From Acidobacteriota bacterium (GTDB lineage: Bacteria; Acidobacteriota; Terriglobia; Acidiferrales; UBA7541), in assembly GCA_013289585.1 (NCBI GenBank), contig JABCZR010000002.1:186001-250000 (forward strand): DNA of 64,000 bases. Reading direction: 5' to 3'. Below are positions 1 through 64,000 of this stretch, piece by piece. Each line of letters starts with the position of its first letter. The stretch's first letter is position 1. The position numbers and the translations under genes are program-made. Under the pieces are notes generated by a model. That model searched no databases and was not told the DNA's origin. It saw only the letters and a program-made list of their open reading frames with translations.

Positions 1-288
1 AAGCACGGACTGGCACCCAAGATGGGCGGCGGAAGAATCCAACTGCGGACGACCACGCGAGAGGACCGTCTACATATTGAAATCGAGGACAACGGCGTCG
101 GCATCTCCGAAGAAAAAATGCCGCACGTTTATGTGGAAGGGATTGGTTTGAGCAACGTGCGAGAGCGCTTGCGGGTGCTTTACGGAACGGACTTCAATCT
201 GGACATCCAGAGCCGGCCCGGAGAAGGCACGGTGATCCGCATAGACGTTCCCGCCCTGATGCCCGCGCTACAGACAGTGGGAACATGA
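1..288 (+). CDS. Sensor histidine kinase, C-terminal ATPase fragment (5' end outside window)
   Basis: Reading frame 1 is open from the first base, so the gene begins before the window. The first residues, KHGLAPK, look like the end of an N-box (usually NAxKHG). They are followed by a G1 box, DNGVGIS, and a G2 box, GIGLSNVRERL. This order is the HATPase_c domain of LytS/NarX-type sensor kinases; the SNVRERL wording is typical of the LytS (His_kinase/5TM) group. The protein would bind ATP and phosphorylate a response regulator, whose gene is not in the window. Only the last 95 residues are visible, so sensor domain and signal are unknown. Confidence 0.85.
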   Translation, partial: KHGLAPKMGGGRIQLRTTTREDRLHIEIEDNGVGISEEKMPHVYVEGIGLSNVRERLRVLYGTDFNLDIQSRPGEGTVIRIDVPALMPALQTVGT

Positions 289-459
289 ACCTCCTGGCAA
301 CAGCTAGTGCAAAATTGGAAATTCCGGAAGTTTAAGGATGCCAAGACACAATCTTCATTCCTGGCGGAACGCCACCATGGGCTGAACCTGCATGGCCACT
401 CAGGAGCTCGACGGGGGGAGCGGATCGGCGAGGATAGTGGCTGAGGGTCGATGTAGCTG

Positions 460-912
460 TTACCAGATAGCTGCAGGTAGCGTCCAAGTGGATTTTGCAA
501 CTATTGAGGTGGAAAAGGCAAGATTCGAGCCGGAATATTCCCACGCCTGCACAAACCTCAAAGACCGGGGTCCTGCTTGTGAACAATCAGCAAACGAGTG
601 CCCTCTGGATATCGAATGCGGGCTTATGCAAGCGGCCAAGCCAGTGGGTGTTTGGTTCGCGGCAGAATCGCCAGTGACCCGGCATCGGCTATGCATCCAG
701 GAATCAAGCTCGTCTTTGAACGCATAGATTGTGCCAGCATTCTTGTGGAACAGTCGATGAATGATCAAACCCTCGCGCTTTTCCCAGCGTTGGACAGTGC
801 GCACGGTCCGACGCAAATAGCATGCAATTTCTTTCCAGGATTCAAGCCGGCCAGCGTCCATTTCCACCAGTACGCGTGACGACAAACTCTGCTCATTGTC
901 TAGAGTAGCCAT
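460..912 (-). CDS. Small HTH (MerR/excisionase-like) DNA-binding protein
   Basis: The start is the ATG at 910-912; the frame is open further upstream but there it overlaps the ARPP-1 gene antiparallel to nothing sensible. Residues about 23-70 carry a helix-turn-helix: ESWKEIACYLRRTVRTVQRW, then an aromatic/acidic wing ending in AFKDELDSWM. This module (SWKEIA-YL-R-VRTVQRWE-EEGLPVHR) is common at the N-terminus of acidobacterial TPR or TolB-like regulators. Here it is followed by only about 75 low-complexity residues, so the protein may be a truncated member or a stand-alone DNA-binding protein. It is the third co-directional gene after the CARF regulator and the ARPP-1 gene, 97 bp downstream of the latter. 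The C-terminal end is not recognisable. Confidence 0.6.
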   Translation of the reverse strand: MATLDNEQSLSSRVLVEMDAGRLESWKEIACYLRRTVRTVQRWEKREGLIIHRLFHKNAGTIYAFKDELDSWMHSRCRVTGDSAANQTPTGLAACISPHSISRGHSFADCSQAGPRSLRFVQAWEYSGSNLAFSTSIVAKSTWTLPAAIW

Positions 913-1009
913 GAAGCGAAGTGCTCCCGATATTGATTTCTCGTGTCGGAGACTACCCTTCCCTTTCGCCGGACCTTTACAAAATTGTGAGCTTTTTTGG
1001 GCATGACAA

Positions 1010-2011
1010 TCAGAAAATACGGCGTCGACTTGGCCGGCTGATACGTGTCCAGAAGCTGGAACGTTCCGGCTTCTCTCCCGCTCCCGCAAAAGCACAGATG
1101 TGGATGTAGCGATCTTGCGCCCAGAGGGCCGCACCCGAGATTTTGGGTCCATTGAAGCGGACATCCTTTCCCAGGCCCAAAGCATTGTTAGAGAAGCTCT
1201 GAGCCGTGGCCATTTGATTCAGAAAGCCAGTCACGAACTCAGGGCTCAGCGTTTCTCCCGGCTCCGGCGGCGAATCGAGGGCATCGAGCGCGTAGCTGCG
1301 AATAAGTTTCTGAAAAAACCTCCTCATGACTTCTGGGTGGTCAAACATGTCCAACCCGAGGAGGCGGCCTGAAATGGCGAAGGCAACACCGCATTGCCCT
1401 TCGGACCAGGAGAATGCACGCGTAAATTCTTCAATCGAATTTGCATGCGATTCGTACATGGCGAACATCGCGCCGGTCGGCGATTTTGCATGCAGGCGCG
1501 TTGCCTTATCCGCAATGTCCTCCCAGACTTCCGCCTGATTCGACAAGGGTGAGCCACGGAGGCGCATGGATTGGGTAACCTGGAGAACACTCTTGGCACG
1601 TAGACCGGAATACATGACATGATCTGCGGTCCGCAGATCCGAAACTGCTCTGCTCCAGCGCCCCGCTTCGACACAGGACACTGGAATCACCGTCGTGTGT
1701 TTCGGAGGCACGAGGATTGTCAGGTTGAGGACGCGATTCTGTTTTGCACCCAGAAGCTCTTCGCCATCCACCAGAAGCACTGGGAGGTCCCCAGTGTTTT
1801 CCAGGCGAAGTTCGGGCACTGATCCGCCCGCAGTTAACTCGGTCACACGGACTTTTCCCTGCGCGATGCCATCCTCCAACAGCAGATAATCCAGTTGCCG
1901 GGCGGGAATGATTTTACGGGCCAAAGGAAACAGAGTGAGGTTTCTATGCTTGGCCGATTTTCCAATCTCGACGCGGGAAATCTCTTCCTCAAGAGTCCAC
2001 ATGATCTGCAT
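1010..2011 (-). CDS. ARPP-1 family domain protein
   Basis: This 333-aa protein matches by eye the ARPP-1 family (ARG and Rhodanese-Phosphatase-superfamily-associated protein). The core reads RNLTLFPL near the start, then VPELRLENTGDLPVLLVDGE, LLGAKQNRVLN, PPKHTTVIPVSCVEAGRW. The family is predicted from gene neighbourhoods to belong to nucleotide-centred conflict or NAD/ADP-ribose-linked systems; its biochemistry is not established to my knowledge. I chose the ATG at 2009-2011, preceded by GGGAG on the minus strand; an ATG at 2000-2002 also fits and a TTG at 2086 would add 25 residues. No signal peptide or membrane segment is visible. It lies 126 bp downstream of the CARF regulator in the same direction, so it is a likely co-transcribed partner or target. 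Confidence 0.75.
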   Translation of the reverse strand: MQIMWTLEEEISRVEIGKSAKHRNLTLFPLARKIIPARQLDYLLLEDGIAQGKVRVTELTAGGSVPELRLENTGDLPVLLVDGEELLGAKQNRVLNLTILVPPKHTTVIPVSCVEAGRWSRAVSDLRTADHVMYSGLRAKSVLQVTQSMRLRGSPLSNQAEVWEDIADKATRLHAKSPTGAMFAMYESHANSIEEFTRAFSWSEGQCGVAFAISGRLLGLDMFDHPEVMRRFFQKLIRSYALDALDSPPEPGETLSPEFVTGFLNQMATAQSFSNNALGLGKDVRFNGPKISGAALWAQDRYIHICAFAGAGEKPERSSFWTRISRPSRRRIF

Positions 2012-2137
2012 ACCTCTCCCGGGGGGTGCGTTATCCAAGTAGAGAAGAGGCACGTCGCGGACCAAATCAAACGGACGTTGAATCAACCACTTGCGTTGAG
2101 TCGTAGAGTGAAAAAGACAACCGGGGTTTACTGCGGG

Positions 2138-4276
2138 TCAACCTACGTTGCCGGACTGTCCGGCGACGAACTTGTTGACAGCCTGCTTGGAGACGCCCAG
2201 CATCTCGGCCGCCTCAGCCTGGTTTCCCTTGCAAGCCGCCAACGCGCGAAGGAAGAGCTGTTTCCGTGCTTGCCCAAGATAGTCCTCGACCGAGAATCCC
2301 GGACACGGCTCGGGCAGAGTCGAGAACATATCCTTTGGTGGTTCATCGTTAGTAATGAGCAGATCATCGGCTTGGAGAGCGTCCCCTCGGGCATATAGCA
2401 CCGACCTCTCCAAAACGTTTGATAACTGCCGGACATTTCCCGGCCAGTCATAACGCTCCAATCGTAAGAGGGCTTCCGGGGTAAGCTGGCGCGGCTTGTG
2501 TCTCCGTTGATTGATCTGCCTGAGCAGCAAAAGGGCCAGCTCGGGGATTTCGCTCCGGCGATCACGCAAAGCAGGAATCTTGATTTGTACAACTTCAAGG
2601 CGAAAGAACAGGTCTTCACGGAATCGACCGGCAGACAATTCTTTCCGAAGATCTCGATTGCTGGCGGCAATGATGCGGACGTCCACTTGGTGGGGCACGG
2701 TACTTCCGAGACGCTGCACCGCACCATCTTGTATGACGCGGAGAAGCTTGGCTTGAACTTCAAGAGTCAGCTCAGCGATCTCATCGAGGAAAAGCGTACC
2801 CCGATCCGCACTTTCGAACATTCCTTTCTGGTCATTGTGGGCGTCGGAAAATGCGCCCTTGATGTGGCCGAAAAAGTAACTTTCCGCGAGTGGCTCCGGA
2901 ATTGCCGCACAATTAATGGCGACCATTGGCTTGTCAAAGCGCGGACTCAGTCTGTGAATGAGCTGAGCGAATCGTTCCTTACCCGTCCCCGTTTCTCCGC
3001 TGAGAAGGATGGGCAAATGACTCCCGGCTGCTATACCTGCTTGCTCCGCGGCGTGCCTGAGAATGGCCGAGCCCACATAAATCCCTAGTTCCTGGAGAGC
3101 CTCGTCAAGTCCGGGCACCGTCAACGGTTCCGACGGGAATTGAGAGCTCTTAGATATCTGACTTGCGGAAGAACCCATACGCAAAGTTTCAACGAAGGCC
3201 GTCTCTTCTTCCCTCGAGGTCCCTTCCATATCGACCGCAGAATCTTCCATCTGCCCGAGTTTCGAGGCGGATTGGTAGTGTTCGAGCAAGACTCTGTTAC
3301 AGATAGAGTTAACGAAGGCCCCGAATCGTTCTGGGTGGCGGATTCGGGCATCGCGGGCGAGTTCAGCCATAACCCTAGCCAAGGCCTCTTGATGCAAACT
3401 CTCCAACGCATCCGGAGACAATGTCCTAGAGCTGAGCTTGAGGCGCAATAATTGTTCAAAATAAGTGGCAAAGTGCTTCTCCGTCGCGGGGTCGCCGTCC
3501 CTCAGCCGAATCAGATAAGCAGTATCAAAAGCGAATACATCAAAGCCCGGGAAGGATAATTCTTGGTGGAGGGATTGGCTGTGTCCCTTTCCGGCATTCG
3601 AACCGTAGTATTCGAGAGGCATCGCCAGGTCTCGAATAGTGGGCCAATCGCTCGTGTCGATTTGCAAGTCTCTGACGTTGGCTGGCCCAAAGAGTGGCCG
3701 GGCGGGAGAACCGACTTGAATGAGCTTCGCCGGCAGAATTCCGAGCCCCGTCAGAAGGAACCAGATCGCTCTCATCTCTGCGGTGCCGCTGGAGACACAC
3801 ACGTAATTATCCCCAGCGTAGGGCGGCCGTGTCAGATCACGCACCAGGCGTGACACTCGACCCATCAACGCCGAATAATCTTTTGCATCTGAAACAGGCA
3901 ATTCATGCAGGCTCACCCGACACTCCGGATACCTGCGAGCGACCTCTTGTATAGTAGCTACTGCATTCTCCCGCACATGTGGCGTGTGAAAAAGGAAAAG
4001 AGAACCGAACCGCTTGACACTCATGAGCGACAGGATTGGACCGGGAAGTTCTTCACCTGCGATTTCCCCGGGAGCGAAGGGATCCTTGAGGTCTACAAAC
4101 GCGAAGAGCGAGTTGATCTTGACGGCGGGCTGTTTTTTCTGCAGATCGGGCTGAGTCACGCGAGTATTCTCAGGCTCTTCGGCGGAGGAGTACTCAGCCG
4201 GAGACACGTGTAACGAGTGAGAATCCGGGTTCGGTTTCCGTTGGCCAAATAACTTCTGGAGGAATGACTGTGCCAT
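2138..4276 (-). CDS. CARF / sigma-70 region-2-like / AAA+ (sigma-54 activator type) / Fis HTH fusion regulator
   Basis: The 712-aa product has four recognisable parts. Residues about 50-205 resemble the CARF domain of RtcR, with CVSSGTAEMRAIWFLLTG (160-177) at the ligand-binding motif and LPAKLIQVGSP after it. Residues about 268-340 (FEQLLRLKL, HQEALARVMAEL, PERFGAFVNSICNRVL) read like region 2 of acidobacterial ECF-type sigma-70 factors; no region 4 follows. Residues about 385-640 are an AAA+ module: Walker A GETGTGKE (427-434), Walker B LFLDEI (495-500), sensor II WPGNVRQL (611-618). The sigma-54 contact loop, normally GAFTGA, reads GAFSDA (474-479). Residues about 668-705 form a Fis-type HTH. 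Start ATG 4274-4276 has AGGAAAAGG six bases upstream; ATG 4295-4297 is an alternative with a poorer ribosome site. By analogy it senses an RNA-end or cyclic nucleotide ligand. No rtcA or rtcB is in the window, so its target is unknown. Confidence 0.8.
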   Translation of the reverse strand: MAQSFLQKLFGQRKPNPDSHSLHVSPAEYSSAEEPENTRVTQPDLQKKQPAVKINSLFAFVDLKDPFAPGEIAGEELPGPILSLMSVKRFGSLFLFHTPHVRENAVATIQEVARRYPECRVSLHELPVSDAKDYSALMGRVSRLVRDLTRPPYAGDNYVCVSSGTAEMRAIWFLLTGLGILPAKLIQVGSPARPLFGPANVRDLQIDTSDWPTIRDLAMPLEYYGSNAGKGHSQSLHQELSFPGFDVFAFDTAYLIRLRDGDPATEKHFATYFEQLLRLKLSSRTLSPDALESLHQEALARVMAELARDARIRHPERFGAFVNSICNRVLLEHYQSASKLGQMEDSAVDMEGTSREEETAFVETLRMGSSASQISKSSQFPSEPLTVPGLDEALQELGIYVGSAILRHAAEQAGIAAGSHLPILLSGETGTGKERFAQLIHRLSPRFDKPMVAINCAAIPEPLAESYFFGHIKGAFSDAHNDQKGMFESADRGTLFLDEIAELTLEVQAKLLRVIQDGAVQRLGSTVPHQVDVRIIAASNRDLRKELSAGRFREDLFFRLEVVQIKIPALRDRRSEIPELALLLLRQINQRRHKPRQLTPEALLRLERYDWPGNVRQLSNVLERSVLYARGDALQADDLLITNDEPPKDMFSTLPEPCPGFSVEDYLGQARKQLFLRALAACKGNQAEAAEMLGVSKQAVNKFVAGQSGNVG

Positions 4277-4295
4277 TTCCAGCCTTTTCCTGGGC

Positions 4296-4326
4296 ATTAT
4301 AATCTTTCTATGAGGAGAAATGTCGA
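4296..4326 (-). promoter_or_regulatory. Candidate promoter of the CARF regulator gene
   Basis: On the minus strand a perfect TATAAT lies at 4301-4296, about 20 bases upstream of the chosen ATG, with TCGACA (5 of 6 to TTGACA) at 4326-4321. The 19-base spacer is longer than ideal. The -10 overlaps the alternative ATG at 4295-4297, which would support the downstream start. I found no -24/-12 (TGGCAC-N5-TTGC) element here. Confidence 0.3.
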
Positions 4327-4475
4327 GAGTGGGCTGCCGGAAGGTGAAACGATTGTCATTTTCAAAAGAAGAGCAGCGGCTACACACCAAAATCGAAGAC
4401 AGCGAGTGTGTTCTCGGGGCTACGCAAGTGACGCATTCGGTCTGGCAGTAGGCAGAGGAATCTAGAAGGGGCAGT

Positions 4476-6902
<2,427 letters not shown>

Positions 6903-7020
6903 GCCGGTACCCCCGGATACATCAGAGGACCACTCGTTGGAGGGATTAGACGTTTGGAGAGGCGAGTAGTCACCGCCAACAACATGAAAAAGCAAATCGC
7001 TCCAGAACGCAAATTGCGGT

Positions 7021-7365
7021 CTAGAGATCTTCCTTAAATTGATTGGTGAGGGATTTGGGAGCGGCGAGGAGCCACGCGGCCTGCAGTGCGCGGCGGACAG
7101 TCGGCTTTCTGGCGGCTTTAAGGCGGATGCTGGTCGATCCCCGCCGTCCCCAGGCGCCCGCGCAGGGCGAAAACACGCGGGGCTGGGCCTTCATGAAAAT
7201 TTCCTGCTCAATCGGGGTCAGCTTAACCATGGCCCAGCCGTGCTCGGGATACCCGAGCGTTGCGAAGATCTTGCCAGCCACGCGGAAATCGGGATGGTCC
7301 ATGTGGGACTGCTCGGTAGCTTCGCGGAAGCTGAGGGCCAGGCGGCGGAAGTCTGACGAGGTCAT
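7021..7365 (-). CDS. MmcQ/YjbR family DNA-binding-fold protein
   Basis: This 114-aa protein has the order of the MmcQ/YjbR family: FRRLALSFREATEQSHMDHP, FRVAGKIFATLG, then WAMVKLTPIEQEIF and a basic C-terminus ending in a helix. The fold resembles a DNA-binding CyaY-like domain, but a defined function is not established. The ATG has GGGAG six bases upstream. It is divergent from the GbsR-type regulator gene, sharing a 120-bp intergenic region, so it could be under its control. Confidence 0.85.
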   Translation of the reverse strand: MTSSDFRRLALSFREATEQSHMDHPDFRVAGKIFATLGYPEHGWAMVKLTPIEQEIFMKAQPRVFSPCAGAWGRRGSTSIRLKAARKPTVRRALQAAWLLAAPKSLTNQFKEDL

Positions 7366-7424
7366 GGAAAACTCCCTGGAAATTCAGGCTAATCAGAACA
7401 CGGCCGGCAGAGAGAAGAAAGGGC

Positions 7425-7459
7425 TTGACAGCGGGCTTGATGTACTGTATGTTCTGTAT
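7425..7459 (+). promoter_or_regulatory. Promoter of the gbsR-DCC1-yndJ-like operon with repeated CTGTAT
   Basis: TTGACA at 7425-7430 is followed after exactly 17 bases by TATGTT at 7448-7453, a good sigma-70 type promoter for the gene starting at 7486. CTGTAT occurs twice around the -10 (7445-7450 and 7454-7459), a possible operator for the regulator encoded just downstream. Confidence 0.55.
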
Positions 7460-7485
7460 AGACAGAAACTAATGAAGGAACCAAC

Positions 7486-8040
7486 ATGACGCAAAGCTCT
7501 CTAACGCCGGTAGCTCAGAAGTTCATCCTGCACTGGGGGGAGATGGGCACGCGGTGGGGGATCAACCGTACCGTGGCACAGGTGCATGCACTGTTGTTTC
7601 TTTCTCCGCGGCCGGTGCCGGCGGATGAGATTTCCACGACGCTGGCGGTGGCGCGCTCGAACGTGAGCACCAGTTTGCGCGAACTGCAGGGCTGGCGGAT
7701 TGTGCGCGTGGTGCACGTGTTGGGCGACCGGCGGGACCATTTCGAGTCGATCAAGGACGTGTGGGAGATTTTCCGCATCGTTTCCGAGGAGCGTAAGCGG
7801 CGGGAGATCGATCCGACGCTGCATGTGCTGGCGGAATGTGTGCAGGAAGCGAAGTCCGATCCAAAGGGCGATGCGTATACGCGAGAACGGCTGGAGACTA
7901 TGCTGGAGTTTTTGACGGCGATGACGGGGCTTTTCGAGGAAGTTATCCGCATGCCGACGGGCGCATTGAAGGGCGTGGTGAAATTGCGCGGGAAAGTGAT
8001 CACGCTTCTGGGAACGGAGAAGAAAAAAGCGGCAGGGTAG
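7486..8040 (+). CDS. GbsR/MarR family winged-helix transcriptional regulator
   Basis: The 184-aa protein matches the GbsR-like branch of MarR regulators: an N-terminal helical part ([20 protein letters not shown]), a winged HTH with [19 protein letters not shown] as the recognition region, then a wing ([13 protein letters not shown]) and a C-terminal helical dimerisation region ([18 protein letters not shown]). The ATG at 7486 has AAGGAA seven bases upstream. It is first in a compact operon with a DCC1-like protein and two membrane proteins, so it probably controls them and itself. The ligand is unknown. Confidence 0.88.
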
Positions 8041-8062
8041 CGGACGCAAGAAGGCGGAGACC

Positions 8063-8482
8063 ATGATTTCGCTGGTGAGTGAGTACACGGACGGGAAGGG
8101 GCGGCACGCGCGAGGGTGGTTTTTCTTCGACGCGGAGTGCCGGTTCTGCACACGCATTGCGCGATGGCTGGCGCCGATTCTGGAGAAGCGCGGGTTTGCA
8201 CTGGCGCCGTTGCAGGACCCACGCGTGGGTGCGCTGCTGGGATTGTCGCGGGACGAATTGATGAGAGAAATGCAGTTTCTCCTGAGCGACGGGAGCCGCT
8301 TCGGCGGTGCAGACGCGGCGGTGGCGCTGGCGCGCGAGATCTGGTGGGGTCGGCCACTTGTATGGCTTTCAAGGATTCCAGGAATGATGGAGATTCTGCG
8401 CAAAGGATATCTCTGGATCGCAGCACGGCGGAGTTGCGCGGCCGCAGCTTGTCCTGTGGGCGATGCCTCACGGCGCGCGTAG
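8063..8482 (+). CDS. DCC1-like (DUF393) thiol-disulfide oxidoreductase family protein
   Basis: This 139-aa protein has the family signature [15 protein letters not shown] near its N-terminus, giving a thioredoxin-like C26-x-x-C29 active site preceded by an acidic residue. The rest ([28 protein letters not shown], the hydrophobic [17 protein letters not shown] and a late CPVG) follows the usual DCC1 order. It would act in thiol-disulfide exchange, though substrates in this family are mostly unknown. It lies 22 bp after the GbsR-type gene and 19 bp before the next membrane-protein gene. Confidence 0.85.
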
Positions 8483-8501
8483 AGCGGTGAAGGAGGGTGG
8501 C

Positions 8502-8855
8502 GTGAGCACACTTCTTTTGTTCCTCTGGCTGGCGGGTCTCGTACAAGTGGCAATTGCGGTTGCGAATGTTTTCCTTTCGAAGAAGCTGGATTATCACGGC
8601 AATTTGTCGCGAGTTGCGCCGATTATCCGGCAGGTTTTCGTCGTGCATTCCGTATACATCGTCGGCGTGGTCCTGCTGTTTGCCGCGGTGCTGGCGAGTG
8701 GACGCGGGCTCGGACGGTGTCGCGCGCCGGTGCAGCTTCTGTATTACGATGCGTCACTGCGGCGAGCGAACCACTTTGGTGACCTGCCGTTCACGCTGGC
8801 GGCACTCTTCCTGACTACGACCTATGGCGTGGCGGCGCTTGCGCATGCTTCATGA
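8502..8855 (+). CDS. Small integral membrane protein in the yndJ-like operon
   Basis: The start is the GTG at 8502, which has a strong AAGGAGG four to five bases upstream; an in-frame ATG at 8463 would overlap the DCC1 gene and has no such site. The 117-aa product has three to four hydrophobic segments (LLLFLWLAGLVQVAIAVANV, VVHSVYIVGVVLLFAAVL, LPFTLAALFLTTTYGVAAL). Its last codons overlap the next gene in an ATGA arrangement, so translation is probably coupled. I do not recognise the family; its position suggests it works with the YndJ-like protein. Confidence 0.75.
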   Translation: MSTLLLFLWLAGLVQVAIAVANVFLSKKLDYHGNLSRVAPIIRQVFVVHSVYIVGVVLLFAAVLASGRGLGRCRAPVQLLYYDASLRRANHFGDLPFTLAALFLTTTYGVAALAHAS

Positions 8856-9826
8856 GTGGGCTGGCAATGCACAGTGCTCCTGAGCCGCGCTCAACGTTCC
8901 GCCCGACCGTAATTCTTGGCGCGGTGGCTTGGCTTATGCTCGCCGCGGGATTCTGGTTCGGATGGCTGCAACTGGATGTAGTTGAGCTCCTGTTTCTGTT
9001 GGCACCCTGGGTCATGGTTCCCCTTGCGATTTCGTTGATTCCTTCCTTGGATGGTTCTCCGTGGATCGGCATCGGGCTTGGCGGACTCGGTTGGGTCATG
9101 CTTGCCGCGGGAATGTTGGGGACTCTTTCGTTTTTCCAACCAGCAGGTCCGAGAGCGGCCTCACTCGCCGGTGCGTGGTTTCTTGTTTGTCTCTGGTTCG
9201 CGCTGGAGGGCCTCCGCAGACTTTTACGGTATCGCGCACAGTCGTTTACACAGTTTTGCTTTGCCGCGGGCGAGGCCTACTTGATTGTCGGCGGAGCCTG
9301 GTTCGTAGCTTCACGATTGGGCTTGCAGCCTATCGGATTTCAAGAGCCGATCGTTTTACTCACGGTTGTCCATTTTCACTTTGCGGGATTTCTTTCCGCG
9401 GTGTTTGCAGGGCTGACCTATGAGCGGCTCCGAGAGACGCGCTGGCGCAAGCCACTTCGCGTTGCGCTGGCTAGTGCCGTGGCCGGACCGGGACTGCTGG
9501 GCTTGGCGTTCCTCGTAGGGCCCAAGCTGAAGCTGGCAGCGGTGATTCTGATTGTTGTCGGCCAATTTGGACTCGCGACAGGAATGATTCGCGTTGCGTT
9601 TGGCAAGGTGAATTCGGTTGCGCGAGCGATGCTGATTTTCTCGAGCAGCTGCGTGGTTGCCGGCATGGTGCTGGCGGCGAGCTGGGCGCTTGGTGAATTT
9701 CCGCTGCAAGCGTTTGTGGAACTCGGGCGCATGGAACGAGTTCACGGTACGCTGAATGCAATTGGTTTCGGCATTTGCGGTCTGATTGGATGGATGCACA
9801 CGAGTCGGCGGAGCGCTACGTCCTAG
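8852..9826 (+). CDS. YndJ-like multi-pass membrane protein
   Basis: The 324-aa protein is mostly hydrophobic, with about nine to ten predicted membrane helices. Two motifs point to the YndJ family: VVHFHFAGFLSAVFAGL in the middle and MERVHGTLNAIGFGICG at the C-terminus. In Bacillus YndJ is an uncharacterised membrane protein; no transport substrate is established. It overlaps the preceding gene by four bases and ends the operon that starts with the GbsR-type regulator. Confidence 0.75.
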   Translation: MSGLAMHSAPEPRSTFRPTVILGAVAWLMLAAGFWFGWLQLDVVELLFLLAPWVMVPLAISLIPSLDGSPWIGIGLGGLGWVMLAAGMLGTLSFFQPAGPRAASLAGAWFLVCLWFALEGLRRLLRYRAQSFTQFCFAAGEAYLIVGGAWFVASRLGLQPIGFQEPIVLLTVVHFHFAGFLSAVFAGLTYERLRETRWRKPLRVALASAVAGPGLLGLAFLVGPKLKLAAVILIVVGQFGLATGMIRVAFGKVNSVARAMLIFSSSCVVAGMVLAASWALGEFPLQAFVELGRMERVHGTLNAIGFGICGLIGWMHTSRRSATS

Positions 9827-10130
9827 GCGTCTGGGCTGGATGCGAAAAGAGATCCCTCTCTCCCGGTGGCCTCCATGCCCTCTACCCCTACTTTATGTGC
9901 AACTGCGCATTCTAAGTGAGTTTTGGGCTCATTTCGTGGAACTGCGCATTCCACGGAACTTATCAATAATCATCTCTTGCGAGTGCCAAATCGTCACTCC
10001 AAAAATTCTGCAAAGCGCCTCAGCTGTGACTTTTCATGTTAGGCGCGGAGAGAATCGGTTGTCGATATCGGCCTTGTGCTAAAAGTGCTCGCCCCAGAAA
10101 GTGGCTGAGACGAAATCAGCGACAGATCGC
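9827..10130. other. Convergent intergenic region with a hairpin
   Basis: No gene is supported here. It separates the end of the yndJ-like gene from the end of the minus-strand SnoaL-like gene. It contains a perfect inverted repeat, CGTGGAA (9935-9941) and TTCCACG (9949-9955), with loop CTGCGCA. The string AACTGCGCATTC occurs twice (near 9901 and 9940). There is no T-run after the hairpin, so it is not a standard terminator. Confidence 0.5.
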
Positions 10131-10658
10131 TCACGTGCCAGGCGGCGCGGTGCCGGTCCAGACGTGCTGAATGATTTGCCAACTGCCGTTTGGCTGGCGC
10201 TTGAAGATGATGATGTAGCTGCCTTTGGAGGTGAGTCTAGCGCCGGTGGCGATAGTGGTCAGGGTTTCCTGAAAGTCGCCACTGTCATAGGCGAGATCGC
10301 CGGAGGTTTCGAGGTTCAGGCTGTTGAGGGTGAGGTCGCTGTTAAAGGTGGCCATAACGGTTTGGAACAGGGTGCGAAGGGCGGCGGAGCCGGTAATGCG
10401 TTCGCCGGTAGGTTGAAGGAAGACGGCGTCCTGCGCGTAAAGCTTCAGGATGGATTCAAGCTGTTTGGTGCGAAGGTCCTGGACCCAGGCTTCGCGGGTT
10501 CTGGCGAGAGCCACGATAGTTGAGGCTTGGGGGACGGCTTTGGCCGGGGGAGAGAAAGACGGCGCGAGCATGGTGGCGAAAGCGAGGAGTGCTATGGTGG
10601 CGTGGCGGGAGCAGGTGAAAAGCGGCAATTTAGTTTGGCGTGTGGAAGGGGCGTTCAT
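10131..10658 (-). CDS. Secreted SnoaL-like / DUF4440-type protein
   Basis: The 175-aa protein starts at the ATG at 10656-10658, which has TAGGAG five bases upstream. Residues 1-40 form a signal peptide (basic start, then ATIALLAFATMLAPSFSPPA). The mature part resembles NTF2-fold DUF4440/SnoaL proteins: AREAWVQDLRTKQLESILKL, YAQDAVFLQPTGERITGSAA, later YDSGDFQET and GSYIIIFKRQ-NGSWQIIQHVW. Such proteins are small ligand-binding or enzyme folds whose role is rarely known. It stands alone with no obvious partner. Confidence 0.75.
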   Translation of the reverse strand: MNAPSTRQTKLPLFTCSRHATIALLAFATMLAPSFSPPAKAVPQASTIVALARTREAWVQDLRTKQLESILKLYAQDAVFLQPTGERITGSAALRTLFQTVMATFNSDLTLNSLNLETSGDLAYDSGDFQETLTTIATGARLTSKGSYIIIFKRQPNGSWQIIQHVWTGTAPPGT

Positions 10659-10841
10659 GGCGGCTCCTAATCGGGGTCTGTTTGCTACATATCGGCGCAA
10701 ATCAATGAATCGAAAAAAGAGAAGCGAGAGGTGGAAAAACCCAGTTTTCCCGAGCTGTAATTGTAGCAGGCCACAAGTGACTAGAAGAAGAGCTGGCAGA
10801 GCGACGCAGAACTACCCAGGAAATACCGTATCGCCACAGGT

Positions 10842-11309
10842 CTATTTGGCGAACCGCCGGACGCTGAACGAAATGGGTAGCCCGATAACGACCATGTGCA
10901 CCAGCAGCCCTAGAATCAGGTCATGCAGTTTGTAAGGACCCCTGGAATGGAGCGCGGAGAGTGGCAAAACGACGAGATTCATGACCTCTTGCACCGCGGC
11001 GCCAAAGAATAAACCGCACACTATCGGGTGCTCCCTCATAAAAATCAGCCTACGGCTGGCGATATAGTAGACAGCGGCTGCCGAGCAAGCGATAAAGAAA
11101 TGCAGGAATACTCCCAGAATATAGGTGCCGGCGCCTCCCTGGAATGCCTGCCGCCCGAGCAGGCCGCCCGCAATCACGAGAGGAATGTCCCATCCAAACA
11201 GGATGCAAGCTTGAAGAAGGTCCAAGGTCCCGGCAATCCCCCCGCCCACTGCGATCGCCAATATAGCGTTCCTTTTCCCTGTTGCCCGAGGTGCAGAATC
11301 TCCACTCAT
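10842..11309 (-). CDS. Hypothetical integral membrane protein
   Basis: This 155-aa product has four membrane segments: AILAIAVGGGIAGTLDLLQA, TYILGVFLHFFIACSAAAVYY, PIVCGLFFGAAVQEVMNLVVL and LILGLLVHMVVIGLPISFSV. The first segment carries a G-G-x-x-A-G-T-x-D pattern seen in several uncharacterised bacterial membrane proteins. I cannot name the family. It faces away from the winged-helix gene at 11550 across a 240-bp gap. Confidence 0.65.
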   Translation of the reverse strand: MSGDSAPRATGKRNAILAIAVGGGIAGTLDLLQACILFGWDIPLVIAGGLLGRQAFQGGAGTYILGVFLHFFIACSAAAVYYIASRRLIFMREHPIVCGLFFGAAVQEVMNLVVLPLSALHSRGPYKLHDLILGLLVHMVVIGLPISFSVRRFAK

Positions 11310-11549
11310 CCGATATCCTCGCTTTCAACACTGATTTAGTGGCATCCGCGATGCCACGATATCCAGGTGAGACGCGCGAGATCGTGAGGCAAGGCCTGAA
11401 AAACGCTGAATAGTTCTGAAATGGCAGGTGGCAGGTTGGAGCAGAGTAGCCAAGCGCTCTAACGATCCGGAGGCGGCCGCCTTTCTCCTGGTGTGGTATA
11501 ACCGAGAAACGGCTCCCTTCCAGTGCGATCAGAGGGTAACCGATCCCAT

Positions 11550-12536
11550 ATGGACCGCCCAAAGGTGACAATACTTCGCATAGGCGACTGGTGCGTCAAT
11601 CCGGCCTCAGGCCAGATTTCGCGGGATGGAGAGACCACTCGTGTAGAGGTGCGGACGATGCGGTTGCTGCTGTGCCTCGCCGAGCGCGCCGGCGAGGTCG
11701 TCAGCATCGATGACCTGCGCAGTCAGGTCTGGTCTGATGTCGCCGTCGCTCCAGACTCCGTCTACCAGGCGGTGACATCGCTCCGCCGCCTGCTCGGCGA
11801 CGACCCCAAGCAGCCCAACTTCATTGAGACCGTGCCGCGACTTGGGTATCGAATGGTGGCCGCGGTCAATCCTTGGACAGAGCAGTCGGTCGCACAGAAG
11901 AACGCGCAGAGGGGCCCTCTGCAGGCTTCGGAGAGCGAACATGCGATGCCGGCGACAAATGTGCCGACTCCCGTCCCGCGCGTCAGAATCGGTTTCCTGT
12001 GGGCTTCTGGCACGGCAATCTGCGTCGCGCTCGTCGTTGTTTTTCTTTTCTATGGCAGGGTCACGAACAGCAATCGCTCAGCCACGCCCGTCATTACCCC
12101 GCCGCCACAGAAATCCATCGCCGTACTGCCATTTCTCGACTTGAGCGAGGAGATGAATCAGGAGCCTTTTGCCGACGGTATGACCGAGGAACTGATCGAC
12201 AAACTCAGCAAGATTCCCGGGCTTCAAGTATCGCCTCCCACGTCTTCGTTTTATTTCAAGGGCAAACTATGGCCGCATTCGCGTGGAACTCCGCAAATCA
12301 CTATTGCCGACGTCGCCAAGTCGCTGGGTGTCTCCTATGTACTCGATGGGAGCGTGCGGAAGGCCGGTGACCGGCTGCGGGTGGCCGCGCGGTTGATTCG
12401 GGCGGACAATGGGTTCGTTGTCTGGTCTGAAACCTACGACCGGCGATTGGACGACATCTTGATGGTCCAGGACGATATCGCCAGCGAAGTAACGAAGGCG
12501 CTGAAGGCTTCCATCGAAGCCAAACCGGATCACTAA
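11550..12536 (+). CDS. Winged-helix (OmpR-type) membrane regulator with TolB/FlgO-like domain
   Basis: The 328-aa protein has three parts. Residues about 8-105 are an OmpR/ToxR-type winged helix (VEVRTMRLLLCLAERAGEVV, VYQAVTSLRRLLGDD, FIETVPRLGYRMV). Near 148-168 is a single membrane helix (TAICVALVVVFLFYG). Residues about 185-325 are a TolB/FlgO-like domain (SIAVLPFLDLSE, ADGMTEELIDKLSKIPGL, SYVLDGSVRKAGDRLRVAAR, DILMVQDDIASEVTKAL). This CadC/ToxR-like layout suggests DNA binding in the cytoplasm and sensing outside it. It lacks the TPR tail that its relative at 13596-15386 has. ATG 11550 is preferred; a GTG at 11523 is in frame. Confidence 0.85.
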   Translation: MDRPKVTILRIGDWCVNPASGQISRDGETTRVEVRTMRLLLCLAERAGEVVSIDDLRSQVWSDVAVAPDSVYQAVTSLRRLLGDDPKQPNFIETVPRLGYRMVAAVNPWTEQSVAQKNAQRGPLQASESEHAMPATNVPTPVPRVRIGFLWASGTAICVALVVVFLFYGRVTNSNRSATPVITPPPQKSIAVLPFLDLSEEMNQEPFADGMTEELIDKLSKIPGLQVSPPTSSFYFKGKLWPHSRGTPQITIADVAKSLGVSYVLDGSVRKAGDRLRVAARLIRADNGFVVWSETYDRRLDDILMVQDDIASEVTKALKASIEAKPDH

Positions 12537-12788
12537 GCAAAAATAATCCGTGAACGGCGGGCCGGGGCTTCGGGCGGAGAGGTGGAATCCGAAGGCATGA
12601 GGCGTCCGAAAACTAACTCAGATTAGTAAACGCGCACAAAAAATGTGAGGAATAGGAACAGGGTTTATCAGGCTTGCGCGTTCCAGGAAACTCCATTAGG
12701 CTGGCAGAGTTGCCAGCGGGGCCTCCCACCTCTCCCGCTACCGGTTGCTCCCGTTGCCATTCAGATTCTTGTCCCCGAAGGATGACAT

Positions 12789-13103
12789 ATGACGCGCAGA
12801 AACGCTGGGGCGCTACTTGCCACGGCGGCCGTGCTGAGTTTGCCCTTGACGGCCTGCAAAGACTCAAAGACTCTGGAAGAGAATGAGCGATTGAAGGCCC
12901 AGGTGGCGGAGCTGCATAAAGAAAACGGCCAGGTGGGAAATGATCTCGAAACAATGACAGCGGCCCGCGACGCGTTGAAGCAAGAAAACGAAAAACTTAA
13001 GGCGGAGTTGAAGGGCCGGAAAACGAAGCATCCGGGAAAGAAAGCGGCGAACAAAAACACGGTCAGAGCTGAGGGCCACGATGGTTTAGAGACCCGCGAG
13101 TGA
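12789..13103 (+). CDS. Small coiled-coil lipoprotein
   Basis: The 104-aa product has a signal peptide ending in a lipobox (LSLPLTAC, Cys at 23). The mature part is a heptad-rich coiled coil (about 28-75, rich in E, L, K, Q and N) and ends in a basic K/G tail. It would be lipid-anchored in an envelope membrane. Short coiled-coil lipoproteins can act as spacers, like Lpp, but no specific function is shown here. The next small gene lies 55 bp downstream on the same strand. Confidence 0.6.
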   Translation: MTRRNAGALLATAAVLSLPLTACKDSKTLEENERLKAQVAELHKENGQVGNDLETMTAARDALKQENEKLKAELKGRKTKHPGKKAANKNTVRAEGHDGLETRE

Positions 13104-13158
13104 TTTGAAGTGCGCAAACCGGCTTGAGTTTAAATCGTCAGAAAGAGGAGGCAGTAGG

Positions 13159-13389
13159 ATGAAAACGTTTGAGGTGCAATTTCGGTATCGCGATCGAAGT
13201 GAAAAAACGGCGGAATCGACAGTTAAAGTGGAGGCGTCGAATCTTCCTGGAGCGGTCGGTAAGGCGGTACGTGAGTTCGTCAAAGGCCTGGACCGGAAGC
13301 AGAGATTCGACATGAACAAAAATGGACTCGAAATCACTGCCAAGTCTGGCGGCACAGCGGAAACCCAGGCGGAGGCCGCCGCCAGTTGA
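13159..13389 (+). CDS. Small conserved-looking protein of unknown function
   Basis: The ATG at 13159 has AGAGGAGG upstream, a strong ribosome site, whereas the frame extension to 13105 has none. The 76-aa product reads MKTFEVQFRYRDRSEKT, then a helix LPGAVGKAVREFVKGL and an Ala-rich end. The alternation of a beta strand and a helix suggests a compact alpha/beta fold. I do not recognise it. Confidence 0.6.
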   Translation: MKTFEVQFRYRDRSEKTAESTVKVEASNLPGAVGKAVREFVKGLDRKQRFDMNKNGLEITAKSGGTAETQAEAAAS

Positions 13390-13595
13390 GGTGCGCGTGT
13401 AGCGGGGTGAATGTGAAGACGGCCTGATGTAAAGTCATACAAATAGAACATGCAACCTCAGGCTCTGTGACTCGCGTTTTCTCCGCGAGGATGGTTTGGT
13501 AGGAGCAAGTCAAGCCCGCGGCCTTTAAGCCGAACGCGGCGGGGTCAGATGGTTTGGCGAGCGGTCCGTTAAGTCACGAATTATCGGATCGACGA

Positions 13596-15386
13596 TTATG
13601 CATGACCTGGAGAGGTGGAGAACCCCACACGTGACACGATCTGGCGGAACTGGTCGTTGGGGCGCAGCGCGTCCCATTTATGGTCGAGCAAGAAGGTCAT
13701 GTGCACGTCGCGATCCGCAAAGGCCTGCTCCAACCAGTGGAGCGCGGATGGAGTATCCCCCATTCCCGCAAACACCAGCGCCAGATTGTAGGGAGGCACA
13801 TAGGCGTTTTTCTTTCTCTCTAACATTTGCTGAAGCTTAGCTTTTGCTTTTGTCTCCTCGCCTGAAACGGCGTGGATATAGCCTGCCAACGACAATGCCT
13901 CCGAGTTGCCCCCGGAAAACTCCGCGGCTTTGTCGCAGGCCACGAGAGCTTCCCTATACATGCCCTGCTTCTCGTAGGATTTCGCAAGGCAGATGTGGGT
14001 GACCCAAAAGCGGGACTCCATGTCGAGACTTGCTTGGAATTGTGCAATGGATTCCTCAACATGTCCCGCATGGTAGAGAAATTGCCCGTACATCGCGTTC
14101 ATGATGAGCGAAAATGGATCGAGCACACGTCCCTGCTGGATCGTAGACAGAGCCTCTTCATGTCGGCCAACATTCGAAAGAACATGAGCAAGATAGAGAT
14201 GTGCGAGCGAATAATTGGAGTTCAAGCGGATGGCATCTCGCGCCGCTGCTTCCGCTCCGTCAAAATCCCAGTCAAACCAAAACTTGATGGTGGCGTGGGA
14301 AGTGTGAGCTTCCGGGGAATCCTGTCCGAGCGCCAGCGCTTTTGCAATGGCCGCTCGGGCTTCCGGGAAAGCGTTGTTAGGAGCCACATCACTGTTAATC
14401 GGCAAAATCATAAGGGTATCGGCTAGTCCTGAGAATGCCAGGGCAAAGCCGGCGTCGCGTTCCGCCGCTTTGCGGAAGTACTCAGCGGCCTTTTGCATCT
14501 CGGGTGGAGTTGCTCTTGCCCAATGATAGCGTCCGTGAAGATAGAGATCGTGGGCTTCCGGGTTCGCGGGCATGTGGCTTCGGAGGCGCCGCTCGCCTTC
14601 GGGAGTCAGCTCAAGTTGTACATGAGCGGCGATGGCGGCGCCGACTTCGCTGTGGATGTCAAGGATGCTGTGCGGCGGGCGATCGAAATTTTCCGCCCAT
14701 AAGTGGATCTGGTCACGCACGCGGATCAACTGGGCGGTGACGCGCACACGGTCCGTCTCGCGACGCACGCTGCCCTCGAGCACGTAATCCACGCCGAGTT
14801 CCCGGCCGATTTGGAAGACGGACTTGTCCGTCCGCTTATAGGCCATGGAGGAAGTGCGGGCGATGACGCCCAAGCGATGGGGAAGCATTTTCCCGAATCG
14901 CATAATGGTCTCCTCAGTCAGGCCATCGCTGAAATATTCCTGTCCCGGATCGCCGCTCAGGTTTTCGAAGGGAAGGACCGCCAGCATGATGCGAGGCCGT
15001 CCGAGTTCGACGTGCGGCGAGGCCATTCCCGAAGGAGCATCGGACCCGCCTTTGAAGCGGTAGCCTTTGCCCAGCACTGTCTCGATGTATTGTGGCTTGT
15101 CTGGGTCTTCACCGAGCGCTCGGCGAATTTTTCGGATCGCCGTGTTGATGCTGTTGTCGGTGTCGAAGAATACGTCTTTGCCCCATAGGCGTTCGATGAT
15201 CTCGTCGCGGCTGACCAATCTTCCGCCTTCGCGGACCAGGAGGATCAGCAGGTCCATGGGGATGCGTTCCATGCGCACCGTTTTTCCATCACGAGTCAGC
15301 TCGTAGCGGTCGAGATCCAAGACGAATTGTCCGAGCTGGATACGTTCTGAAGCCATGGAAGCCCCGTCAGGGTAGAGTGCCGCCAT
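13596..15386 (-). CDS. Winged-helix / TolB-like / TPR transcriptional regulator
   Basis: The 596-aa protein has an OmpR-type winged helix at about 15-112 (VRMERIPMDLLILLVREGGR, SINTAIRKIRRALGED, IETVLGKGYRFKGG), a TolB/FlgO-like domain at about 133-260 (LAVLPFENLSGDPGQEYFSD, VDYVLEGSVRRETDRVRV) and then TPR repeats to the end (YFRKAAERDAGFALAFSGLA, LAHLYLAHVLSNVGRHEEAL). Unlike the 11550 gene I see no clear membrane helix. ATG 15384-15386 has GAGG eight bases upstream; ATG 15354-15356 is also possible. Proteins of this layout are abundant in Acidobacteriota; ligand and regulon are unknown. Confidence 0.88.
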   Translation of the reverse strand: MAALYPDGASMASERIQLGQFVLDLDRYELTRDGKTVRMERIPMDLLILLVREGGRLVSRDEIIERLWGKDVFFDTDNSINTAIRKIRRALGEDPDKPQYIETVLGKGYRFKGGSDAPSGMASPHVELGRPRIMLAVLPFENLSGDPGQEYFSDGLTEETIMRFGKMLPHRLGVIARTSSMAYKRTDKSVFQIGRELGVDYVLEGSVRRETDRVRVTAQLIRVRDQIHLWAENFDRPPHSILDIHSEVGAAIAAHVQLELTPEGERRLRSHMPANPEAHDLYLHGRYHWARATPPEMQKAAEYFRKAAERDAGFALAFSGLADTLMILPINSDVAPNNAFPEARAAIAKALALGQDSPEAHTSHATIKFWFDWDFDGAEAAARDAIRLNSNYSLAHLYLAHVLSNVGRHEEALSTIQQGRVLDPFSLIMNAMYGQFLYHAGHVEESIAQFQASLDMESRFWVTHICLAKSYEKQGMYREALVACDKAAEFSGGNSEALSLAGYIHAVSGEETKAKAKLQQMLERKKNAYVPPYNLALVFAGMGDTPSALHWLEQAFADRDVHMTFLLDHKWDALRPNDQFRQIVSRVGFSTSPGHA

Positions 15387-15516
15387 TTTACATCCTCGGG
15401 CACGAGTCCTACAGACAATCTACAGGCGCTCTCCATTGCGAGTTGGAAGCCGTCGACGCAAGATACGACTCAATTCTGGGTGAGGCCGGACGCCACCCAC
15501 AAACTTTGGAGGGAAG

Positions 15517-15957
15517 ATGAAATTACGCAACTTTTTTGTACTACTTGTAATGAGTATGGCCGCGTCATCAGCGGTCACTGCCTATCCCAACGAATGCACT
15601 GACTCGACCATCAAGGGAACCTACGCTTTTACGGTTCACGGACAGATTTTGACCCCCAACGGGGCGCTGCCTGTCGATGGCATTGCGAGGACTACTTTCG
15701 ACGGCCACGGCAACCTTTCCCAGGTAGACGCTGTCGCGGTAAACGGCTTCATCCCGCAGGTCTGGCGTCCGGGCACAGGCAGTTACACAGTGAACCCGGA
15801 TTGCACCGGGACCATGACGATATTCACCCCGGACCAGCCGCCGCTCCACTTGGCGATTCTAATAAGCCAATCCGGCGATCTAATCCACACTATCGTGACG
15901 GATCTGGGATTCGCGGTAACTAGCGACGCCGAGCGTGTCCGGGCCTCCAAGGACTGA
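15517..15957 (+). CDS. Secreted protein of an acidobacterial family, function unknown
   Basis: The 146-aa product has a signal peptide (MKLRNFFVLLVMSMAASSAV, cleavage after VTA). The mature part follows a pattern often seen in Acidobacteriota: C-x-x-STIKGTYAFTVHG, then a G-ARTTFDGHGNLSQVD strand, GTGSYTVNPDCTGTMTI and a final I-SQSGDLIHTIVT. The two cysteines (in NECTDS and PDCTG) could form a disulfide. It looks like a small beta-rich extracellular protein. A terminator hairpin follows about 30 bp after the stop. Confidence 0.7.
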   Translation: MKLRNFFVLLVMSMAASSAVTAYPNECTDSTIKGTYAFTVHGQILTPNGALPVDGIARTTFDGHGNLSQVDAVAVNGFIPQVWRPGTGSYTVNPDCTGTMTIFTPDQPPLHLAILISQSGDLIHTIVTDLGFAVTSDAERVRASKD

Positions 15958-15989
15958 GATTGGGGCGTTGAGAGGGTGTTTGCGAGGAC

Positions 15990-16032
15990 AGAGAGCGGGG
16001 CGCGGGGCGTCCCGCTCTCTGTTATTTTCTTT
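15990..16032 (+). terminator. Rho-independent terminator after the secreted protein gene
   Basis: AGAGAGCGGG at 15990-15999 pairs perfectly with CCCGCTCTCT at 16011-16020, followed by the T-rich GTTATTTTCTTTC. It lies between the plus-strand gene ending at 15957 and the convergent bshA. Confidence 0.8.
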
Positions 16033-16050
16033 CTCCGACGCTCTGAATTG

Positions 16051-17175
16051 TCAGGATTGTTCGAGGACGCGTTTGTAATAGCTTTCGTAGGCGGGGATGA
16101 CGTCGTTGGCGCAGTAGTTTTTCTTGGCATGGAGGCGGGCGATTTTGCCCATCTCGCGGCCGCGGTCCGTGCGGGATAGGATTTCGATGGCATAGCGGGC
16201 GGCTTCTCCTACATCGCCGGGTTCGACCAGAAACCCATCCACTCCATGCTCAACCACTTCGGGGACGCCGCCGACATTTGTGGCGATGACCGGGACTTCG
16301 CAGGCCATGGCTTCGAGCGCGGCGAGACCGAAGGATTCGAGCTGCGAAGGAAGCAGGAACAGATCGGCCGCGGCAAGTTTTTCGTAGACATTGTCCTGCT
16401 TGCCAAGGAAGAGCACGTCCTTCTGCAAACCGTACTTGCGGACGAGAAATTCGGCTGCGCCGCGGTCCGGCCCGTCGCCGACGAGAATGAGCTTTGCCGG
16501 CATAGCGCCGCGCACAATGGCGAAGATTTCCACGACGTCGGGGACGCGCTTCACCGGACGGAAATTCGAAAGATGCATGAGGATGGGCTCGCCGCCGGGC
16601 GCCCACTGGGCGGCAAGCCCTTTGTCAGCGGTGCGATTGTAGAGGTCGCAATTCACAAAATTGGGGATCACTTCGATGGGGCGCTTGATATCGAAGTCCT
16701 TGATGGTTTCCTTCAGAAGATAGTTTGAGATGCAGGTGACGCCGTCGCTCTGCTCGATGGAAAATTTGGTGATAGGAAGATAGCTGCGGTTGCTGCCGAC
16801 CAGGGTGATGTCCGTGCCGTGAAGCGTGGTGATGAAGGGAAGACGGCGCGGCGCGGCCATGGAGCGCGCGAGCAGAGCGCTCACGGAGTGCGGAATCGCG
16901 TAATGGACGTGGAGCAGGTCGAGCGATTCGGATTCGAAAACTTCGAGCATTTTTGTGGCGAGCGCCAGGGTGTAGGGCGGGTGGTCAAAAAGCGGGTAAG
17001 AGGCGACCTCCACCTCGTGGAAATGGATGCGCGGGTCGTTGGGATTCATGCGGATGGGCGGGGCGTAGCTGATGAAATGGATTTCGTGGCCACGCGCGGC
17101 AAGTTCCATGCCGAGTTCGGTGGCGACGACGCCGGAGCCGCCGTAGGTGGGGTAACAGGTTATGCCGATGCGCAT
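16051..17175 (-). CDS. bshA: N-acetyl-alpha-D-glucosaminyl L-malate synthase BshA
   Basis: The 374-aa GT4 glycosyltransferase matches BshA in length and order. The N-terminus is [20 protein letters not shown] with the acceptor loop GGSG, then [13 protein letters not shown] and [11 protein letters not shown]. The donor-binding half has [23 protein letters not shown] and the E-x7-E region [20 protein letters not shown]. BshA joins UDP-GlcNAc and L-malate, the first step of bacillithiol synthesis; bacillithiol is known in some Acidobacteriota. bshB and bshC are not in the window. Generic GT4 enzymes look similar, but the PTYGGSG start favours BshA. Confidence 0.85.
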
Positions 17176-17357
17176 GAGAGTTTTCAGTCGTTAGTTATAA
17201 GTCTTCAATAAAAAGCAAATTCAAATACATCGCTCGACATCATTTCGAAACTTGTTACCGATGACCCACAGTCCTTCGCCTGAGACACTAACATACAGTG
17301 CAATGGGAGTAGCTTGCGGGGTGGGGGAGACGGATGCTAGAGTCGCGCCCACCCGCA

Positions 17358-17373
17358 CCGCGCTGAAGCGCGG
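17358..17373. repeat. Short perfect hairpin upstream of the SDR gene
   Basis: CCGCGC (17358-17363) and GCGCGG (17368-17373) pair around a TGAA loop, 39 bases before the GTG of the SDR gene. It could form in the leader RNA. It has no T-run, so it is not a terminator. Confidence 0.35.
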
Positions 17374-17412
17374 CGACGCGGCATCCTATTAGACGCGGGG
17401 GCAGGGAATAAC

Positions 17413-18177
17413 GTGACACGACTTTCTGGTAAGGTGGCGCTGATTACCGGCGGGGGAACTGGGATAGGACGCGCCATTGCGCTGGCGTTTGCGCGAGAAG
17501 GCGCTAGCGTGACGGTCGCGGGGCGGCGGTTGGAGAAACTGCGGGAAGTAATTAGCGAAATCCAGAAGGACGGCGGCGCGGGATTGGCGATGGAGTGTGA
17601 CGTGACGCGCAACGCGGAAGTTGCCCGGGCGGTGAAGGGAACCGTGGAGCGGTTCGGGCGGCTCAATGTGCTGGTGAATAACGCCGGTGCGCTACATGTT
17701 TCGACGGTGGAAGGCATCAGCGAAGAGGAATGGGACCGGCTGATGACGGTGAATATCAAGGGGCCGTTCCTCATGTCGCGAGCGGTGTTACCGGAGTTTC
17801 GAAAGACCGGTGGGGGAACCATCGTGAATATTGGCTCGGTGCTGGGGCTGCTGGCGGTGAAGGATCGCGCGGCGTATTGCGCTTCCAAGGGCGGCGTGAC
17901 CATGCTGACCAAGGCCATGGCCATCGATCACGCTCATGAAAATATTCGCGTGAATTGTATCTGCCCCTCGATCGTGGAGACGGAACTGGTCAAGGGAGTC
18001 TTCAACGAAACCGAACAGGGACAGGCATTGCGGAAGGCGCGTATCGCGACGATTCCACTCGGACGGATCGGGCGGCCAGTGGATGTGGCCGAAATGGCGG
18101 TGTTTTTGGCGTCGGAAGAATCGTCGTGGCTGACGGGGGCGGCAATTCCGCTGGATGGAGGGTTATCGGCGTACTGA
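17413..18177 (+). CDS. SDR family oxidoreductase
   Basis: The 254-aa protein is a classical short-chain dehydrogenase. It shows the NAD(P)-binding TGGGTGIGRAIA, the NNAG motif (VLVNNAGALHVS), the catalytic Ser in NIGSVLGLL, the Y-x-x-x-K pair in AAYCASKGG and the C-terminal SSWLTGAAIPLDGG typical of FabG-like members. VAGRR after the second beta strand suggests NADP(H) preference, which is an inference. The start is GTG, about 10 bases after a GGGGGCAGGG stretch. The substrate cannot be read from sequence. A thioesterase gene follows 109 bp downstream. Confidence 0.92.
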   Translation: MTRLSGKVALITGGGTGIGRAIALAFAREGASVTVAGRRLEKLREVISEIQKDGGAGLAMECDVTRNAEVARAVKGTVERFGRLNVLVNNAGALHVSTVEGISEEEWDRLMTVNIKGPFLMSRAVLPEFRKTGGGTIVNIGSVLGLLAVKDRAAYCASKGGVTMLTKAMAIDHAHENIRVNCICPSIVETELVKGVFNETEQGQALRKARIATIPLGRIGRPVDVAEMAVFLASEESSWLTGAAIPLDGGLSAY

Positions 18178-18286
18178 GTCTCAAGTCTCTAAGTAGTGAG
18201 TTCTTAGTATGAAGAAAGAGAAGCACAATGGATCGAGTTTGTGGTTGGAATCATGCGCAGTATGCGATGAAGAGTGACGATCCGCG

Positions 18287-18733
18287 ATGACGAAGAAAAT
18301 GTCAAAAGCAGAGAAGCGCGTTACGGATCTTGTGCGCCAGCGCATGAAGGCGAGCCGCTCGACGGACCTGCTCGGTTTTGATGTGGAGAGCGTGCACACG
18401 GGGCGCGCGATCTTCCGGCTGGACGTGAAACCGCGGCACAAGCAGATTCATGGCGTGGTGCATGGAGGGATCCTGGCGGCGTTGGCGGACACTGCGGCGG
18501 CGATCGCCGCGTACTCCGCCGTGCCGAAGGGAACGGAAATCGTCACAGTAGAGCTGAAAATCAACTATCTGGAACCGGTTCCAGGTGGGCGCATCAAAGC
18601 AGATGCACGGGTCTTGCGAGCAGGCAGAAATTTTGTGGTAGCGGAGTGCGAGATTTTCAACGAAAGCGGTTCACTGGCCGCAAAGGCTTTGCTGACGTTC
18701 GGCGCTGCCGCCGGACACTCCATCGATCGTTAG
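18287..18733 (+). CDS. PaaI-type hotdog thioesterase
   Basis: The 148-aa protein has the hotdog-fold signature HGVVHGGILAALADTAAAI (active-site HGG and the following acidic residue), then VTVELKINYLEPV and a central AR-LRAGRNFVVAECEI strand pair. Such enzymes hydrolyse acyl-CoA thioesters; PaaI acts on phenylacetyl-type CoA esters, while other members act on long chains. It follows the SDR gene and converges on hfq, with only 18 bp between the two stops. Confidence 0.88.
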   Translation: MTKKMSKAEKRVTDLVRQRMKASRSTDLLGFDVESVHTGRAIFRLDVKPRHKQIHGVVHGGILAALADTAAAIAAYSAVPKGTEIVTVELKINYLEPVPGGRIKADARVLRAGRNFVVAECEIFNESGSLAAKALLTFGAAAGHSIDR

Positions 18734-18751
18734 AGAATCTCAAGGCGGGAA

Positions 18752-19087
18752 TTACTCGTCGCCTCCCTGGGACGACTCTTCTCCGTCCTTGTGGACGTAC
18801 TTGATCACACGCTTGAAAATGAGCAGGTTGGGGCTGCCCTGACGGGTCAGTTTGATGCAATCGCGGTCGTACCATTCCACGGTGCCGCGAAGCACCTCTC
18901 CGCCTTCCAGCACCACGGCCATCGGCGTATGAGACTGCATCTGCTTGACCCAGTAGAAGTTTTCCGCGTGGGTGGTCTCGGGTGGGGCGGGTTTTTTGCT
19001 TGGCACAGGGCCATTGTGGGATGGGCGGGGAGCGCTTTGCTCCTTGACGTCCGGAAAACCCGGACGAAACATGCGGCGGTTCACCAT
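18752..19087 (-). CDS. hfq: Hfq-like RNA chaperone
   Basis: The 111-aa protein has an Sm-like core at about 43-100: NFYWVKQMQSHTPMAVVLEG (helix and first strand), GGEVLRGTVEWYDRDCIKL (Sm1) and LLIFKRVIKYVHK (Sm2). In E. coli Hfq the last strand carries a Y-K-H motif; here the matching place reads F-K-R, so the proximal-face histidine is replaced. The first 40 residues are an unstructured Pro/Lys-rich extension not found in enterobacterial Hfq. AAGGAG lies five bases before the ATG. It should bind small RNAs and mRNAs as a hexamer, but the divergent motif leaves some doubt. Confidence 0.78.
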   Translation of the reverse strand: MVNRRMFRPGFPDVKEQSAPRPSHNGPVPSKKPAPPETTHAENFYWVKQMQSHTPMAVVLEGGEVLRGTVEWYDRDCIKLTRQGSPNLLIFKRVIKYVHKDGEESSQGGDE

Positions 19088-19201
19088 GACTGCTCCTTCT
19101 GACCAACGGGGTTGGAGTGCTGTTCTTGAGATGCGTTAGGCGGGCTGTGGGTTACAGTCTAGCCTTTTAAATCTGGCTTGGCGACTATTCGTGAGAGTGC
19201 G

Positions 19202-20329
19202 TCAAGGGCGGGGCGTGGAAGTGGCAGAGGCGCTGCGTGCGAGCGACGCCGCGAGGGCGTCGAAGCCCAACTGGCGATTCAGGTTGCGGCGCGCCCCGGC
19301 GTAAAGTTCATCGAATCCGGCAATCGCGCGAAGAACCCACGCGGAGTCCACGGATTTGCTCAGCGATTCCAGTTCCCTCGCGAGCGGCAAATTGCGGAGA
19401 ACCGGCTCGTTGACCTTGGACGTGAGTTCGAGAAGATCGGTGAGCAGGCCGTAAAAAACGGCGATCTGGTCCTCGAAGCTGGAGTCGCGATCTTTGGCGA
19501 GCGCGGAGGTATCGGCAAACAATTGCCCAAAGCCCTGACCGCGCGCGGCGCGTTCCAGGATCCGCAGAGCGTGCTTGCGGCTGTCGGCAACCGCATCAAC
19601 ATCCATTTCCATCGCAAGACCCGGGCTGCCTTCGGCGAGCTGCGCCGCGAGCCGGATTTCGGCGGGCTTGCGGCCGGTTTTTTCCTTCAGGATTTTTTCG
19701 ACAGCTGCTTGGGGCAACGGCGCGAAATGAAATTGCAGGCAGCGCGAGACGATGGTAGGCAGCAGTGAATAGGGAGATGGCGCGGTCAGGATCAGCGTCG
19801 CTGATCCGGGCGGTTCCTCCAGAATTTTCAGAAAGACGTTGGCAACGTCCCACCGCATGGTCTCCGCGCCATCGAGAATGAAGACGCGGCGCCGTCCCAT
19901 GGGCTGAAAGTAGGCTGCGCGCTGGACCGCTCGCAACTGGCCCACGCGCAGCATCGGGCGCGCGACCGGGCTCTTGAGCCGGACAGGGTCGGGCACCAGC
20001 GCCCAGACGTCCGGGTGCGACTGCAGTATAAGCGGCATGCGCTCGACGGTGGCGGCATCGGCGCTTTCGCCTCGCTCCACGAGGCCCTGCTCGATCAGTT
20101 TCTGAGGATCGGCAAGCAGGGCGATGCGCTGGCAGGTGGCGCACTCGCCGCAGAAATCGTCGGGCAAGCGTTCGCAATTGGCGGCCTGCGCAAACATACG
20201 CGCGAGAGTGAATTTGCCCACTCCGCGCGGTCCTGTGAAAAGCAAAGCATGTGGGACACGCTGGGCACGGAGGGCGCCACGCAGCGCGCCTACGAGCCGT
20301 TCGTTGCCAAGAAACGCGGAAAACCCCAT
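19202..20329 (-). CDS. holB: DNA polymerase III subunit delta'
   Basis: The 375-aa protein is a clamp-loader ATPase-fold subunit. It opens with FLGNERLVGALRGALRAQRV, Walker-A-like LLFTGPRGVGKFTLARMFAQ, a zinc module (Cys residues in NCERLPDDFCGECATCQ), and later VFILDGAETMRWDVANVFLK (Walker-B region), ILEEPPGSATLILTA and PTIVSRCLQFHF (sensor-1/SRC motif). Delta' normally has a degenerate P-loop; here GPRGVGKF retains GxxGxGK. It starts four bases after the tmk stop, a conserved tmk-holB pair, so the two are translated from one message. Confidence 0.92.
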   Translation of the reverse strand: MGFSAFLGNERLVGALRGALRAQRVPHALLFTGPRGVGKFTLARMFAQAANCERLPDDFCGECATCQRIALLADPQKLIEQGLVERGESADAATVERMPLILQSHPDVWALVPDPVRLKSPVARPMLRVGQLRAVQRAAYFQPMGRRRVFILDGAETMRWDVANVFLKILEEPPGSATLILTAPSPYSLLPTIVSRCLQFHFAPLPQAAVEKILKEKTGRKPAEIRLAAQLAEGSPGLAMEMDVDAVADSRKHALRILERAARGQGFGQLFADTSALAKDRDSSFEDQIAVFYGLLTDLLELTSKVNEPVLRNLPLARELESLSKSVDSAWVLRAIAGFDELYAGARRNLNRQLGFDALAASLARSASATSTPRP

Positions 20330-20332
20330 ACG

Positions 20333-21037
20333 TTATCGTTCCTCCCCGGCAGGAGTTGAGGAAAGCGCGCCTTCGACAGCGGCGAGGACATCGAGTGCGA
20401 TGTCTTCGGGTTCACGAATGGAATTTTGCGTGGCGTCAAAACACTGGATGGTGGCCCAGGGCACGCTTCTCGATAGGGAGTCGTACATTTCGGCGGCGTC
20501 TTGCAGATGGCGCAAGCTGGATTCCTGCAAGTCCTTTTGCGCAGCCGTGTAGTTACGAGCGGGCTTCAGCGCGACCAGCCTCTGCGCCTCGTGCGGCGGC
20601 ACGCGGAGATACAGGATAAGGCTCTCACGGGGGAGGCCGTAGATCTTGTATTCCAGGTGCTCGATCCATCCGAGAAATTCGGAACGCTTCGCGGGGGGAA
20701 CGCGAGCGGTCTGATGAGCCAGATTCGAACCGATGTAACGGTCGACGAGGACGATTTGGCCGCCGTCCAGCGCGGCTTCCAGTTTGAACTTGGCTTCGAA
20801 ACGATCACCGGCATAAAGGAGAGCCGAAAAGTGCGGGTCGACCGTTTCCAGCGAGCCGAATTCTCCATTTAAGAATTTGCCTACCATCCTGCCGAACCAG
20901 GAATCATATTGCGGGAATCCCGTGGAATAGACGGAGTGGCCGCGCGCTTTGAGGGTCAGAGCCAGCAGCTCGACCTGCGTGCGCTTGCCGCTGCCATCGA
21001 TGCCTTCAACGGCGATGAGTTTTCCGGAGGTGGCCAT
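20333..21037 (-). CDS. tmk: Thymidylate kinase
   Basis: The 234-aa protein begins MATSGKLIAVEGIDGSGKRT with the P-loop GIDGSGKRTQ, then STGFPQYDS, the DR-Y-GSN motif (LVDRYIGSNLAHQT) and the LILYLRVPPHEA strand of dTMP kinases. It phosphorylates dTMP to dTDP with ATP. The family loop is usually EGxDGxGKST; here KRT. ATG 21035-21037 is preferred over an upstream extension that overlaps the divergent yggS start. It is paired with holB. Confidence 0.9.
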   Translation of the reverse strand: MATSGKLIAVEGIDGSGKRTQVELLALTLKARGHSVYSTGFPQYDSWFGRMVGKFLNGEFGSLETVDPHFSALLYAGDRFEAKFKLEAALDGGQIVLVDRYIGSNLAHQTARVPPAKRSEFLGWIEHLEYKIYGLPRESLILYLRVPPHEAQRLVALKPARNYTAAQKDLQESSLRHLQDAAEMYDSLSRSVPWATIQCFDATQNSIREPEDIALDVLAAVEGALSSTPAGEER

Positions 21038-21140
21038 CGCTTTGCGGTCCTGGGAGAAACAGGGACAACGTTCGAAGGTCAGTCTAACCGCAGAGACTCT
21101 GCGCCGCAATGCCGCGCGTGCTAGGATTTTAACTTCGAAC

Positions 21141-21845
21141 ATGACACAGACTTCCGTGCGGGAAAATTTGCTGCGAATTCAAGAAAGAATCGCCAGGGCT
21201 GCGGCGCATGCGGGCCGGCGCGCAGAGGAGATTACCTTGATCGGTGTCTCGAAGACGCACCCGGCAAACGCGATTCGGGAAGCCTATGAAGTGGGCGTAC
21301 GGCATTTCGGCGAAAACCGTGTCCAGGAGTGGGAAGCGAAGCGTGCGGGTACGGAAGGCCTGGCGGCATCGTGGCACCTGATTGGCCATTTGCAAAGCAA
21401 CAAAACGACCCGGGCCGCCAGACTTTTTCACAGCATCGACTCGGTCGATGACATCGCGGTCGCGCAGCGGCTGGATCGCGCTCGGGCCGAGGCGGGCATC
21501 ACGGGGAAGCTGCGCGTGCTGATTGAAGTCCGAGTGGCTCCAGAAGAGACAAAAAGTGGAGTGGAGATCGGAGAGCTGCCAGATCTGGCGGAAAAGATTG
21601 TTGATCTACGAAGGTTGCAGCTAGCTGGACTCATGTGCATTCCCCCATTTTTGGAGGAAGCCGGGCAAGTGCGAGGGTATTTTCAGCGTCTGAGAGTTTT
21701 GCGCGACGGTCTGACAAAGGGATTTGATATGGAGCTCCCCGTCCTATCCATGGGCATGTCCCACGATTTTGAAGTTGCCATTGAAGAGGGCGCGACCGAG
21801 GTGCGCGTCGGCACCGCCTTGTTTGGAACGCGGAGCACCGCGTAA
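21141..21845 (+). CDS. YggS/PROSC family PLP homeostasis protein
   Basis: The 234-aa protein is a single-domain TIM-barrel PLP binder: ITLIGVSKTHPANAIREAYE holds the PLP lysine in VSK, then HFGENRVQEWEAK, WHLIGHLQSNKTTRA, the VRVAPEETKSGV loop, LAGLMCIPPF and the phosphate-binding LSMGMSHDFEVAIEEGATEV. It regulates free pyridoxal phosphate rather than catalysing a known reaction. It is the first gene of a plus-strand run with a DUF167 protein, an M24 peptidase and a DUF6677 protein, and it diverges from tmk. Confidence 0.93.
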   Translation: MTQTSVRENLLRIQERIARAAAHAGRRAEEITLIGVSKTHPANAIREAYEVGVRHFGENRVQEWEAKRAGTEGLAASWHLIGHLQSNKTTRAARLFHSIDSVDDIAVAQRLDRARAEAGITGKLRVLIEVRVAPEETKSGVEIGELPDLAEKIVDLRRLQLAGLMCIPPFLEEAGQVRGYFQRLRVLRDGLTKGFDMELPVLSMGMSHDFEVAIEEGATEVRVGTALFGTRSTA

Positions 21846-21863
21846 TTGTTGGTTGACAACGCC

Positions 21864-22157
21864 ATGCTAGAGACGCAAGAACGAGACGGCGCGGTAAGTT
21901 TTTCCGCATGGGTGCAGCCACGAGCGAGTAAGGATGAGATCGTCGGTGAACTGGGAGGAGCGTTGAAGGTGCGGTTGCGCACGCCTGCTGTGGAAGACCG
22001 CGCGAATGAAGCGCTCGTGGAATTCCTGGCAGAACTTTTGAAAAGGCCGAAGTCCGCTGTTAGAATTCTGAGCGGCGAAAGAAGCCGCAGGAAACGGATC
22101 GAAATCAGCGGTGTGACGCGGCAGCAGATTCTGGACCTGCTGATGCAAGATGCCTGA
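21864..22157 (+). CDS. DUF167/YggU family protein
   Basis: The 97-aa product has the DUF167 pattern: VSFSAWVQPRASKDEIVGE, ALKVRLRTPAVEDRANEALV, EFLAELLKRPKSAVRILSGE, SRRKRIEISGV. The yggS-yggU adjacency seen in many bacteria is kept here, 18 bp apart. The biochemical role is unknown. ATG 21864 is preferred over TTG codons just upstream. Confidence 0.88.
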   Translation: MLETQERDGAVSFSAWVQPRASKDEIVGELGGALKVRLRTPAVEDRANEALVEFLAELLKRPKSAVRILSGERSRRKRIEISGVTRQQILDLLMQDA

Positions 22158-22190
22158 CACAGGCAAACGGGTTCACCTTCAGGCCATGGA

Positions 22191-23381
22191 ATGGATTCCC
22201 TTATGAGCGCGGATATTACCGGCATTCAGAGCGACCTGCGGGCCGCGAAACTCGACGGCTGGCTCTTTTACGATTTTCGAGGACGCGACCCCATCGCGCA
22301 GCACGTCTTGAACCTGCCGGAGGGGATGCGCACCCGACGATGGTTTTATTTTGTTCCGGCAAAGGGAACGCCGAAGAAGCTGGTGCACAAAATCGAGTCG
22401 CAGTCGCTTGCCACTCTGCCGGGAGAGACGCTGCAATACGCGGGGCAGGACGAACTCCGCGAAAATGTGAAGAAAATTCTGGGCCGCGCCCGGAAAGTGG
22501 CTATGCAGTATTCGCCGAAGAACGAGATTCCTTACGTCGCGATGGTGGACGCGGGCACCATCGAATTGGTGCACAGCTGCGGCGTAAAAGTGGTGAGCTC
22601 CGCTGACCTGGTGCAGAAATATGAAGCCTGTTGGACTCTTGAGCAGTTGGAATCCCATCAATCCGCCGGCGTGGCCATCGACCGCATCGTTCGGGAGGCG
22701 TTCCAGCTTGCCGCGAAAAGCGTGCGCGAGAAAAAGACCCTGACGGAATTTGATTTGAAGAATTGGATCCTGAGGGAATTCGAAGCCGCGGGAATCTGGA
22801 CGGAAGAAGGGCCGGACATCGCCGTTAACGCCCACGCCAGCGATCCGCACTACGGTCCCACGTTGGAGTCCGCATCGCCCATTCGCGAAGGCGATTTGCT
22901 GCTGCTGGATGTGTGGGGGAAAAAGAAAACGCCCGGGAGCGTCTATTACGACATCACGTGGATGGGCTACCTGGGCGCGAAAGTACCGGATAAATATGCG
23001 AAGGTATTCGGTGTTGTGCGCGAAGCGCGGGACAAAGCCGTCGACTTGATTCGAAAAAGCATCTCGGCGGGGAAGCCCTTGCAGGGCTGGCAGGTCGACA
23101 AAGCGGCGCGCGGCGTGATTGAAAAAGCCGGCTACGGGAAATACTTTTTTCACCGTACAGGCCATAGCCTCGGAGAAAGAGTTCATGGCAATGGCGTGAA
23201 CATGGACGGGCTCGAAACGCACGACGTTCGGCACCTGATTCCGCGGACGTGCAATTCCATCGAGCCGGGAATCTACCTGCCGGAATTTGGAATTCGCAGC
23301 GAAGTGAACATGTATATTGGCGAACGCGAAGCCCGTGTCACCGGAGCGGTACAAAAAGAAATTCTCCCGTTGCTGGCATAG
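22191..23381 (+). CDS. M24 family metallopeptidase (Xaa-Pro aminopeptidase-like)
   Basis: The 396-aa protein has a creatinase-like N-terminal domain (about 1-150) and a pita-bread M24 domain. The five metal ligands are visible in order: D in LLLLDVWGK, D in VYYDITWMG, H in HRTGHSLGERVHG, E in CNSIEPGIYLPE and E in IRSEVNMYI. It should remove N-terminal residues before proline, or act as a related dipeptidase, in the cytoplasm. The neighbours are yggS-DUF167 upstream and a DUF6677 gene 20 bp downstream. Confidence 0.9.
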   Translation: MDSLMSADITGIQSDLRAAKLDGWLFYDFRGRDPIAQHVLNLPEGMRTRRWFYFVPAKGTPKKLVHKIESQSLATLPGETLQYAGQDELRENVKKILGRARKVAMQYSPKNEIPYVAMVDAGTIELVHSCGVKVVSSADLVQKYEACWTLEQLESHQSAGVAIDRIVREAFQLAAKSVREKKTLTEFDLKNWILREFEAAGIWTEEGPDIAVNAHASDPHYGPTLESASPIREGDLLLLDVWGKKKTPGSVYYDITWMGYLGAKVPDKYAKVFGVVREARDKAVDLIRKSISAGKPLQGWQVDKAARGVIEKAGYGKYFFHRTGHSLGERVHGNGVNMDGLETHDVRHLIPRTCNSIEPGIYLPEFGIRSEVNMYIGEREARVTGAVQKEILPLLA

Positions 23382-23401
23382 GCCAGTTCGAAAAGGAAAA
23401 G

Positions 23402-23818
23402 ATGGCAGACGAAACTTTGGCACCGTTGGCCCCGCCGCAGGATTCGCGGCGCGAAGCGATTGCTTTCCTTATCGGGGCGGCAGGATGGCTGGTGCCGGGA
23501 TTAGGTCACGCCATTTTGAAAATGTGGGGCCGCGCTGCGGCCTGCTTCCTGACCGTCGCGCTTCTGGTCATCCTTGGCGCGGGGATGCGGGGAAACGTTT
23601 TCAATTCGAACGGGAACGACGCCTTCGACCGGCTCGGTTATATTGCCGACCTCGGCGCGGGCAGTTTCTACTTCGTTGCGAGATCGCTGGAAACCAATGG
23701 CGCCGATGTGTCCCACGCCGACGGAGACTATGGAACGCGGTTTCTCGCAGCCGCCGGTGTGTTGAATCTGTTGGCTGCGCTGCACGCCTATGAAGCGGCG
23801 CGGGGACGCAAGGCATGA
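23402..23818 (+). CDS. DUF6677-like membrane protein
   Basis: The 138-aa protein has two hydrophobic stretches near the start (AIAFLIGAAGWLVPGLGHAI and AAACFLTVALLVILGAG) and one at the end (LAAAGVLNLLAALHAYEAA). The WLVPGLGHxxLxxWGR pattern matches a small membrane-protein family, DUF6677 as I recall it, common in Acidobacteriota. Function unknown. Its stop overlaps the next small membrane gene (ATGA), implying coupled translation. Confidence 0.7.
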   Translation: MADETLAPLAPPQDSRREAIAFLIGAAGWLVPGLGHAILKMWGRAAACFLTVALLVILGAGMRGNVFNSNGNDAFDRLGYIADLGAGSFYFVARSLETNGADVSHADGDYGTRFLAAAGVLNLLAALHAYEAARGRKA

Positions 23819-24009
23819 TCGCCGCCATCGCGTTCAAGCTCAGTCACCTCCAAGCGATGCTGCTTTTTTCCCTGGTGATCTCCATCGCCTTCGGCTTCTT
23901 GAGCCGCCGGCAGCCCGCCGAACGTGTGAAGTATATCGCGTGGTCCCTCTTCCTTTTTTTGCTCATCGGCGTGGGCATCGGCTGGGCCATGTATCCTTTT
24001 TCGCGTTGA
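23815..24009 (+). CDS. Small membrane protein, 64 aa
   Basis: The product has two hydrophobic helices (QAMLLFSLVISIAFGFL and YIAWSLFLFLLIGVGIGWAM) joined by a charged turn SRRQPAERVK. It begins inside the stop of the DUF6677-like gene (ATGA), which supports it being translated. No family is recognised; it probably partners the preceding membrane protein. Confidence 0.65.
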   Translation: MIAAIAFKLSHLQAMLLFSLVISIAFGFLSRRQPAERVKYIAWSLFLFLLIGVGIGWAMYPFSR

Positions 24010-24074
24010 AAGCACGCGATTTTCGCGGATGAATTGACAGAAATTTTCCGCGGATGCTATTGTCAATAGAACAG

Positions 24075-24149
24075 GCCGAGGTAGCTCAGTGGTAGAGCAG
24101 TCGATTCGTAATCGACAGGTCGTGGGTTCAACTCCCACTCTCGGCTCCA
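24075..24149 (+). tRNA. tRNA-Thr(CGT)
   Basis: A full cloverleaf can be drawn: acceptor GCCGAGG with TCTCGGC (last pair G-T), D stem GCTC/GAGC, anticodon stem GTCGA/TCGAC with loop TTCGTAA (anticodon CGT), variable AGGTC, T stem GTGGG/CCCAC with loop TTCAACT, discriminator T and an encoded CCA. It reads ACG codons. Confidence 0.96.
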
Positions 24150-24469
24150 CTTTTCAAAGGGTCCAACGGTGGCGCCTCACTGAATGCGTAATTCTTCATT
24201 TTGCGTAAGCTGCATCTAACCGTCTGCAAAAAATGTTGCTGCGAATGCGCGTTAAAGCGCATCTAAGACAAGTGCGATCCGAAGATGACGGTTTAGTTCG
24301 CGCGAAGCGCGTTCAACGCCAAGCGAATCCCGAGAAGTATCAATCTCAGCCGCTGCACGGAACTTTATGTCACAGGAAAGGGAATGTCTAAACACCGGCC
24401 AAGTCCGTCGAATTGCGTCCATCGACTACTTACTCGATTCGGCCAGGCAGCTCTGAGGCGGAATTTCTC
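24150..24469. other. Intergenic region after tRNA-Thr
   Basis: No gene is supported in these 320 bases. One perfect hairpin is present: ATGCGC (24245-24250), loop GTTAAA, GCGCAT (24257-24262). I see no attachment-site duplication of the tRNA 3' end and no integrase gene nearby. Confidence 0.5.
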
Positions 24470-25582
24470 ATGTTCAAAAAGTGTCAGGCCATCCGGAGAA
24501 CATTTGCACTAAAGGGTGCGCCCTCAACAATTTTCTCACGCCGCTCGAAAAAGCTGTGGCTTCTCCTTGCCATAGCTCTTTTCTCGCTGACGAATACCCC
24601 GCTGCGCGGTCAACAAGGCGCGCCCATCTCCGTCGACGTCAAGGCCGTGAACTTGTTCGCCACCGTCCGCGACAAGCACGGAAAACTCCTCCCCAATTTG
24701 ACCAAGGATGATTTTGTCCTGGACCAGGATGGCCATCCGCAAACGATCACCTATTTTGTTCACGAATCCGATCTTCCGCTGACGCTCGGCTTGCTGGTGG
24801 ATACCAGCATGAGCCAGCGGCGCGTTCTCGATCAGGAGCGCACCGCCAGCCGCTCTTTTCTCGAGCACGTGCTCCGTGAAGACAAGGACAAAGCCTTTCT
24901 CATCCACTTCGACCACGAAGTCGAGCTCCTCCAGGAGCTGACTTCTTCTCGACAGAAACTCGAAGCTTCTCTCAATCAGCTCCAAACGCCGCAATTCTCG
25001 CAGGCAGGCGGAGGCGGTTCGTCCGGCGGTGGCCGCGGTTCCCATGGCCGGGGCGGTGCCGGCACGTTACTCTACGACGCGGTTTTTCTTGCCTCCGATG
25101 AATTAATGAAGAAACAGCAAGGGCGCAAAGCGCTCATCATTCTTTCCGACGGCGTCGATCACGGCAGCAAGGAAACTTTGCAGCAGTCTATCGAATCAGC
25201 GCAGCGCGCGGATACCCTTGTTTATTCCATTCTTTTCGCCGACAAGGAGGAATTCGGAAACGGCGGTGGTTTCGGCGGCCCGCACATGGGCGGAAGAGGC
25301 GGTGGCGGCTATCCCAGGCGCCCCCAGGAAACACGACCCGACGGAAAGAAAGTCCTCGAGCAGATTTCCAGGGAAACGGGCGGCCGTTTTTTTGAAGTTT
25401 CCAAGAAGCAGACGATCGACCAGATCTACTCCGCCATCGACGAAGAACTACGCACGCAGTACAGCCTCGGCTACACTCCTGATAAAGCAGAAGCCTCTGT
25501 CGGTTATCACAAGATCCATCTCGTCACCAAACAGAAAGATCTCGTCGTACAAACAAGGGATGGCTACTACGTGGATCGCTAG
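24470..25582 (+). CDS. VWFA-domain secreted protein (acidobacterial TIGR03436 type)
   Basis: The 370-aa protein has an N-terminal membrane/signal segment (LWLLLAIALFSLTNTP) and then the family opening VDVKAVNLFATVRDKHGKLL with LTKDDFVLDQDGHPQTI. The VWA domain starts at LTLGLLVDTSMSQRR, where DTSMS is the D-x-S-x-S metal-ion site, and continues with KALIILSDGVDHGS. Two glycine-rich inserts (one after FSQAG, one after GNGGGF) interrupt it. The end, LRTQYSLGYTPD and KDLVVQTRDGYYV, is typical of TIGR03436. It is probably an extracytoplasmic binding protein of unknown partner. The ATG at 24470 follows a GAGG at a longish distance. Confidence 0.92.
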   Translation: MFKKCQAIRRTFALKGAPSTIFSRRSKKLWLLLAIALFSLTNTPLRGQQGAPISVDVKAVNLFATVRDKHGKLLPNLTKDDFVLDQDGHPQTITYFVHESDLPLTLGLLVDTSMSQRRVLDQERTASRSFLEHVLREDKDKAFLIHFDHEVELLQELTSSRQKLEASLNQLQTPQFSQAGGGGSSGGGRGSHGRGGAGTLLYDAVFLASDELMKKQQGRKALIILSDGVDHGSKETLQQSIESAQRADTLVYSILFADKEEFGNGGGFGGPHMGGRGGGGYPRRPQETRPDGKKVLEQISRETGGRFFEVSKKQTIDQIYSAIDEELRTQYSLGYTPDKAEASVGYHKIHLVTKQKDLVVQTRDGYYVDR

Positions 25583-25611
25583 TTTCGCGCGGCTGCAAGT
25601 AAGCGCGCAGT

Positions 25612-28600
25612 TCAATTCGCCGGCTTGGTTTGCGGAGTTCCCCCAGGAACAATGCTCCGCACAATCACATACAGCACGGGAATAAACAGCAGATTGAGCG
25701 TCGTCGCGGCAATCATCCCCCCGAATACGGTCGTGCCCACAGAGATGCGGCCCGCGCGGCCCGCTCCACGCGCCAGAACCAGCGGTACCACGCCCAGGAT
25801 AAACGCTAGTGAGGTCATCAGAATCGGCCGCAACCGGATCCGCGCGGCCTCCACGGCGGCATCTACAACGGTCATGCCTTGCGCCCGAAGCTGTTCCGCA
25901 AACTCCACGATCAAAATCGCGTTCTTGCTAGCCAGCCCGATGAGCATCACCAAACCAATCTGGCAATACACATCATTCTCTAATCCACGCAGCGCCTGCG
26001 CGCCAATGGCCCCCAGCAGCGCAATCGGCACAGCCAGCAGCACGATAAACGGCAACACGTAACTTTCGTACTGCGCCGCCAGCGTCAGGTACACCACCAC
26101 CAGTCCGAGCGCGAACAGAATCAACGCTTTTCCCCCGGACTCAATCTCTTCCAGCGACAATCCGCTCCATGCGAACGTCATCCCATTCGGCAACACCTTA
26201 TTTGCCAGCGACTCCATCGCCGCGATGCCTTCACCGCTGCTCTTTCCCGGCGCCGCATTGCCGTTGATTTCCGCCGAGCGGAACAAATTGTAGTGGCTGA
26301 TTACCTGCGGATTCGCAGTCTGCTCGATCGTTATCAGATTACTCAGCTCGATCATTTTCCCCGTGTCCGAGCGCACGTAATACTGCCCGATATCTTTCGA
26401 TTCTGCCCGGAATTTGCGGTCCGCCTGCACATACACCCGATACGAGCGGTTGTTGAAGTCAAAATCATTCACGTACTCCGATCCCACGTACGTTTGCAAA
26501 GTGTCGGTGATTTGTGTCAGCGGCACTTGCAGGCTTTTGGCTTTTTCCCGGTCGATGCGTATCAGATATTGCGGATCGTTCGCCGTGAAGCTGGTGAAAA
26601 GCCCGGCCATGTCCTTGCTCGCGTTGCCCTTCGCCACAAGTTCATTCGCCTTTTCCGCGATTCCTTGAAGCGAATTCCGCCCCAGGTCCTCCAGCTCAAA
26701 CTGGAATCCGCCAAACTGCCCCAGCCCCTGCACCGCCGGTGGATTGAAGGGCACTACGATCGCGCCCTGAATTCCCATTAGCTGCCCGCGCAGCCTTTGA
26801 ATGACCGCCGCGGACGAATGCTCCTTGCCTTTCCGCTGGTCAAATCCTTGGAGATTGGCAAATATCATTCCCCGATTGGGCGCGTTGCCGGTAAAGCTGA
26901 ATCCCGCAATGCTGAAAGCGCCAGTGATTTCCGGCACATGCGAAAGCGTCTCTTCCACTTTGGCGCAAATATCCCGCGTATAGGTCAACGACGCGCCCTG
27001 CGGCGACTGCACGATAAACATGATGTAGCCCTGGTCGTCGTCCGGGATGAACGCGCGAGGCACGCGCTCGTAAACCACATAGGTGCATCCCAGCAGCGCC
27101 ACGAATACCAGAATCGCCGCAAATCGCCAGCTCAGAACCTGTCTCACCGATCTCTGATAAGTATGCGTTCCCGCCTCGACAATTTTGTTGAACGCTTTGA
27201 AGAATCGCCCCTGCGCACGTTCCCGGTGATGCCCCAGAAAAATTGCCGAAAGCGCAGGGGTCAGTGTGAGCGCGTTGAAAGCGGAGATCGAAACGGAAAA
27301 TGCAATGGTCAGCGCGAACTGACGGAAGAGAATCCCGGTGGTGCCCGGGAAAAGCGCCACCGGCACAAACACGGCGACAAGCACCAGCGACGTCGCGATA
27401 ACCGCTCCCGCCACCTCTTTCATGGCCACCGACGCGGCGTTGTGCGGCTCCGTGATGCCCTCGACGATGTGTCGTTCCACGTTTTCGATCACCACGATGG
27501 CGTCGTCAACCACAAGCCCCGTCGCCAGCGTGATGCCAAACAGCGTCAGCGTATTTATGGAAAATCCGAACAGCCTCACGAAGATGAAGGTGCCGATCAG
27601 CGAAACGGGAATGGTGATCGCCGGTATCAGCGTGCTCCGCCAATCCTGCAAAAACAGATAGATAACGATAATCACCAGCACGATGGCTTCGAGAAGGGTA
27701 ATCAGCACGTCCTGGATGGATTCGCCGATGACTGTGGTGGTGTCGAAGGCCACCGCATATTTCAGGCCGGGGGGAAAAGTCTTTGCGATCTCCAGGAGCG
27801 CCGCTTTCGCGGCCTTGTCCACATCCAGCGCGTTCGCGCCGGGAAGCTGTGTAATGGCCAGCCCGATCGCGTCGTGGCCGTTAAAGCGCAGGATCGAGCC
27901 GTAGTCTTCCGCGCCCAGTTCCGCGCGGCCAACATCCTTCAGCCGCACGAGCGTGCCATCCGTTCCCGTTTTCAGAACGATATTTTCAAACTCCGATGGT
28001 TCCGTCAGCCGGCCTATGGCCCGCACGCTGAACTGGTACGCCTGTCCGTTCACCGCCGGCTGCTGGCCAACTTGTCCGGCGGCAACCTGAACGTTTTGTT
28101 CCTGCAAGGCATTCAAAACATTGGTGGCCGACAACCCGCGCTCCGCCATTTTTCCGGGATCCAGCCACAACCGCATGGCATATTTCCGCTCGCCGAAAAT
28201 GATGGCGTCGCCCACACCAGGCACGCGCTTGATCACGTCCTTGACGTACACGTCGATGTAATTGCTCAGGAACAGGCTGTCGTACTGCCCCGTCTCTGAA
28301 TACACTCCCGCGGCGAACACAAACCCCGTCGCCTGCTTCGTGATGATGACTCCGGTATTCCGCACTTCGTTCGGCAGCCGTCCCAGCGCCTGGCTCACGC
28401 GGTTCTGCACGTCCACGGCCGCGAGATCGACGTCGCGCGTCACGTCGAACGTCACGGTGATCTGGCTCGTGCCGTCGTTGCCGCTGCTCGAAGTGATGTA
28501 TTTCATCCCTTGCACGCCGTTGATGGCTTGTTCCAGGGGAATCGTCACCGCGGACTCTACCGTCTGCGCATTCGCTCCGATATAAATGCTGGTGACTACC

Positions 28601-28731
28601 ACCTGTGGAGGCGCCAGATTTGGGAACTGCGCGATTGGCAGGGATGGGATGGAAATCGCGCCGCCGAGAATAATCAGCAGCGCGCAGACGGTTGCGAACA
28701 CCGGACGACTGATAAAGAAATCAACGAACAA
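25612..28731 (-). CDS. RND multidrug efflux permease (HAE1/AcrB type)
   Basis: The 1039-aa protein has the usual length and order of HAE1 pumps: MFVDFFISRPVFATVCALLI opening, porter motifs (GVQGMKYITSSSGNDG), the proton-relay helix GLVVDDAIVVIENVERH with adjacent Asp residues, FVPVALFPGTTGILFRQFAL, and the second half ending in LIGLASKNAILIVEFAEQLR. It should export drugs or other amphiphiles by proton antiport as a trimer with the adaptor encoded 56 bp upstream. No TolC-type outer-membrane gene is in the window. It converges on the VWFA gene with a 29-bp gap. Confidence 0.95.
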   Translation of the reverse strand: MFVDFFISRPVFATVCALLIILGGAISIPSLPIAQFPNLAPPQVVVTSIYIGANAQTVESAVTIPLEQAINGVQGMKYITSSSGNDGTSQITVTFDVTRDVDLAAVDVQNRVSQALGRLPNEVRNTGVIITKQATGFVFAAGVYSETGQYDSLFLSNYIDVYVKDVIKRVPGVGDAIIFGERKYAMRLWLDPGKMAERGLSATNVLNALQEQNVQVAAGQVGQQPAVNGQAYQFSVRAIGRLTEPSEFENIVLKTGTDGTLVRLKDVGRAELGAEDYGSILRFNGHDAIGLAITQLPGANALDVDKAAKAALLEIAKTFPPGLKYAVAFDTTTVIGESIQDVLITLLEAIVLVIIVIYLFLQDWRSTLIPAITIPVSLIGTFIFVRLFGFSINTLTLFGITLATGLVVDDAIVVIENVERHIVEGITEPHNAASVAMKEVAGAVIATSLVLVAVFVPVALFPGTTGILFRQFALTIAFSVSISAFNALTLTPALSAIFLGHHRERAQGRFFKAFNKIVEAGTHTYQRSVRQVLSWRFAAILVFVALLGCTYVVYERVPRAFIPDDDQGYIMFIVQSPQGASLTYTRDICAKVEETLSHVPEITGAFSIAGFSFTGNAPNRGMIFANLQGFDQRKGKEHSSAAVIQRLRGQLMGIQGAIVVPFNPPAVQGLGQFGGFQFELEDLGRNSLQGIAEKANELVAKGNASKDMAGLFTSFTANDPQYLIRIDREKAKSLQVPLTQITDTLQTYVGSEYVNDFDFNNRSYRVYVQADRKFRAESKDIGQYYVRSDTGKMIELSNLITIEQTANPQVISHYNLFRSAEINGNAAPGKSSGEGIAAMESLANKVLPNGMTFAWSGLSLEEIESGGKALILFALGLVVVYLTLAAQYESYVLPFIVLLAVPIALLGAIGAQALRGLENDVYCQIGLVMLIGLASKNAILIVEFAEQLRAQGMTVVDAAVEAARIRLRPILMTSLAFILGVVPLVLARGAGRAGRISVGTTVFGGMIAATTLNLLFIPVLYVIVRSIVPGGTPQTKPAN

Positions 28732-28787
28732 GTCCGGTGTCCGCCTTTGAAGGGATTCGAATGGCGCCGCTCATCGGTCCTAGGCGC

Positions 28788-29948
28788 CTACTGGCCCGCG
28801 GCGGCTTTGCCGTCGCTTTGCGCTTGCTCCGCCACAGGCATGCCGTCCTGCAGGAACTGCATCCCTGAAGTGATGATGTGATCCCCGGGCTTCAGGCCGT
28901 CGAGCACGGCATAATCGTTGCCAATGGTGTCGCCGAGCTTCAGGATTCTTTGCCGCGCCACCGTTCCGCTTGCTTCCTTCACCGCAACGAAAGCGAAGAA
29001 CTGCCCATTGATGCGCAGCACCGCAAGTATCGGAATCACTGGGCCTTCGCGCGTGCCCCAGGTAATCTGTGCGCGAATCTGTTGTGCCATCCGCAGCTTG
29101 TCCTGAGAATTCGCGATCGTCGCTTTGGCCAGCACGCTCTGCGTGTCGGTATCCACCTGCGGCGAAACGAACGTGATGCGCGTCTCACCCGCCGGATTGC
29201 CTGCACTGTCCAGCAATCGCACGGGCAGCCCAACTTTTAAATTTCGCGCGCGCTCCGCAGGCACGTAAATGTATGCCTCCAGCGCGCCCGGCTCGTCGAT
29301 CGTCGTCAGCAACGTCGAAACCGTCACGCGATCGCCCATTCGAACGGGGATATCTCCGACGATGCCGTCCATCGGCGCCGTCACGCTGTAGTAATGCAGC
29401 TCCACTTTTTGTTGCGTTACCTGTTCGTCCAGCGCTTTCACCTGCGCCAGCGCGCCTTCATAGTTCGTTTGCGCGTTATCAAAATCCTGTTTGCTGATCA
29501 CCCCGGCCGCAAAAAGTTTCTGCGCGCGCTCCAGTGAAACCTTCGCATAGCGCAAGTTCGCCTCCTGCGCCGCGCGCGTCGCCTCCTGGCTGCTCACCGT
29601 TGCCTGTTGCTTCAGCGGATCAATTTGCAGCAGAGCCGTTCCCGCACTCACGCGGTCGCCGGACTTTACGGAAATTTTTGTGATTTGCCCTTCGACCTGC
29701 GGATTGATGACCGCGGAATGCCGTGATTTCAGCAACGAAAGATATTCGGACGTGTCGGGAATTTTCACCGAAGCAGTGACCCGCGTTTGCACCGGAATCG
29801 CCGGCGCTCCTGCGCCTGGCGGATTGTCGGCGGCGCTCTTCTGGCAGCCAGCCAGAAAAGTAGCCATCGCAAGCGTCAACAGCAGAGCTGACGCGCGGGA
29901 TTTCGCAGTCTTTCGATTCTCTTGGCGAATTGGGAGAGCTGCGCTCAT
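28788..29948 (-). CDS. RND efflux periplasmic adaptor lipoprotein
   Basis: The 386-aa protein has a lipoprotein signal (LLLTLAMATFLAGCQKS, Cys at 35). The membrane-fusion pattern follows: SAVINPQVEGQITKISVKSG (biotinyl-lipoyl half), a long alpha hairpin (QEATRAAQEANLRYAKVSLE to ALAQVKALDEQVTQQ), then VTAPMDGIVGDIPVRMGDRV and beta-barrel and membrane-proximal domains. It links the RND permease to an outer-membrane channel. It is upstream of the permease gene in the same operon. Confidence 0.94.
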   Translation of the reverse strand: MSAALPIRQENRKTAKSRASALLLTLAMATFLAGCQKSAADNPPGAGAPAIPVQTRVTASVKIPDTSEYLSLLKSRHSAVINPQVEGQITKISVKSGDRVSAGTALLQIDPLKQQATVSSQEATRAAQEANLRYAKVSLERAQKLFAAGVISKQDFDNAQTNYEGALAQVKALDEQVTQQKVELHYYSVTAPMDGIVGDIPVRMGDRVTVSTLLTTIDEPGALEAYIYVPAERARNLKVGLPVRLLDSAGNPAGETRITFVSPQVDTDTQSVLAKATIANSQDKLRMAQQIRAQITWGTREGPVIPILAVLRINGQFFAFVAVKEASGTVARQRILKLGDTIGNDYAVLDGLKPGDHIITSGMQFLQDGMPVAEQAQSDGKAAAGQ

Positions 29949-30071
29949 CTTTAGTCTGGCCGCTTAAAATCTTACGACAATCGGAGGTCCGCGCAAAATC
30001 GGGAGAGGGAGTAACTCCCTTCATTGGACGCGCTGTAAGGGGATTGGTTACTTGGGGTTAACCGCCGATTC

Positions 30072-31163
30072 CTAGTAGAAATCGCGCGAGTCAATTCTCT
30101 TGCTGGAGAGGCCGAGCTGCAGCACATCCATCTGCTCGGGACGGTCAAAAAACTTGCCCGGGAAAAAAGTTTTTGCCAGCACGCGCACGCCGCCAAACGC
30201 CAGGCCCAGCACCACCGCCACCACCATGAACAGGAGCGTGGCGATGATAATTTTTGCGACGGTGGTCAGAAACGGTGGATCAGTGATGGTGTGGGTGGGC
30301 TCATGCCATGTGACGCTGGTGTCGTAGTTCACGGCCTCGCGCAATGCACCCGCGTAGGTCACCGAAGATGGCCGCAGCACAATGGAAAGCAGCGATGCTT
30401 TGCGCTCAATCGACGTTCCTGATTGCTTCGCGCCAGCGCTGATCGCCTGTTCGATGTGCCGGAGATGCTGCTCCGCCAGTTGCGGCGTCGGGTATTCGAT
30501 CAGCAGCAAGACCGCTTCATCCTTCATAGTCTTGTACTGCGCCACCATCGCCTCGGCTCCGCTATTGAATCCCGCCTCATTCACAAGCCCAGCAAGCTCT
30601 TCTCGTTTTAGCGACCTTAACGCACTTTGTAATCCAGCAGGACCAAGCGAATACTTTTGTGTGCCGTCCATGAATCCCTGCGGTAAATACGCACGAATCG
30701 GCGGCAGCGGAGTCCGGTCCGAATGCAAGCTCAAGCTCTTGATCAATTGCTGCAGCTCGGCGGTGGAAGGGCTCTGCACCGGCGAAACTTTGACCACAAC
30801 GTTGCCAACCAGCGCCAGAAGCCTATCGCGGTCAACCGCCGTGTTATTTCCTACTGTCGATGGCCGCATGTCCGTGTTGATCAGAGAAGTGTAGATTTCG
30901 TACGCGCCGCTCGGGTCGTGGAACTGAGAAATCCACACCGTCAGATTCTGCCCACCATTGGAGTACGAACGAATCTGCGAGCTGGTCAACCCAGCTTCAT
31001 TCAGTTGCTCCTGCGATGCGCCATCAGGCTTTGCCGTCTGGGAAGGAGAAGTGGCGGACCAGGCACCGAAATGGTCAGGTAGAAGCGGCTGCTGTTGGGC
31101 AGAGGAGAACGGCGCGGCGGCAAGCGCCAGCAGGAAAACGCTAACAATGCAAAGCTTTCTCAT
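30072..31163 (-). CDS. DUF6599-like secreted/membrane protein
   Basis: The 363-aa product starts with a signal peptide (LCIVSVFLLALAAAPFSSAQ). It then has PLLPDHFGAWSA near the mature start and a conserved middle (YLPQGFMDGTQKYSLGPAGL, AMVAQYKTMKDEAVLLLIEY). A membrane helix near 300-325 (AKIIIATLLFMVVAVVLGLA) is followed by a short cytoplasmic tail ending in SRDFY. The pattern matches an acidobacterial family annotated DUF6599, as I recall; function is unknown. AGAGG lies five bases before the ATG. It follows the amidase gene on the minus strand with a 26-bp gap. Confidence 0.75.
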   Translation of the reverse strand: MRKLCIVSVFLLALAAAPFSSAQQQPLLPDHFGAWSATSPSQTAKPDGASQEQLNEAGLTSSQIRSYSNGGQNLTVWISQFHDPSGAYEIYTSLINTDMRPSTVGNNTAVDRDRLLALVGNVVVKVSPVQSPSTAELQQLIKSLSLHSDRTPLPPIRAYLPQGFMDGTQKYSLGPAGLQSALRSLKREELAGLVNEAGFNSGAEAMVAQYKTMKDEAVLLLIEYPTPQLAEQHLRHIEQAISAGAKQSGTSIERKASLLSIVLRPSSVTYAGALREAVNYDTSVTWHEPTHTITDPPFLTTVAKIIIATLLFMVVAVVLGLAFGGVRVLAKTFFPGKFFDRPEQMDVLQLGLSSKRIDSRDFY

Positions 31164-31189
31164 CCCAGCCTCTATTAGACACCAAAAGA

Positions 31190-33406
31190 CTAGTTTTGGT
31201 TTCTGGATTGTTCTACCGCCGGCGCGGCTCCGGCCCGGCTCCCCGGTGTCTTTGCAGGAAGGTTGACCGACACGCTGTTCATACTCTGCAAGTAGCTGGC
31301 TACACCCTGATACAAGCCCTCGGCCACTCTCTGGCGCTGCTCGGGCTTTTTGAGGAGTTGTTCGTCGGCCGGGTTGCTCAAGAAGGAGATTTCCGTGAGG
31401 ATCGACGGCATGTCTGCGCCAATCAGCACCACGAAAGGCGCCTTGCGCACTCCACGGTTCTTCACCGATTTGCCAGATTTGTCAGCACGCTTCGAGAGTG
31501 AGTCCTGCACGTCTTCCGCAAACTCTTTGGATTCGTCGATTTTTTCCGTGCGCGCAATCTTCTTTACCAGATCCTGCAGATCGTGAACGCCTTCTTGCGC
31601 CGTGGCGTTTTCGCGTGCAGCCACTTCCATCGCCTCTGCCGAGCCTTTCAGGTTCAAGTAATACGTCTCGATGCCGCGCGCTCCGTGATCCTGGCTCGAA
31701 TTCGCGTGAATGGAAATGAAGAGATCCGCCTTGGCCTGATTCGCAATGTTGGTGCGCTCTTCCAGCGGAATGAAGGTATCGTCCGAGCGGGTATAAACCA
31801 CATCGGCGCCAGGCAAACGTTGTTGAATAATCTTGCCGAGCCGCAGTGCCACGTCCAGGCAGAGGTCCTTCTCCATCAATCCGGTCGGCCCAATCGTTCC
31901 CGTGTCGTGGCCGCCGTGGCCGGCGTCAATCACAATCCTGCCAATCTTCAGACCCAGCGCGCGCGTCAAGGTGGACTGCCCGTCCCGCGTGGGTTGTGGA
32001 GAGGTTGCAGGTTGGATCAAATCCGGCTTCGCGTTTGCGCCCTTGAGCGATTTCGTTTTTCCATTTTTCGCGTTGGGAGCTGCGTTGTTCGCAACTGCTG
32101 GTGTGGTCCCCACAATGGAGCCGCTGACCGCGCTGCTGGAATTCGAAGCCGGTTGCCCCGCCGGAACTGAGTTCACCCCTGAACTCTTTGACGCCACGTT
32201 CTGGACGCTTCCCCCGCCCGAAGGTGTGCCGCCCGCGTTCTCACTCGCATCGCCTTCGGAATTCTGCGGCTCGCGTTTTGATTTGGCCGTGCGGACCGGC
32301 GCCGGCGCGGAATTTGCGTAAAGATCGATCACCAATTGCGACGGGTTGTTCGCGAGCGACGCCGTGTAATCCTTCACTCCGTTCACATCCAGGACAACCC
32401 GCACAACACCTTCATGATTTTGCGCCACGCGCACAGCCGTCAACAGATTGCCGTCCACGTGAATATTTCCGCGCGCCACTTCCGTAGTAAGCCGCGCCGC
32501 ATGTAAATCGAAAAATATTCGATCAGGATTCGCGATGCGCCCGGAAGCATACTGCACGGTGTTTTCGAGGTCGATGGTAACGCGTGTGGCGTCGCCATTC
32601 GCAGCGGTCCTGATCCGCCGCACCCGCGGAATCTCCGAAGAATTCGCCGCACTCACGGATTTGCCGCCGGAATGCGCCGGCGCGCTTGCGTTTGCTCGCG
32701 CATCCTCGCCGGCTGGTTCGGCTGGCGGGGAGTTTGCCGGCGCAGTCAGCGATGCAGTTTGCGCATCGCTATTCTGCAAGAGCGCCAATTCCGCCAGCGA
32801 CTCTTGCACTTCGCGTTTTTTCGGGGAGCGCGGATAGCGCTTCAAAAAGTCTTCATAGGTTTTTTTCGCGAGCGCCGAATCTCCCAGCTGATCCCGCTGC
32901 AATTTCGCCATGCGCAGAATCGCGTCCTGGCAAAAATGGTTCGTCGGATACTCGTGTACCAGGAACTGGTAGGAATCCACCGCCGACTGGTAATAGCTCC
33001 GCCCGAAGCGGTCGCCCATTTCCGTGTACACCTCGGCGATGGCCAGCAGGGAATCGGGCACTTCGGGGGCGCGAGGCGTAATCAGCGCGACGCGGCGATA
33101 ACTGGAAACCACCTGCTTGTATGCGGCGAGCGTGCGCTTTTCGGGCGGCGCACCGTTCAATTCCGCGCGCTGTTCTTCGGCCCGCGCGAATTGTGTGCTT
33201 GCGGATTGCCGTTTCACCGCAGCCGTGGAGTCGCCGGGTTCCGCAGTGGACCGCGCACGGGCAGCAGAAGCAACGCTTAGCGCCAATCCCAGCGACAGAA
33301 AAACCGGCGAAAGACAGGCGAAGCTCTTGTGCAAAATTTTTTTGGCCGGACTCAGCAATCTACATCCCCAAACACAGCCCACGCATTCCAAAAAACAGCA
33401 ATGCAT
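31190..33406 (-). CDS. N-acetylmuramoyl-L-alanine amidase with TPR-like and AMIN domains
   Basis: The 738-aa protein has an N-terminal hydrophobic signal region (SPVFLSLGLALSVASAARA), then a tetratricopeptide-like region (about 70-200, FLVHEYPTNHFCQDAILRMA and FLKRYPRSPKKREV), an AMIN domain at about 245-350 (VRRIRTAANGDATRVTIDLE, VRVVLDVNGVKDYTA), a low-complexity linker and a C-terminal Amidase_3 domain. The zinc site shows as VIDAGHGGHDTGTIG, EKDLCLD and ISIHANSS, with TEISFLSNP at the end. It cleaves the stem peptide from peptidoglycan in the periplasm. The TPR-type front part resembles YbgF-like folds and is not usual for AmiC. The start codon is uncertain. Confidence 0.92.
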   Translation of the reverse strand: MHCCFLECVGCVWGCRLLSPAKKILHKSFACLSPVFLSLGLALSVASAARARSTAEPGDSTAAVKRQSASTQFARAEEQRAELNGAPPEKRTLAAYKQVVSSYRRVALITPRAPEVPDSLLAIAEVYTEMGDRFGRSYYQSAVDSYQFLVHEYPTNHFCQDAILRMAKLQRDQLGDSALAKKTYEDFLKRYPRSPKKREVQESLAELALLQNSDAQTASLTAPANSPPAEPAGEDARANASAPAHSGGKSVSAANSSEIPRVRRIRTAANGDATRVTIDLENTVQYASGRIANPDRIFFDLHAARLTTEVARGNIHVDGNLLTAVRVAQNHEGVVRVVLDVNGVKDYTASLANNPSQLVIDLYANSAPAPVRTAKSKREPQNSEGDASENAGGTPSGGGSVQNVASKSSGVNSVPAGQPASNSSSAVSGSIVGTTPAVANNAAPNAKNGKTKSLKGANAKPDLIQPATSPQPTRDGQSTLTRALGLKIGRIVIDAGHGGHDTGTIGPTGLMEKDLCLDVALRLGKIIQQRLPGADVVYTRSDDTFIPLEERTNIANQAKADLFISIHANSSQDHGARGIETYYLNLKGSAEAMEVAARENATAQEGVHDLQDLVKKIARTEKIDESKEFAEDVQDSLSKRADKSGKSVKNRGVRKAPFVVLIGADMPSILTEISFLSNPADEQLLKKPEQRQRVAEGLYQGVASYLQSMNSVSVNLPAKTPGSRAGAAPAVEQSRNQN

Positions 33407-33491
33407 TCAACAAATGACTTCAAAATTCCGAGCCGCAAAATGCCGGCTGCCCGGAAAGCAAAAACCAACCACTAAAAGCTTACAACTTTTT

Positions 33492-34208
33492 TTAATCGTT
33501 GGTGAAAACGACGCGGCCGCTCGGAGTGACATCTCTGTGGATTGCTCGCGCATTAATGAACGCGTCCGTAAGACGTCCCGACCCTGGCCGGAAGTAGGCA
33601 TTCTGTACCTTCAGTACGTAGTTCTGCGTCTCGCGAAACGCGGGGATGCCGTGTGCCCGATCTACGGCTCCCTCACCCGCATTGTACGCCGCCAAAGCCA
33701 GATCCAGGTTGCCATTGTAGCGTTCCAGCAACCACTTCAGGTGTTTGACCCCGGCGTCAATGTTTTGCTGCGGGTTGAACACGTCATAAGCTCCGTATCG
33801 TTGTGCCGTCGTGGGAATCAACTGCATCAATCCGCCGGCGCCCTTGTGGGAATAAGCCCTTGGATTCCAGTTCGATTCCGTTTCGATCACCGCGCGAACC
33901 AGTGCGGGGTCCACGTGGTGACGTTCCGCTGCTTCTCTTACCAGTTTCTCGACGCCGTCGCGGTCGATACTTACGGCCGGACGTTCGCGTCCTGAGAAAG
34001 AAGATTCAGCGGCGAGGTAGATGGTTGCGCGCGGCTTTCCGAGTCCCAACTTAACGGTAACCGGCGGTTCGGCGTTCACAAACAACTGCCGGCCCGTCGG
34101 TTCCACGACCTTGGTGATCTGGGCGCTGGCGCCCTGTGCAAAAAAAGCGGCGCAAAGAACCAGCGTTCCTGGAATCTGCCAAGCCGTGTTTGCCGTACGT
34201 TTTGCCAT
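33492..34208 (-). CDS. Lytic transglycosylase (SLT domain)
   Basis: The 238-aa protein has a signal peptide (TAWQIPGTLVLCAAFFAQGA) and a C-terminal SLT domain. The catalytic Glu is in LVRAVIETESNWNPRAYSHK, followed by GAGGLMQLIPTTAQRYG, NIDAGVKHLKWLL and LALAAYNAGEGAVD. This is family 1 transglycosylase wording. It cuts glycan strands of peptidoglycan with 1,6-anhydro ends. It is next to the amidase, so the pair may remodel the wall together. ATG 34206-34208 is preferred to a GTG at 34232. Confidence 0.92.
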   Translation of the reverse strand: MAKRTANTAWQIPGTLVLCAAFFAQGASAQITKVVEPTGRQLFVNAEPPVTVKLGLGKPRATIYLAAESSFSGRERPAVSIDRDGVEKLVREAAERHHVDPALVRAVIETESNWNPRAYSHKGAGGLMQLIPTTAQRYGAYDVFNPQQNIDAGVKHLKWLLERYNGNLDLALAAYNAGEGAVDRAHGIPAFRETQNYVLKVQNAYFRPGSGRLTDAFINARAIHRDVTPSGRVVFTND

Positions 34209-34417
34209 CGTGCCCTGGGGAAGGCCAACCACAATACCTGGAACCTACAATAGAATGAACAGTTTTCGACATTACCGCAGAGCGGTCAATGTCCCTTCCG
34301 TACTAGTGGCCTAGCCGGGCGGTCTACACTAGGGAAGATCGCCTGGCGAGTAAAACGTCTTGCGAAGCCGTGTCGCAGAGGTCTCCCCCCGCATACAGGC
34401 TCCTGGCGCTAACCCAA

Positions 34418-37252
34418 TTATAGCAAGGGCTCGAGGAGGGAGGGGATACTCAATAGGGCACTTTTTAGGGCTGCTGTGTCTTTACCGCCAGCCTCAGCCA
34501 GGTCCGGCCGGCCGCCTCCGGAGCCGCCGACCTGCTTGGCGAGTGCCTGTATCAGCTTGCCAGCATGGACTTTAGCGGTCAGGTCCTTGGTTACCCCGGC
34601 GATCAGGGCCACCTTGCCGTCCTCGGGCATACCCAAGGCGACGACCCCGGAGCCCAGCTTCTGGCGCAGAGTGTCCACCAGTTGGCGGAGACCCTCCCGG
34701 TCGACATTGGCGACCTCGGCAGCGATCAACTTGACCCCTTTGACGGTCTGGACGCGGGCGGCAAGCTCGTCGACCTGGCTGAGGGCGCCTTTGCGTTTTT
34801 GGGCTTCCAACTCCTTTTCGAGGTGCTTGGCGGTTTGTGACAGTTTTTCGACCTGAGCCAGGATGCCGTCTTCGCCGACGTTCAGGGTGGCGGCGATTTG
34901 CCGAAGGATTTGCGCCTGATGCTGGTAGTGCTCGAGGGCGCCGATGCCGGTAACCGCTTCGATGCGGCGGACGCCGGCGGCGACGGATTCTTCACTGACG
35001 ATTTTCAGGACGCCGATGTCGCCGACGCGCTGGACGTGGGTGCCGCCGCAGAGCTCTTTGGAGTAGAAGCCGCGAGCGGCGCGGGGATCGGGAATGGTGA
35101 CGACGCGGACGTTGTGCTCGGGGTATTTGTCGCCGAAGAAGGCCAGGGCGCCGGAAGCCAGTGCCTCTTCGAGTGAAGTGACGTTGGTCTCGATTTGCGT
35201 GTTCAGGCGAATCTCGTCGTTCACCTGCTGCTCGATGTCGCGCAGCTCCTCGGCATCCACGGGAGCGAAGTGCGAAAAATCAAAGCGCAATCGCTCTGGC
35301 GCATTCAGTGAACCAGACTGCTTGACGTGCGTGCCCAGAATGTTGCGCAGCGCGGCGTTTACCAGGTGGGTTCCGGAGTGGTTGCGAATGATTCGCGCGC
35401 GGCGTTCCGCATCGGCAACGACTGCCACGCGATCGCCGACGTGCAGAGTTTCCTTCGCGACGACTTTGTGGGCGACGAGACCTGCGACAGGATAAAACGC
35501 GCCCTTCACTTCCGCGAGTTGCTGCGATTCCGAATTGTCGTAGAACGCGCCGGTGTCCGCCACTTGCCCGCCGGACTCCGCGTAGATCACGGTGCGGTCC
35601 AGAACGACTTCGCCGGTTTCGCCGGGCTTCAGCTCATTCACCGAACCATTTTTCGTGATGATGGCTTCAATCCGGCAATCCTTCGCACACGTCCCAAAAT
35701 AAAAATCCGGCTCTGTCTTGAATGTCTCCGCCAGCTTTGCATACGCCGGATTCGCCGCCTCCTTCGAGCCGCCCTTCCACGACGCCCGGGCTTTCGTCCG
35801 CTGCTCTTGCATTGCGCGTTCAAAGCCGGCCCAATCGACTTTAATTTCGGCATCTCGCGTCAGATCTTCGATGAAATCACGCGGCAAGCCATAGGTATCG
35901 TAGAGCTTAAAAGCTAAGTCACCCGGATATTCGACCGAGGCACCATTTTGCTTCTGTTCCGATCTAAGCTGGAGAAGATGCTCGTGTTCCTCGTCGCGTG
36001 CCTTCTTGGTCCTGGTGAGCGCATCTCCAGGTCCGGGCCGATCATGCCGTAGGCGGAGGTTATATTCGTCGTCCTCGAACTGTTCTAGACCCGCATCAAG
36101 CGTGCGGGCGAACCTTGTCTCTTCGCCCTTCACGATGTCTGAAACGCGTTGCGAACTCTCTTGCAATTCCGGGTAAGCACCTTTCATCTGGTCTCGAACG
36201 GTCAGCACCAAGTGGTGCAAGAAAGGCGCTTCTTGGCCAAGGAGGCGCCCATGATATATTCCGCGGCGCATGATTTTGCGGAGGACATAGCCGCGGCCTT
36301 CGTTCGATGGCAGAACCCCGTCTGTAATGAGAAAGGTTGTCGCGCGAGCGTGATCGGCAATGACGCGTAGAGAGGCTGCACCGCCCTTGCCGACTTCGGA
36401 TTTCATTTCCTTCTCATAGTCTACGCCACAAAGTTCGGCGGCACGCTTAAGCAGGGGGACGAAAAGATCGGTGTCGTAGTTGGAGATGACGCCTTCGAGA
36501 ACGGCGGCGGCTCGCTCGAGGCCCAAGCCGGTGTCGACGCAGGGTTTTGGCAATGGTGTGAGCGTGCCGCTGGCGTCGCGGTTAAACTGCATGAAGACGA
36601 GATTCCAGATTTCGACGTAGCGGCCGCAATCGCAGGGAAATTTGCAGTCGAGGTGGCCCTCCTCGGACGCGTCAGGCCCCATGTCATAGAAGACTTCGCT
36701 GCACGGGCCACAAGGGCCTGTGTCTCCCATCGCCCAGAAATTGTCTTTCAGTCCAGGAATCGGAACGATTCGATCGGCTGGAATGTTCTGCTCGCGCCAA
36801 AACTCCCGGGCTTCCTCATCCACCCCAAGCGTTTTGCCGGGCGACACTTCCGCGCCGCCAAAGACCGTGACGTAGAGCTTATCTTTCGCAATTCCAAACC
36901 ATTGCGGAGAAGTGACGAGTTCCCAGGCGTAGGCGATGGCGTCTTTTTTGAAATAATCGCCAAACGAAAAATTGCCGAGCATCTCGAAAAAGGTGTGATG
37001 GCGCTTGGTGAAGCCGACGTTTTCAAGGTCGTTGTGCTTGCCGCCGGCGCGGACGCATTTCTGGCAGGAAGTGGCGCGCGTGTAATCGCGTTTTTCGAGG
37101 CCGAGGAAGACGTCCTTGAACTGGTTCATCCCGGCGTTGGTGAAGAGAAGGGTAGGGTCGCCGTGGGGCACGAGCGAGGAACTGCGGACGCGGCGGTGGC
37201 CCTTGCCTGCAAAGAATTGCAAGAACTTTTCGCGAATCTCGTTGCCGGTCAT
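34418..37252 (-). CDS. alaS: Alanine-tRNA ligase
   Basis: The 944-aa protein begins MTGNEIREKFLQFFAGKGH and shows class II motifs (TLLFTNAGMNQFKDVFLG, TFFEMLGNFSFGDYF, GLGLERAAAVLEG), the editing-domain zinc ligands in IIRNHSGTHLVNAA and ELCGGTHVQRVGD, and a C-terminal oligomerisation domain with a Gly-rich GGSGGGRPDLAEAG. It charges tRNA-Ala. A charged insert of about 40-45 residues lies between GLEQFEDDEYN and DLAFKLYDTYGLPRDF, where most AlaS proteins have a shorter loop. ATG 37250-37252 is chosen; a GTG at 37279 would add nine residues. Confidence 0.96.
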   Translation of the reverse strand: MTGNEIREKFLQFFAGKGHRRVRSSSLVPHGDPTLLFTNAGMNQFKDVFLGLEKRDYTRATSCQKCVRAGGKHNDLENVGFTKRHHTFFEMLGNFSFGDYFKKDAIAYAWELVTSPQWFGIAKDKLYVTVFGGAEVSPGKTLGVDEEAREFWREQNIPADRIVPIPGLKDNFWAMGDTGPCGPCSEVFYDMGPDASEEGHLDCKFPCDCGRYVEIWNLVFMQFNRDASGTLTPLPKPCVDTGLGLERAAAVLEGVISNYDTDLFVPLLKRAAELCGVDYEKEMKSEVGKGGAASLRVIADHARATTFLITDGVLPSNEGRGYVLRKIMRRGIYHGRLLGQEAPFLHHLVLTVRDQMKGAYPELQESSQRVSDIVKGEETRFARTLDAGLEQFEDDEYNLRLRHDRPGPGDALTRTKKARDEEHEHLLQLRSEQKQNGASVEYPGDLAFKLYDTYGLPRDFIEDLTRDAEIKVDWAGFERAMQEQRTKARASWKGGSKEAANPAYAKLAETFKTEPDFYFGTCAKDCRIEAIITKNGSVNELKPGETGEVVLDRTVIYAESGGQVADTGAFYDNSESQQLAEVKGAFYPVAGLVAHKVVAKETLHVGDRVAVVADAERRARIIRNHSGTHLVNAALRNILGTHVKQSGSLNAPERLRFDFSHFAPVDAEELRDIEQQVNDEIRLNTQIETNVTSLEEALASGALAFFGDKYPEHNVRVVTIPDPRAARGFYSKELCGGTHVQRVGDIGVLKIVSEESVAAGVRRIEAVTGIGALEHYQHQAQILRQIAATLNVGEDGILAQVEKLSQTAKHLEKELEAQKRKGALSQVDELAARVQTVKGVKLIAAEVANVDREGLRQLVDTLRQKLGSGVVALGMPEDGKVALIAGVTKDLTAKVHAGKLIQALAKQVGGSGGGRPDLAEAGGKDTAALKSALLSIPSLLEPLL

Positions 37253-37279
37253 TGTTTTCGCGGTGCCCTTGCCGGGCAC

Positions 37280-38137
37280 CTCAGCCTCAGTTCCTGTTGA
37301 AGTGGCAGACCAAGATTATCGCAGAGGGGGCGAGATAGCACCAATGAGGGCGTAAGTGGGAATGGGAGGAGGCGCGCTCCAAAATGGGAAACGAGTTCAA
37401 AGTAACACTTTAAGAATTTTGTGTTGCGAGGGACCCCTTACACCCGGCATTTTTGAGAAAGAGTGCGGAACCGACTGAATGCAAAAGAGATGTGAAACAC
37501 TCTTGGGCTCAAGAGCGACAAGAGAGAGAAAAGAGTGCGAGGTGCGGGCGGGAGCATGCGGCTCTGACCCTTCAAGGCGTGAGTGATTTGGGGTGGAATA
37601 CGCCCGGAGATTTCCCGGATGTGCGGCAAATAAATGAGTTCAGGCGCTGAGCTCTGGAAGTGTAGAAAGAAAAGGAGTTAGAGGGCGATTCCTTGGATTT
37701 GTGGCAAGTAAAGGAGTTAGCAGATTGTGGGGTGCGATTCACGCAAAAGTATAGCATGGAAGGTCGCCCAAGTCAAGAAGTACTTATGTGGTAAATAAGA
37801 CACAGTGTTGAGCAGGGGCTTCCGGCGGAGCGCCGGTTTCGGGGCTTCGCAGGTGAGACGGGAATTCAGGGTGGACGAAGCCAGGATAGGGAGGACGGCC
37901 GTGGCGGGCTGGGGGAACCCTATTCACGGAGTATTCATAACCTATTCCATTGCGTGTGGGCGGCTTTCGGGGTAAGTTCTACGGCCAGTGAAGTCCGGTC
38001 TGGCGCGCCCCGGCGCCGAGAAAACGCTTCGGTTCATTCGACCGGATGAAAGAAATCGGGAAGGAGCCGGTACTTGTGCGGTGCTGCACGAGCAGCTGTG
38101 CACGCTTCCTTACACCATCTCGGAAGGAGTCAACGAC
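37280..38137. other. Long intergenic region upstream of alaS, with tandem repeats
   Basis: These 858 bases separate the divergent alaS and the secreted HELxE protein gene. I see no supported gene. It contains a degenerate tandem array (37602-37720, listed separately) and an A/G-rich stretch (37450-37560). Base composition is less GC-rich than the coding regions. Confidence 0.55.
37602..37720. repeat. Three degenerate ~40-bp tandem repeats
   Basis: Three units of about 39-40 bases end at 37640, 37680 and 37719 in GAGTT(A). Units 1 and 3 align well: both have GGAT, then TG-GGCAA, TAAA and GAGTT in the same order, 78 bases apart. Unit 2 keeps TGTAG-AAG-AAAGGAGTTAG. The units are imperfect and have no unique spacers, so this is not a CRISPR array. 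Confidence 0.55.
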
Positions 38138-39187
38138 ATGCAAGCATTTCGAAATCTCGGGCGGGCGATCGGAATCTCGACGCTGGCAGGGGCTGCGCTT
38201 TTCCTGACGGCGGTTACCGCGCACGCGCAGTCCAAAGATCCGGACGAAAAGCAAATCACCGTCAAGCCGACAGATGTCGACCATCAGGCCGCCAAACAGG
38301 CCACGGTTGTGTATCGCAAGGCCTGGACGGGGAGCAGACCAAAGGAAGTAGGGGAATCGAAGCTGACTTTCCATGCGGGAGCAGTACCGCATAGCCAATC
38401 CTCGTCGCACAGCGACGGGGACAACCCGCCGCGCTACCCTGGCGACCTCAATTATCACGGAGGAGCGGTCGTTGAATTTGCGAAGTCGCATGCGATCTAT
38501 ATGCTGCCGAACGGGACGTGCCCGATTGCGGTGTGCTGGGGAAATCCAGAAGGGTTCCTGCGCGACTTGGGCAAGAGCGAGTTCATTCATGTGACCGACC
38601 AGTACGTTGACCGCGAGTCTGATAATCGCTACACGGTTGGGCAGAGAGCGTTTGTTCCCTACACGCCGCCGGCGGTGCCTTTTACCGACAATGACATGCT
38701 TGCGGTGATTCACGCGGTGGCGTCGGTGACCGGGGAGACCGGTTACGGCCACATCTATCACGTGTTTCTCCCGCCGGGGCAGGATGAGTGCTTCGACTCC
38801 ACCTTTACGGTTTGTGCTTCGAACGTGTTCTGCGCGTACCACAGCAGCGCGGACTTCACGGACATTGGGCACATTCTCTACTCGGTCGAACCTTATGCGA
38901 ACGTGATCGGTTGCCAGGTGAGACCAGGCACTCCCAACGGAACGCTGGTGGATTCCACCAACGACACGGTGTCGCACGAATTGATCGAGACGATCACCGA
39001 TCCGGATGGAACAGGCTGGTGGAACAGTACCGGGCTGGGAATGTTTGGGCAGGAGATTGCGGATGAATGCATATTTCTAGTTCCTCCTTTTTATTCCGAC
39101 CCGGCCATCATCAAGGTGAGAGGAAATTTGTACGCCTTGCAGCCGGAATATAACAACCGACAACATGCCTGCACGGCTGACAACTAG
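38138..39187 (+). CDS. Secreted protein with HELxE-type metal motif
   Basis: The 349-aa product starts at ATG 38138, which has GGAAGGAG nine bases upstream. A signal peptide (ISTLAGAALFLTAVTAHAQS) is clear. The mature part has NYHGGAVVEFAKSHAIYMLP, DNDMLAVIHAVASV, then CFDSTFTVCASNVFCAYHSS and, near the end, TNDTVSHELIETITDPDGTG and GQEIADEC. The order HGG, CAYH, SHELxExxTDP-x-W, EIADxC recalls the plant EXORDIUM / phosphate-induced protein family and related bacterial secreted proteins. HELxE could bind a metal, but a peptidase activity is not shown. A strong terminator follows the stop. Confidence 0.65.
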   Translation: MQAFRNLGRAIGISTLAGAALFLTAVTAHAQSKDPDEKQITVKPTDVDHQAAKQATVVYRKAWTGSRPKEVGESKLTFHAGAVPHSQSSSHSDGDNPPRYPGDLNYHGGAVVEFAKSHAIYMLPNGTCPIAVCWGNPEGFLRDLGKSEFIHVTDQYVDRESDNRYTVGQRAFVPYTPPAVPFTDNDMLAVIHAVASVTGETGYGHIYHVFLPPGQDECFDSTFTVCASNVFCAYHSSADFTDIGHILYSVEPYANVIGCQVRPGTPNGTLVDSTNDTVSHELIETITDPDGTGWWNSTGLGMFGQEIADECIFLVPPFYSDPAIIKVRGNLYALQPEYNNRQHACTADN

Positions 39188-39205
39188 CTGAAGGGTGTTT
39201 CGCAA

Positions 39206-39238
39206 GGGAGGGCGAGCGATTGCCCTCCCCTTTTTTTT
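39206..39238 (+). terminator. Rho-independent terminator after the HELxE protein gene
   Basis: GGGAGGGC at 39206-39213 pairs perfectly with GCCCTCCC at 39222-39229 and is followed by eight T residues (39231-39238). It sits 19 bp after the stop codon of the plus-strand gene. Confidence 0.92.
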
Positions 39239-39331
39239 GCTTATTGCACATTCGTTGTCTGGCTTTTTGAACAGCTGCATGTACTCTGCGAAATGACAGC
39301 GGAACGGCGAGACTCCCCTTAGCTTGAAGTC

Positions 39332-39841
39332 CTACTCCGGCTCGACCTCGGGAAGTTCCTCTCGCGTTATCTTCTTTAACTCCCGCCGGACCACGTCGGA
39401 GGAAAAACCGGCGCGCAGCAGGCTGCCGTAAATGGAAGCCATTTTCTTTTCGTCGATTTCGCCGCGGTAGGAGCGGAGCTTGCGTTCGATGCGCGCGCGC
39501 ACCATGCCGGACTCGTCGGTGGTCTGCGCGGTTTCCTCCAATGCGGCCGCAATGTGGCGGTCGGGAATGCCGCGGGCGCGCAGGTCGCGGGCAACGCGGA
39601 ATTTTCCTTGCTTGCGCGATTCGGTGCGCTGGCGGGCGAACTGCTTTGCGAAGCGGGCATCGTCGATCAAACCATTTTCTTTCAGGCGAGCCATGACAAC
39701 TTGAACGAGCAGCTTGTTATCGCTGCGGCGCTCCAACTTTTTCTTCATTTCATGGACGGAATGGGCGCGGCGCGTCAAGGCGCGCAGCGCTACATCGTAC
39801 ATCTCGGCTTCCGTCTCGAGTTGGCGTGGCTTTCCAAACAT
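39332..39841 (-). CDS. recX: Regulatory protein RecX
   Basis: The 169-aa protein has the three tandem three-helix units of RecX: YDVALRALTRRAHSVHEMKK KLERR-type opening, then LKENGLIDDARFAKQFARQR and RVARDLRARGIPDRHIAAAL, ending SLLRAGFSSDVVRRELKKI. RecX binds RecA filaments and inhibits RecA. recA is not in the window. ATG 39839-39841 is chosen, although its ribosome site is weak; the frame runs on upstream without family-like sequence. Confidence 0.88.
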   Translation of the reverse strand: MFGKPRQLETEAEMYDVALRALTRRAHSVHEMKKKLERRSDNKLLVQVVMARLKENGLIDDARFAKQFARQRTESRKQGKFRVARDLRARGIPDRHIAAALEETAQTTDESGMVRARIERKLRSYRGEIDEKKMASIYGSLLRAGFSSDVVRRELKKITREELPEVEPE

Positions 39842-39967
39842 GGTGGAAGCATAGAAGAGAAACCGACGAGTGGCTAGTCGCCAACCAAGAGGGTGACCGT
39901 CGTCTATAGGTGGGCAGACGGCCAAACGAAAGTTCATGCAGAGATGCTAAGAACTCGAAGGCTCAAT

Positions 39968-40603
39968 CTAGTGGACTCTCAAAGGCAAATCACCGCGCTC
40001 ACGCAGCCCCTCCTCGTCGAATTCCCGATCCTGCCAACGATACCGCACTCGGATGAATCCTGCCGAGCAGCAATCGCCGACGCGCCTTTCCTCGTCGGCA
40101 AAATCCAGAACCAATATGCCCCCGGCAATGGAAGCCCGCACAAGACCGCCATAGCCGCGCGAGCCGCTTTCAAGAAGGCCTAAGAGTTTGGGGCGATCAT
40201 GGCCCACTTTATAAATGTAGAGGAAATCCCAGTTGGAAGTGCCTCCAGTGCTGTAGTTCAAGTGCACGGCCGCTTCTTCTATTCCGTCTCCATCCAAATC
40301 GCCGCAGGTTACGGAATCGACGCTGACAAGAGGAGCGTGTTCGCGTTCATCTTCTCCCCGACTTGGCGAGTAAAAATAGTGTATGCCTCGCACGGCTCGA
40401 ATCTGTTTTTGTGGCAGGGGGCTAATCCATCGCGAGATCGAAGGAACCAAAGAATACTCACCCATTTCTTCATCCCAAGGAAAGGAGAAGTTCTTGAAGT
40501 CAATTCGACGGATCTCGATGTTCTTGGGGGTGTCGGCGGCCAATGCAGCCGCAAGACTCAGACTGAGGATCATGGCTCGGGCGAGAATTCTCATGTGCTT
40601 CAT
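39968..40603 (-). CDS. Hypothetical secreted protein
   Basis: The 211-aa product has a signal peptide (RILARAMILSLSLAAALAAD). The mature part contains GDLDGDGIEEAAVHLNYSTG, a calcium-binding FG-GAP/dockerin-like DxDxDG motif, followed by WDFLYIYKVGHDRPKLLGLL and a late GGILVLDFADEE strand. This resembles VCBS/FG-GAP-like secreted proteins that report a measured quantity, but no family is certain. The frame continues upstream into the pilT gene on the same strand, which I treat as a shadow. ATG 40601-40603 or 40592-40594 are both possible. Confidence 0.65.
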   Translation of the reverse strand: MKHMRILARAMILSLSLAAALAADTPKNIEIRRIDFKNFSFPWDEEMGEYSLVPSISRWISPLPQKQIRAVRGIHYFYSPSRGEDEREHAPLVSVDSVTCGDLDGDGIEEAAVHLNYSTGGTSNWDFLYIYKVGHDRPKLLGLLESGSRGYGGLVRASIAGGILVLDFADEERRVGDCCSAGFIRVRYRWQDREFDEEGLRERGDLPLRVH

Positions 40604-40713
40604 GTACAAAATGGAATAATAACGGAGTTCAGCTCTAAGTTGCACAGGGTAAATACCAAAGCGTCGCTGCAACGGTGAGATGCCGGGCGATTCCCCGGCT
40701 CTACGGATTCGAA

Positions 40714-41859
40714 CTATTTCCTGGCGAAGCGCTCGAAGTCGGCCATTTGGCGCTCCATCTCTTCGCGAGCGGAGTCGGCGGCGGAGCGGATACCCTGGAT
40801 GCGCAGCTTGAATTCGTCGGCGTTGGAGGCGCGGGCGAGAGCTTCGTCGAGGGTGATGAGCTGCTTGGTGTAGAGATCGAAGAGCGACTGATCGAAAGTC
40901 TGCATGCCGTACTGGCTGGTGCCGGCGGCGATGGCGTCGTGGATCAGGCGCGTTTTGTCGGCGTTGATGATGCAATCGCGGATGTAGCCGGTGGCGATCA
41001 TGATTTCGACGGCGGGGACGCGGCCTTTGTCATCGGCGCGGCGCACGAGGCGCTGCGAGACGACGGCTTTCAACGTGGCGGCCAGCTGCAAACGAATCTG
41101 CTTCTGCTCCGGCGGCGGGAAGACGGCGATAATACGTTGAATGGTTTCCGTCGCGTCGAGAGTGTGCAAGGTGGAAAGCACCAGGTGACCGGTTTCCGCG
41201 GCGAGCAGCGCGGTGGAAATGGTCTCGAGGTCGCGCATTTCGCCGACCAGAATCACGTCGGGGTCCTGACGGAGAGCAGCGCGCAGCGCGGTGGAAAAGT
41301 TCGCGGTGTCCACTTCCACTTCGCGCTGGTTGATGAAACTTTTCTTGTCGCGGTGCAGGAATTCGATGGGGTCTTCGATGGTGATGAGATGGTCGGCGCG
41401 ATTGGCGTTGATGCGGTCGATCATCGCGGCGAGCGTGGTGGACTTACCGGAACCGGTGGTTCCCGTGACCAGCACGAGCCCGCGTTGTTCCTCGCAGATT
41501 TTGGTGATGACCTGGGGAAGATTCAATTCTTCGGTGGTGCGAATTTTTGTGGGGATGACGCGCAAGACCATACCGACGTTGCCGCGCTGCTGAAAGACGT
41601 TGACGCGGAAGCGGCCGAGACCGGCGACGCCATACGCCATGTCCAACTCCGCCGTTTCCTTGAACTTTTGCTTTTGACGGTTGGTCATCATGCTGAAGGC
41701 CATGGAAAGCATTTCTTCGGGCGTGACGCGAGGGACGTCGGTAAGCGGGGCGAGCAAGCCGTCCACGCGCAAGTAAGGGTGATTGCCGACTTTCAGGTGC
41801 AAGTCGGAGGCTTTGTTTTCGACAGCGCGACGGAGCAGATCATCAATGCTTACGGCCAT
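40714..41859 (-). CDS. pilT: Type IV pilus retraction ATPase PilT
   Basis: The 381-aa protein has the PAS-like N-domain (DDLLRRAVENKASDLHLKVG) and the RecA-like core: Walker A VTGTTGSGKSTTLAAM, Asp box ITIEDPIEFLHRDKKS, Walker B DPDVILVGEMRDLETI and the His box GHLVLSTLHTLDATETI. These are PilT-specific. The C-terminus (FDQSLFDLYTKQLITLDEAL, FKLRIQGI) is complete. It powers pilus retraction in twitching motility. No other pilus gene is in the window. ATG 41857-41859 is chosen over an in-frame TTG at 41877. Confidence 0.95.
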   Translation of the reverse strand: MAVSIDDLLRRAVENKASDLHLKVGNHPYLRVDGLLAPLTDVPRVTPEEMLSMAFSMMTNRQKQKFKETAELDMAYGVAGLGRFRVNVFQQRGNVGMVLRVIPTKIRTTEELNLPQVITKICEEQRGLVLVTGTTGSGKSTTLAAMIDRINANRADHLITIEDPIEFLHRDKKSFINQREVEVDTANFSTALRAALRQDPDVILVGEMRDLETISTALLAAETGHLVLSTLHTLDATETIQRIIAVFPPPEQKQIRLQLAATLKAVVSQRLVRRADDKGRVPAVEIMIATGYIRDCIINADKTRLIHDAIAAGTSQYGMQTFDQSLFDLYTKQLITLDEALARASNADEFKLRIQGIRSAADSAREEMERQMADFERFARK

Positions 41860-41995
41860 ATCGTGTAAACCCCGCAAGAATGCAGCTAATACGCGACACT
41901 AGCACCGGGCCGGGGGACCGACAAGCCAGGCGAGCAGCGTGGTTGCGCGGTAGTTACCTGAGCTTCGGGACAGGTTTTCGAGGAATTTGCGGCGC

Positions 41996-42682
41996 TCAAG
42001 CCTTCTTGAGAAAAAGCGAATCGTAGAGCAGGCCGGCGAGAAAGCCTCCGGCGAGGGGACCAACCCAGTAGACGCCGTGATTGGCCCAGTGGGTGGAAGC
42101 GAGCGCCGGCCCGAAGGCTCGCGCGGGATTGAGCGCGGCGCCGGTGAAGGGGCCGGCTACGAGGATGCCAAGTGTGATGGTCAAGCCGATCCCAAAGCCG
42201 GCGATCGCGCGGAACGTGCCCCTTTCGTCTACGGCAGTGGCAAAGACCACTAACACCAGGAAAAACGTAGTGACCGCTTCGAGGGCCATACCGGCCCATC
42301 GGGGAAAATCGCGCGCGAGCTCCGGCACGCCGAGGGCGACGGCGCGCCAGGTCTCTTCGGGAATGATCGCCTTGAGCAAAAACGCGGCAGCGGTAGCGCC
42401 GGCGAGCTGGGCGGCCCAGTACAAAAAGGCGTCGATGGTGTTCACGCGCTTGGTGACCCAGAACCCGATGGTGACAGCGGGATTGAAATGTCCACCGGAG
42501 ATATGTCCCATGGCCGAAACCATGATGGCGATCGCCAGGCCGTGGGCCAGAGCGATTCCGAGGAGGCCGACTCCGCCCGTGGAGTGCAGATATTGATCGG
42601 CGCAGATCGCTCCGGCGCCAAAAAAAATCAGCGCAAAGGTGCCGATGAATTCAGCGATGAGTTTTTGCGAAGTGCTGTACAT
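41996..42682 (-). CDS. Aquaporin (MIP family, AqpZ-like)
   Basis: The 228-aa protein has six membrane helices and the two half-helix NPA motifs: HISGGHFNPAVTIGFWV and GAALNPARAFGPAL. The opening QKLIAEFIGTFALIFFGAGA is typical of bacterial MIP channels. The residue set around the filter (H-G-H-F-NPAVT and ALNPAR) suits a water channel, but glycerol passage cannot be excluded. GGGGAGAG lies six bases before ATG 42680-42682. Confidence 0.92.
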   Translation of the reverse strand: MYSTSQKLIAEFIGTFALIFFGAGAICADQYLHSTGGVGLLGIALAHGLAIAIMVSAMGHISGGHFNPAVTIGFWVTKRVNTIDAFLYWAAQLAGATAAAFLLKAIIPEETWRAVALGVPELARDFPRWAGMALEAVTTFFLVLVVFATAVDERGTFRAIAGFGIGLTITLGILVAGPFTGAALNPARAFGPALASTHWANHGVYWVGPLAGGFLAGLLYDSLFLKKA

Positions 42683-42802
42683 TCGAAACTCTCCCCGCAC
42701 GGAACAAAACTTGCGCCCGATTCGAACGGCTGCATTCTAGCCGGAATGCGGCGCAGAACGCTAGGCCTCTCACCAAATTCTAGCGCGCAAGTTGCCCCGC
42801 GA

Positions 42803-45217
<2,415 letters not shown>

Positions 45218-45383
45218 TCAAAAGGTTTCCGCTGCGCGAAATGATAGGGGGTGCGGTGAACTGAGTCAACGCTGCGGAAGGAGGTTGAGAGCTAGAAGTT
45301 AACAAAAATGGGGAGAAAGAACAGGAATTTATGCCGGGGACGAGGAGAGCACAGGTAGACGAGGAGGGAGGAACAAGAGAATC

Positions 45384-45776
45384 TCACCAAATCGTGGGAA
45401 CCAGTTTGGAGCGACGGATCTCACGGTCGGCAGTAACCAGCGATAGCCCCTCGACAAGTGCGGTGGCTCCGATGATGCGATCGGCGGGATCCTTGGGATA
45501 CGTTGCTGGAAATGACATGACACGCGCACAGGCACGGCTATTGATGGGCAGTACGACAAAGCGGGCTTCGATTTCCTGCAGGATGGACTCGAGGCTGAGA
45601 CCCAGAAGGATGCGGCCCTTACTCGCGAGCGTTGTTAACTCCAGGAGGCTGATATCGCAGACCGCCATGCCGTCCCCACTCCTGCGTGAAAGTCCAATTG
45701 CAGCTCTAGCCTTGGCCGACAACTTGTCGGGATCAGACGTCAGCCAAAGCACAACATGTGTGTCCAGCAAAATCAA
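45384..45776 (-). CDS. VapC-family PIN-domain toxin
   Basis: The 130-aa protein has the PIN-domain acidic residues in order: LLDTHVVLWLTSD (first Asp), DISLLELTTLASKG (Glu), then ATYPKDPADRIIGATALVEG and LVTADREIRRS. It is likely a ribonuclease toxin that cuts RNA when its antitoxin is lost. It overlaps the preceding Phd-type antitoxin gene by four bases (ATGA), so the pair is translated together. Confidence 0.92.
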   Translation of the reverse strand: MILLDTHVVLWLTSDPDKLSAKARAAIGLSRRSGDGMAVCDISLLELTTLASKGRILLGLSLESILQEIEARFVVLPINSRACARVMSFPATYPKDPADRIIGATALVEGLSLVTADREIRRSKLVPTIW

Positions 45777-46006
45777 TAGAGGTTACCCCACTCCTCCTCT
45801 GTAAGGGCAGGGGAAACTATGTCTCCTGTAATCGCGATCTTCCCGCGAAGAAAACCGAAGATATCATCGTTTTTTGACTCGACTGGCACGAGTTTGGCCA
45901 CTGGCTTGCCGTGTTTGGTGATCACGACAGTTATGCGCTTGGACTGAACTTCGTCCATAACTGCAAGACAATTTGTTTTGAACGCGCCCGCCGCCATTTT
46001 TTTCAT
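45773..46006 (-). CDS. Phd/YefM-type antitoxin
   Basis: The 77-aa protein starts MKKMAAGAFKTNCLAVMDEV with QSKRITVVITKHGKPVAKLV, the Phd/YefM DNA-binding fold. The C-terminal tail (GKIAITGDIVSPALTEEEW) would wrap the PIN toxin. It should repress its own promoter, where TATGGTCAT is repeated. AAGGAG lies seven to eight bases before the ATG. Confidence 0.92.
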   Translation of the reverse strand: MKKMAAGAFKTNCLAVMDEVQSKRITVVITKHGKPVAKLVPVESKNDDIFGFLRGKIAITGDIVSPALTEEEWGNLY

Positions 46007-46026
46007 TGGGGAAACTCCTTTATGGC

Positions 46027-46062
46027 TATGGTCATTATACTATGGTCATATCTGCTCGGCAA
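46027..46062 (-). promoter_or_regulatory. Promoter and operator of the Phd-VapC module
   Basis: On the minus strand TTGCCG (46062-46057), a 17-base spacer and TATAAT (46039-46034) form a strong promoter. TATGGTCAT (plus-strand reading) occurs at 46027-46035 and 46041-46049, two direct repeats flanking and overlapping the -10. This is the position expected for an antitoxin operator. Confidence 0.65.
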
Positions 46063-46103
46063 GGGCAAACGTCAAATCTGCGCGACGTGACCGAGTGTGT
46101 CGA

Positions 46104-46129
46104 TAGGGGCGCAGCACGCTGCGCCCCTA
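46104..46129. repeat. Near-palindrome TAGGGGCGCAGC/GCTGCGCCCCTA
   Basis: TAGGGGCGCAGC (46104-46115) and GCTGCGCCCCTA (46118-46129) form perfect 12-bp arms around a two-base centre. It lies between the ilvE stop and the antitoxin promoter. It has no T-run. It looks like an intergenic palindromic repeat rather than a simple terminator. Confidence 0.6.
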
Positions 46130-46154
46130 CAAAGGCAACCTCGACAATGCGCGC

Positions 46155-47102
46155 CTAGCGGGAGGCGGCGCCGACGGGCGCGTTTACGGGCGTGAGCCAG
46201 CTGTGGCGATCGGGTTTGCTGCCGCTGGTAATGGCAAAGAACTCTTCCTGGATCTTACGGGTAACGGGTCCAGCGACGCCTTTGCCGACCTGAATGTGAT
46301 CCACGGAGCGGATGGGAGTAACCTCGACGGCGGTTCCCACGAAGAACACTTCATCGACGATGTAGAGCATTTCGCGCGGGATGACGCTTTCCTTCACAGG
46401 AATGCGCAGATCTTCCGCGAGCTTCACGACGGCATCGCGGGTGATGCCGGGCAAAATGCTGGTGGCCAGCGGCGGTGTATAGAGAACGCCATCGTGGACG
46501 AGGAAGATGTTCATGCCTGACCCTTCGCTGACATGGCCGCCGGAATCCAGAGCAATGCCTTCGGCGTAGCCGTTGAAGGAGGCTTCCATCCGAATGAGTT
46601 GCGAGTTCATGTAGTTGGCCGCGGCTTTGGACATTGCGGGCAAAGTATTCGGCGCGATGCGCGTCCAGGAGCTCACGCCGACTTCCACACCTTTCGAGAG
46701 AGCTTCGGGGCCCAAATAGGCGCCCCAGGACCAGCAGGCCATATAAATGTCGATCGGGGAATTCAGGGGGTTGACGCCCACTTCGCCGTAGCCGCGGAGA
46801 ACGATGGGCTTGACGTAGCAGGAATTCAATTTGTTCGCGCGCACCACCTCGGTGGCGACGTTACAGAAATCGTCGACGGAGTAGGGAAGTTCCATGCGAT
46901 AAATGCGCGCGGAGTTGATAAGGCGCTGCATGTGCTCGCGTAGGCGGAAGATGGCCGGGCCCTGCTTGGTTTCGTAGCAGCGGATGCCTTCGAAGACCGC
47001 AGAGCCGTAGCTGACCACGTGGGAAAGGACGTGAAGCTTGGCGTCATCCCAGTTGATCCACTTTCCGTTGTGCCAGATTTTCTCGGTCGCCTGGATCGGC
47101 AT
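46155..47102 (-). CDS. ilvE: Branched-chain amino acid aminotransferase
   Basis: The 315-aa protein is a fold-IV PLP aminotransferase: KIWHNGKWINWDDAKLHVLS, SYGSAVFEGIRCYET, the PLP lysine in SCYVKPIVLRGYGEVG (by family position), ALDSGGHVSEGSGMNIFLVH and SILPGITRDAVVKLAEDL, with VFFVGTAVEVTPIRSVD near the end. It transfers the amino group between branched-chain amino acids and 2-oxoglutarate. AGGGAG lies five bases before the ATG. No other ilv/leu gene is in the window. Confidence 0.94.
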   Translation of the reverse strand: MPIQATEKIWHNGKWINWDDAKLHVLSHVVSYGSAVFEGIRCYETKQGPAIFRLREHMQRLINSARIYRMELPYSVDDFCNVATEVVRANKLNSCYVKPIVLRGYGEVGVNPLNSPIDIYMACWSWGAYLGPEALSKGVEVGVSSWTRIAPNTLPAMSKAAANYMNSQLIRMEASFNGYAEGIALDSGGHVSEGSGMNIFLVHDGVLYTPPLATSILPGITRDAVVKLAEDLRIPVKESVIPREMLYIVDEVFFVGTAVEVTPIRSVDHIQVGKGVAGPVTRKIQEEFFAITSGSKPDRHSWLTPVNAPVGAASR

Positions 47103-47237
47103 AGATGCTCCCTATTCGTTGGTGCCACTCGCGGTGGTGCCGCCCGAAATTGCAGAATACGGTACGCGGGAGAGAGCGTCAATGCGCGAAACGGGATGGA
47201 CACTGAGGGCTCGGAACCAAATTGGCGCGTACCGCAA

Positions 47238-48185
47238 TTATTTTGGCGAGGAATCGGATGTCTTTTCGCCGGTCGCGGGCTTGCGGGAAGAACTGGCAGC
47301 GCCGCTGGCAGGTGCTGACATTGCCGAAGTCATCGTTAGGAATGCCGACCTGGCCTCGAGAAGTATGCGATCCGTCCTGTTCTCGACGATACCCAAAAGC
47401 AAAAACGGAATGGCAGTGGCTGCGACCAGCAGCTTTGCCCGACGGGGCGTCCTGGCTTCCGGCTCCCAACGAAAGAGCTGGGCGGAAAGGAAAAAAGTGA
47501 GGCAAGCCCAGGCGGCCAGGGAAAGGATCTCCGCATAACGGCTCCAGGCCGTGGCGGAGTTCGCGATGGTCTGCTGAAGACCGTTAACCAGGTAGGTGGA
47601 CGGAAGAAACAGACCAATCCGCTGTACAGTGCGCGGCAAAAAGGCCAGGGGAAAGGTGGCGCCGGAGAGAAAGATCAGAGGCAGCCATAGAAGTTGGTTG
47701 AGCACCTGAGTTTCTTGCATGGTGTTGGTCACGCTGGCCACGACCAATCCGAGCGAACCAAAAGAGATGATGCCGACAGAGACGAGCAAGAAAAGAGAAA
47801 GGGGATTGCCAATACTCGGAACGTGAAAAACGACACGGGCGAGGAACAATTCAACCAACACTGTGGGAAGGGTCAGCACGAAATTGGCGACGATGCTCGA
47901 GGCCAGCAAGTCGCTGGCAGTCACGGGCGCTACATGAAAGCGCCGCAGGATTCCTTGTTCCCGGAACATAACGAGAGCCGCGCTGAGTCCCCAGAAACTG
48001 CCCATCACGTTAAACGCGAGCACGGGACCGAGATAAAACCCCACCATTTGCGGAACGCCCTTGGCAAATACGCCCAACCATATGAAGAAAAAAGCAAAGG
48101 GCATGACCAGGATAAAGAAGAAGAACATTTTATTGCGCATGGCCAGGTGAATGCGCATGCGCGTGAGTGCAACAAAGTTTTTCAA
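47238..48185 (-). CDS. ABC-2 type transporter permease
   Basis: The 315-aa protein has six membrane helices in ABC-2 layout: a first helix KMFFFFILVMPFAFFFIWLG, a central set (GFYLGPVLAFNVMGSFWGLS, SSIVANFVLTLPTVLVELFL, LVSVGIISFGSLGLVVA), the LNQLLWLPLIFLSGATFPL motif typical of the family and a last helix before the C-terminal tail. The start is a TTG at 48183-48185 that overlaps the ATPase stop, with AAGGAGG eight bases upstream, which makes this unusual codon credible. It works with the ATPase encoded upstream; the substrate is unknown. Confidence 0.88.
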   Translation of the reverse strand: MKNFVALTRMRIHLAMRNKMFFFFILVMPFAFFFIWLGVFAKGVPQMVGFYLGPVLAFNVMGSFWGLSAALVMFREQGILRRFHVAPVTASDLLASSIVANFVLTLPTVLVELFLARVVFHVPSIGNPLSLFLLVSVGIISFGSLGLVVASVTNTMQETQVLNQLLWLPLIFLSGATFPLAFLPRTVQRIGLFLPSTYLVNGLQQTIANSATAWSRYAEILSLAAWACLTFFLSAQLFRWEPEARTPRRAKLLVAATAIPFLLLGIVENRTDRILLEARSAFLTMTSAMSAPASGAASSSRKPATGEKTSDSSPK

Positions 48186-49102
48186 TCGCGTAGCCTCCTT
48201 CCGGTCATTTCGATGAACACGTCTTCAAGCGAAGGAGTGGCAATTTCCAGGCTGACGAGTTCATTTCCCTCAGCTTCCAGGTGTTTGACAAGAGAAACGA
48301 TGGCTTGCGGGGGCCGATGCGAATGAATCACGTAAGTGCCGTCGACTTCGCGCGCGTCGGTAACGCCTTCGAGGTTCTTGAGCGCTCCGTTCAATTCTGG
48401 CTTCGAGAGACGAACCTCGATGCGTGTGGCACCGCCGGAATGGGCTTTCAACTCGCGCGGAGTCCCCAGAGCTATGACCTTGCCGTGATCCACGATGGCT
48501 ACGCGGTCGCAGAGGCGCTCGGCTTCCTCGATGTAGTGAGTGGTCATCAAAATGGTTTTTCTCTCGCGGCGCAGTTCTTCGATGATGTCGTAGATTTCGC
48601 GGCGTACCTGCGGATCGAGACCGGCGGTAGGCTCGTCGAGAAAGACGACTTTCGGGTCATTGAGGAGGGCCATGGCGAGCGCGAGGCGCTGCTTCTGGCC
48701 GCCGGAAAGCTGGCTGTAAAAGGTGTTGCGCTTTTCTTCCAGGCCGAAGCGTTTGAGCAGCTCTTCCGGCTTGCGACCGCGCTTGTAGAAGCTGGCGAAG
48801 AGCCGCAAAGCTTCCATGACCCGAATCTTGTCCGGAAGCGAAGTGGACTGCAGTGCGGCGCCAATTTCGTGCTTTAGAGCCGAGGTATCTCTTTGCGGGT
48901 CCAGGCCGCAGACAGAAACGCGGCCGCCATCCGGGTCGCGAAGACCTTCCAAGATCTCGACGGTGGTCGTTTTTCCGGCGCCGTTGGGTCCGAGGAGGCC
49001 GAAGACTTCACCTTCTTCGACGTTGAAGCTGACGCCGCGGACCGCTTCGAGCTCGCCGTAACGCTTGACGAGGTTTTCCACTTGAATGATGGAATTTGCC
49101 AT
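48182..49102 (-). CDS. ABC transporter ATP-binding protein
   Basis: The 306-aa protein has Walker A LLGPNGAGKTTTVEILEG, the signature QLSGGQKQRLALAMAL, Walker B KVVFLDEPTAGLDP and the H-loop LMTTHYIEEAERLCD, in an exporter-type (DrrA/CcmA-like) subfamily. The C-terminal 80 residues (EVRLSKPELNGALKN, IATPSLEDVFIEMTGRRL) are the accessory domain of this group. It shares the TTGA overlap with the permease gene. Multidrug or lipid export is typical, but not shown. Confidence 0.94.
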   Translation of the reverse strand: MANSIIQVENLVKRYGELEAVRGVSFNVEEGEVFGLLGPNGAGKTTTVEILEGLRDPDGGRVSVCGLDPQRDTSALKHEIGAALQSTSLPDKIRVMEALRLFASFYKRGRKPEELLKRFGLEEKRNTFYSQLSGGQKQRLALAMALLNDPKVVFLDEPTAGLDPQVRREIYDIIEELRRERKTILMTTHYIEEAERLCDRVAIVDHGKVIALGTPRELKAHSGGATRIEVRLSKPELNGALKNLEGVTDAREVDGTYVIHSHRPPQAIVSLVKHLEAEGNELVSLEIATPSLEDVFIEMTGRRLRD

Positions 49103-49205
49103 CTTGGCTGACCACCCACTCGGTCGGGTTCATCCTTGAAATGAGCTATAGCATACAGCAGATGGGCGCCTGTTTCGTAACGACAGGCGCAGACCTCTCC
49201 CCCTC

Positions 49206-49550
49206 TCACTTACGAATACGTTTGCGGGGAGATTTCTGTTTCAAGACGAGTTTTGCGGGCGGTTTCCAGAGGTGGCGTTTGAGATCGACGCGAGACTCGA
49301 TCAGCGTGACGCCTTCGCTTTCGAGAAGTTTTCTTTGCAGGGAGGAATAAGGTTCGCGGATAAGGAGCTTTCCGCGCGCGCCGAGAACGCGATGCCAGGG
49401 AATGCCTTTGCCAGAAGGTGTGGCTGCCATGGCTCGCCCCGCGGTTCGGGCTCCGCCTGGAAGACGCAGAGCCTTAGCGAGGGCTCCATAGGTTAGAACA
49501 CTTCCGCGGGGAATTCGTTGCACGAAACGATAGACGTAATCCCAGGACAT
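49206..49550 (-). CDS. Alkyltransferase-like protein (ATL; MGMT fold with Trp in place of the active Cys)
   Basis: The 114-aa protein matches the DNA-binding domain of O6-alkylguanine alkyltransferases: YRFVQRIPRGSVLTYGALAK, GGARTAGRAMAA. The active motif PCHR is replaced by PWHRV (IPWHRVLGARGKL). This Trp change is the hallmark of ATL proteins, which bind alkylated DNA and hand it to nucleotide excision repair without alkyl transfer. ATG 49548-49550 is preferred; an ATG at 49620-49622 in frame would add 24 residues. It ends in a basic tail (KQKSPRKRIRK). Confidence 0.88.
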   Translation of the reverse strand: MSWDYVYRFVQRIPRGSVLTYGALAKALRLPGGARTAGRAMAATPSGKGIPWHRVLGARGKLLIREPYSSLQRKLLESEGVTLIESRVDLKRHLWKPPAKLVLKQKSPRKRIRK

Positions 49551-49967
49551 TTCGAATCCATTTCCGAGGAGATCGGTTTGGAGAATCCAGTCTGTGCGAG
49601 AAACAGGAAACTCGAACGTCATCCTAGGTGTCCAAAGAAAGAAGAACAAGAGAAAATTCCCGCGGCCGGGTTTAACGCGGTAGATGCGATGCGGCGCGAT
49701 TTCGGGAACGTCCGGGAAAAGCGCGCATCTAATCGAAGTAGGGAATAGAAAAATGCCGAGCGCGGTCATTCAAGTGTAGTCAGAAAACAAGGATGAGAAG
49801 AATTTATGGAACGCAGAAAAAAATGTGATGAGGAATACGGGGCAGATTCGACTAGGGTTGTCGCGTTACTCATACGACGCAGTGCTCCGGTGAACGCGCA
49901 TCTTGTCTTGGCTGCCGTAGTGAAGAGAACTACACTACGGCAGATGACATTGCCTTGAGGTGACGTC
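49551..49967. other. Divergent intergenic region before the first AAA+ gene
   Basis: No gene is supported. It contains a perfect 11-bp inverted repeat, CTGCCGTAGTG (49912-49922) and CACTACGGCAG (49933-49943), with a 10-base centre, ending 24 bases before the ATG of the AAA+ gene. It also covers the possible longer start of the ATL gene on the minus strand. Confidence 0.55.
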
Positions 49968-51188
49968 ATGGACGAATACGTACTTTCACTAGATCCGAGC
50001 AAGCGCAGCGCCGACACGATCGATTTTCAGACGGCGCTGGGGGCCAAGATTGTCGGGCAGAAGGAAGGCGTCCAGGCGTTGGTCGAGTTGTATCAAGTTT
50101 TCCGCGCCGGATTGAACTCTCCCGGCCGTCCGGTTGGCAATCTTCTCTTTCTCGGTCCGACGGGCTCCGGCAAGACGCGCATGGTGGAAGCCGCGGCGGA
50201 AATTCTCTTCGGAGATCCCCGAGCGGTGGTCAAAGTGGATTGCGCGGAGTTTCAGCATTCGCACGAAATCGCCAAATTGATTGGCTCACCCCCAGGCTAT
50301 CTCGGCCATCGCGAAACGCACCCGCTGATCACGCAGGAATCGCTCTCCGCCAGTCATACGGACAAGCTGAAGCTCAGCTTCCTGTTGTTCGATGAAATTG
50401 AGAAAGCCAGCGATGCGCTGTGGCAATTGCTACTGGGGATTCTGGATAAGGCCACGCTCACTTTGGGCGACAATCGCAAGGTCGATCTGTCTCAGACGAT
50501 TATCTTTCTCACCTCCAACCTGGGGAGCGGTGAGATTACCGACCTCATGGAAGGCGGCATGGGCTTTATCCAGCCGAAGGACAAGCCTGCTGCGGGTCTG
50601 GACGAGAAAGTCGAACGCACGGCTGTGGAAGCCGCGCGACGCAAATTCTCGCCCGAGTTCATGAACCGCCTGGACAAGGTGGTGGTGTTCCACCCGCTGC
50701 GGCGCGAACAGCTCCAAGAAGTGCTGGATATCGAGCTGGGCCAGGTACAGAAGCGCGTTCTGGATACTGCCAACGGGCAGTTCCTGTTTCGGGTGACGGC
50801 GGCCGGCAGGGAATTCCTCCTGCAGGAAGGCACCGACCAACGCTACGGTGCACGGCACCTGAAGCGCGCCATCGAGCGCAACGTCGTTTATCCGCTGGCG
50901 AACCTGCTGGCCACGGATCAAGTCAGTTTGGGTGACCTGGTGTGTATCGATTGGGACCGCAGCCATAATCGCTTGACGTTTGCCCGAGAAGGCGAAGGGG
51001 CGCTGATTGCAAGCCCGACGGCCCAGCCAGGCGGGATTGCCGCATCGGCCGAAGCAAAGGATGGTAAGTCCATCGATGCCCCGGCGGAAGTCGTGCAAGA
51101 AGAGCGCAAGACGCGCGTGGCGCAACCTACAGCTGCACCGGCGGCCACGTCGCAAGCCCGGAAGAAGCAGGATCGCTCCAATAACTAA
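49968..51188 (+). CDS. ClpA-D2-like single-ring AAA+ ATPase, copy 1
   Basis: The 406-aa protein has one AAA+ module close to the second ring of ClpA/ClpB: Walker A GPTGSGKT (63-70), pore loop PPGYLGHRE near 110, Walker B LLFDE (139-143), sensor 1 TSN (182-184), arginine finger in FMNRLDK (234) and sensor 2 GARHLKR (294-300). It lacks the Clp N-domain, the first ring and the ClpX zinc finger. After sensor 1 it carries GGMGF (MGF at 198-200) at the place where ClpA and ClpX carry the IGL/IGF ClpP-docking loop. The last 60 residues are a low-complexity tail. GAGGTGAC precedes the ATG. It could unfold proteins for ClpP or alone. Confidence 0.85.
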   Translation: MDEYVLSLDPSKRSADTIDFQTALGAKIVGQKEGVQALVELYQVFRAGLNSPGRPVGNLLFLGPTGSGKTRMVEAAAEILFGDPRAVVKVDCAEFQHSHEIAKLIGSPPGYLGHRETHPLITQESLSASHTDKLKLSFLLFDEIEKASDALWQLLLGILDKATLTLGDNRKVDLSQTIIFLTSNLGSGEITDLMEGGMGFIQPKDKPAAGLDEKVERTAVEAARRKFSPEFMNRLDKVVVFHPLRREQLQEVLDIELGQVQKRVLDTANGQFLFRVTAAGREFLLQEGTDQRYGARHLKRAIERNVVYPLANLLATDQVSLGDLVCIDWDRSHNRLTFAREGEGALIASPTAQPGGIAASAEAKDGKSIDAPAEVVQEERKTRVAQPTAAPAATSQARKKQDRSNN

Positions 51189-51220
51189 AGTACTTAAAGT
51201 GGAACTTTAACTAGGACTAA

Positions 51221-51248
51221 GGGCGCATCGATGGTGCGCCCCTTTTTG
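51221..51248 (+). terminator. Terminator after the first AAA+ gene
   Basis: GGGCGCA (51221-51227) pairs with TGCGCCC (51235-51241), followed by CTTTTTG. It lies 32 bases after the stop codon, so the two AAA+ genes probably have separate transcription units. Confidence 0.8.
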
Positions 51249-51270
51249 TCGCCGCGGAACTGACACAAAC

Positions 51271-51325
51271 TGTTTCATCCCTCTCACTTTGCACGTGATT
51301 GAAACACAGTCTCACGGGTTGAGAC
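51271..51325. promoter_or_regulatory. Two inverted repeats upstream of the second AAA+ gene
   Basis: TGTTTCA (51271-51277) is mirrored by TGAAACA (51300-51306), and GTCTCA (51309-51314) is mirrored by TGAGAC (51320-51325). Both are perfect and lie between the terminator of copy 1 and the ATG of copy 2. They could be operator sites for a stress regulator; no heat-shock CIRCE sequence is recognised. Confidence 0.45.
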
Positions 51326-51488
51326 AGTTTCCACAATTGCAACACTTGTATGTTGTTGAATTTGTGCTGTTTTTCTGAACCCCACCCTGTGGACAAAATT
51401 GGCCCTCCCCATGCATTAGTTCAGGTTTGCGCGTAGCTGAGACGCGCATTGCGCCCAGGGGACATGGTCGCAAGGAAGGATCGATGAA

Positions 51489-52652
51489 ATGAGAGCCGCC
51501 GCCCGCCAGCAACTGGATCCGAGCATCCGAAGCAACGATACCCGTGATTTTCATGCCTCGTTGCGCGCCAAGATTGTCGGTCAGGAAGAAGGTGTGCAGT
51601 CTCTGGTGGATATGTTCCAGGTCTTTTGTGCCGGACTGAACTCGCCGGGGCGCCCGGTGGGCAACCTGTTGTTCCTTGGGCCGACCGGCTCGGGAAAAAC
51701 GCGCATTGTGGAAGCGGCTGCCGAAATTCTTTTTGGGGACCCCCGCGCTGTTATTAAGGTCGACTGCGCGGAGTTCCAGCATTCCCATGAAATCGCCAAG
51801 CTGATTGGTTCGCCCCCAGGCTACCTGGGCCACCGCGAGACCCATCCGCTGATCACGCAAGAAGCCCTGGCAGCCAGCCACACTGAAAAACTGAAGCTGA
51901 GCTTCCTGCTGTTCGACGAAATTGAAAAGGCCAGCGACGCCCTATGGCAATTGCTCTTGGGCATGCTGGACAAGGCCACGCTGACTCTCGGCGACAACCG
52001 CCGCGTGGACCTCTCGCAGACCGTTATCTTCCTCACGTCCAACCTGGGCGGAGGAGAAATCACCGAACTGATGCAAGGCGGCATGGGCTTCATCCAGCCA
52101 AAAGACAAGCCGGCCGCCGGCCTCGATGAAAAAGTGGAACGTACGGCGGTGGAAGCGGCGCGCCGGAAGTTTTCTCCGGAATTCATGAATCGGCTCGACA
52201 AAATTGTGGTATTCCATCCGCTGCGGCGTGCGCAGCTCGAACAGGTTTTGGAAATTGAGCTCGGCCAGGTGCAGCAGCGTGTTCTGGAAACCGCCAAGGG
52301 ACAGTTCCTGTTCCGCGTTACCAACGAAGGCCGCGACTTCCTGTTGCAGGAAGGCACGGACCAGCGCTATGGGGCGCGTCACCTGAAGCGCGCTATCGAA
52401 CGCCATGTGGTCTATCCGCTGGCCAACCTGCTGGCGACCGAGCAAGTTCATCTCGGCGATCTCGTTTGCATCGATTGGAACAAAGAGCAAGCCCGCCTGA
52501 CCTTCGTTCGTGAAGGCGAAAACCTGGCGTTGCCTGCGCGCCGTCCGGAACCCGTGATGCCCGTTCGCGCGATACCCGCCAAGAGCGGCAAGGCTGTGGA
52601 TGCTCCCGGCCTGACCAGTTCCCAGGAGCCTTCGCCGCGGATGGCCCGCTAA
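51489..52652 (+). CDS. ClpA-D2-like single-ring AAA+ ATPase, copy 2
   Basis: The 387-aa protein is very similar to the one encoded at 49968-51188 along the whole AAA+ part, including GPTGSGKT, PPGYLGHRE, LLFDEIEKA, GGMGF and GARHLKR. The N-terminal 20 residues and the C-terminal tail differ. The high similarity, the same order and the 300-bp spacing point to a tandem duplication with retained ATPase residues. ATG 51489 has AAGGA nine bases upstream; an out-of-frame ATG at 51484 is stopped at once. It has its own terminator. Likely an unfoldase; its partner protease is not in the window. Confidence 0.85.
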   Translation: MRAAARQQLDPSIRSNDTRDFHASLRAKIVGQEEGVQSLVDMFQVFCAGLNSPGRPVGNLLFLGPTGSGKTRIVEAAAEILFGDPRAVIKVDCAEFQHSHEIAKLIGSPPGYLGHRETHPLITQEALAASHTEKLKLSFLLFDEIEKASDALWQLLLGMLDKATLTLGDNRRVDLSQTVIFLTSNLGGGEITELMQGGMGFIQPKDKPAAGLDEKVERTAVEAARRKFSPEFMNRLDKIVVFHPLRRAQLEQVLEIELGQVQQRVLETAKGQFLFRVTNEGRDFLLQEGTDQRYGARHLKRAIERHVVYPLANLLATEQVHLGDLVCIDWNKEQARLTFVREGENLALPARRPEPVMPVRAIPAKSGKAVDAPGLTSSQEPSPRMAR

Positions 52653-52677
52653 ACTATCTTTTTTTCTCGATGATCTC

Positions 52678-52709
52678 GCCCGGGTGGCCAGCCGCCCGGG
52701 CTTTTTCTT
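52678..52709 (+). terminator. Terminator after the second AAA+ gene
   Basis: GCCCGGG (52678-52684) pairs with CCCGGGC (52695-52701), followed by TTTTTCTTTT. It lies about 25 bases after the stop codon. Confidence 0.88.
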
Positions 52710-52784
52710 TTCGAGCACCCGCCATGTAAAGTAACCTTGAGCTGTGGCGTGCCATCCTAGTTTTCATAGGTTTCTGGAGGTTGC

Positions 52785-54221
52785 GTGAATCGGATTGGGT
52801 CCGGTGCAGGGTCCCGCGTCACGACAGCCGTTCGAACGATGCGGCTCCGAGTGGAGCAACTAGCAAATACGGCGGGTCTCGTGCTTGGAATGCTGCTTTT
52901 GCTGGTGCCGGGCGCTGCGGCGCAGCGTACTGAGCTTAAGCCAGGTTTCAACATGTTTTCTCCGCAGCAGGACGTGGAGCTAGGGAAGAGAGCCGCCGCC
53001 GACGCCAAGAAACAGTTGCCCTCGTGCAATGATCCAAAGGTAGACGCATACCTCACCGAACTGGGGATGCATCTGGCTTCGAAGCTTCCTACCAACGGCG
53101 TGAAGTATCCATTCGAATTTCATTGCGTCAATGACAAAGCCATCAATGCGTTTGCTTTGCCCGGCGGGTATGTTTTTGTAAATCGCGGCGCCATCGAAGC
53201 GGGGGACAACGAAGGGCAGCTTGCGGCGGTGATGGCACACGAGTTGTCTCACGTCGCGCTGCGACATGGAACGAATCAGGTGACGAAAGCGGAGTGGGCC
53301 CAGGGGATTTTTAGTATTGCCAGTGGAATCTTTGGCGACTCCACCGGCGGATCGCTGTTGACGCAGCTCGGAGCGTTCGCCGCGGGTGGCGTGCTGCTGC
53401 GCTACTCGCGAACGGCGGAATCACAGGCCGATGTGATGGGGACGCAGGTTCTTTACGACGCGGGGTACGACCCGCGCGCCATGGCGCAATTTTTCGAAAA
53501 GCTTGAAGCAGAGACGAAGGGGAAGAATCCGCCGGAGTTCCTGTCCGACCACCCAAATCCGGAGCATCGCGTCGGTCGCGTAGATGAAGAGATTGAAAGG
53601 CTTGGCCCGATTCAGCCCAATGCGCGGCGAGACTCGGCCGAATTCGAAGCGATCAAGCGGGAAGTGCTGGCTCTGCCGGTGGTCAAGAAGCCGACGCCAG
53701 GAGCGCCTGGTGCTGCCACTCCGCCCGCAGCGCCCTCGCACAATTACGCGGCTTATCAAGCGAGTTCGTACTCGCTCAACTATCCGGACAATTGGAAGAA
53801 ATATCCGGATAGCGATGGCCGCGGAGCATCGTTTGCTCCGGAAGGCGGTGTTTTGGATGACGGCAGCGGCCACAGCGCGCTGGCGTACGGGCTGATCATC
53901 GGCGTGGCAAAAGCCAAAGGCGATTCGAACGATGCGAGCGCCCTACAGAGTGCAACAAGCCAGGTGATTCAAGATCTTCAGAAGGCCAACCCCAGCATGA
54001 AAATCACGCGACAAGGCGAGCACTTGCGCCTGAACGGCCATCCGGGCCTTTCGACTTATTTGAGCAATGACTCTCCGGGAGGCGGCCAGGAGACGGATTG
54101 GGTCATCACCGTGCTGCGTCCTACGGGTTTGGTCTATTTCATCTGCGTCGCTCCGCAATCTGCATACGATGAGTACGACAAGACGTTTTCAGCTATCCTG
54201 GACTCCGTGCGGCTCAAATAA
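52785..54221 (+). CDS. M48 family metallopeptidase (secreted)
   Basis: The 478-aa protein starts at GTG 52785 with GGAGG five bases upstream. A hydrophobic signal segment (AGLVLGMLLLLVPGAAAQ) precedes an M48 domain: PFEFHCVNDKAINAFALPGG, GYVFVNRGAIEAGDNEGQLA, the zinc site HELSH (152-156) and the third ligand region SRTAESQADVMGTQVL. The C-terminal part (SSYSLNYPDNWKKYPD onward) resembles secreted binding domains. It is probably an envelope quality-control protease like BepA/LoiP. An in-frame ATG at 52839 would shorten the leader. Confidence 0.92.
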   Translation: MNRIGSGAGSRVTTAVRTMRLRVEQLANTAGLVLGMLLLLVPGAAAQRTELKPGFNMFSPQQDVELGKRAAADAKKQLPSCNDPKVDAYLTELGMHLASKLPTNGVKYPFEFHCVNDKAINAFALPGGYVFVNRGAIEAGDNEGQLAAVMAHELSHVALRHGTNQVTKAEWAQGIFSIASGIFGDSTGGSLLTQLGAFAAGGVLLRYSRTAESQADVMGTQVLYDAGYDPRAMAQFFEKLEAETKGKNPPEFLSDHPNPEHRVGRVDEEIERLGPIQPNARRDSAEFEAIKREVLALPVVKKPTPGAPGAATPPAAPSHNYAAYQASSYSLNYPDNWKKYPDSDGRGASFAPEGGVLDDGSGHSALAYGLIIGVAKAKGDSNDASALQSATSQVIQDLQKANPSMKITRQGEHLRLNGHPGLSTYLSNDSPGGGQETDWVITVLRPTGLVYFICVAPQSAYDEYDKTFSAILDSVRLK

Positions 54222-54298
54222 AAACGGGGCTAAACGTAGAGACGCAGAGGCCGCAGAGCAGGAAAAAAGCGCACACAGGAAACAATTCTGAAAAATAG

Positions 54299-54334
54299 AA
54301 AGGGCGTCCCGTCAAAACCGGGGCGCCCTTTTGA
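54299..54334. terminator. Bidirectional terminator between the M48 and phosphatase genes
   Basis: AAAGGGCGTCCC and GGGGCGCCCTTT form a stem with a loop of about nine bases and T residues on the plus strand (and on the minus strand, TTT from AAA). It serves two convergent genes. Confidence 0.8.
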
Positions 54335-54354
54335 TTTGCCGGACTATGCGGCAG

Positions 54355-56139
54355 TTATCTGTGGTCGTTGCTATCGCGGTCGCTGAACAGGGACGGCAGA
54401 ACCGGCGTGCCTTCCGCCCTCACGGCATCCAGCGCATCCGGATCGAGTCCCAGGATTTGCAGGATGGTGGGAGCCACCTGAGCGGTTTCCACAAAGCTGT
54501 TAACGGTCTTGGGACGGAAGTCAGGATTCGAGACGAGCAGCATCACGTTGGTGTCATCCCAGGCAAAGCCGCCGTGCTCGGATTGTTTCTTTAAGTTGCC
54601 CGTATAGACCACGCCGACGTTCGGCAACACGACGATGTCAGGCGTGCGCGGGTCACCGCCTTCCCGTAAGCGGCAGCACGGACCAGGAACGTTAGGCACA
54701 CCGGGTGGGTTAAAGATGGTTGCGACAGAAGCGCCATAGAGGATCTGGCCGATTCCGGCAGCAGCGGCGTTGTCTTCCAGCATGCCAACGACCTTGCTGG
54801 TGTCGCTGGAATTCGTTAGCCACAGCTGGGAAATGTCGTCCTCGGCTATCCCGAGCCCGTTGTTGGGGTCGCTATAGACGGGCGGGAGAAAGGACCCGAT
54901 GATCCCGGATGGCGGCGTACCGTTGTTACCCGACTTCCCCGGAATCGGGAAGAAGCGGTTCGGATCGATCGGCGACTGCCCGTGTTTGGCTGTGATTATG
55001 ATTGCAGTCGAGTCCAGTAGGTGGCGGCTCCTGAGTGCGGCAACCATTTGTCCGATCGCCGCGTCCACGAAAGCGATCTCGGCCGCCATTTTCGGCCTTG
55101 GGGTACCCTGGGCATCCTCATAACCGCCTGAGTTTGCGTCAGTTCTGGTTGCCGACGCGGGTTCAATGAGCTTTTGTCCGACGCTGACCGCCTGGAAGTT
55201 CATACCGAAGATGACCGGTACCGGCTGTTTGCTGGTCCCGAGGTGGCTCTTGCCGTTGATCCAGTTCACCACGGCGTTGACCTTCAACTGGTCGTAGCAT
55301 TTGATGGAATCGAAGTCGGTGGTCCAGTCACTGCTGGTGTTCTGGGAAATGTGCGAGCAGTCAGTCCCGTTCGCGGTCTTGAAACCCGGGATGTCAATCA
55401 CGTTGGAATTCACTTCGGGCGAGTAGTAATCGTCGAGGTTGCTGGGGCTGGTGGTTCCCGTCGGTCCGGAGACTACCGCGTATACTGCATGCTTGTCGGA
55501 CCAGGCCGTAAAGCCGCCCGCCGCATGGATCACGCCGTAAATCGTGTTGGTGCGGACGAAATTCCAGGGGTAAACCGGCTTGCACCCATTGAAAGGATCG
55601 CGCTCCAACCGATCGGGATTGATGGAAAGAACGCCGCCGTCGAATGTGGAATAGGGACCGCCGCCGTTGACCTGGGTCTCGTCGAATTCATCGCCTTCTT
55701 CGTATTCAGTCTGCGTTCCGTTGATCTGTCCTTGCTTGCATGCGTATTGGCTTCCTTGATCCTCGCCGGGTAGTCCATTCCCGGTGTGCACCTTCGGAGG
55801 AGCCAGGACGCGATCGTAAGCCACGTCGTAGAACGCGCCCACCGTTCGGGGGCTCCCGCCGGTCACGAGCGCCATCAGCCCAGGGAAAGAATCGGAGGGC
55901 CGTGAAGTACTCGTGCGCGTATAGTTCACGCCCGTCTTGCCCAAGGCGGCCAAGGTCGGGCAGTTGTTGGATGCCACACAGTTTTCGTAATCAACCGCGT
56001 GCATCCCATCAATGCTAATGAGTAGAACATGCTTGATTTTGCGTCCTTCACCAAATTCATCGTTGGCGCGCGAAGGAGCCGGAGTCGTGGCGCCCAGCAA
56101 GCCAACCGAGAGTGCGACAGCAAGTATTCTTTGCTTCAA
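54355..56139 (-). CDS. Secreted alkaline-phosphatase-fold protein (type I phosphodiesterase-like)
   Basis: The 594-aa protein has a signal peptide (RILAVALSVGLLGATTPAPS) and an alkaline-phosphatase superfamily core: VLLISIDGMHAVDYE (metal Asp), then the nucleophile region TSTSRPSDSFPGLMALVTGG, later STAIIITAKHGQSPIDPNRF (metal His) and KQSEHGGFAWDDTNVMLLVS (second His). It should hydrolyse phosphate mono- or diesters outside the cell; the substrate is not evident. The end is PTILQILGLDPDALDAVR, usual for this family. The upstream 350 bp (56140-56491) carry no gene. Confidence 0.9.
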   Translation of the reverse strand: MKQRILAVALSVGLLGATTPAPSRANDEFGEGRKIKHVLLISIDGMHAVDYENCVASNNCPTLAALGKTGVNYTRTSTSRPSDSFPGLMALVTGGSPRTVGAFYDVAYDRVLAPPKVHTGNGLPGEDQGSQYACKQGQINGTQTEYEEGDEFDETQVNGGGPYSTFDGGVLSINPDRLERDPFNGCKPVYPWNFVRTNTIYGVIHAAGGFTAWSDKHAVYAVVSGPTGTTSPSNLDDYYSPEVNSNVIDIPGFKTANGTDCSHISQNTSSDWTTDFDSIKCYDQLKVNAVVNWINGKSHLGTSKQPVPVIFGMNFQAVSVGQKLIEPASATRTDANSGGYEDAQGTPRPKMAAEIAFVDAAIGQMVAALRSRHLLDSTAIIITAKHGQSPIDPNRFFPIPGKSGNNGTPPSGIIGSFLPPVYSDPNNGLGIAEDDISQLWLTNSSDTSKVVGMLEDNAAAAGIGQILYGASVATIFNPPGVPNVPGPCCRLREGGDPRTPDIVVLPNVGVVYTGNLKKQSEHGGFAWDDTNVMLLVSNPDFRPKTVNSFVETAQVAPTILQILGLDPDALDAVRAEGTPVLPSLFSDRDSNDHR

Positions 56140-56491
56140 GTGAATCTCCTTTGATTAAGAAAGCGAATTGAGGGAGCTACCCCACGGTCGAGACTAGGGG
56201 CAAAGTGTTACAGCTTGGATAAAGGAGGATGTCGGTGGAGTGAATCGTGGCGGAAATTGCGCCATGCTGAAGGGCTCGATCGAGGCATAAGTGAAAGTAC
56301 TGTGTTGGCTAGACCCTTGAGAATAGGAAAACATCTCTCAGGTTGCTTGATTTGCGGCCGCAGGCTTGAGTTCTGAGCGCCGTATCCGGTTCGATACACT
56401 TCGGCGGCACCTTCGAGGCCGGCACACTTTTCTGTGTCTCGTATCTAATTTTCAGGAGCAGAGCCCCGTGACGAATCGCGGCCGCTCTGGA
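56140..56491. other. Intergenic region, no feature recognised
   Basis: These 352 bases lie between the start of the phosphatase gene and the end of gcvPB, both on the minus strand. I see no gene, strong hairpin or clear promoter here, although the phosphatase promoter must lie within it. Confidence 0.5.
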
Positions 56492-58003
56492 TCAGTCCGC
56501 GGCTTCACTGCGAGTAGTGGCCGGCTTCCAGCGCAAAACGGGTTTGCGCGCGGCGGCCACCTCGTCGAGACGCCGGACGCGCGTGGTGTGCGGGGCGGTC
56601 TTCACGATTTGCGGATTGGTCGCCGCTTCTTCCGCGATGGATTTCATCGCGTCAATAAACAAATCGCATTCTTCCTTGGATTCAGATTCGGTCGGCTCAA
56701 TCATCAGCGCGCCGGGGACAATCAGCGGGAACGCGGTGGTATAAGGATGAAAACCGTAGTCGATCAGGCGCTTGGCGATGTCCATGGTGTTCACGCCATT
56801 TTTCTTTTGGAGGGCATCGCTGAACACCACTTCATGCATGGAGGGCAGGGAATAGGGCAGATCGAAGACGCCCTCGAGATGCTTTCGAATGTAATTCGCG
56901 TTGAGCACCGCATCTTCCGTGGCTTGCCGCACGCCCGGGCCATAGGCAAGGATGTACGCCAGCGCGCGAACGAGTACGCCAAAATTCCCCGCAAACGCTT
57001 TCACTCTGCCGATGGAATCCGGCCGCACTTGTTCTTGTGCGAGGCGCCCGCCTTCTTTTTCCACCAGGATGGGCACGGGCCGGAACGGTTCAAGAATTTT
57101 TTTCATCGCCACGGGGCCTGCTCCAGGGCCGCCGCCGCCGTGCGGCGTGGAAAATGTCTTGTGCAGGTTCAGGTGCATCACGTCGACACCCAGATCACCC
57201 GGACGGGTCACACCCGCGAGCGCGTTCATGTTGGCGCCGTCCATATAAAGCAGCGCGCCTTTTGCGTGCAAAATCTCCGCGATCTCCGGAATGCGCTGCT
57301 CGAAAATGCCGAGCGTCGAGGGATTGGTGATCATCAGCGCCGCGACGTCGGGAGTTACGAGGTCGCGCAGCTTTTCCACATCGATCTGCCCGTGCGATTC
57401 GGATTTGATATTTTCGACTTCGTAGCCCGCGATCACGGCGGTGGCCGGATTTGTCCCGTGCGCGGAGTCCGGAATCAGCACTTTCTTCCGTGGATTCCCT
57501 TGTTTCTCCAGGTACGCGCGAATCAGCAGCAGGCCGGTCATTTCGCCCTGCGCGCCCGCCGCGGGCTGCAGCGTAATGGCATCCATGCCCGTGATTTCGA
57601 GCAAGCACTTTTCCAGCAAGCGCAAAATCTTGAGGCAGCCCTGCGAAAGCTCCTGCGGCTGGTAAGGATGTTCCGTCGCAATCCCGTCCAGGCGCGCGAC
57701 GAATTCATTTACGCGCGGGTTGTATTTCATGGTACAGGAGCCGAGCGGATACATACCCAGGTCAATGGCGTAGTTCCACGTCGAGAGTCGCGTGAAGTGG
57801 CGTAGCACTTCAATCTCGCTGACTTCCGGAAATCCTTCGATGCCTTCGCGCCGGTGGCTCGCGCCGAGCGTCTTTGCCGGATCGGCTGCGGGAACATCGA
57901 GCGGCGGCAATTCGAATGCGCGCTTTCCCGGCGAGGATTTCTCGAAGATCAATCCTTCGTTCTGGTTCGTGTGGCGCGATGCTTTTTTGATCTTTTCGTT
58001 CAT
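56492..58003 (-). CDS. gcvPB: Glycine dehydrogenase (decarboxylating) subunit 2
   Basis: The 503-aa protein is the C-terminal half of split P-protein. Features include RAFELPPLDVPAADP, MYPLGSCTMKYNPR, QPAAGAQGEMTGLL, IPDSAHGTNPATA and the PLP lysine in LNLHKTFSTPHGGGGPGAGP. With GcvPA it decarboxylates glycine and loads the lipoyl arm of GcvH. It is the last gene of the T-H-PA-PB operon and is separated from gcvPA by 61 bp that hold a hairpin. Confidence 0.95.
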   Translation of the reverse strand: MNEKIKKASRHTNQNEGLIFEKSSPGKRAFELPPLDVPAADPAKTLGASHRREGIEGFPEVSEIEVLRHFTRLSTWNYAIDLGMYPLGSCTMKYNPRVNEFVARLDGIATEHPYQPQELSQGCLKILRLLEKCLLEITGMDAITLQPAAGAQGEMTGLLLIRAYLEKQGNPRKKVLIPDSAHGTNPATAVIAGYEVENIKSESHGQIDVEKLRDLVTPDVAALMITNPSTLGIFEQRIPEIAEILHAKGALLYMDGANMNALAGVTRPGDLGVDVMHLNLHKTFSTPHGGGGPGAGPVAMKKILEPFRPVPILVEKEGGRLAQEQVRPDSIGRVKAFAGNFGVLVRALAYILAYGPGVRQATEDAVLNANYIRKHLEGVFDLPYSLPSMHEVVFSDALQKKNGVNTMDIAKRLIDYGFHPYTTAFPLIVPGALMIEPTESESKEECDLFIDAMKSIAEEAATNPQIVKTAPHTTRVRRLDEVAAARKPVLRWKPATTRSEAAD

Positions 58004-58020
58004 GTCCTCGACTTGCCTTT

Positions 58021-58047
58021 GTAGGGGAGCAGCACCGCTCCGCCCTC
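58021..58047. repeat. Degenerate copy of the intergenic palindrome, between gcvPB and gcvPA
   Basis: GTAGGGGAGCAGCACCGCTC followed by CGCCCTC resembles the palindrome at 46104-46129 (TAGGGGCGCAGCAC-GCTGCGCCCCTA). GGAGC (58026-58030) and GCTCC (58037-58041) still pair. It sits in the 61-bp gap between two operon genes. Confidence 0.45.
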
Positions 58048-58064
58048 TTGATTCCTGGCCCTGG

Positions 58065-59411
58065 CTAAACGGGCTGCTCGAGCGCCCGCTTCAGCGCGCC
58101 CGCGAACCGTTCGATTTCCGCGCGCGAGGTGGTCTCCGTCACGCACACGAGCGCGCGCTTGGTGAGCTCCGGATAGGCGGTGCCTAATGCGTGTGGACCG
58201 ATAATCTTGTCGCGCAAGAGCTGCGCGTTGATCAGTTTTACCGAGCGGGGCAGCTCGACCACAAATTCATTGAAGAACGGCGCATCAAACGTCCGCTTCA
58301 CCCCTGGAATCTTCAGCAATTCCGTCAGCGTGAACTGCGCCTTCGAGAAATTCTGTTCCGCCATCTCGCGCAGACCTTCTTTGCCAAGCAGCGTCAAATG
58401 CACCGTGGCAGCCAGCGCGCAGAGCGCCTGATTGGTGCAAATGTTCGAAGTAGCTTTCTCGCGGCGAATGTGTTGCTCCCGCGTTGCAAGCGTGAGCACG
58501 AATCCTCGCTGGCCCTCGGAATCCACCGTCTGTCCCGCCAGCCGTCCCGGCATCTGGCGTACAAACTTGTCGCGTGAGGCAATCACGCCTGCGAACGGGC
58601 CGCCGTAACTCGGTGGCAGGCCGAAGCTCTGCCCTTCCATCGCCACGATGTCCGCTTCCGATGGCGGCCGGACCAGCCCCAGCGAAACGCCTTCCGCTAC
58701 CGTAACGACATACATTCCGCCGGAAGCGTGCGTGGCTTCGGCGAGCCCCGCATGTGTCTCGACCACGCCAAAAAAATTCGGCGACTGCACCACTACCGCT
58801 GCGACGTCATCCTTTAGCGCGGCCTGCAAAGCTTTCGAATCCACCGTGCCGCTGTGCGTGAACGGAATCTCTTCCACGTGCAATCCCGAATTCTTCGCGT
58901 AAGTCTTCAGCACTTCGCGGTATTCCGGATGCACGGAGCGCGCTACCAGCACGCGCCGGCGGCCCGTGAGCCGCTCCGCCATGAGCACCGCTTCCGTCAT
59001 TGCCGTCGAGCCGTCGTACATCGAGGCGTTGGCGACTTCCTGCCCGGTGAGCTGGCACATCAGCGTCTGAAATTCAAAGATCGCCTGCAGCGTGCCCTGG
59101 GTAATTTCCGCCTGATACGGTGTGTACGACGTGAGGAATTCGCCCCGCTGGATGATGGCGTCCGTCACCACCGAGCGCAGATGGTTGTAAACGCCCGCAC
59201 CTAGAAAACTCGTGTATCCGTTCGAATTCTCGGCTGCCCGCTCCTTGAAATATTGAATGACTTCGGCTTCGGAATACGGTCCGGGAATATTCAAAGCTTC
59301 GCGCAGCCGAAATCGTTCCGGAATGCTGGAGAATAATTCATCAATGGATTTTGCGCCGATGGCGCCAAGCATTTCCTGGCGTTCGGCAGGGCTCTTCGGG
59401 AGATAGCGCAT
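58065..59411 (-). CDS. gcvPA: Glycine dehydrogenase (decarboxylating) subunit 1
   Basis: The 448-aa protein is the N-terminal half of split P-protein: MRYLPKSPAERQEMLGAIGA, FLGAGVYNHLRSVVTDAI, SYTPYQAEITQGTLQAIFEF, NASMYDGSTAMTEAVLMAER, GQSFGLPPSYGGPFAGVIAS, EKATSNICTNQALCALAATV. The ATG 59409-59411 overlaps the gcvH stop in TAATG, so translation is coupled. It forms the active enzyme with GcvPB. Confidence 0.95.
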   Translation of the reverse strand: MRYLPKSPAERQEMLGAIGAKSIDELFSSIPERFRLREALNIPGPYSEAEVIQYFKERAAENSNGYTSFLGAGVYNHLRSVVTDAIIQRGEFLTSYTPYQAEITQGTLQAIFEFQTLMCQLTGQEVANASMYDGSTAMTEAVLMAERLTGRRRVLVARSVHPEYREVLKTYAKNSGLHVEEIPFTHSGTVDSKALQAALKDDVAAVVVQSPNFFGVVETHAGLAEATHASGGMYVVTVAEGVSLGLVRPPSEADIVAMEGQSFGLPPSYGGPFAGVIASRDKFVRQMPGRLAGQTVDSEGQRGFVLTLATREQHIRREKATSNICTNQALCALAATVHLTLLGKEGLREMAEQNFSKAQFTLTELLKIPGVKRTFDAPFFNEFVVELPRSVKLINAQLLRDKIIGPHALGTAYPELTKRALVCVTETTSRAEIERFAGALKRALEQPV

Positions 59412-59812
59412 TAGGCCGAGGTTTCCTTGGCTTTGTCCGCGACGTACGTTTCGTAAGCCGCGGCGTCCATCAATTTGCCAACCTCGGCGGGACTGGCGAG
59501 GCGCACTTTGATCAGCCATGCCGCGCCGTGCGGGTCTGTGTTGAGCTTCTCCGGAGTGGTATGCAGCTCGCCGTTGGCTTCGACGACTTCCCCGGAGGCC
59601 GGCGCGTAAATCTCGCTCACGGCCTTCACCGATTCCACGGTACCGAAAGATTTTCCCGTTTCAATCTTCGCGCCCGGTTTCGGCAATTCAACAAAAACGA
59701 CATCGCCCAATTCGTGCTGCGCATAATCGGTGATTCCAATGGTCGCCACGTCGCCCTTGACTTCGACCCACTCATGCTCTTTGGTGTAACGGAACTGCTT
59801 CGGATACGCCAT
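59411..59812 (-). CDS. gcvH: Glycine cleavage system H protein
   Basis: The 133-aa protein has the H-protein order: FRYTKEHEWVEVKGDVATIG, ITDYAQHELGDVVFVELPKP and the lipoylation site GTVESVKAVSEIYAPASGE with the lipoyl-lysine at residue 63. The lipoyl arm carries the aminomethyl group between P, T and L proteins. It is the second gene of the operon, 31 bp after gcvT. Confidence 0.95.
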   Translation of the reverse strand: MAYPKQFRYTKEHEWVEVKGDVATIGITDYAQHELGDVVFVELPKPGAKIETGKSFGTVESVKAVSEIYAPASGEVVEANGELHTTPEKLNTDPHGAAWLIKVRLASPAEVGKLMDAAAYETYVADKAKETSA

Positions 59813-59843
59813 CAGCTTGCTCCTTCGAATCGTCCGCTTCGAA

Positions 59844-61022
59844 TCAGGATACGCTCGGTGCCGCCGCTTTTTTCACCCGCTTGTAAAAGGGAGTCGGAAT
59901 CACCTGCGCCTTGCACTTCTGGCCACGAATTTCCACGTACAGGATCGTGCCCACTGCCGAGAGCGCGGGCGGCACGTAAGCCAGCGCAATGTTTTTTCCC
60001 AGAGTCGGCGAAGGAGAACCGCTCGTCACCACGCCGATGGTTTCGCCCGCTTCATTGCAAACGCAATATTCGTCGCGCGCGATTCCGCGTTCGATCATTT
60101 CCATTCCGATGAGAGTCCGCTTCAAACCGGCCGCTTTCGCGCGTTCTAGTGCCGCGCGCCCCACAAAATCGCCTTTCTCCATCTTGCAATGGCGATCCAG
60201 CCCCGCTTCCCACACATTAATCGTGTCGCTGATCTCGTGCCCATAGAGCGCCATCTTCGCTTCCAGCCGCAGCGTGTTCCGGCATCCCAGTCCGCAGGGA
60301 ATAATTCCGAATTCGCGCCCGGCCTCCATCACCTGATTCCAGACTCGCTCGCTCGTCGCTACGTCCGAGGGCACGTAAATCTCAAATCCATCCTCGCCCG
60401 TATAACCCGTGCGCGCGATCAGCGTGTTCTTCAATCCGCAGACCGTCCCGTGCGTGAACCAGTAATTCTTGATGCCGCTTGGATTCGCGTCCGTCACCTT
60501 CTGCACCACATCAATCGCCCGCGGCCCTTGAATCGCTAGTTGCGTGTATGCGTCGCTCAGCTCCTCGACGACGCAATCGAACCCTTTGGTGTTCTCCCGC
60601 ACCCAGTCGATGTCCTTCTCGCGCGTGCCCGCGTTAATCACCAGCAGATAATCATCCTCGCCGAGCCGGTGCACGATCACGTCATCTACAAACGTGCCTT
60701 GTGGATAGAGCATCGCCGAATAATGCGCCTGGCCGATCGCCAGCTTCGAAGCATCGTTCATGCTGATGTGCTGCACCGCTGCGAGCGCCCCGCCTGGCTT
60801 GCCGCCGCCGCGGATTCGAATGTCCCCCATGTGACTGACGTCAAAAACGCCGACACCGCCGCGCACCGCCTTGTGCTCCGCAATCAATCCGCCGCTTGAC
60901 GGGTATTCGACCGGCATGTCCCAGCCGCCGAAATTCACCATTTTGGCGCTCAGGCGGCGGTGCAATGCATTCAGCGGCGTCTTGCGAAGCTCGCTCGTGG
61001 GGGGAGTTGTGCTGGATTCCAT
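59844..61022 (-). CDS. gcvT: Glycine cleavage system aminomethyltransferase T protein
   Basis: The 392-aa protein has RKTPLNALHRRLSAKMVNFG, WDMPVEYPSSGGLIAEHKAV, GVGVFDVSHMGDIRIRG, then RTGYTGEDGFEIYVPSD, IPCGLGCRNTLRLEAKMALY, and the C-terminal barrel GVVTSGSPSPTLGKNIALAY. It transfers the methylene to tetrahydrofolate and releases ammonia. ATG 61020-61022 is supported by a promoter just upstream that would exclude the longer in-frame start. Confidence 0.95.
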   Translation of the reverse strand: MESSTTPPTSELRKTPLNALHRRLSAKMVNFGGWDMPVEYPSSGGLIAEHKAVRGGVGVFDVSHMGDIRIRGGGKPGGALAAVQHISMNDASKLAIGQAHYSAMLYPQGTFVDDVIVHRLGEDDYLLVINAGTREKDIDWVRENTKGFDCVVEELSDAYTQLAIQGPRAIDVVQKVTDANPSGIKNYWFTHGTVCGLKNTLIARTGYTGEDGFEIYVPSDVATSERVWNQVMEAGREFGIIPCGLGCRNTLRLEAKMALYGHEISDTINVWEAGLDRHCKMEKGDFVGRAALERAKAAGLKRTLIGMEMIERGIARDEYCVCNEAGETIGVVTSGSPSPTLGKNIALAYVPPALSAVGTILYVEIRGQKCKAQVIPTPFYKRVKKAAAPSVS

Positions 61023-61044
61023 TCCAGGTGCTCGGAAGAAATTG

Positions 61045-61073
61045 ATACTAGCATGCGAGGACACAGGGGTCAA
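61045..61073 (-). promoter_or_regulatory. Promoter of the gcvT-H-PA-PB operon
   Basis: On the minus strand TTGACC (61073-61068), a 17-base spacer and TAGTAT (61050-61045) form a good sigma-70 promoter. Transcription would begin near 61038, leaving a leader of about 16 bases. This is too short for a glycine riboswitch downstream of this start. Confidence 0.6.
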
Positions 61074-61120
61074 AGAAGGCCGGCAAGAGGGAGTGGGCCG
61101 GGTTCAGCTCAAAACGTCTT

Positions 61121-61399
61121 TCAGGCTTCAGTTACATTCCAAACGTACAAAAAATCTTCATCCGTGGCTGTGGCGACGTTACGTCGCGCTTTGCGCGTCG
61201 CGCGGTTCAGCGCGGAGCGCACGTTTTCCTTGCTGTCTCCCAGACCGTCCAATGGCACCCGAAGAGCCGCGCCTTCCTTGAGCTGATCGAGGTCGCGCAA
61301 AATGAGGGTAACGATCGCCTTGTGTTTGCCATTACGTGAACGAGGAACTTCACCCAGGTCCATGGTCCTGAAATGGGATGCTGCTCGATTTGCTTTCAC
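61121..61399 (-). CDS. Small basic protein of unknown function
   Basis: The 92-aa product reads GEVPRSRNGKHKAIVTLILR, DLDQLKEGAALRVPLDGLGD, SKENVRSALNRATRKARRNV and TDEDFLYVWNVTE. It has the look of an alpha/beta fold with a basic helix near 60-75. I do not recognise the family. The composition and clear secondary structure favour a real protein. It lies upstream of the gcv promoter on the same strand. Confidence 0.6.
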   Translation of the reverse strand: MKANRAASHFRTMDLGEVPRSRNGKHKAIVTLILRDLDQLKEGAALRVPLDGLGDSKENVRSALNRATRKARRNVATATDEDFLYVWNVTEA

Positions 61400-61655
61400 C
61401 GCATGCCCCCTCGCCGCAAACGTAAAACTAACCTCGCGTATTCATATCATAGGAGTAGTGCGGCGTACAACAGAAATAAACAAACGTAAAAGTGCGCTTT
61501 TCCATTGATACCGCCAAAGTGAACGGCACTCTGTTCCGCTAACGCAACCCAACTTCTTCTTAATGAATCGCTGCGCTAATCCCAAGACATTTAAAAGATT
61601 CTCCCCGTATGAATTGGACGCTGCTACGGTTCATTCAGCTAAAGGAGCGGATGTG
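61400..61655. other. Intergenic region, no feature recognised
   Basis: This gap between the divergent small genes is relatively AT-rich. No hairpin or gene is supported. Confidence 0.4.
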
Positions 61656-61841
61656 ATGAGACACAAAGAAACCTATTTCGATCAGGTGCCCATTGAAGTG
61701 GCCGAGACCGTTCTGCGGCGGGCTGCCGAGGAAGCGACCCCGCCGGAGCGATCGCCTGCGGAAACCTCCCCACAAAAGCGACGATCCGCAGATGAGCATT
61801 CCCAGCGGGACAAAAGTATCCCGTCAAAGGGCCAGCCATGA
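61656..61841 (+). CDS. Small charged protein, 61 aa
   Basis: ATG 61656 follows AAGGAG at nine bases. The product begins MRHKETYFDQVPIEVAETVL with RRAAEEATPPER, one amphipathic helix, and then a charged disordered tail (SPQKRRSADEHSQRD). It overlaps the next small gene by four bases (ATGA), so both are probably translated. Function unknown. Confidence 0.6.
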   Translation: MRHKETYFDQVPIEVAETVLRRAAEEATPPERSPAETSPQKRRSADEHSQRDKSIPSKGQP

Positions 61842-62038
61842 GGAAGTTGATCTTCGTTAAGACCGCGCGCACCGAGTCCTGGTCATGTTCCGAATGCGGC
61901 TGGGCGTTCAACCCTTCCGGTCCGCCGCATGGCGACTCGCTGGAAGACATGATGCAAGACTTTGAACGGCAGCGTGAGAAAGAATTTGCGGCTCACGTTT
62001 GCGTGCAACATCCAAAGCCCAAAGCCCTGAAACTATAA
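61838..62038 (+). CDS. Small zinc-finger-like protein, 66 aa
   Basis: The product has SCSECGWAFNPSGPPHGDSL with a C-x-x-C pair at 17 and 20, and a later HVCVQHP that offers C-x-x-H. A C2-CH zinc site is plausible. Between them is an acidic/basic helix (DMMQDFERQREKEFAAH). The ATGA overlap with the gene before suggests a small operon. Function unknown. Confidence 0.6.
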   Translation: MRKLIFVKTARTESWSCSECGWAFNPSGPPHGDSLEDMMQDFERQREKEFAAHVCVQHPKPKALKL

Positions 62039-62191
62039 GCATCGATAAGGAAATCGGTTGCGCCAGACGCGCTATCCGTCAGGTGGGAATTGGCAATGCG
62101 CACAAGGAGCAGGTAAACGACTCGATGAATGGTCGTGACCTTCAGCTTGCCGCACCGCGACTGCTCAGGTACAGTTTTCTCGGAGGCCCCT

Positions 62192-62371
62192 ATGCAAGGT
62201 CCTACCGTTTGCGCGCAATGCGATTTGCCGGAAGAGCGGTGCGTCTGCGAAAGATACTGCACCATTTGTAAAGGGCAGCACAACGTGCGCCTGTGCATGG
62301 ACGGCCTCTACTATTGCCCGGATTGCCGGGAAGCCTGCGAAGTCTCCCTGGCCAGCAGCCGTGGCCACTGA
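62192..62371 (+). CDS. Cys-rich small protein, 59 aa
   Basis: ATG 62192 has GGAGG five bases upstream. Ten of 59 residues are Cys: C7-x2-C10, C17-x-C19, C23-x2-C26, C35, C42-x2-C45 and C49. These could bind two zinc ions or an iron-sulfur cluster. It overlaps the next gene by 11 bases. No family is recognised beyond its zinc-ribbon look. Confidence 0.6.
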   Translation: MQGPTVCAQCDLPEERCVCERYCTICKGQHNVRLCMDGLYYCPDCREACEVSLASSRGH

Positions 62372-62789
62372 ACCCAAAGCTCTCGAGATTCAGATCGACG
62401 CCGACCCGCGATTTGCGGCCGCAGTCGGCGGAGCCGCGCATTATTTGGCCGATACCGCAGGATTAAACGAAGTTGCCTCCGCCCAATTGCAATCCTCCGT
62501 TGTCACCGCATGCCTGGAAGCCTTCGCCCACTTATCCGCGGAAAATTCCCGTCTAAAAGTTACCCTCGCACAATTCGCGGACCGCATCGAGGTCGCGCTT
62601 GCCCACTTGGGCGAATCTCTTCCCGCCGTTGGACTCGATGCGATCGCCGGCTTCGCCGCACAAATCGGCGGCTCTGGGGTCAGCCCCGCGGGCTTGGCGG
62701 GTGTGGACCGCGTGCAATACCAAACTAATGCTGGAGAAACTGTGACGCGCCTGACGAAATATCTAAGCAAGGTCAATCCCAAGATTTAG
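62361..62789 (+). CDS. RsbW-like (HATPase_c_2) protein
   Basis: The 142-aa product starts at GTG 62361 inside the preceding gene. LEIQIDADPRFAAAVGGAAH, TAGLNEVASAQLQSSVVTAC, LEAFAHLSAENSRLKVTLAQ and FADRIEVALAHLGESLP follow the strand-helix order of anti-sigma kinases such as RsbW. The N-box, usually EACxNAxxH, reads TACLEAFAH; the DxG G1 box is not evident. ATP binding is therefore doubtful. It may act as a partner-switch component without kinase activity. A terminator follows. Confidence 0.5.
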   Translation: MATEPKALEIQIDADPRFAAAVGGAAHYLADTAGLNEVASAQLQSSVVTACLEAFAHLSAENSRLKVTLAQFADRIEVALAHLGESLPAVGLDAIAGFAAQIGGSGVSPAGLAGVDRVQYQTNAGETVTRLTKYLSKVNPKI

Positions 62790-62873
62790 CCAGACTTTTT
62801 AGCTAGGATCCATTTCTCCCGGACATTCCTTCAGATCATCTTCCGAAGCGCGTGTGCTTCTTGTCTCCAAATC

Positions 62874-62909
62874 AAAAGGGCCAGACGGTACTCCTGTCCG
62901 GCCCTTTTT
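62874..62909. terminator. Bidirectional terminator
   Basis: AAAAGGGCC (62874-62882) pairs with GGCCCTTTTT (62900-62909), with further G-C pairing inside and a loop around GGTACTCCT. T-runs on both strands serve the convergent genes ending at 62789 and 62937. Confidence 0.88.
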
Positions 62910-62936
62910 CAATCGCAATGTAAATTCTCTAAGATT

Positions 62937-63995
62937 CTACATTTTGAATGCAAACGTATTCTTCCGGATGAGCGCGGTAATCTGATCGTCGTTCAGCGAC
63001 AAACGCATCATCAGCCGGTCTCCTGCCGGTGTTACTTGCAGTTGATCGAGCATTTGCGCGAGGTCGGGATTATCTTTCTGCGCTTGATATCGTTTGTAAA
63101 GAAAACCCGCTTGCACCAGTTGCCCCAGCGTATTCGCATCCTCGGTGGAACCGCATACCGCCTGGAACTTGCCATCCAGGCTGCTGCCTGCTTCGACGCT
63201 GATGATCATGTTTTGCATGCGCGCTACGAGCTTCGCCGCTTCCGGGAACTGCTCCACCTCCGGAGCGAGCTGCCGCATCGCCAGCCGCGTGTACGCCGGG
63301 TCCAGCACCGCCCACACTACGCCCGTGCCGTTCGCTTCGTTGATTAGTGAAAACAGCTTGTCGTTGCGCAGCAGTCCATCCTCCGCGCCAAACCGCACTT
63401 CGATCATTTTTTCGAGCACGGCGCGGTGGCCGAATGCCGCGGTATTGGAATCAATAAAAAAGAAAAAGAGATCGGTCGGTCCGGCGCCCGTCCCAAACGC
63501 ATACAGCGTATAGCCCCGGGCCTTGAAGGTCGGCAGTTTCTGCTGCTTGAAGTATGCCTCGGCGGAGCCGGGATTATAATTTCCCAACGCCACGCCTACG
63601 ATCTCTTCCCCTGTCGGCACGGCTGTCGATCCCGTGCCTTCGGTCTTTGCCGTCAATCCCTCCGGCACCAGCGCCCATGCGAGCTCATCGACTTGCGAAT
63701 TTGGATCCACTCCCGCCGAAGCCAGGAATTTCTCGAACTGCCGGAACCGCTCGGGGAGCATTTGTTCCTTTAATTGAGGAAACCATTTCAGCGTGCGCGC
63801 TTTCTTCAAATCGGCATAGGCAAACTCACCGACTTCCTTGGGAAACAGCGCGATGATATCCGGGCCCAGGCGGCCAGCTCGGGCAGGTTTGGGAACCGCC
63901 AGGGTCATTGTCAGCATCAGGCCAACAGCCACGAATTTGCGGAGGCTTGACGCCGATCTCTTCGGGGTCAAGCCGGAAGCCGTGGTCAATTTCAT
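62937..63995 (-). CDS. Hypothetical secreted protein, 352 aa
   Basis: The product has a signal peptide (FVAVGLMLTMTLAVPKPARA). The mature part starts GPDIIALFPKEVGEFAYADL and includes VGVALGNYNPGSAEAYFKQQ, LFFFFIDSNTAAFGHRAVLE, and near the end DRLMMRLSLNDDQITALI. The alternation of strands and helices with a residue pattern F-x-D-x-x-x-A-x-F-G-H recalls DUF3352-like or sensor-type secreted proteins. I cannot name the family. The ATG at 63993-63995 is near the window edge, so a longer start cannot be excluded. Confidence 0.7.
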   Translation of the reverse strand: MKLTTASGLTPKRSASSLRKFVAVGLMLTMTLAVPKPARAGRLGPDIIALFPKEVGEFAYADLKKARTLKWFPQLKEQMLPERFRQFEKFLASAGVDPNSQVDELAWALVPEGLTAKTEGTGSTAVPTGEEIVGVALGNYNPGSAEAYFKQQKLPTFKARGYTLYAFGTGAGPTDLFFFFIDSNTAAFGHRAVLEKMIEVRFGAEDGLLRNDKLFSLINEANGTGVVWAVLDPAYTRLAMRQLAPEVEQFPEAAKLVARMQNMIISVEAGSSLDGKFQAVCGSTEDANTLGQLVQAGFLYKRYQAQKDNPDLAQMLDQLQVTPAGDRLMMRLSLNDDQITALIRKNTFAFKM

Positions 63996-64000
63996 GTATT

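Follow-up and report, generated by a model that had tools for sequence, protein, structure and literature searches.

A tandem pair of single-ring Clp ATPases from an acidobacterium: members of an unnamed D2-only family that may dock on ClpP

Several described Clp/Hsp100 proteins resemble the gene pair reported here. The second (D2) rings of ClpC, ClpA and ClpE have the D2 AAA+ fold, a tyrosine pore loop, a hydrophobic-Gly-Phe/Leu loop after sensor 1 and a D2-small domain, and in ClpE the loop tripeptide VGF docks in the H-site of ClpP, its change to GGR abolishing the interaction with ClpP (PMC13125188). ClpX has one AAA+ ring with a conserved hydrophobic-Gly-Phe loop, together with a zinc-binding domain. 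Human CLPB/Skd3 is a single D2-type Hsp100 ring (PMC9934407), and ClpI is a two-ring class whose subtypes occur with or without LGF (PMC10149685). In Skd3, ankyrin repeats precede the ring. In the window studied here, 64,000 nucleotides of an acidobacterial genome, the tandem genes P0001 and P0002 (Table 1) encode proteins with all four features of the ClpC, ClpA and ClpE D2 rings but with no first ring, N-domain or M-domain, and these proteins belong to a clade outside the sampled ClpA and ClpC-like D2s. With ClpX they share the one ring, the loop and a presumed ClpP partner, but not the zinc-binding domain. Their top whole-protein model score was to the C-terminal ring of ClpB; however, they differ from ClpB, ClpK and ClpG in having neither first ring nor M-domain, and the compared ClpB and ClpK sequences lack the G-F loop. 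Skd3 was matched in the PDB with an E of about 1e-28, weaker than the bacterial D2 rings. The C-terminal ring of phrog_4871, a phage "ATP-dependent protease" of 764 positions, matched both proteins with an E of about 1e-78, but this profile has the length of a two-ring protein. Scans of P0001 and P0002 against three libraries yielded no family model of single-ring length, and the literature titles and abstract openings searched described neither a single-ring, D2-only ClpP partner nor this family. Judged by sequence, the two proteins belong to an unnamed Clp/Hsp100 family of single-ring (D2-only) architecture that occurs in soil Acidobacteriota and in phages.

Table 1. Features of the P0001-P0002 locus (positions in the window)
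Feature	Coordinates	Strand	Remarks
P0001, single-ring D2-type Clp AAA+ ATPase, 406 aa	49968..51188	+	ATG start; "upstream" paralogue
Pore loop 1 GYLG of P0001, residues 110-113	50295..50306	+	
MGF of P0001, residues 198-200, proposed ClpP-docking tripeptide	50559..50567	+	
Terminator-like hairpin and T run after P0001	51221..51247	+	consensus match only
Palindrome GTCTCA-N5-TGAGAC	51309..51325		candidate sigma-54 activator (enhancer-binding protein) site, 180 bp 5' of P0002
Sigma-54-type (-24/-12) promoter-like element TTGGCCCTCCCCATGCA	51399..51415	+	90 bp 5' of P0002
P0002, single-ring D2-type Clp AAA+ ATPase, 387 aa	51489..52652	+	ATG start; better-conserved paralogue
MGF of P0002, residues 199-201, proposed ClpP-docking tripeptide	52083..52091	+	

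Both open reading frames lay exactly where the original prediction had placed them, and Pfam and NCBIfam agreed with its description of a full second-ring AAA+ module with no first ring, N-domain or ClpX zinc finger. The Pfam scan matched AAA_2 (PF07724; E 4.9e-34 for P0001, 1.4e-32 for P0002) and ClpB_D2-small (PF10431; E 1e-14 and 7e-15), with weaker generic P-loop/AAA models overlapping the same stretch, and gave no Clp_N, second AAA module, ClpX zinc finger or ankyrin repeats in either protein. In NCBIfam both aligned to the C-terminal ring of the ClpB, ClpA, ClpK, ClpG and TssH models (for example, positions 558-848 of the 853 of ClpB), at scores far under the cut-offs of these full-length models. 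The AAA+ motor is intact in both: we found GPTGSGKT, GYLG, LLFDEIEKA, TSN, SPEFMNRLD and GARHLKR, which we take to be Walker A, the tyrosine pore loop, Walker B, sensor 1, the arginine box and sensor 2, respectively. The paralogues, 80% identical across the BLAST alignment, had been described as almost identical in the core with different tails, which is right, though the core diverges by 13% (281/322 identical, 87%); the N-terminal tails agree at 9/18 positions and the C-terminal tails at 14/66. When P0001 was searched against the 4.73 Mb assembly, it and P0002 were the only genes at E <= 1e-60. The assembly contains 16 AAA_2 matches in total, Clp_N at two other loci (C5 and C16) and a single encoded ClpP (CLP_protease match, E 1.4e-81).

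The MGF claimed after sensor 1 was located in both proteins, and it aligns with the MGF of the ClpC-like protein that this genome encodes as well as with the IGL of E. coli ClpA; the G-F loop was absent from the ClpB-like, ClpK and ClpL D2s compared. In the alignment columns of 76 single-ring relatives, which share ancestry so that the counts are not independent events, glycine 199 was invariant, position 200 was F in 74 and Y in 2, position 198 was hydrophobic in 75, and no other position between 187 and 211 was conserved above 55/76. The pattern [ILMVFY]G[FY] stood at the loop site in 37/37 rows of alignment A3. Our loop regex skipped the segment in 3/76 single-ring and 2/41 two-ring rows, whereas the column counts take in all 76, and one "GGF" entry was a regex artefact, the actual row being FGF. 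A few single-ring members had FGF, YGF or PGF, for which we know of no docking data. In the AlphaFold2 monomer model, residues 196-210 had low confidence (block means 68 and 57) and formed a loop that joins helices 187-195 and 211-226, the values for most blocks of the core being above 90; as far as a monomer model can tell, this fits a flexible docking loop. The conserved docking motif suggests that P0001 and P0002 may work with ClpP.

The original label "ClpA-D2-like" stood for the D2 type but not for the likeness to ClpA. Whole-protein NCBIfam scores placed both D2 rings nearer to ClpB than to ClpA, and the ClpX model matched with E of about 4e-6 to 7e-6 versus 2e-70 for the ClpB model. The best fold matches were the ClpC chains of ClpC-ClpP entries (Z 33.3 to 32.5, rmsd 5.3-5.9, 318-328 residues aligned), with which a ClpB chain (Z 32.4) tied within 1. 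In a tree with ClpX/HslU as outgroup, the single-ring proteins formed a separate clade with UFBoot 97, to which the sampled D2 rings were the sister group with UFBoot 94, and a second tree likewise split the two; in trees sampled without B. subtilis ClpC, ClpE and Skd3, the clade was nested inside no sampled ClpA, ClpB or ClpC-like D2 group. One unannotated sequence labelled NonoClpC (L209) grouped with E. coli ClpB and was treated as ClpB-like. Grouping with a non-ClpP family, which would have spoken against the idea of ClpP-type unfoldases, occurred in neither tree. Membership of the described families was rejected in each case: of ClpX by the missing zinc-binding domain, the weak model match and the tree; of ClpA/C by the one AAA_2 module (387-406 aa), the lack of Clp_N and the separate clade; of ClpB by the lack of ring 1 with its M-domain, the presence of the G-F loop and the separate clade; and of Skd3 by the missing ankyrin repeats and the weaker sequence match.

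We consider it fairly probable, on these sequence features, that P0001 and P0002 are single-ring unfoldases that dock on ClpP and that the duplicates have been split by control. Each protein would form a hexamer, whose tyrosine pore loops and ATP would pull substrates through the ring and presumably unfold them, and the conserved hydrophobic-Gly-Phe loop would dock on the single ClpP of the cell. P0001 and P0002 may thus add alternative substrate gates beside ClpX and the ClpC-like protein. Since they have neither N-domain nor first ring, the choice of substrate would fall to the short variable tails or to partner proteins, a candidate being cl16, a small conserved protein encoded just upstream in many relatives. 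Expression of P0002 would depend on sigma-54 together with an activator, and that of P0001 would not. If the loop does dock on ClpP, Acidobacteriota have extra gates to ClpP that work without a second ring and without an N-domain. Such a pair would amount to a minimal ClpAP-like machine in which the role of the D2 ring can be told apart from the contributions of ring 1 and of the N-domain; a phage-carried family so far without specific annotation would also receive a name, and a poorly studied phylum would gain a degradation route under sigma-54 control.

Alternatively, both proteins could act without ClpP as single-ring chaperones or disaggregases, in the manner of human CLPB/Skd3, with the loop serving ring assembly or another partner. 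We regard this as unlikely, yet as the most serious competitor. The single-ring D2-type architecture of Skd3 and the whole-protein scores, which favour the ClpP-independent ClpB, agree with it, and so does gene linkage: clpP was found near the single-ring gene in none of the 80 bacterial loci within the flanks fetched (best 80 of at least 580), and among viral loci it was linked in 1 of the 29 with short genes (L129, the locus of the phage record G303 described below), compared with 12 of the 51 whose genes are long and of two-ring size. However, the tripeptide is fixed within a variable loop, at the docking-loop site of ClpA and ClpC, and the ClpB-like sequences compared are without it; Skd3 itself matches less well than bacterial D2 rings and has ankyrin repeats that are missing here. 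Furthermore, one phage record (G303), which also encodes a large terminase, carries a canonical ClpP, which matched PF00574 with an E of 3.7e-82 and shares 68% identity with the ClpP of the window genome. A single-ring gene lies on the same strand about 3.5 kb downstream of this clpP; it is the only AAA_2 match, and the only Clp-type ATPase, of the record. A syntenic phage (G356) has a 91% identical ClpP and no AAA_2 ATPase in its 69 kb. A CLP_protease match was present in 2 of 21 phage records searched, one of them weak. When ClpP-bearing viral loci were examined (best 80 of 164, many short, 35 of at least 15 kb), only that of G303 (L238) had a single-ring gene in reach; the other ATPases resembled ClpX in size and score, apart from two two-ring ClpA-like proteins (L292 and L313). 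The two-ring gene of L313 is interrupted by an apparent intein.

Phage members are scattered across the single-ring clade and hold much of its depth, and one phage gene lies between two SU10-adaptor-like genes. ClpA/ClpX-like AAA+ proteins of jumbo phages have been proposed to be translocases or assembly aids (PMC7824862). These observations would agree with P0001 and P0002 being domesticated phage motors for virion assembly or host takeover, with a job not centred on degradation by ClpP. We hold this to be very improbable: the window copies lie amid chromosomal genes that show synteny throughout the tandem group, the pair is retained in the genus (see below), and the phage copies L123 and L125 are nested, with modest support, within groups of bacterial copies, a placement that transfer from host to phage would produce. 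For the origin of the family, the rooted tree, the spread of phage members and the ClpP-bearing G303 allow a tentative reading, to which we give less than even weight: the single-ring proteins may form a deep lineage that is sister to the second ring of the two-ring Hsp100 proteins and possibly goes back to a one-ring motor that preceded fusion. They may have been traded between Acidobacteriota and phages, with phages, sometimes with their own ClpP, redirecting host proteolysis. Early loss of ring 1 is another possible origin. In the annotated phage collection 153 records matched, and among plasmids 2,248, all below 60% identity.

The conservation of the pair was confirmed in the genus. Of the 79 related loci retrieved (from the best 80 of at least 580), 20 hold the tandem (L044-L063). 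In the genus, at least two copies were present in 18 of 24 other genomes; outside the tandem group, single copies prevailed in the loci fetched. Two loci of the best 80 (L053 and L084) have MAG titles naming other phyla. The gene cl16 lies immediately 5' of the P0001 orthologue in 19 of the 20 other tandem loci, being missing in L057 as well as in the window, and the ATPase gene of single-copy relatives likewise sits downstream of it. A search of the window genome, run without a positive control, gave no match to cl16; two examples had no Pfam match, the fold model (pLDDT 64.7) no usable one (best Foldseek E 0.32), and no relatives were confirmed in viral contigs. The identification of cl16 as a known adaptor was dropped on these grounds, and an adaptor role for it is a guess. 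That P0001 is a decaying, redundant duplicate and P0002 alone matters, as its less conserved orthologues (76-86% identical across the 20 tandem loci, versus 84-93% for P0002), the single full-length, P0002-like match (83%) in each of G324 and G326 and the missing cl16 might imply, is very improbable, because P0001 retains every catalytic motif and MGF, each of the 20 other tandem loci keeps its frame open for 406 codons or more, and its place downstream of cl16 is that of the single-copy relatives.

The original prediction had proposed that the two copies specialised through their tails; the tails do differ, but the clearest difference lies in promoter and gene context. P0002 probably has a separate transcript, because a terminator-like, CTTTTTGTC-like stretch recurs after P0001 at the terminator site in most rows of the intergenic alignment. 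The genome encodes rpoN (E 8.9e-57). The strict pattern of the -24/-12 element, which has GG and GC 12 bp apart, was found upstream of 15/21 P0002 orthologues, 1/21 P0001 orthologues and 37/562 other ORFs (background from a crude longest-ORF caller, false ORFs included), and a looser pattern was found for 19/21 P0002 orthologues. Among all 100 family genes, 27 had the -24/-12 pattern and 15 the palindrome, with no sign of conservation of the sigma-54 element outside the tandem group. These patterns suggest that P0002, unlike P0001, may be under sigma-54-type control. The palindrome had one exact match in the assembly, as had a reversed-pattern control, and when one mismatch was allowed, one or more matches turned up in 11 of 100 shuffled versions of the window. 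By count its uniqueness is therefore non-significant, and the case rests on its fixed place upstream of 15/21 P0002 orthologues, compared with 0/21 P0001 orthologues and 0/562 other ORFs.

The two open reading frames lie exactly where the original prediction had placed them, and their single-ring architecture was established by the Pfam scan: each of P0001 and P0002 has a single AAA_2 module and a single ClpB_D2-small domain, and neither gave a match to a Clp N-domain, a second ring or a zinc finger. In NCBIfam and the leading PDB matches, the region matched by both proteins was the C-terminal ring of Hsp100 proteins. The two copies had been described as nearly identical in the core and different in both tails, and this was the case: 281/322 residues were identical in the core (87%), 9/18 in the N tail and 14/66 in the C tail. 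No model of single-ring length was returned for them from the three family libraries scanned; in a viral structure library, phage proteins named 'AAA domain containing' (356 and 488 aa) were close in fold. No paper with a title or abstract describing this family was found in a literature search that left subscription papers mostly outside. When the assembly was searched with P0001 at E ≤ 1e-60, only P0001 and P0002 were recovered. The 16 AAA_2 matches of the assembly include ClpB-like and ClpC-like two-ring proteins, both with Clp_N domains, as well as ClpX and HslU, each of which paired with its E. coli counterpart in the IQ-TREE analysis, and the genome has one ClpP. Judged from sequence, P0001 and P0002 are most likely ClpP-partner unfoldases of minimal build, paralogues divided by regulation, which would form hexamers, dock on ClpP and unfold substrates.

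Coordinates of the single-ring genes and associated features
Feature	Record	Coordinates	Remark
P0001	window	49968-51188	+ strand, 406 aa
P0002	window	51489-52652	+ strand, 387 aa
Palindrome GTCTCA-N5-TGAGAC	window	51309-51325	upstream of P0002
-24/-12-type promoter-like element TTGGCCCTCCCCATGCA	window	51399-51415	upstream of P0002
Small conserved upstream gene cl16 (example)	L046	4717-5157	
Canonical ClpP and single-ring Clp ATPase	L129 (phage record G303)	3903-4496 and 7734-9125	

The single-ring proteins form a clade of their own. In a midpoint-rooted FastTree of 117 D2 domains, all of them split from the D2s of ClpA, ClpB, ClpC-like proteins, ClpK, ClpL, TssH and the phage two-ring proteins (supports 1.0 and 0.924). 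IQ-TREE, run on 283 columns of 48 sequences and rooted with ClpX and HslU, placed the single-ring proteins (UFBoot 97) and the two-ring D2s (UFBoot 94) as sister clades, in a tree with a long outgroup branch (2.18), many weak inner nodes and a sampling without B. subtilis ClpC, ClpE and Skd3.

The tripeptide MGF after sensor 1, proposed as the ClpP-docking motif, is strongly conserved. Among 76 aligned single-ring sequences (the rows used for the tree, with near-identical rows thinned), position 199 was G in all 76, position 200 was F in 74 and Y in 2, and position 198 was hydrophobic in 75, while conservation at any other position of 187-211 reached 55/76 at most. It aligns to MGF in the ClpC-like protein of the window genome and IGL in E. 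coli ClpA, and is absent from the compared E. coli ClpB, the window genome's ClpB-like protein, an unannotated Nonomuraea protein and the ClpK, ClpL and TssH sequences. A tripeptide of this type was present in 32 of the 39 two-ring rows with a readable segment (n=41 in all), mostly phage ClpA-like. In the predicted structure of P0001 (mean pLDDT 82.7) the loop sits after sensor 1 between two well-predicted helices, with block means of 68 and 57, and its low pLDDT in this model is consistent with the flexible IGF-type loop of ClpX and ClpA described in PMC9035409. The top structural neighbours of the model were ClpC chains of ClpC-ClpP entries (Z about 33), with which a ClpB chain ties (Z within 1). 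In ClpE, according to PMC13125188, docking in the ClpP H-site is through a VGF motif, and mutating this motif to GGR abolishes the interaction.

Within the phylum, 297 genomes were searched, and 38 of them contained a total of 42 matches with E 5e-126 or better, most of these matches being open frames of 380-450 aa; at E ≤ 1e-60, 63 genomes matched, in a list that includes two-ring proteins. A scan of named bacterial contigs, limited to the best 80 of at least 580 relatives, gave 79 loci; almost all of them carry Acidobacteria, Acidobacteriota or Terriglobia in their titles. Conservation of the pair, which the original prediction had left to be checked, was found in 20 of these 79 loci (L044-L063), and in the genus 18 of 24 other genomes had at least two matches, four had a single match (two being fragments) and two had none. 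G336 had five matches and G340 four. At the tandem loci every copy was nearest to its own orthologue, with identities of 76-86% for P0001 and 84-93% for P0002, and frames open for at least 406 and 392 codons, respectively.

The upstream regions of the two paralogues differ. Across the 21 tandem loci, window included, a strict -24/-12 pattern preceded 15 P0002 orthologues versus one P0001 orthologue, and the palindrome 15 versus none; for the other ORFs in the same 80 loci the figures were 37/562 and 0/562. A looser promoter pattern covered 19/21 P0002 orthologues, the exceptions being L046 and L047. In the full set of 100 family genes examined, 27 had the strict pattern upstream and 15 the palindrome, and the arrangement is therefore a feature of the tandem group. 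The window genome encodes rpoN and has no second exact copy of the palindrome, and a terminator-like hairpin lies between P0001 and P0002. P0002 may use sigma-54. In other genomes, sigma-54 activator genes (L087:763-1704, L087:9099-10169, L088:6513-7589) stand beside two extra single-ring copies, and a response-regulator receiver joined to a trypsin-like peptidase domain is encoded near single-ring Clp genes at L083:6880-8562 and L091:1435-3108.

P0001 orthologues follow cl16 (aligned rows of 140-155 aa) in 19 of the 20 other tandem loci. In 39/80 bacterial loci, window included, the gap between the end of this gene and the family match, measured from tblastn ends, is 13-87 bp, at least 600 bp of upstream sequence being present in 77/80. 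Neither the window genome nor L057 yielded a copy of cl16, and two examples had no Pfam match. The strict promoter pattern lay upstream of cl16 in 2/39 cases and the palindrome in 0/39. Its product is a candidate adaptor.

Phage members were scattered throughout the single-ring clade in the FastTree, and L123 and L125 nested within bacterial groups with modest support. Of the viral loci (best 80 of 570), 29 had short open frames of at most 533 aa (L123-L147, L151-L154), a few of them truncated at contig ends, and 51 had long ones. CLP_protease matches were obtained in 2/21 viral records searched, weak in G300 and canonical in G303, a phage that also encodes a large terminase and whose only AAA_2 match is its single-ring gene. 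The G303 ClpP lies about 3.5 kb upstream of that gene on the same strand, shares 68% identity with the ClpP of the window genome and, like it, has a one-residue insertion relative to E. coli. A fixed ClpP-ATPase partnership is weakened, however, because G356, a phage syntenic with G303, encodes a ClpP of 91% identity but lacks any AAA_2 ATPase across its 69 kb; because, among viral loci fetched by ClpP (best 80 of 164), a single-ring gene was in reach only at the G303 locus; and because ClpP was rare in flanks, with 1/29 viral loci with short genes (versus 12/51 with long genes) and 0/80 bacterial loci. Twelve viral contigs (L157, L159, L160, L161, L164, L165, L166, L169, L175, L178, L180 and L190) carry a long ClpA-like gene followed closely downstream by a ClpP-like gene, whose products share 33-35% identity with the ClpP of the window genome. 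At L126:7244-10049, a phage single-ring Clp gene is flanked on both sides by SU10-adaptor-like genes. A viral two-ring ClpA-like gene (L313:16890-20586) has its second-ring Walker A split by an apparent intein, and a 456 kb viral contig encodes a very large ORF (L125:10034-16990, 2318 aa) in which stretches resemble ParB, NUDIX and acetyltransferase sequences.
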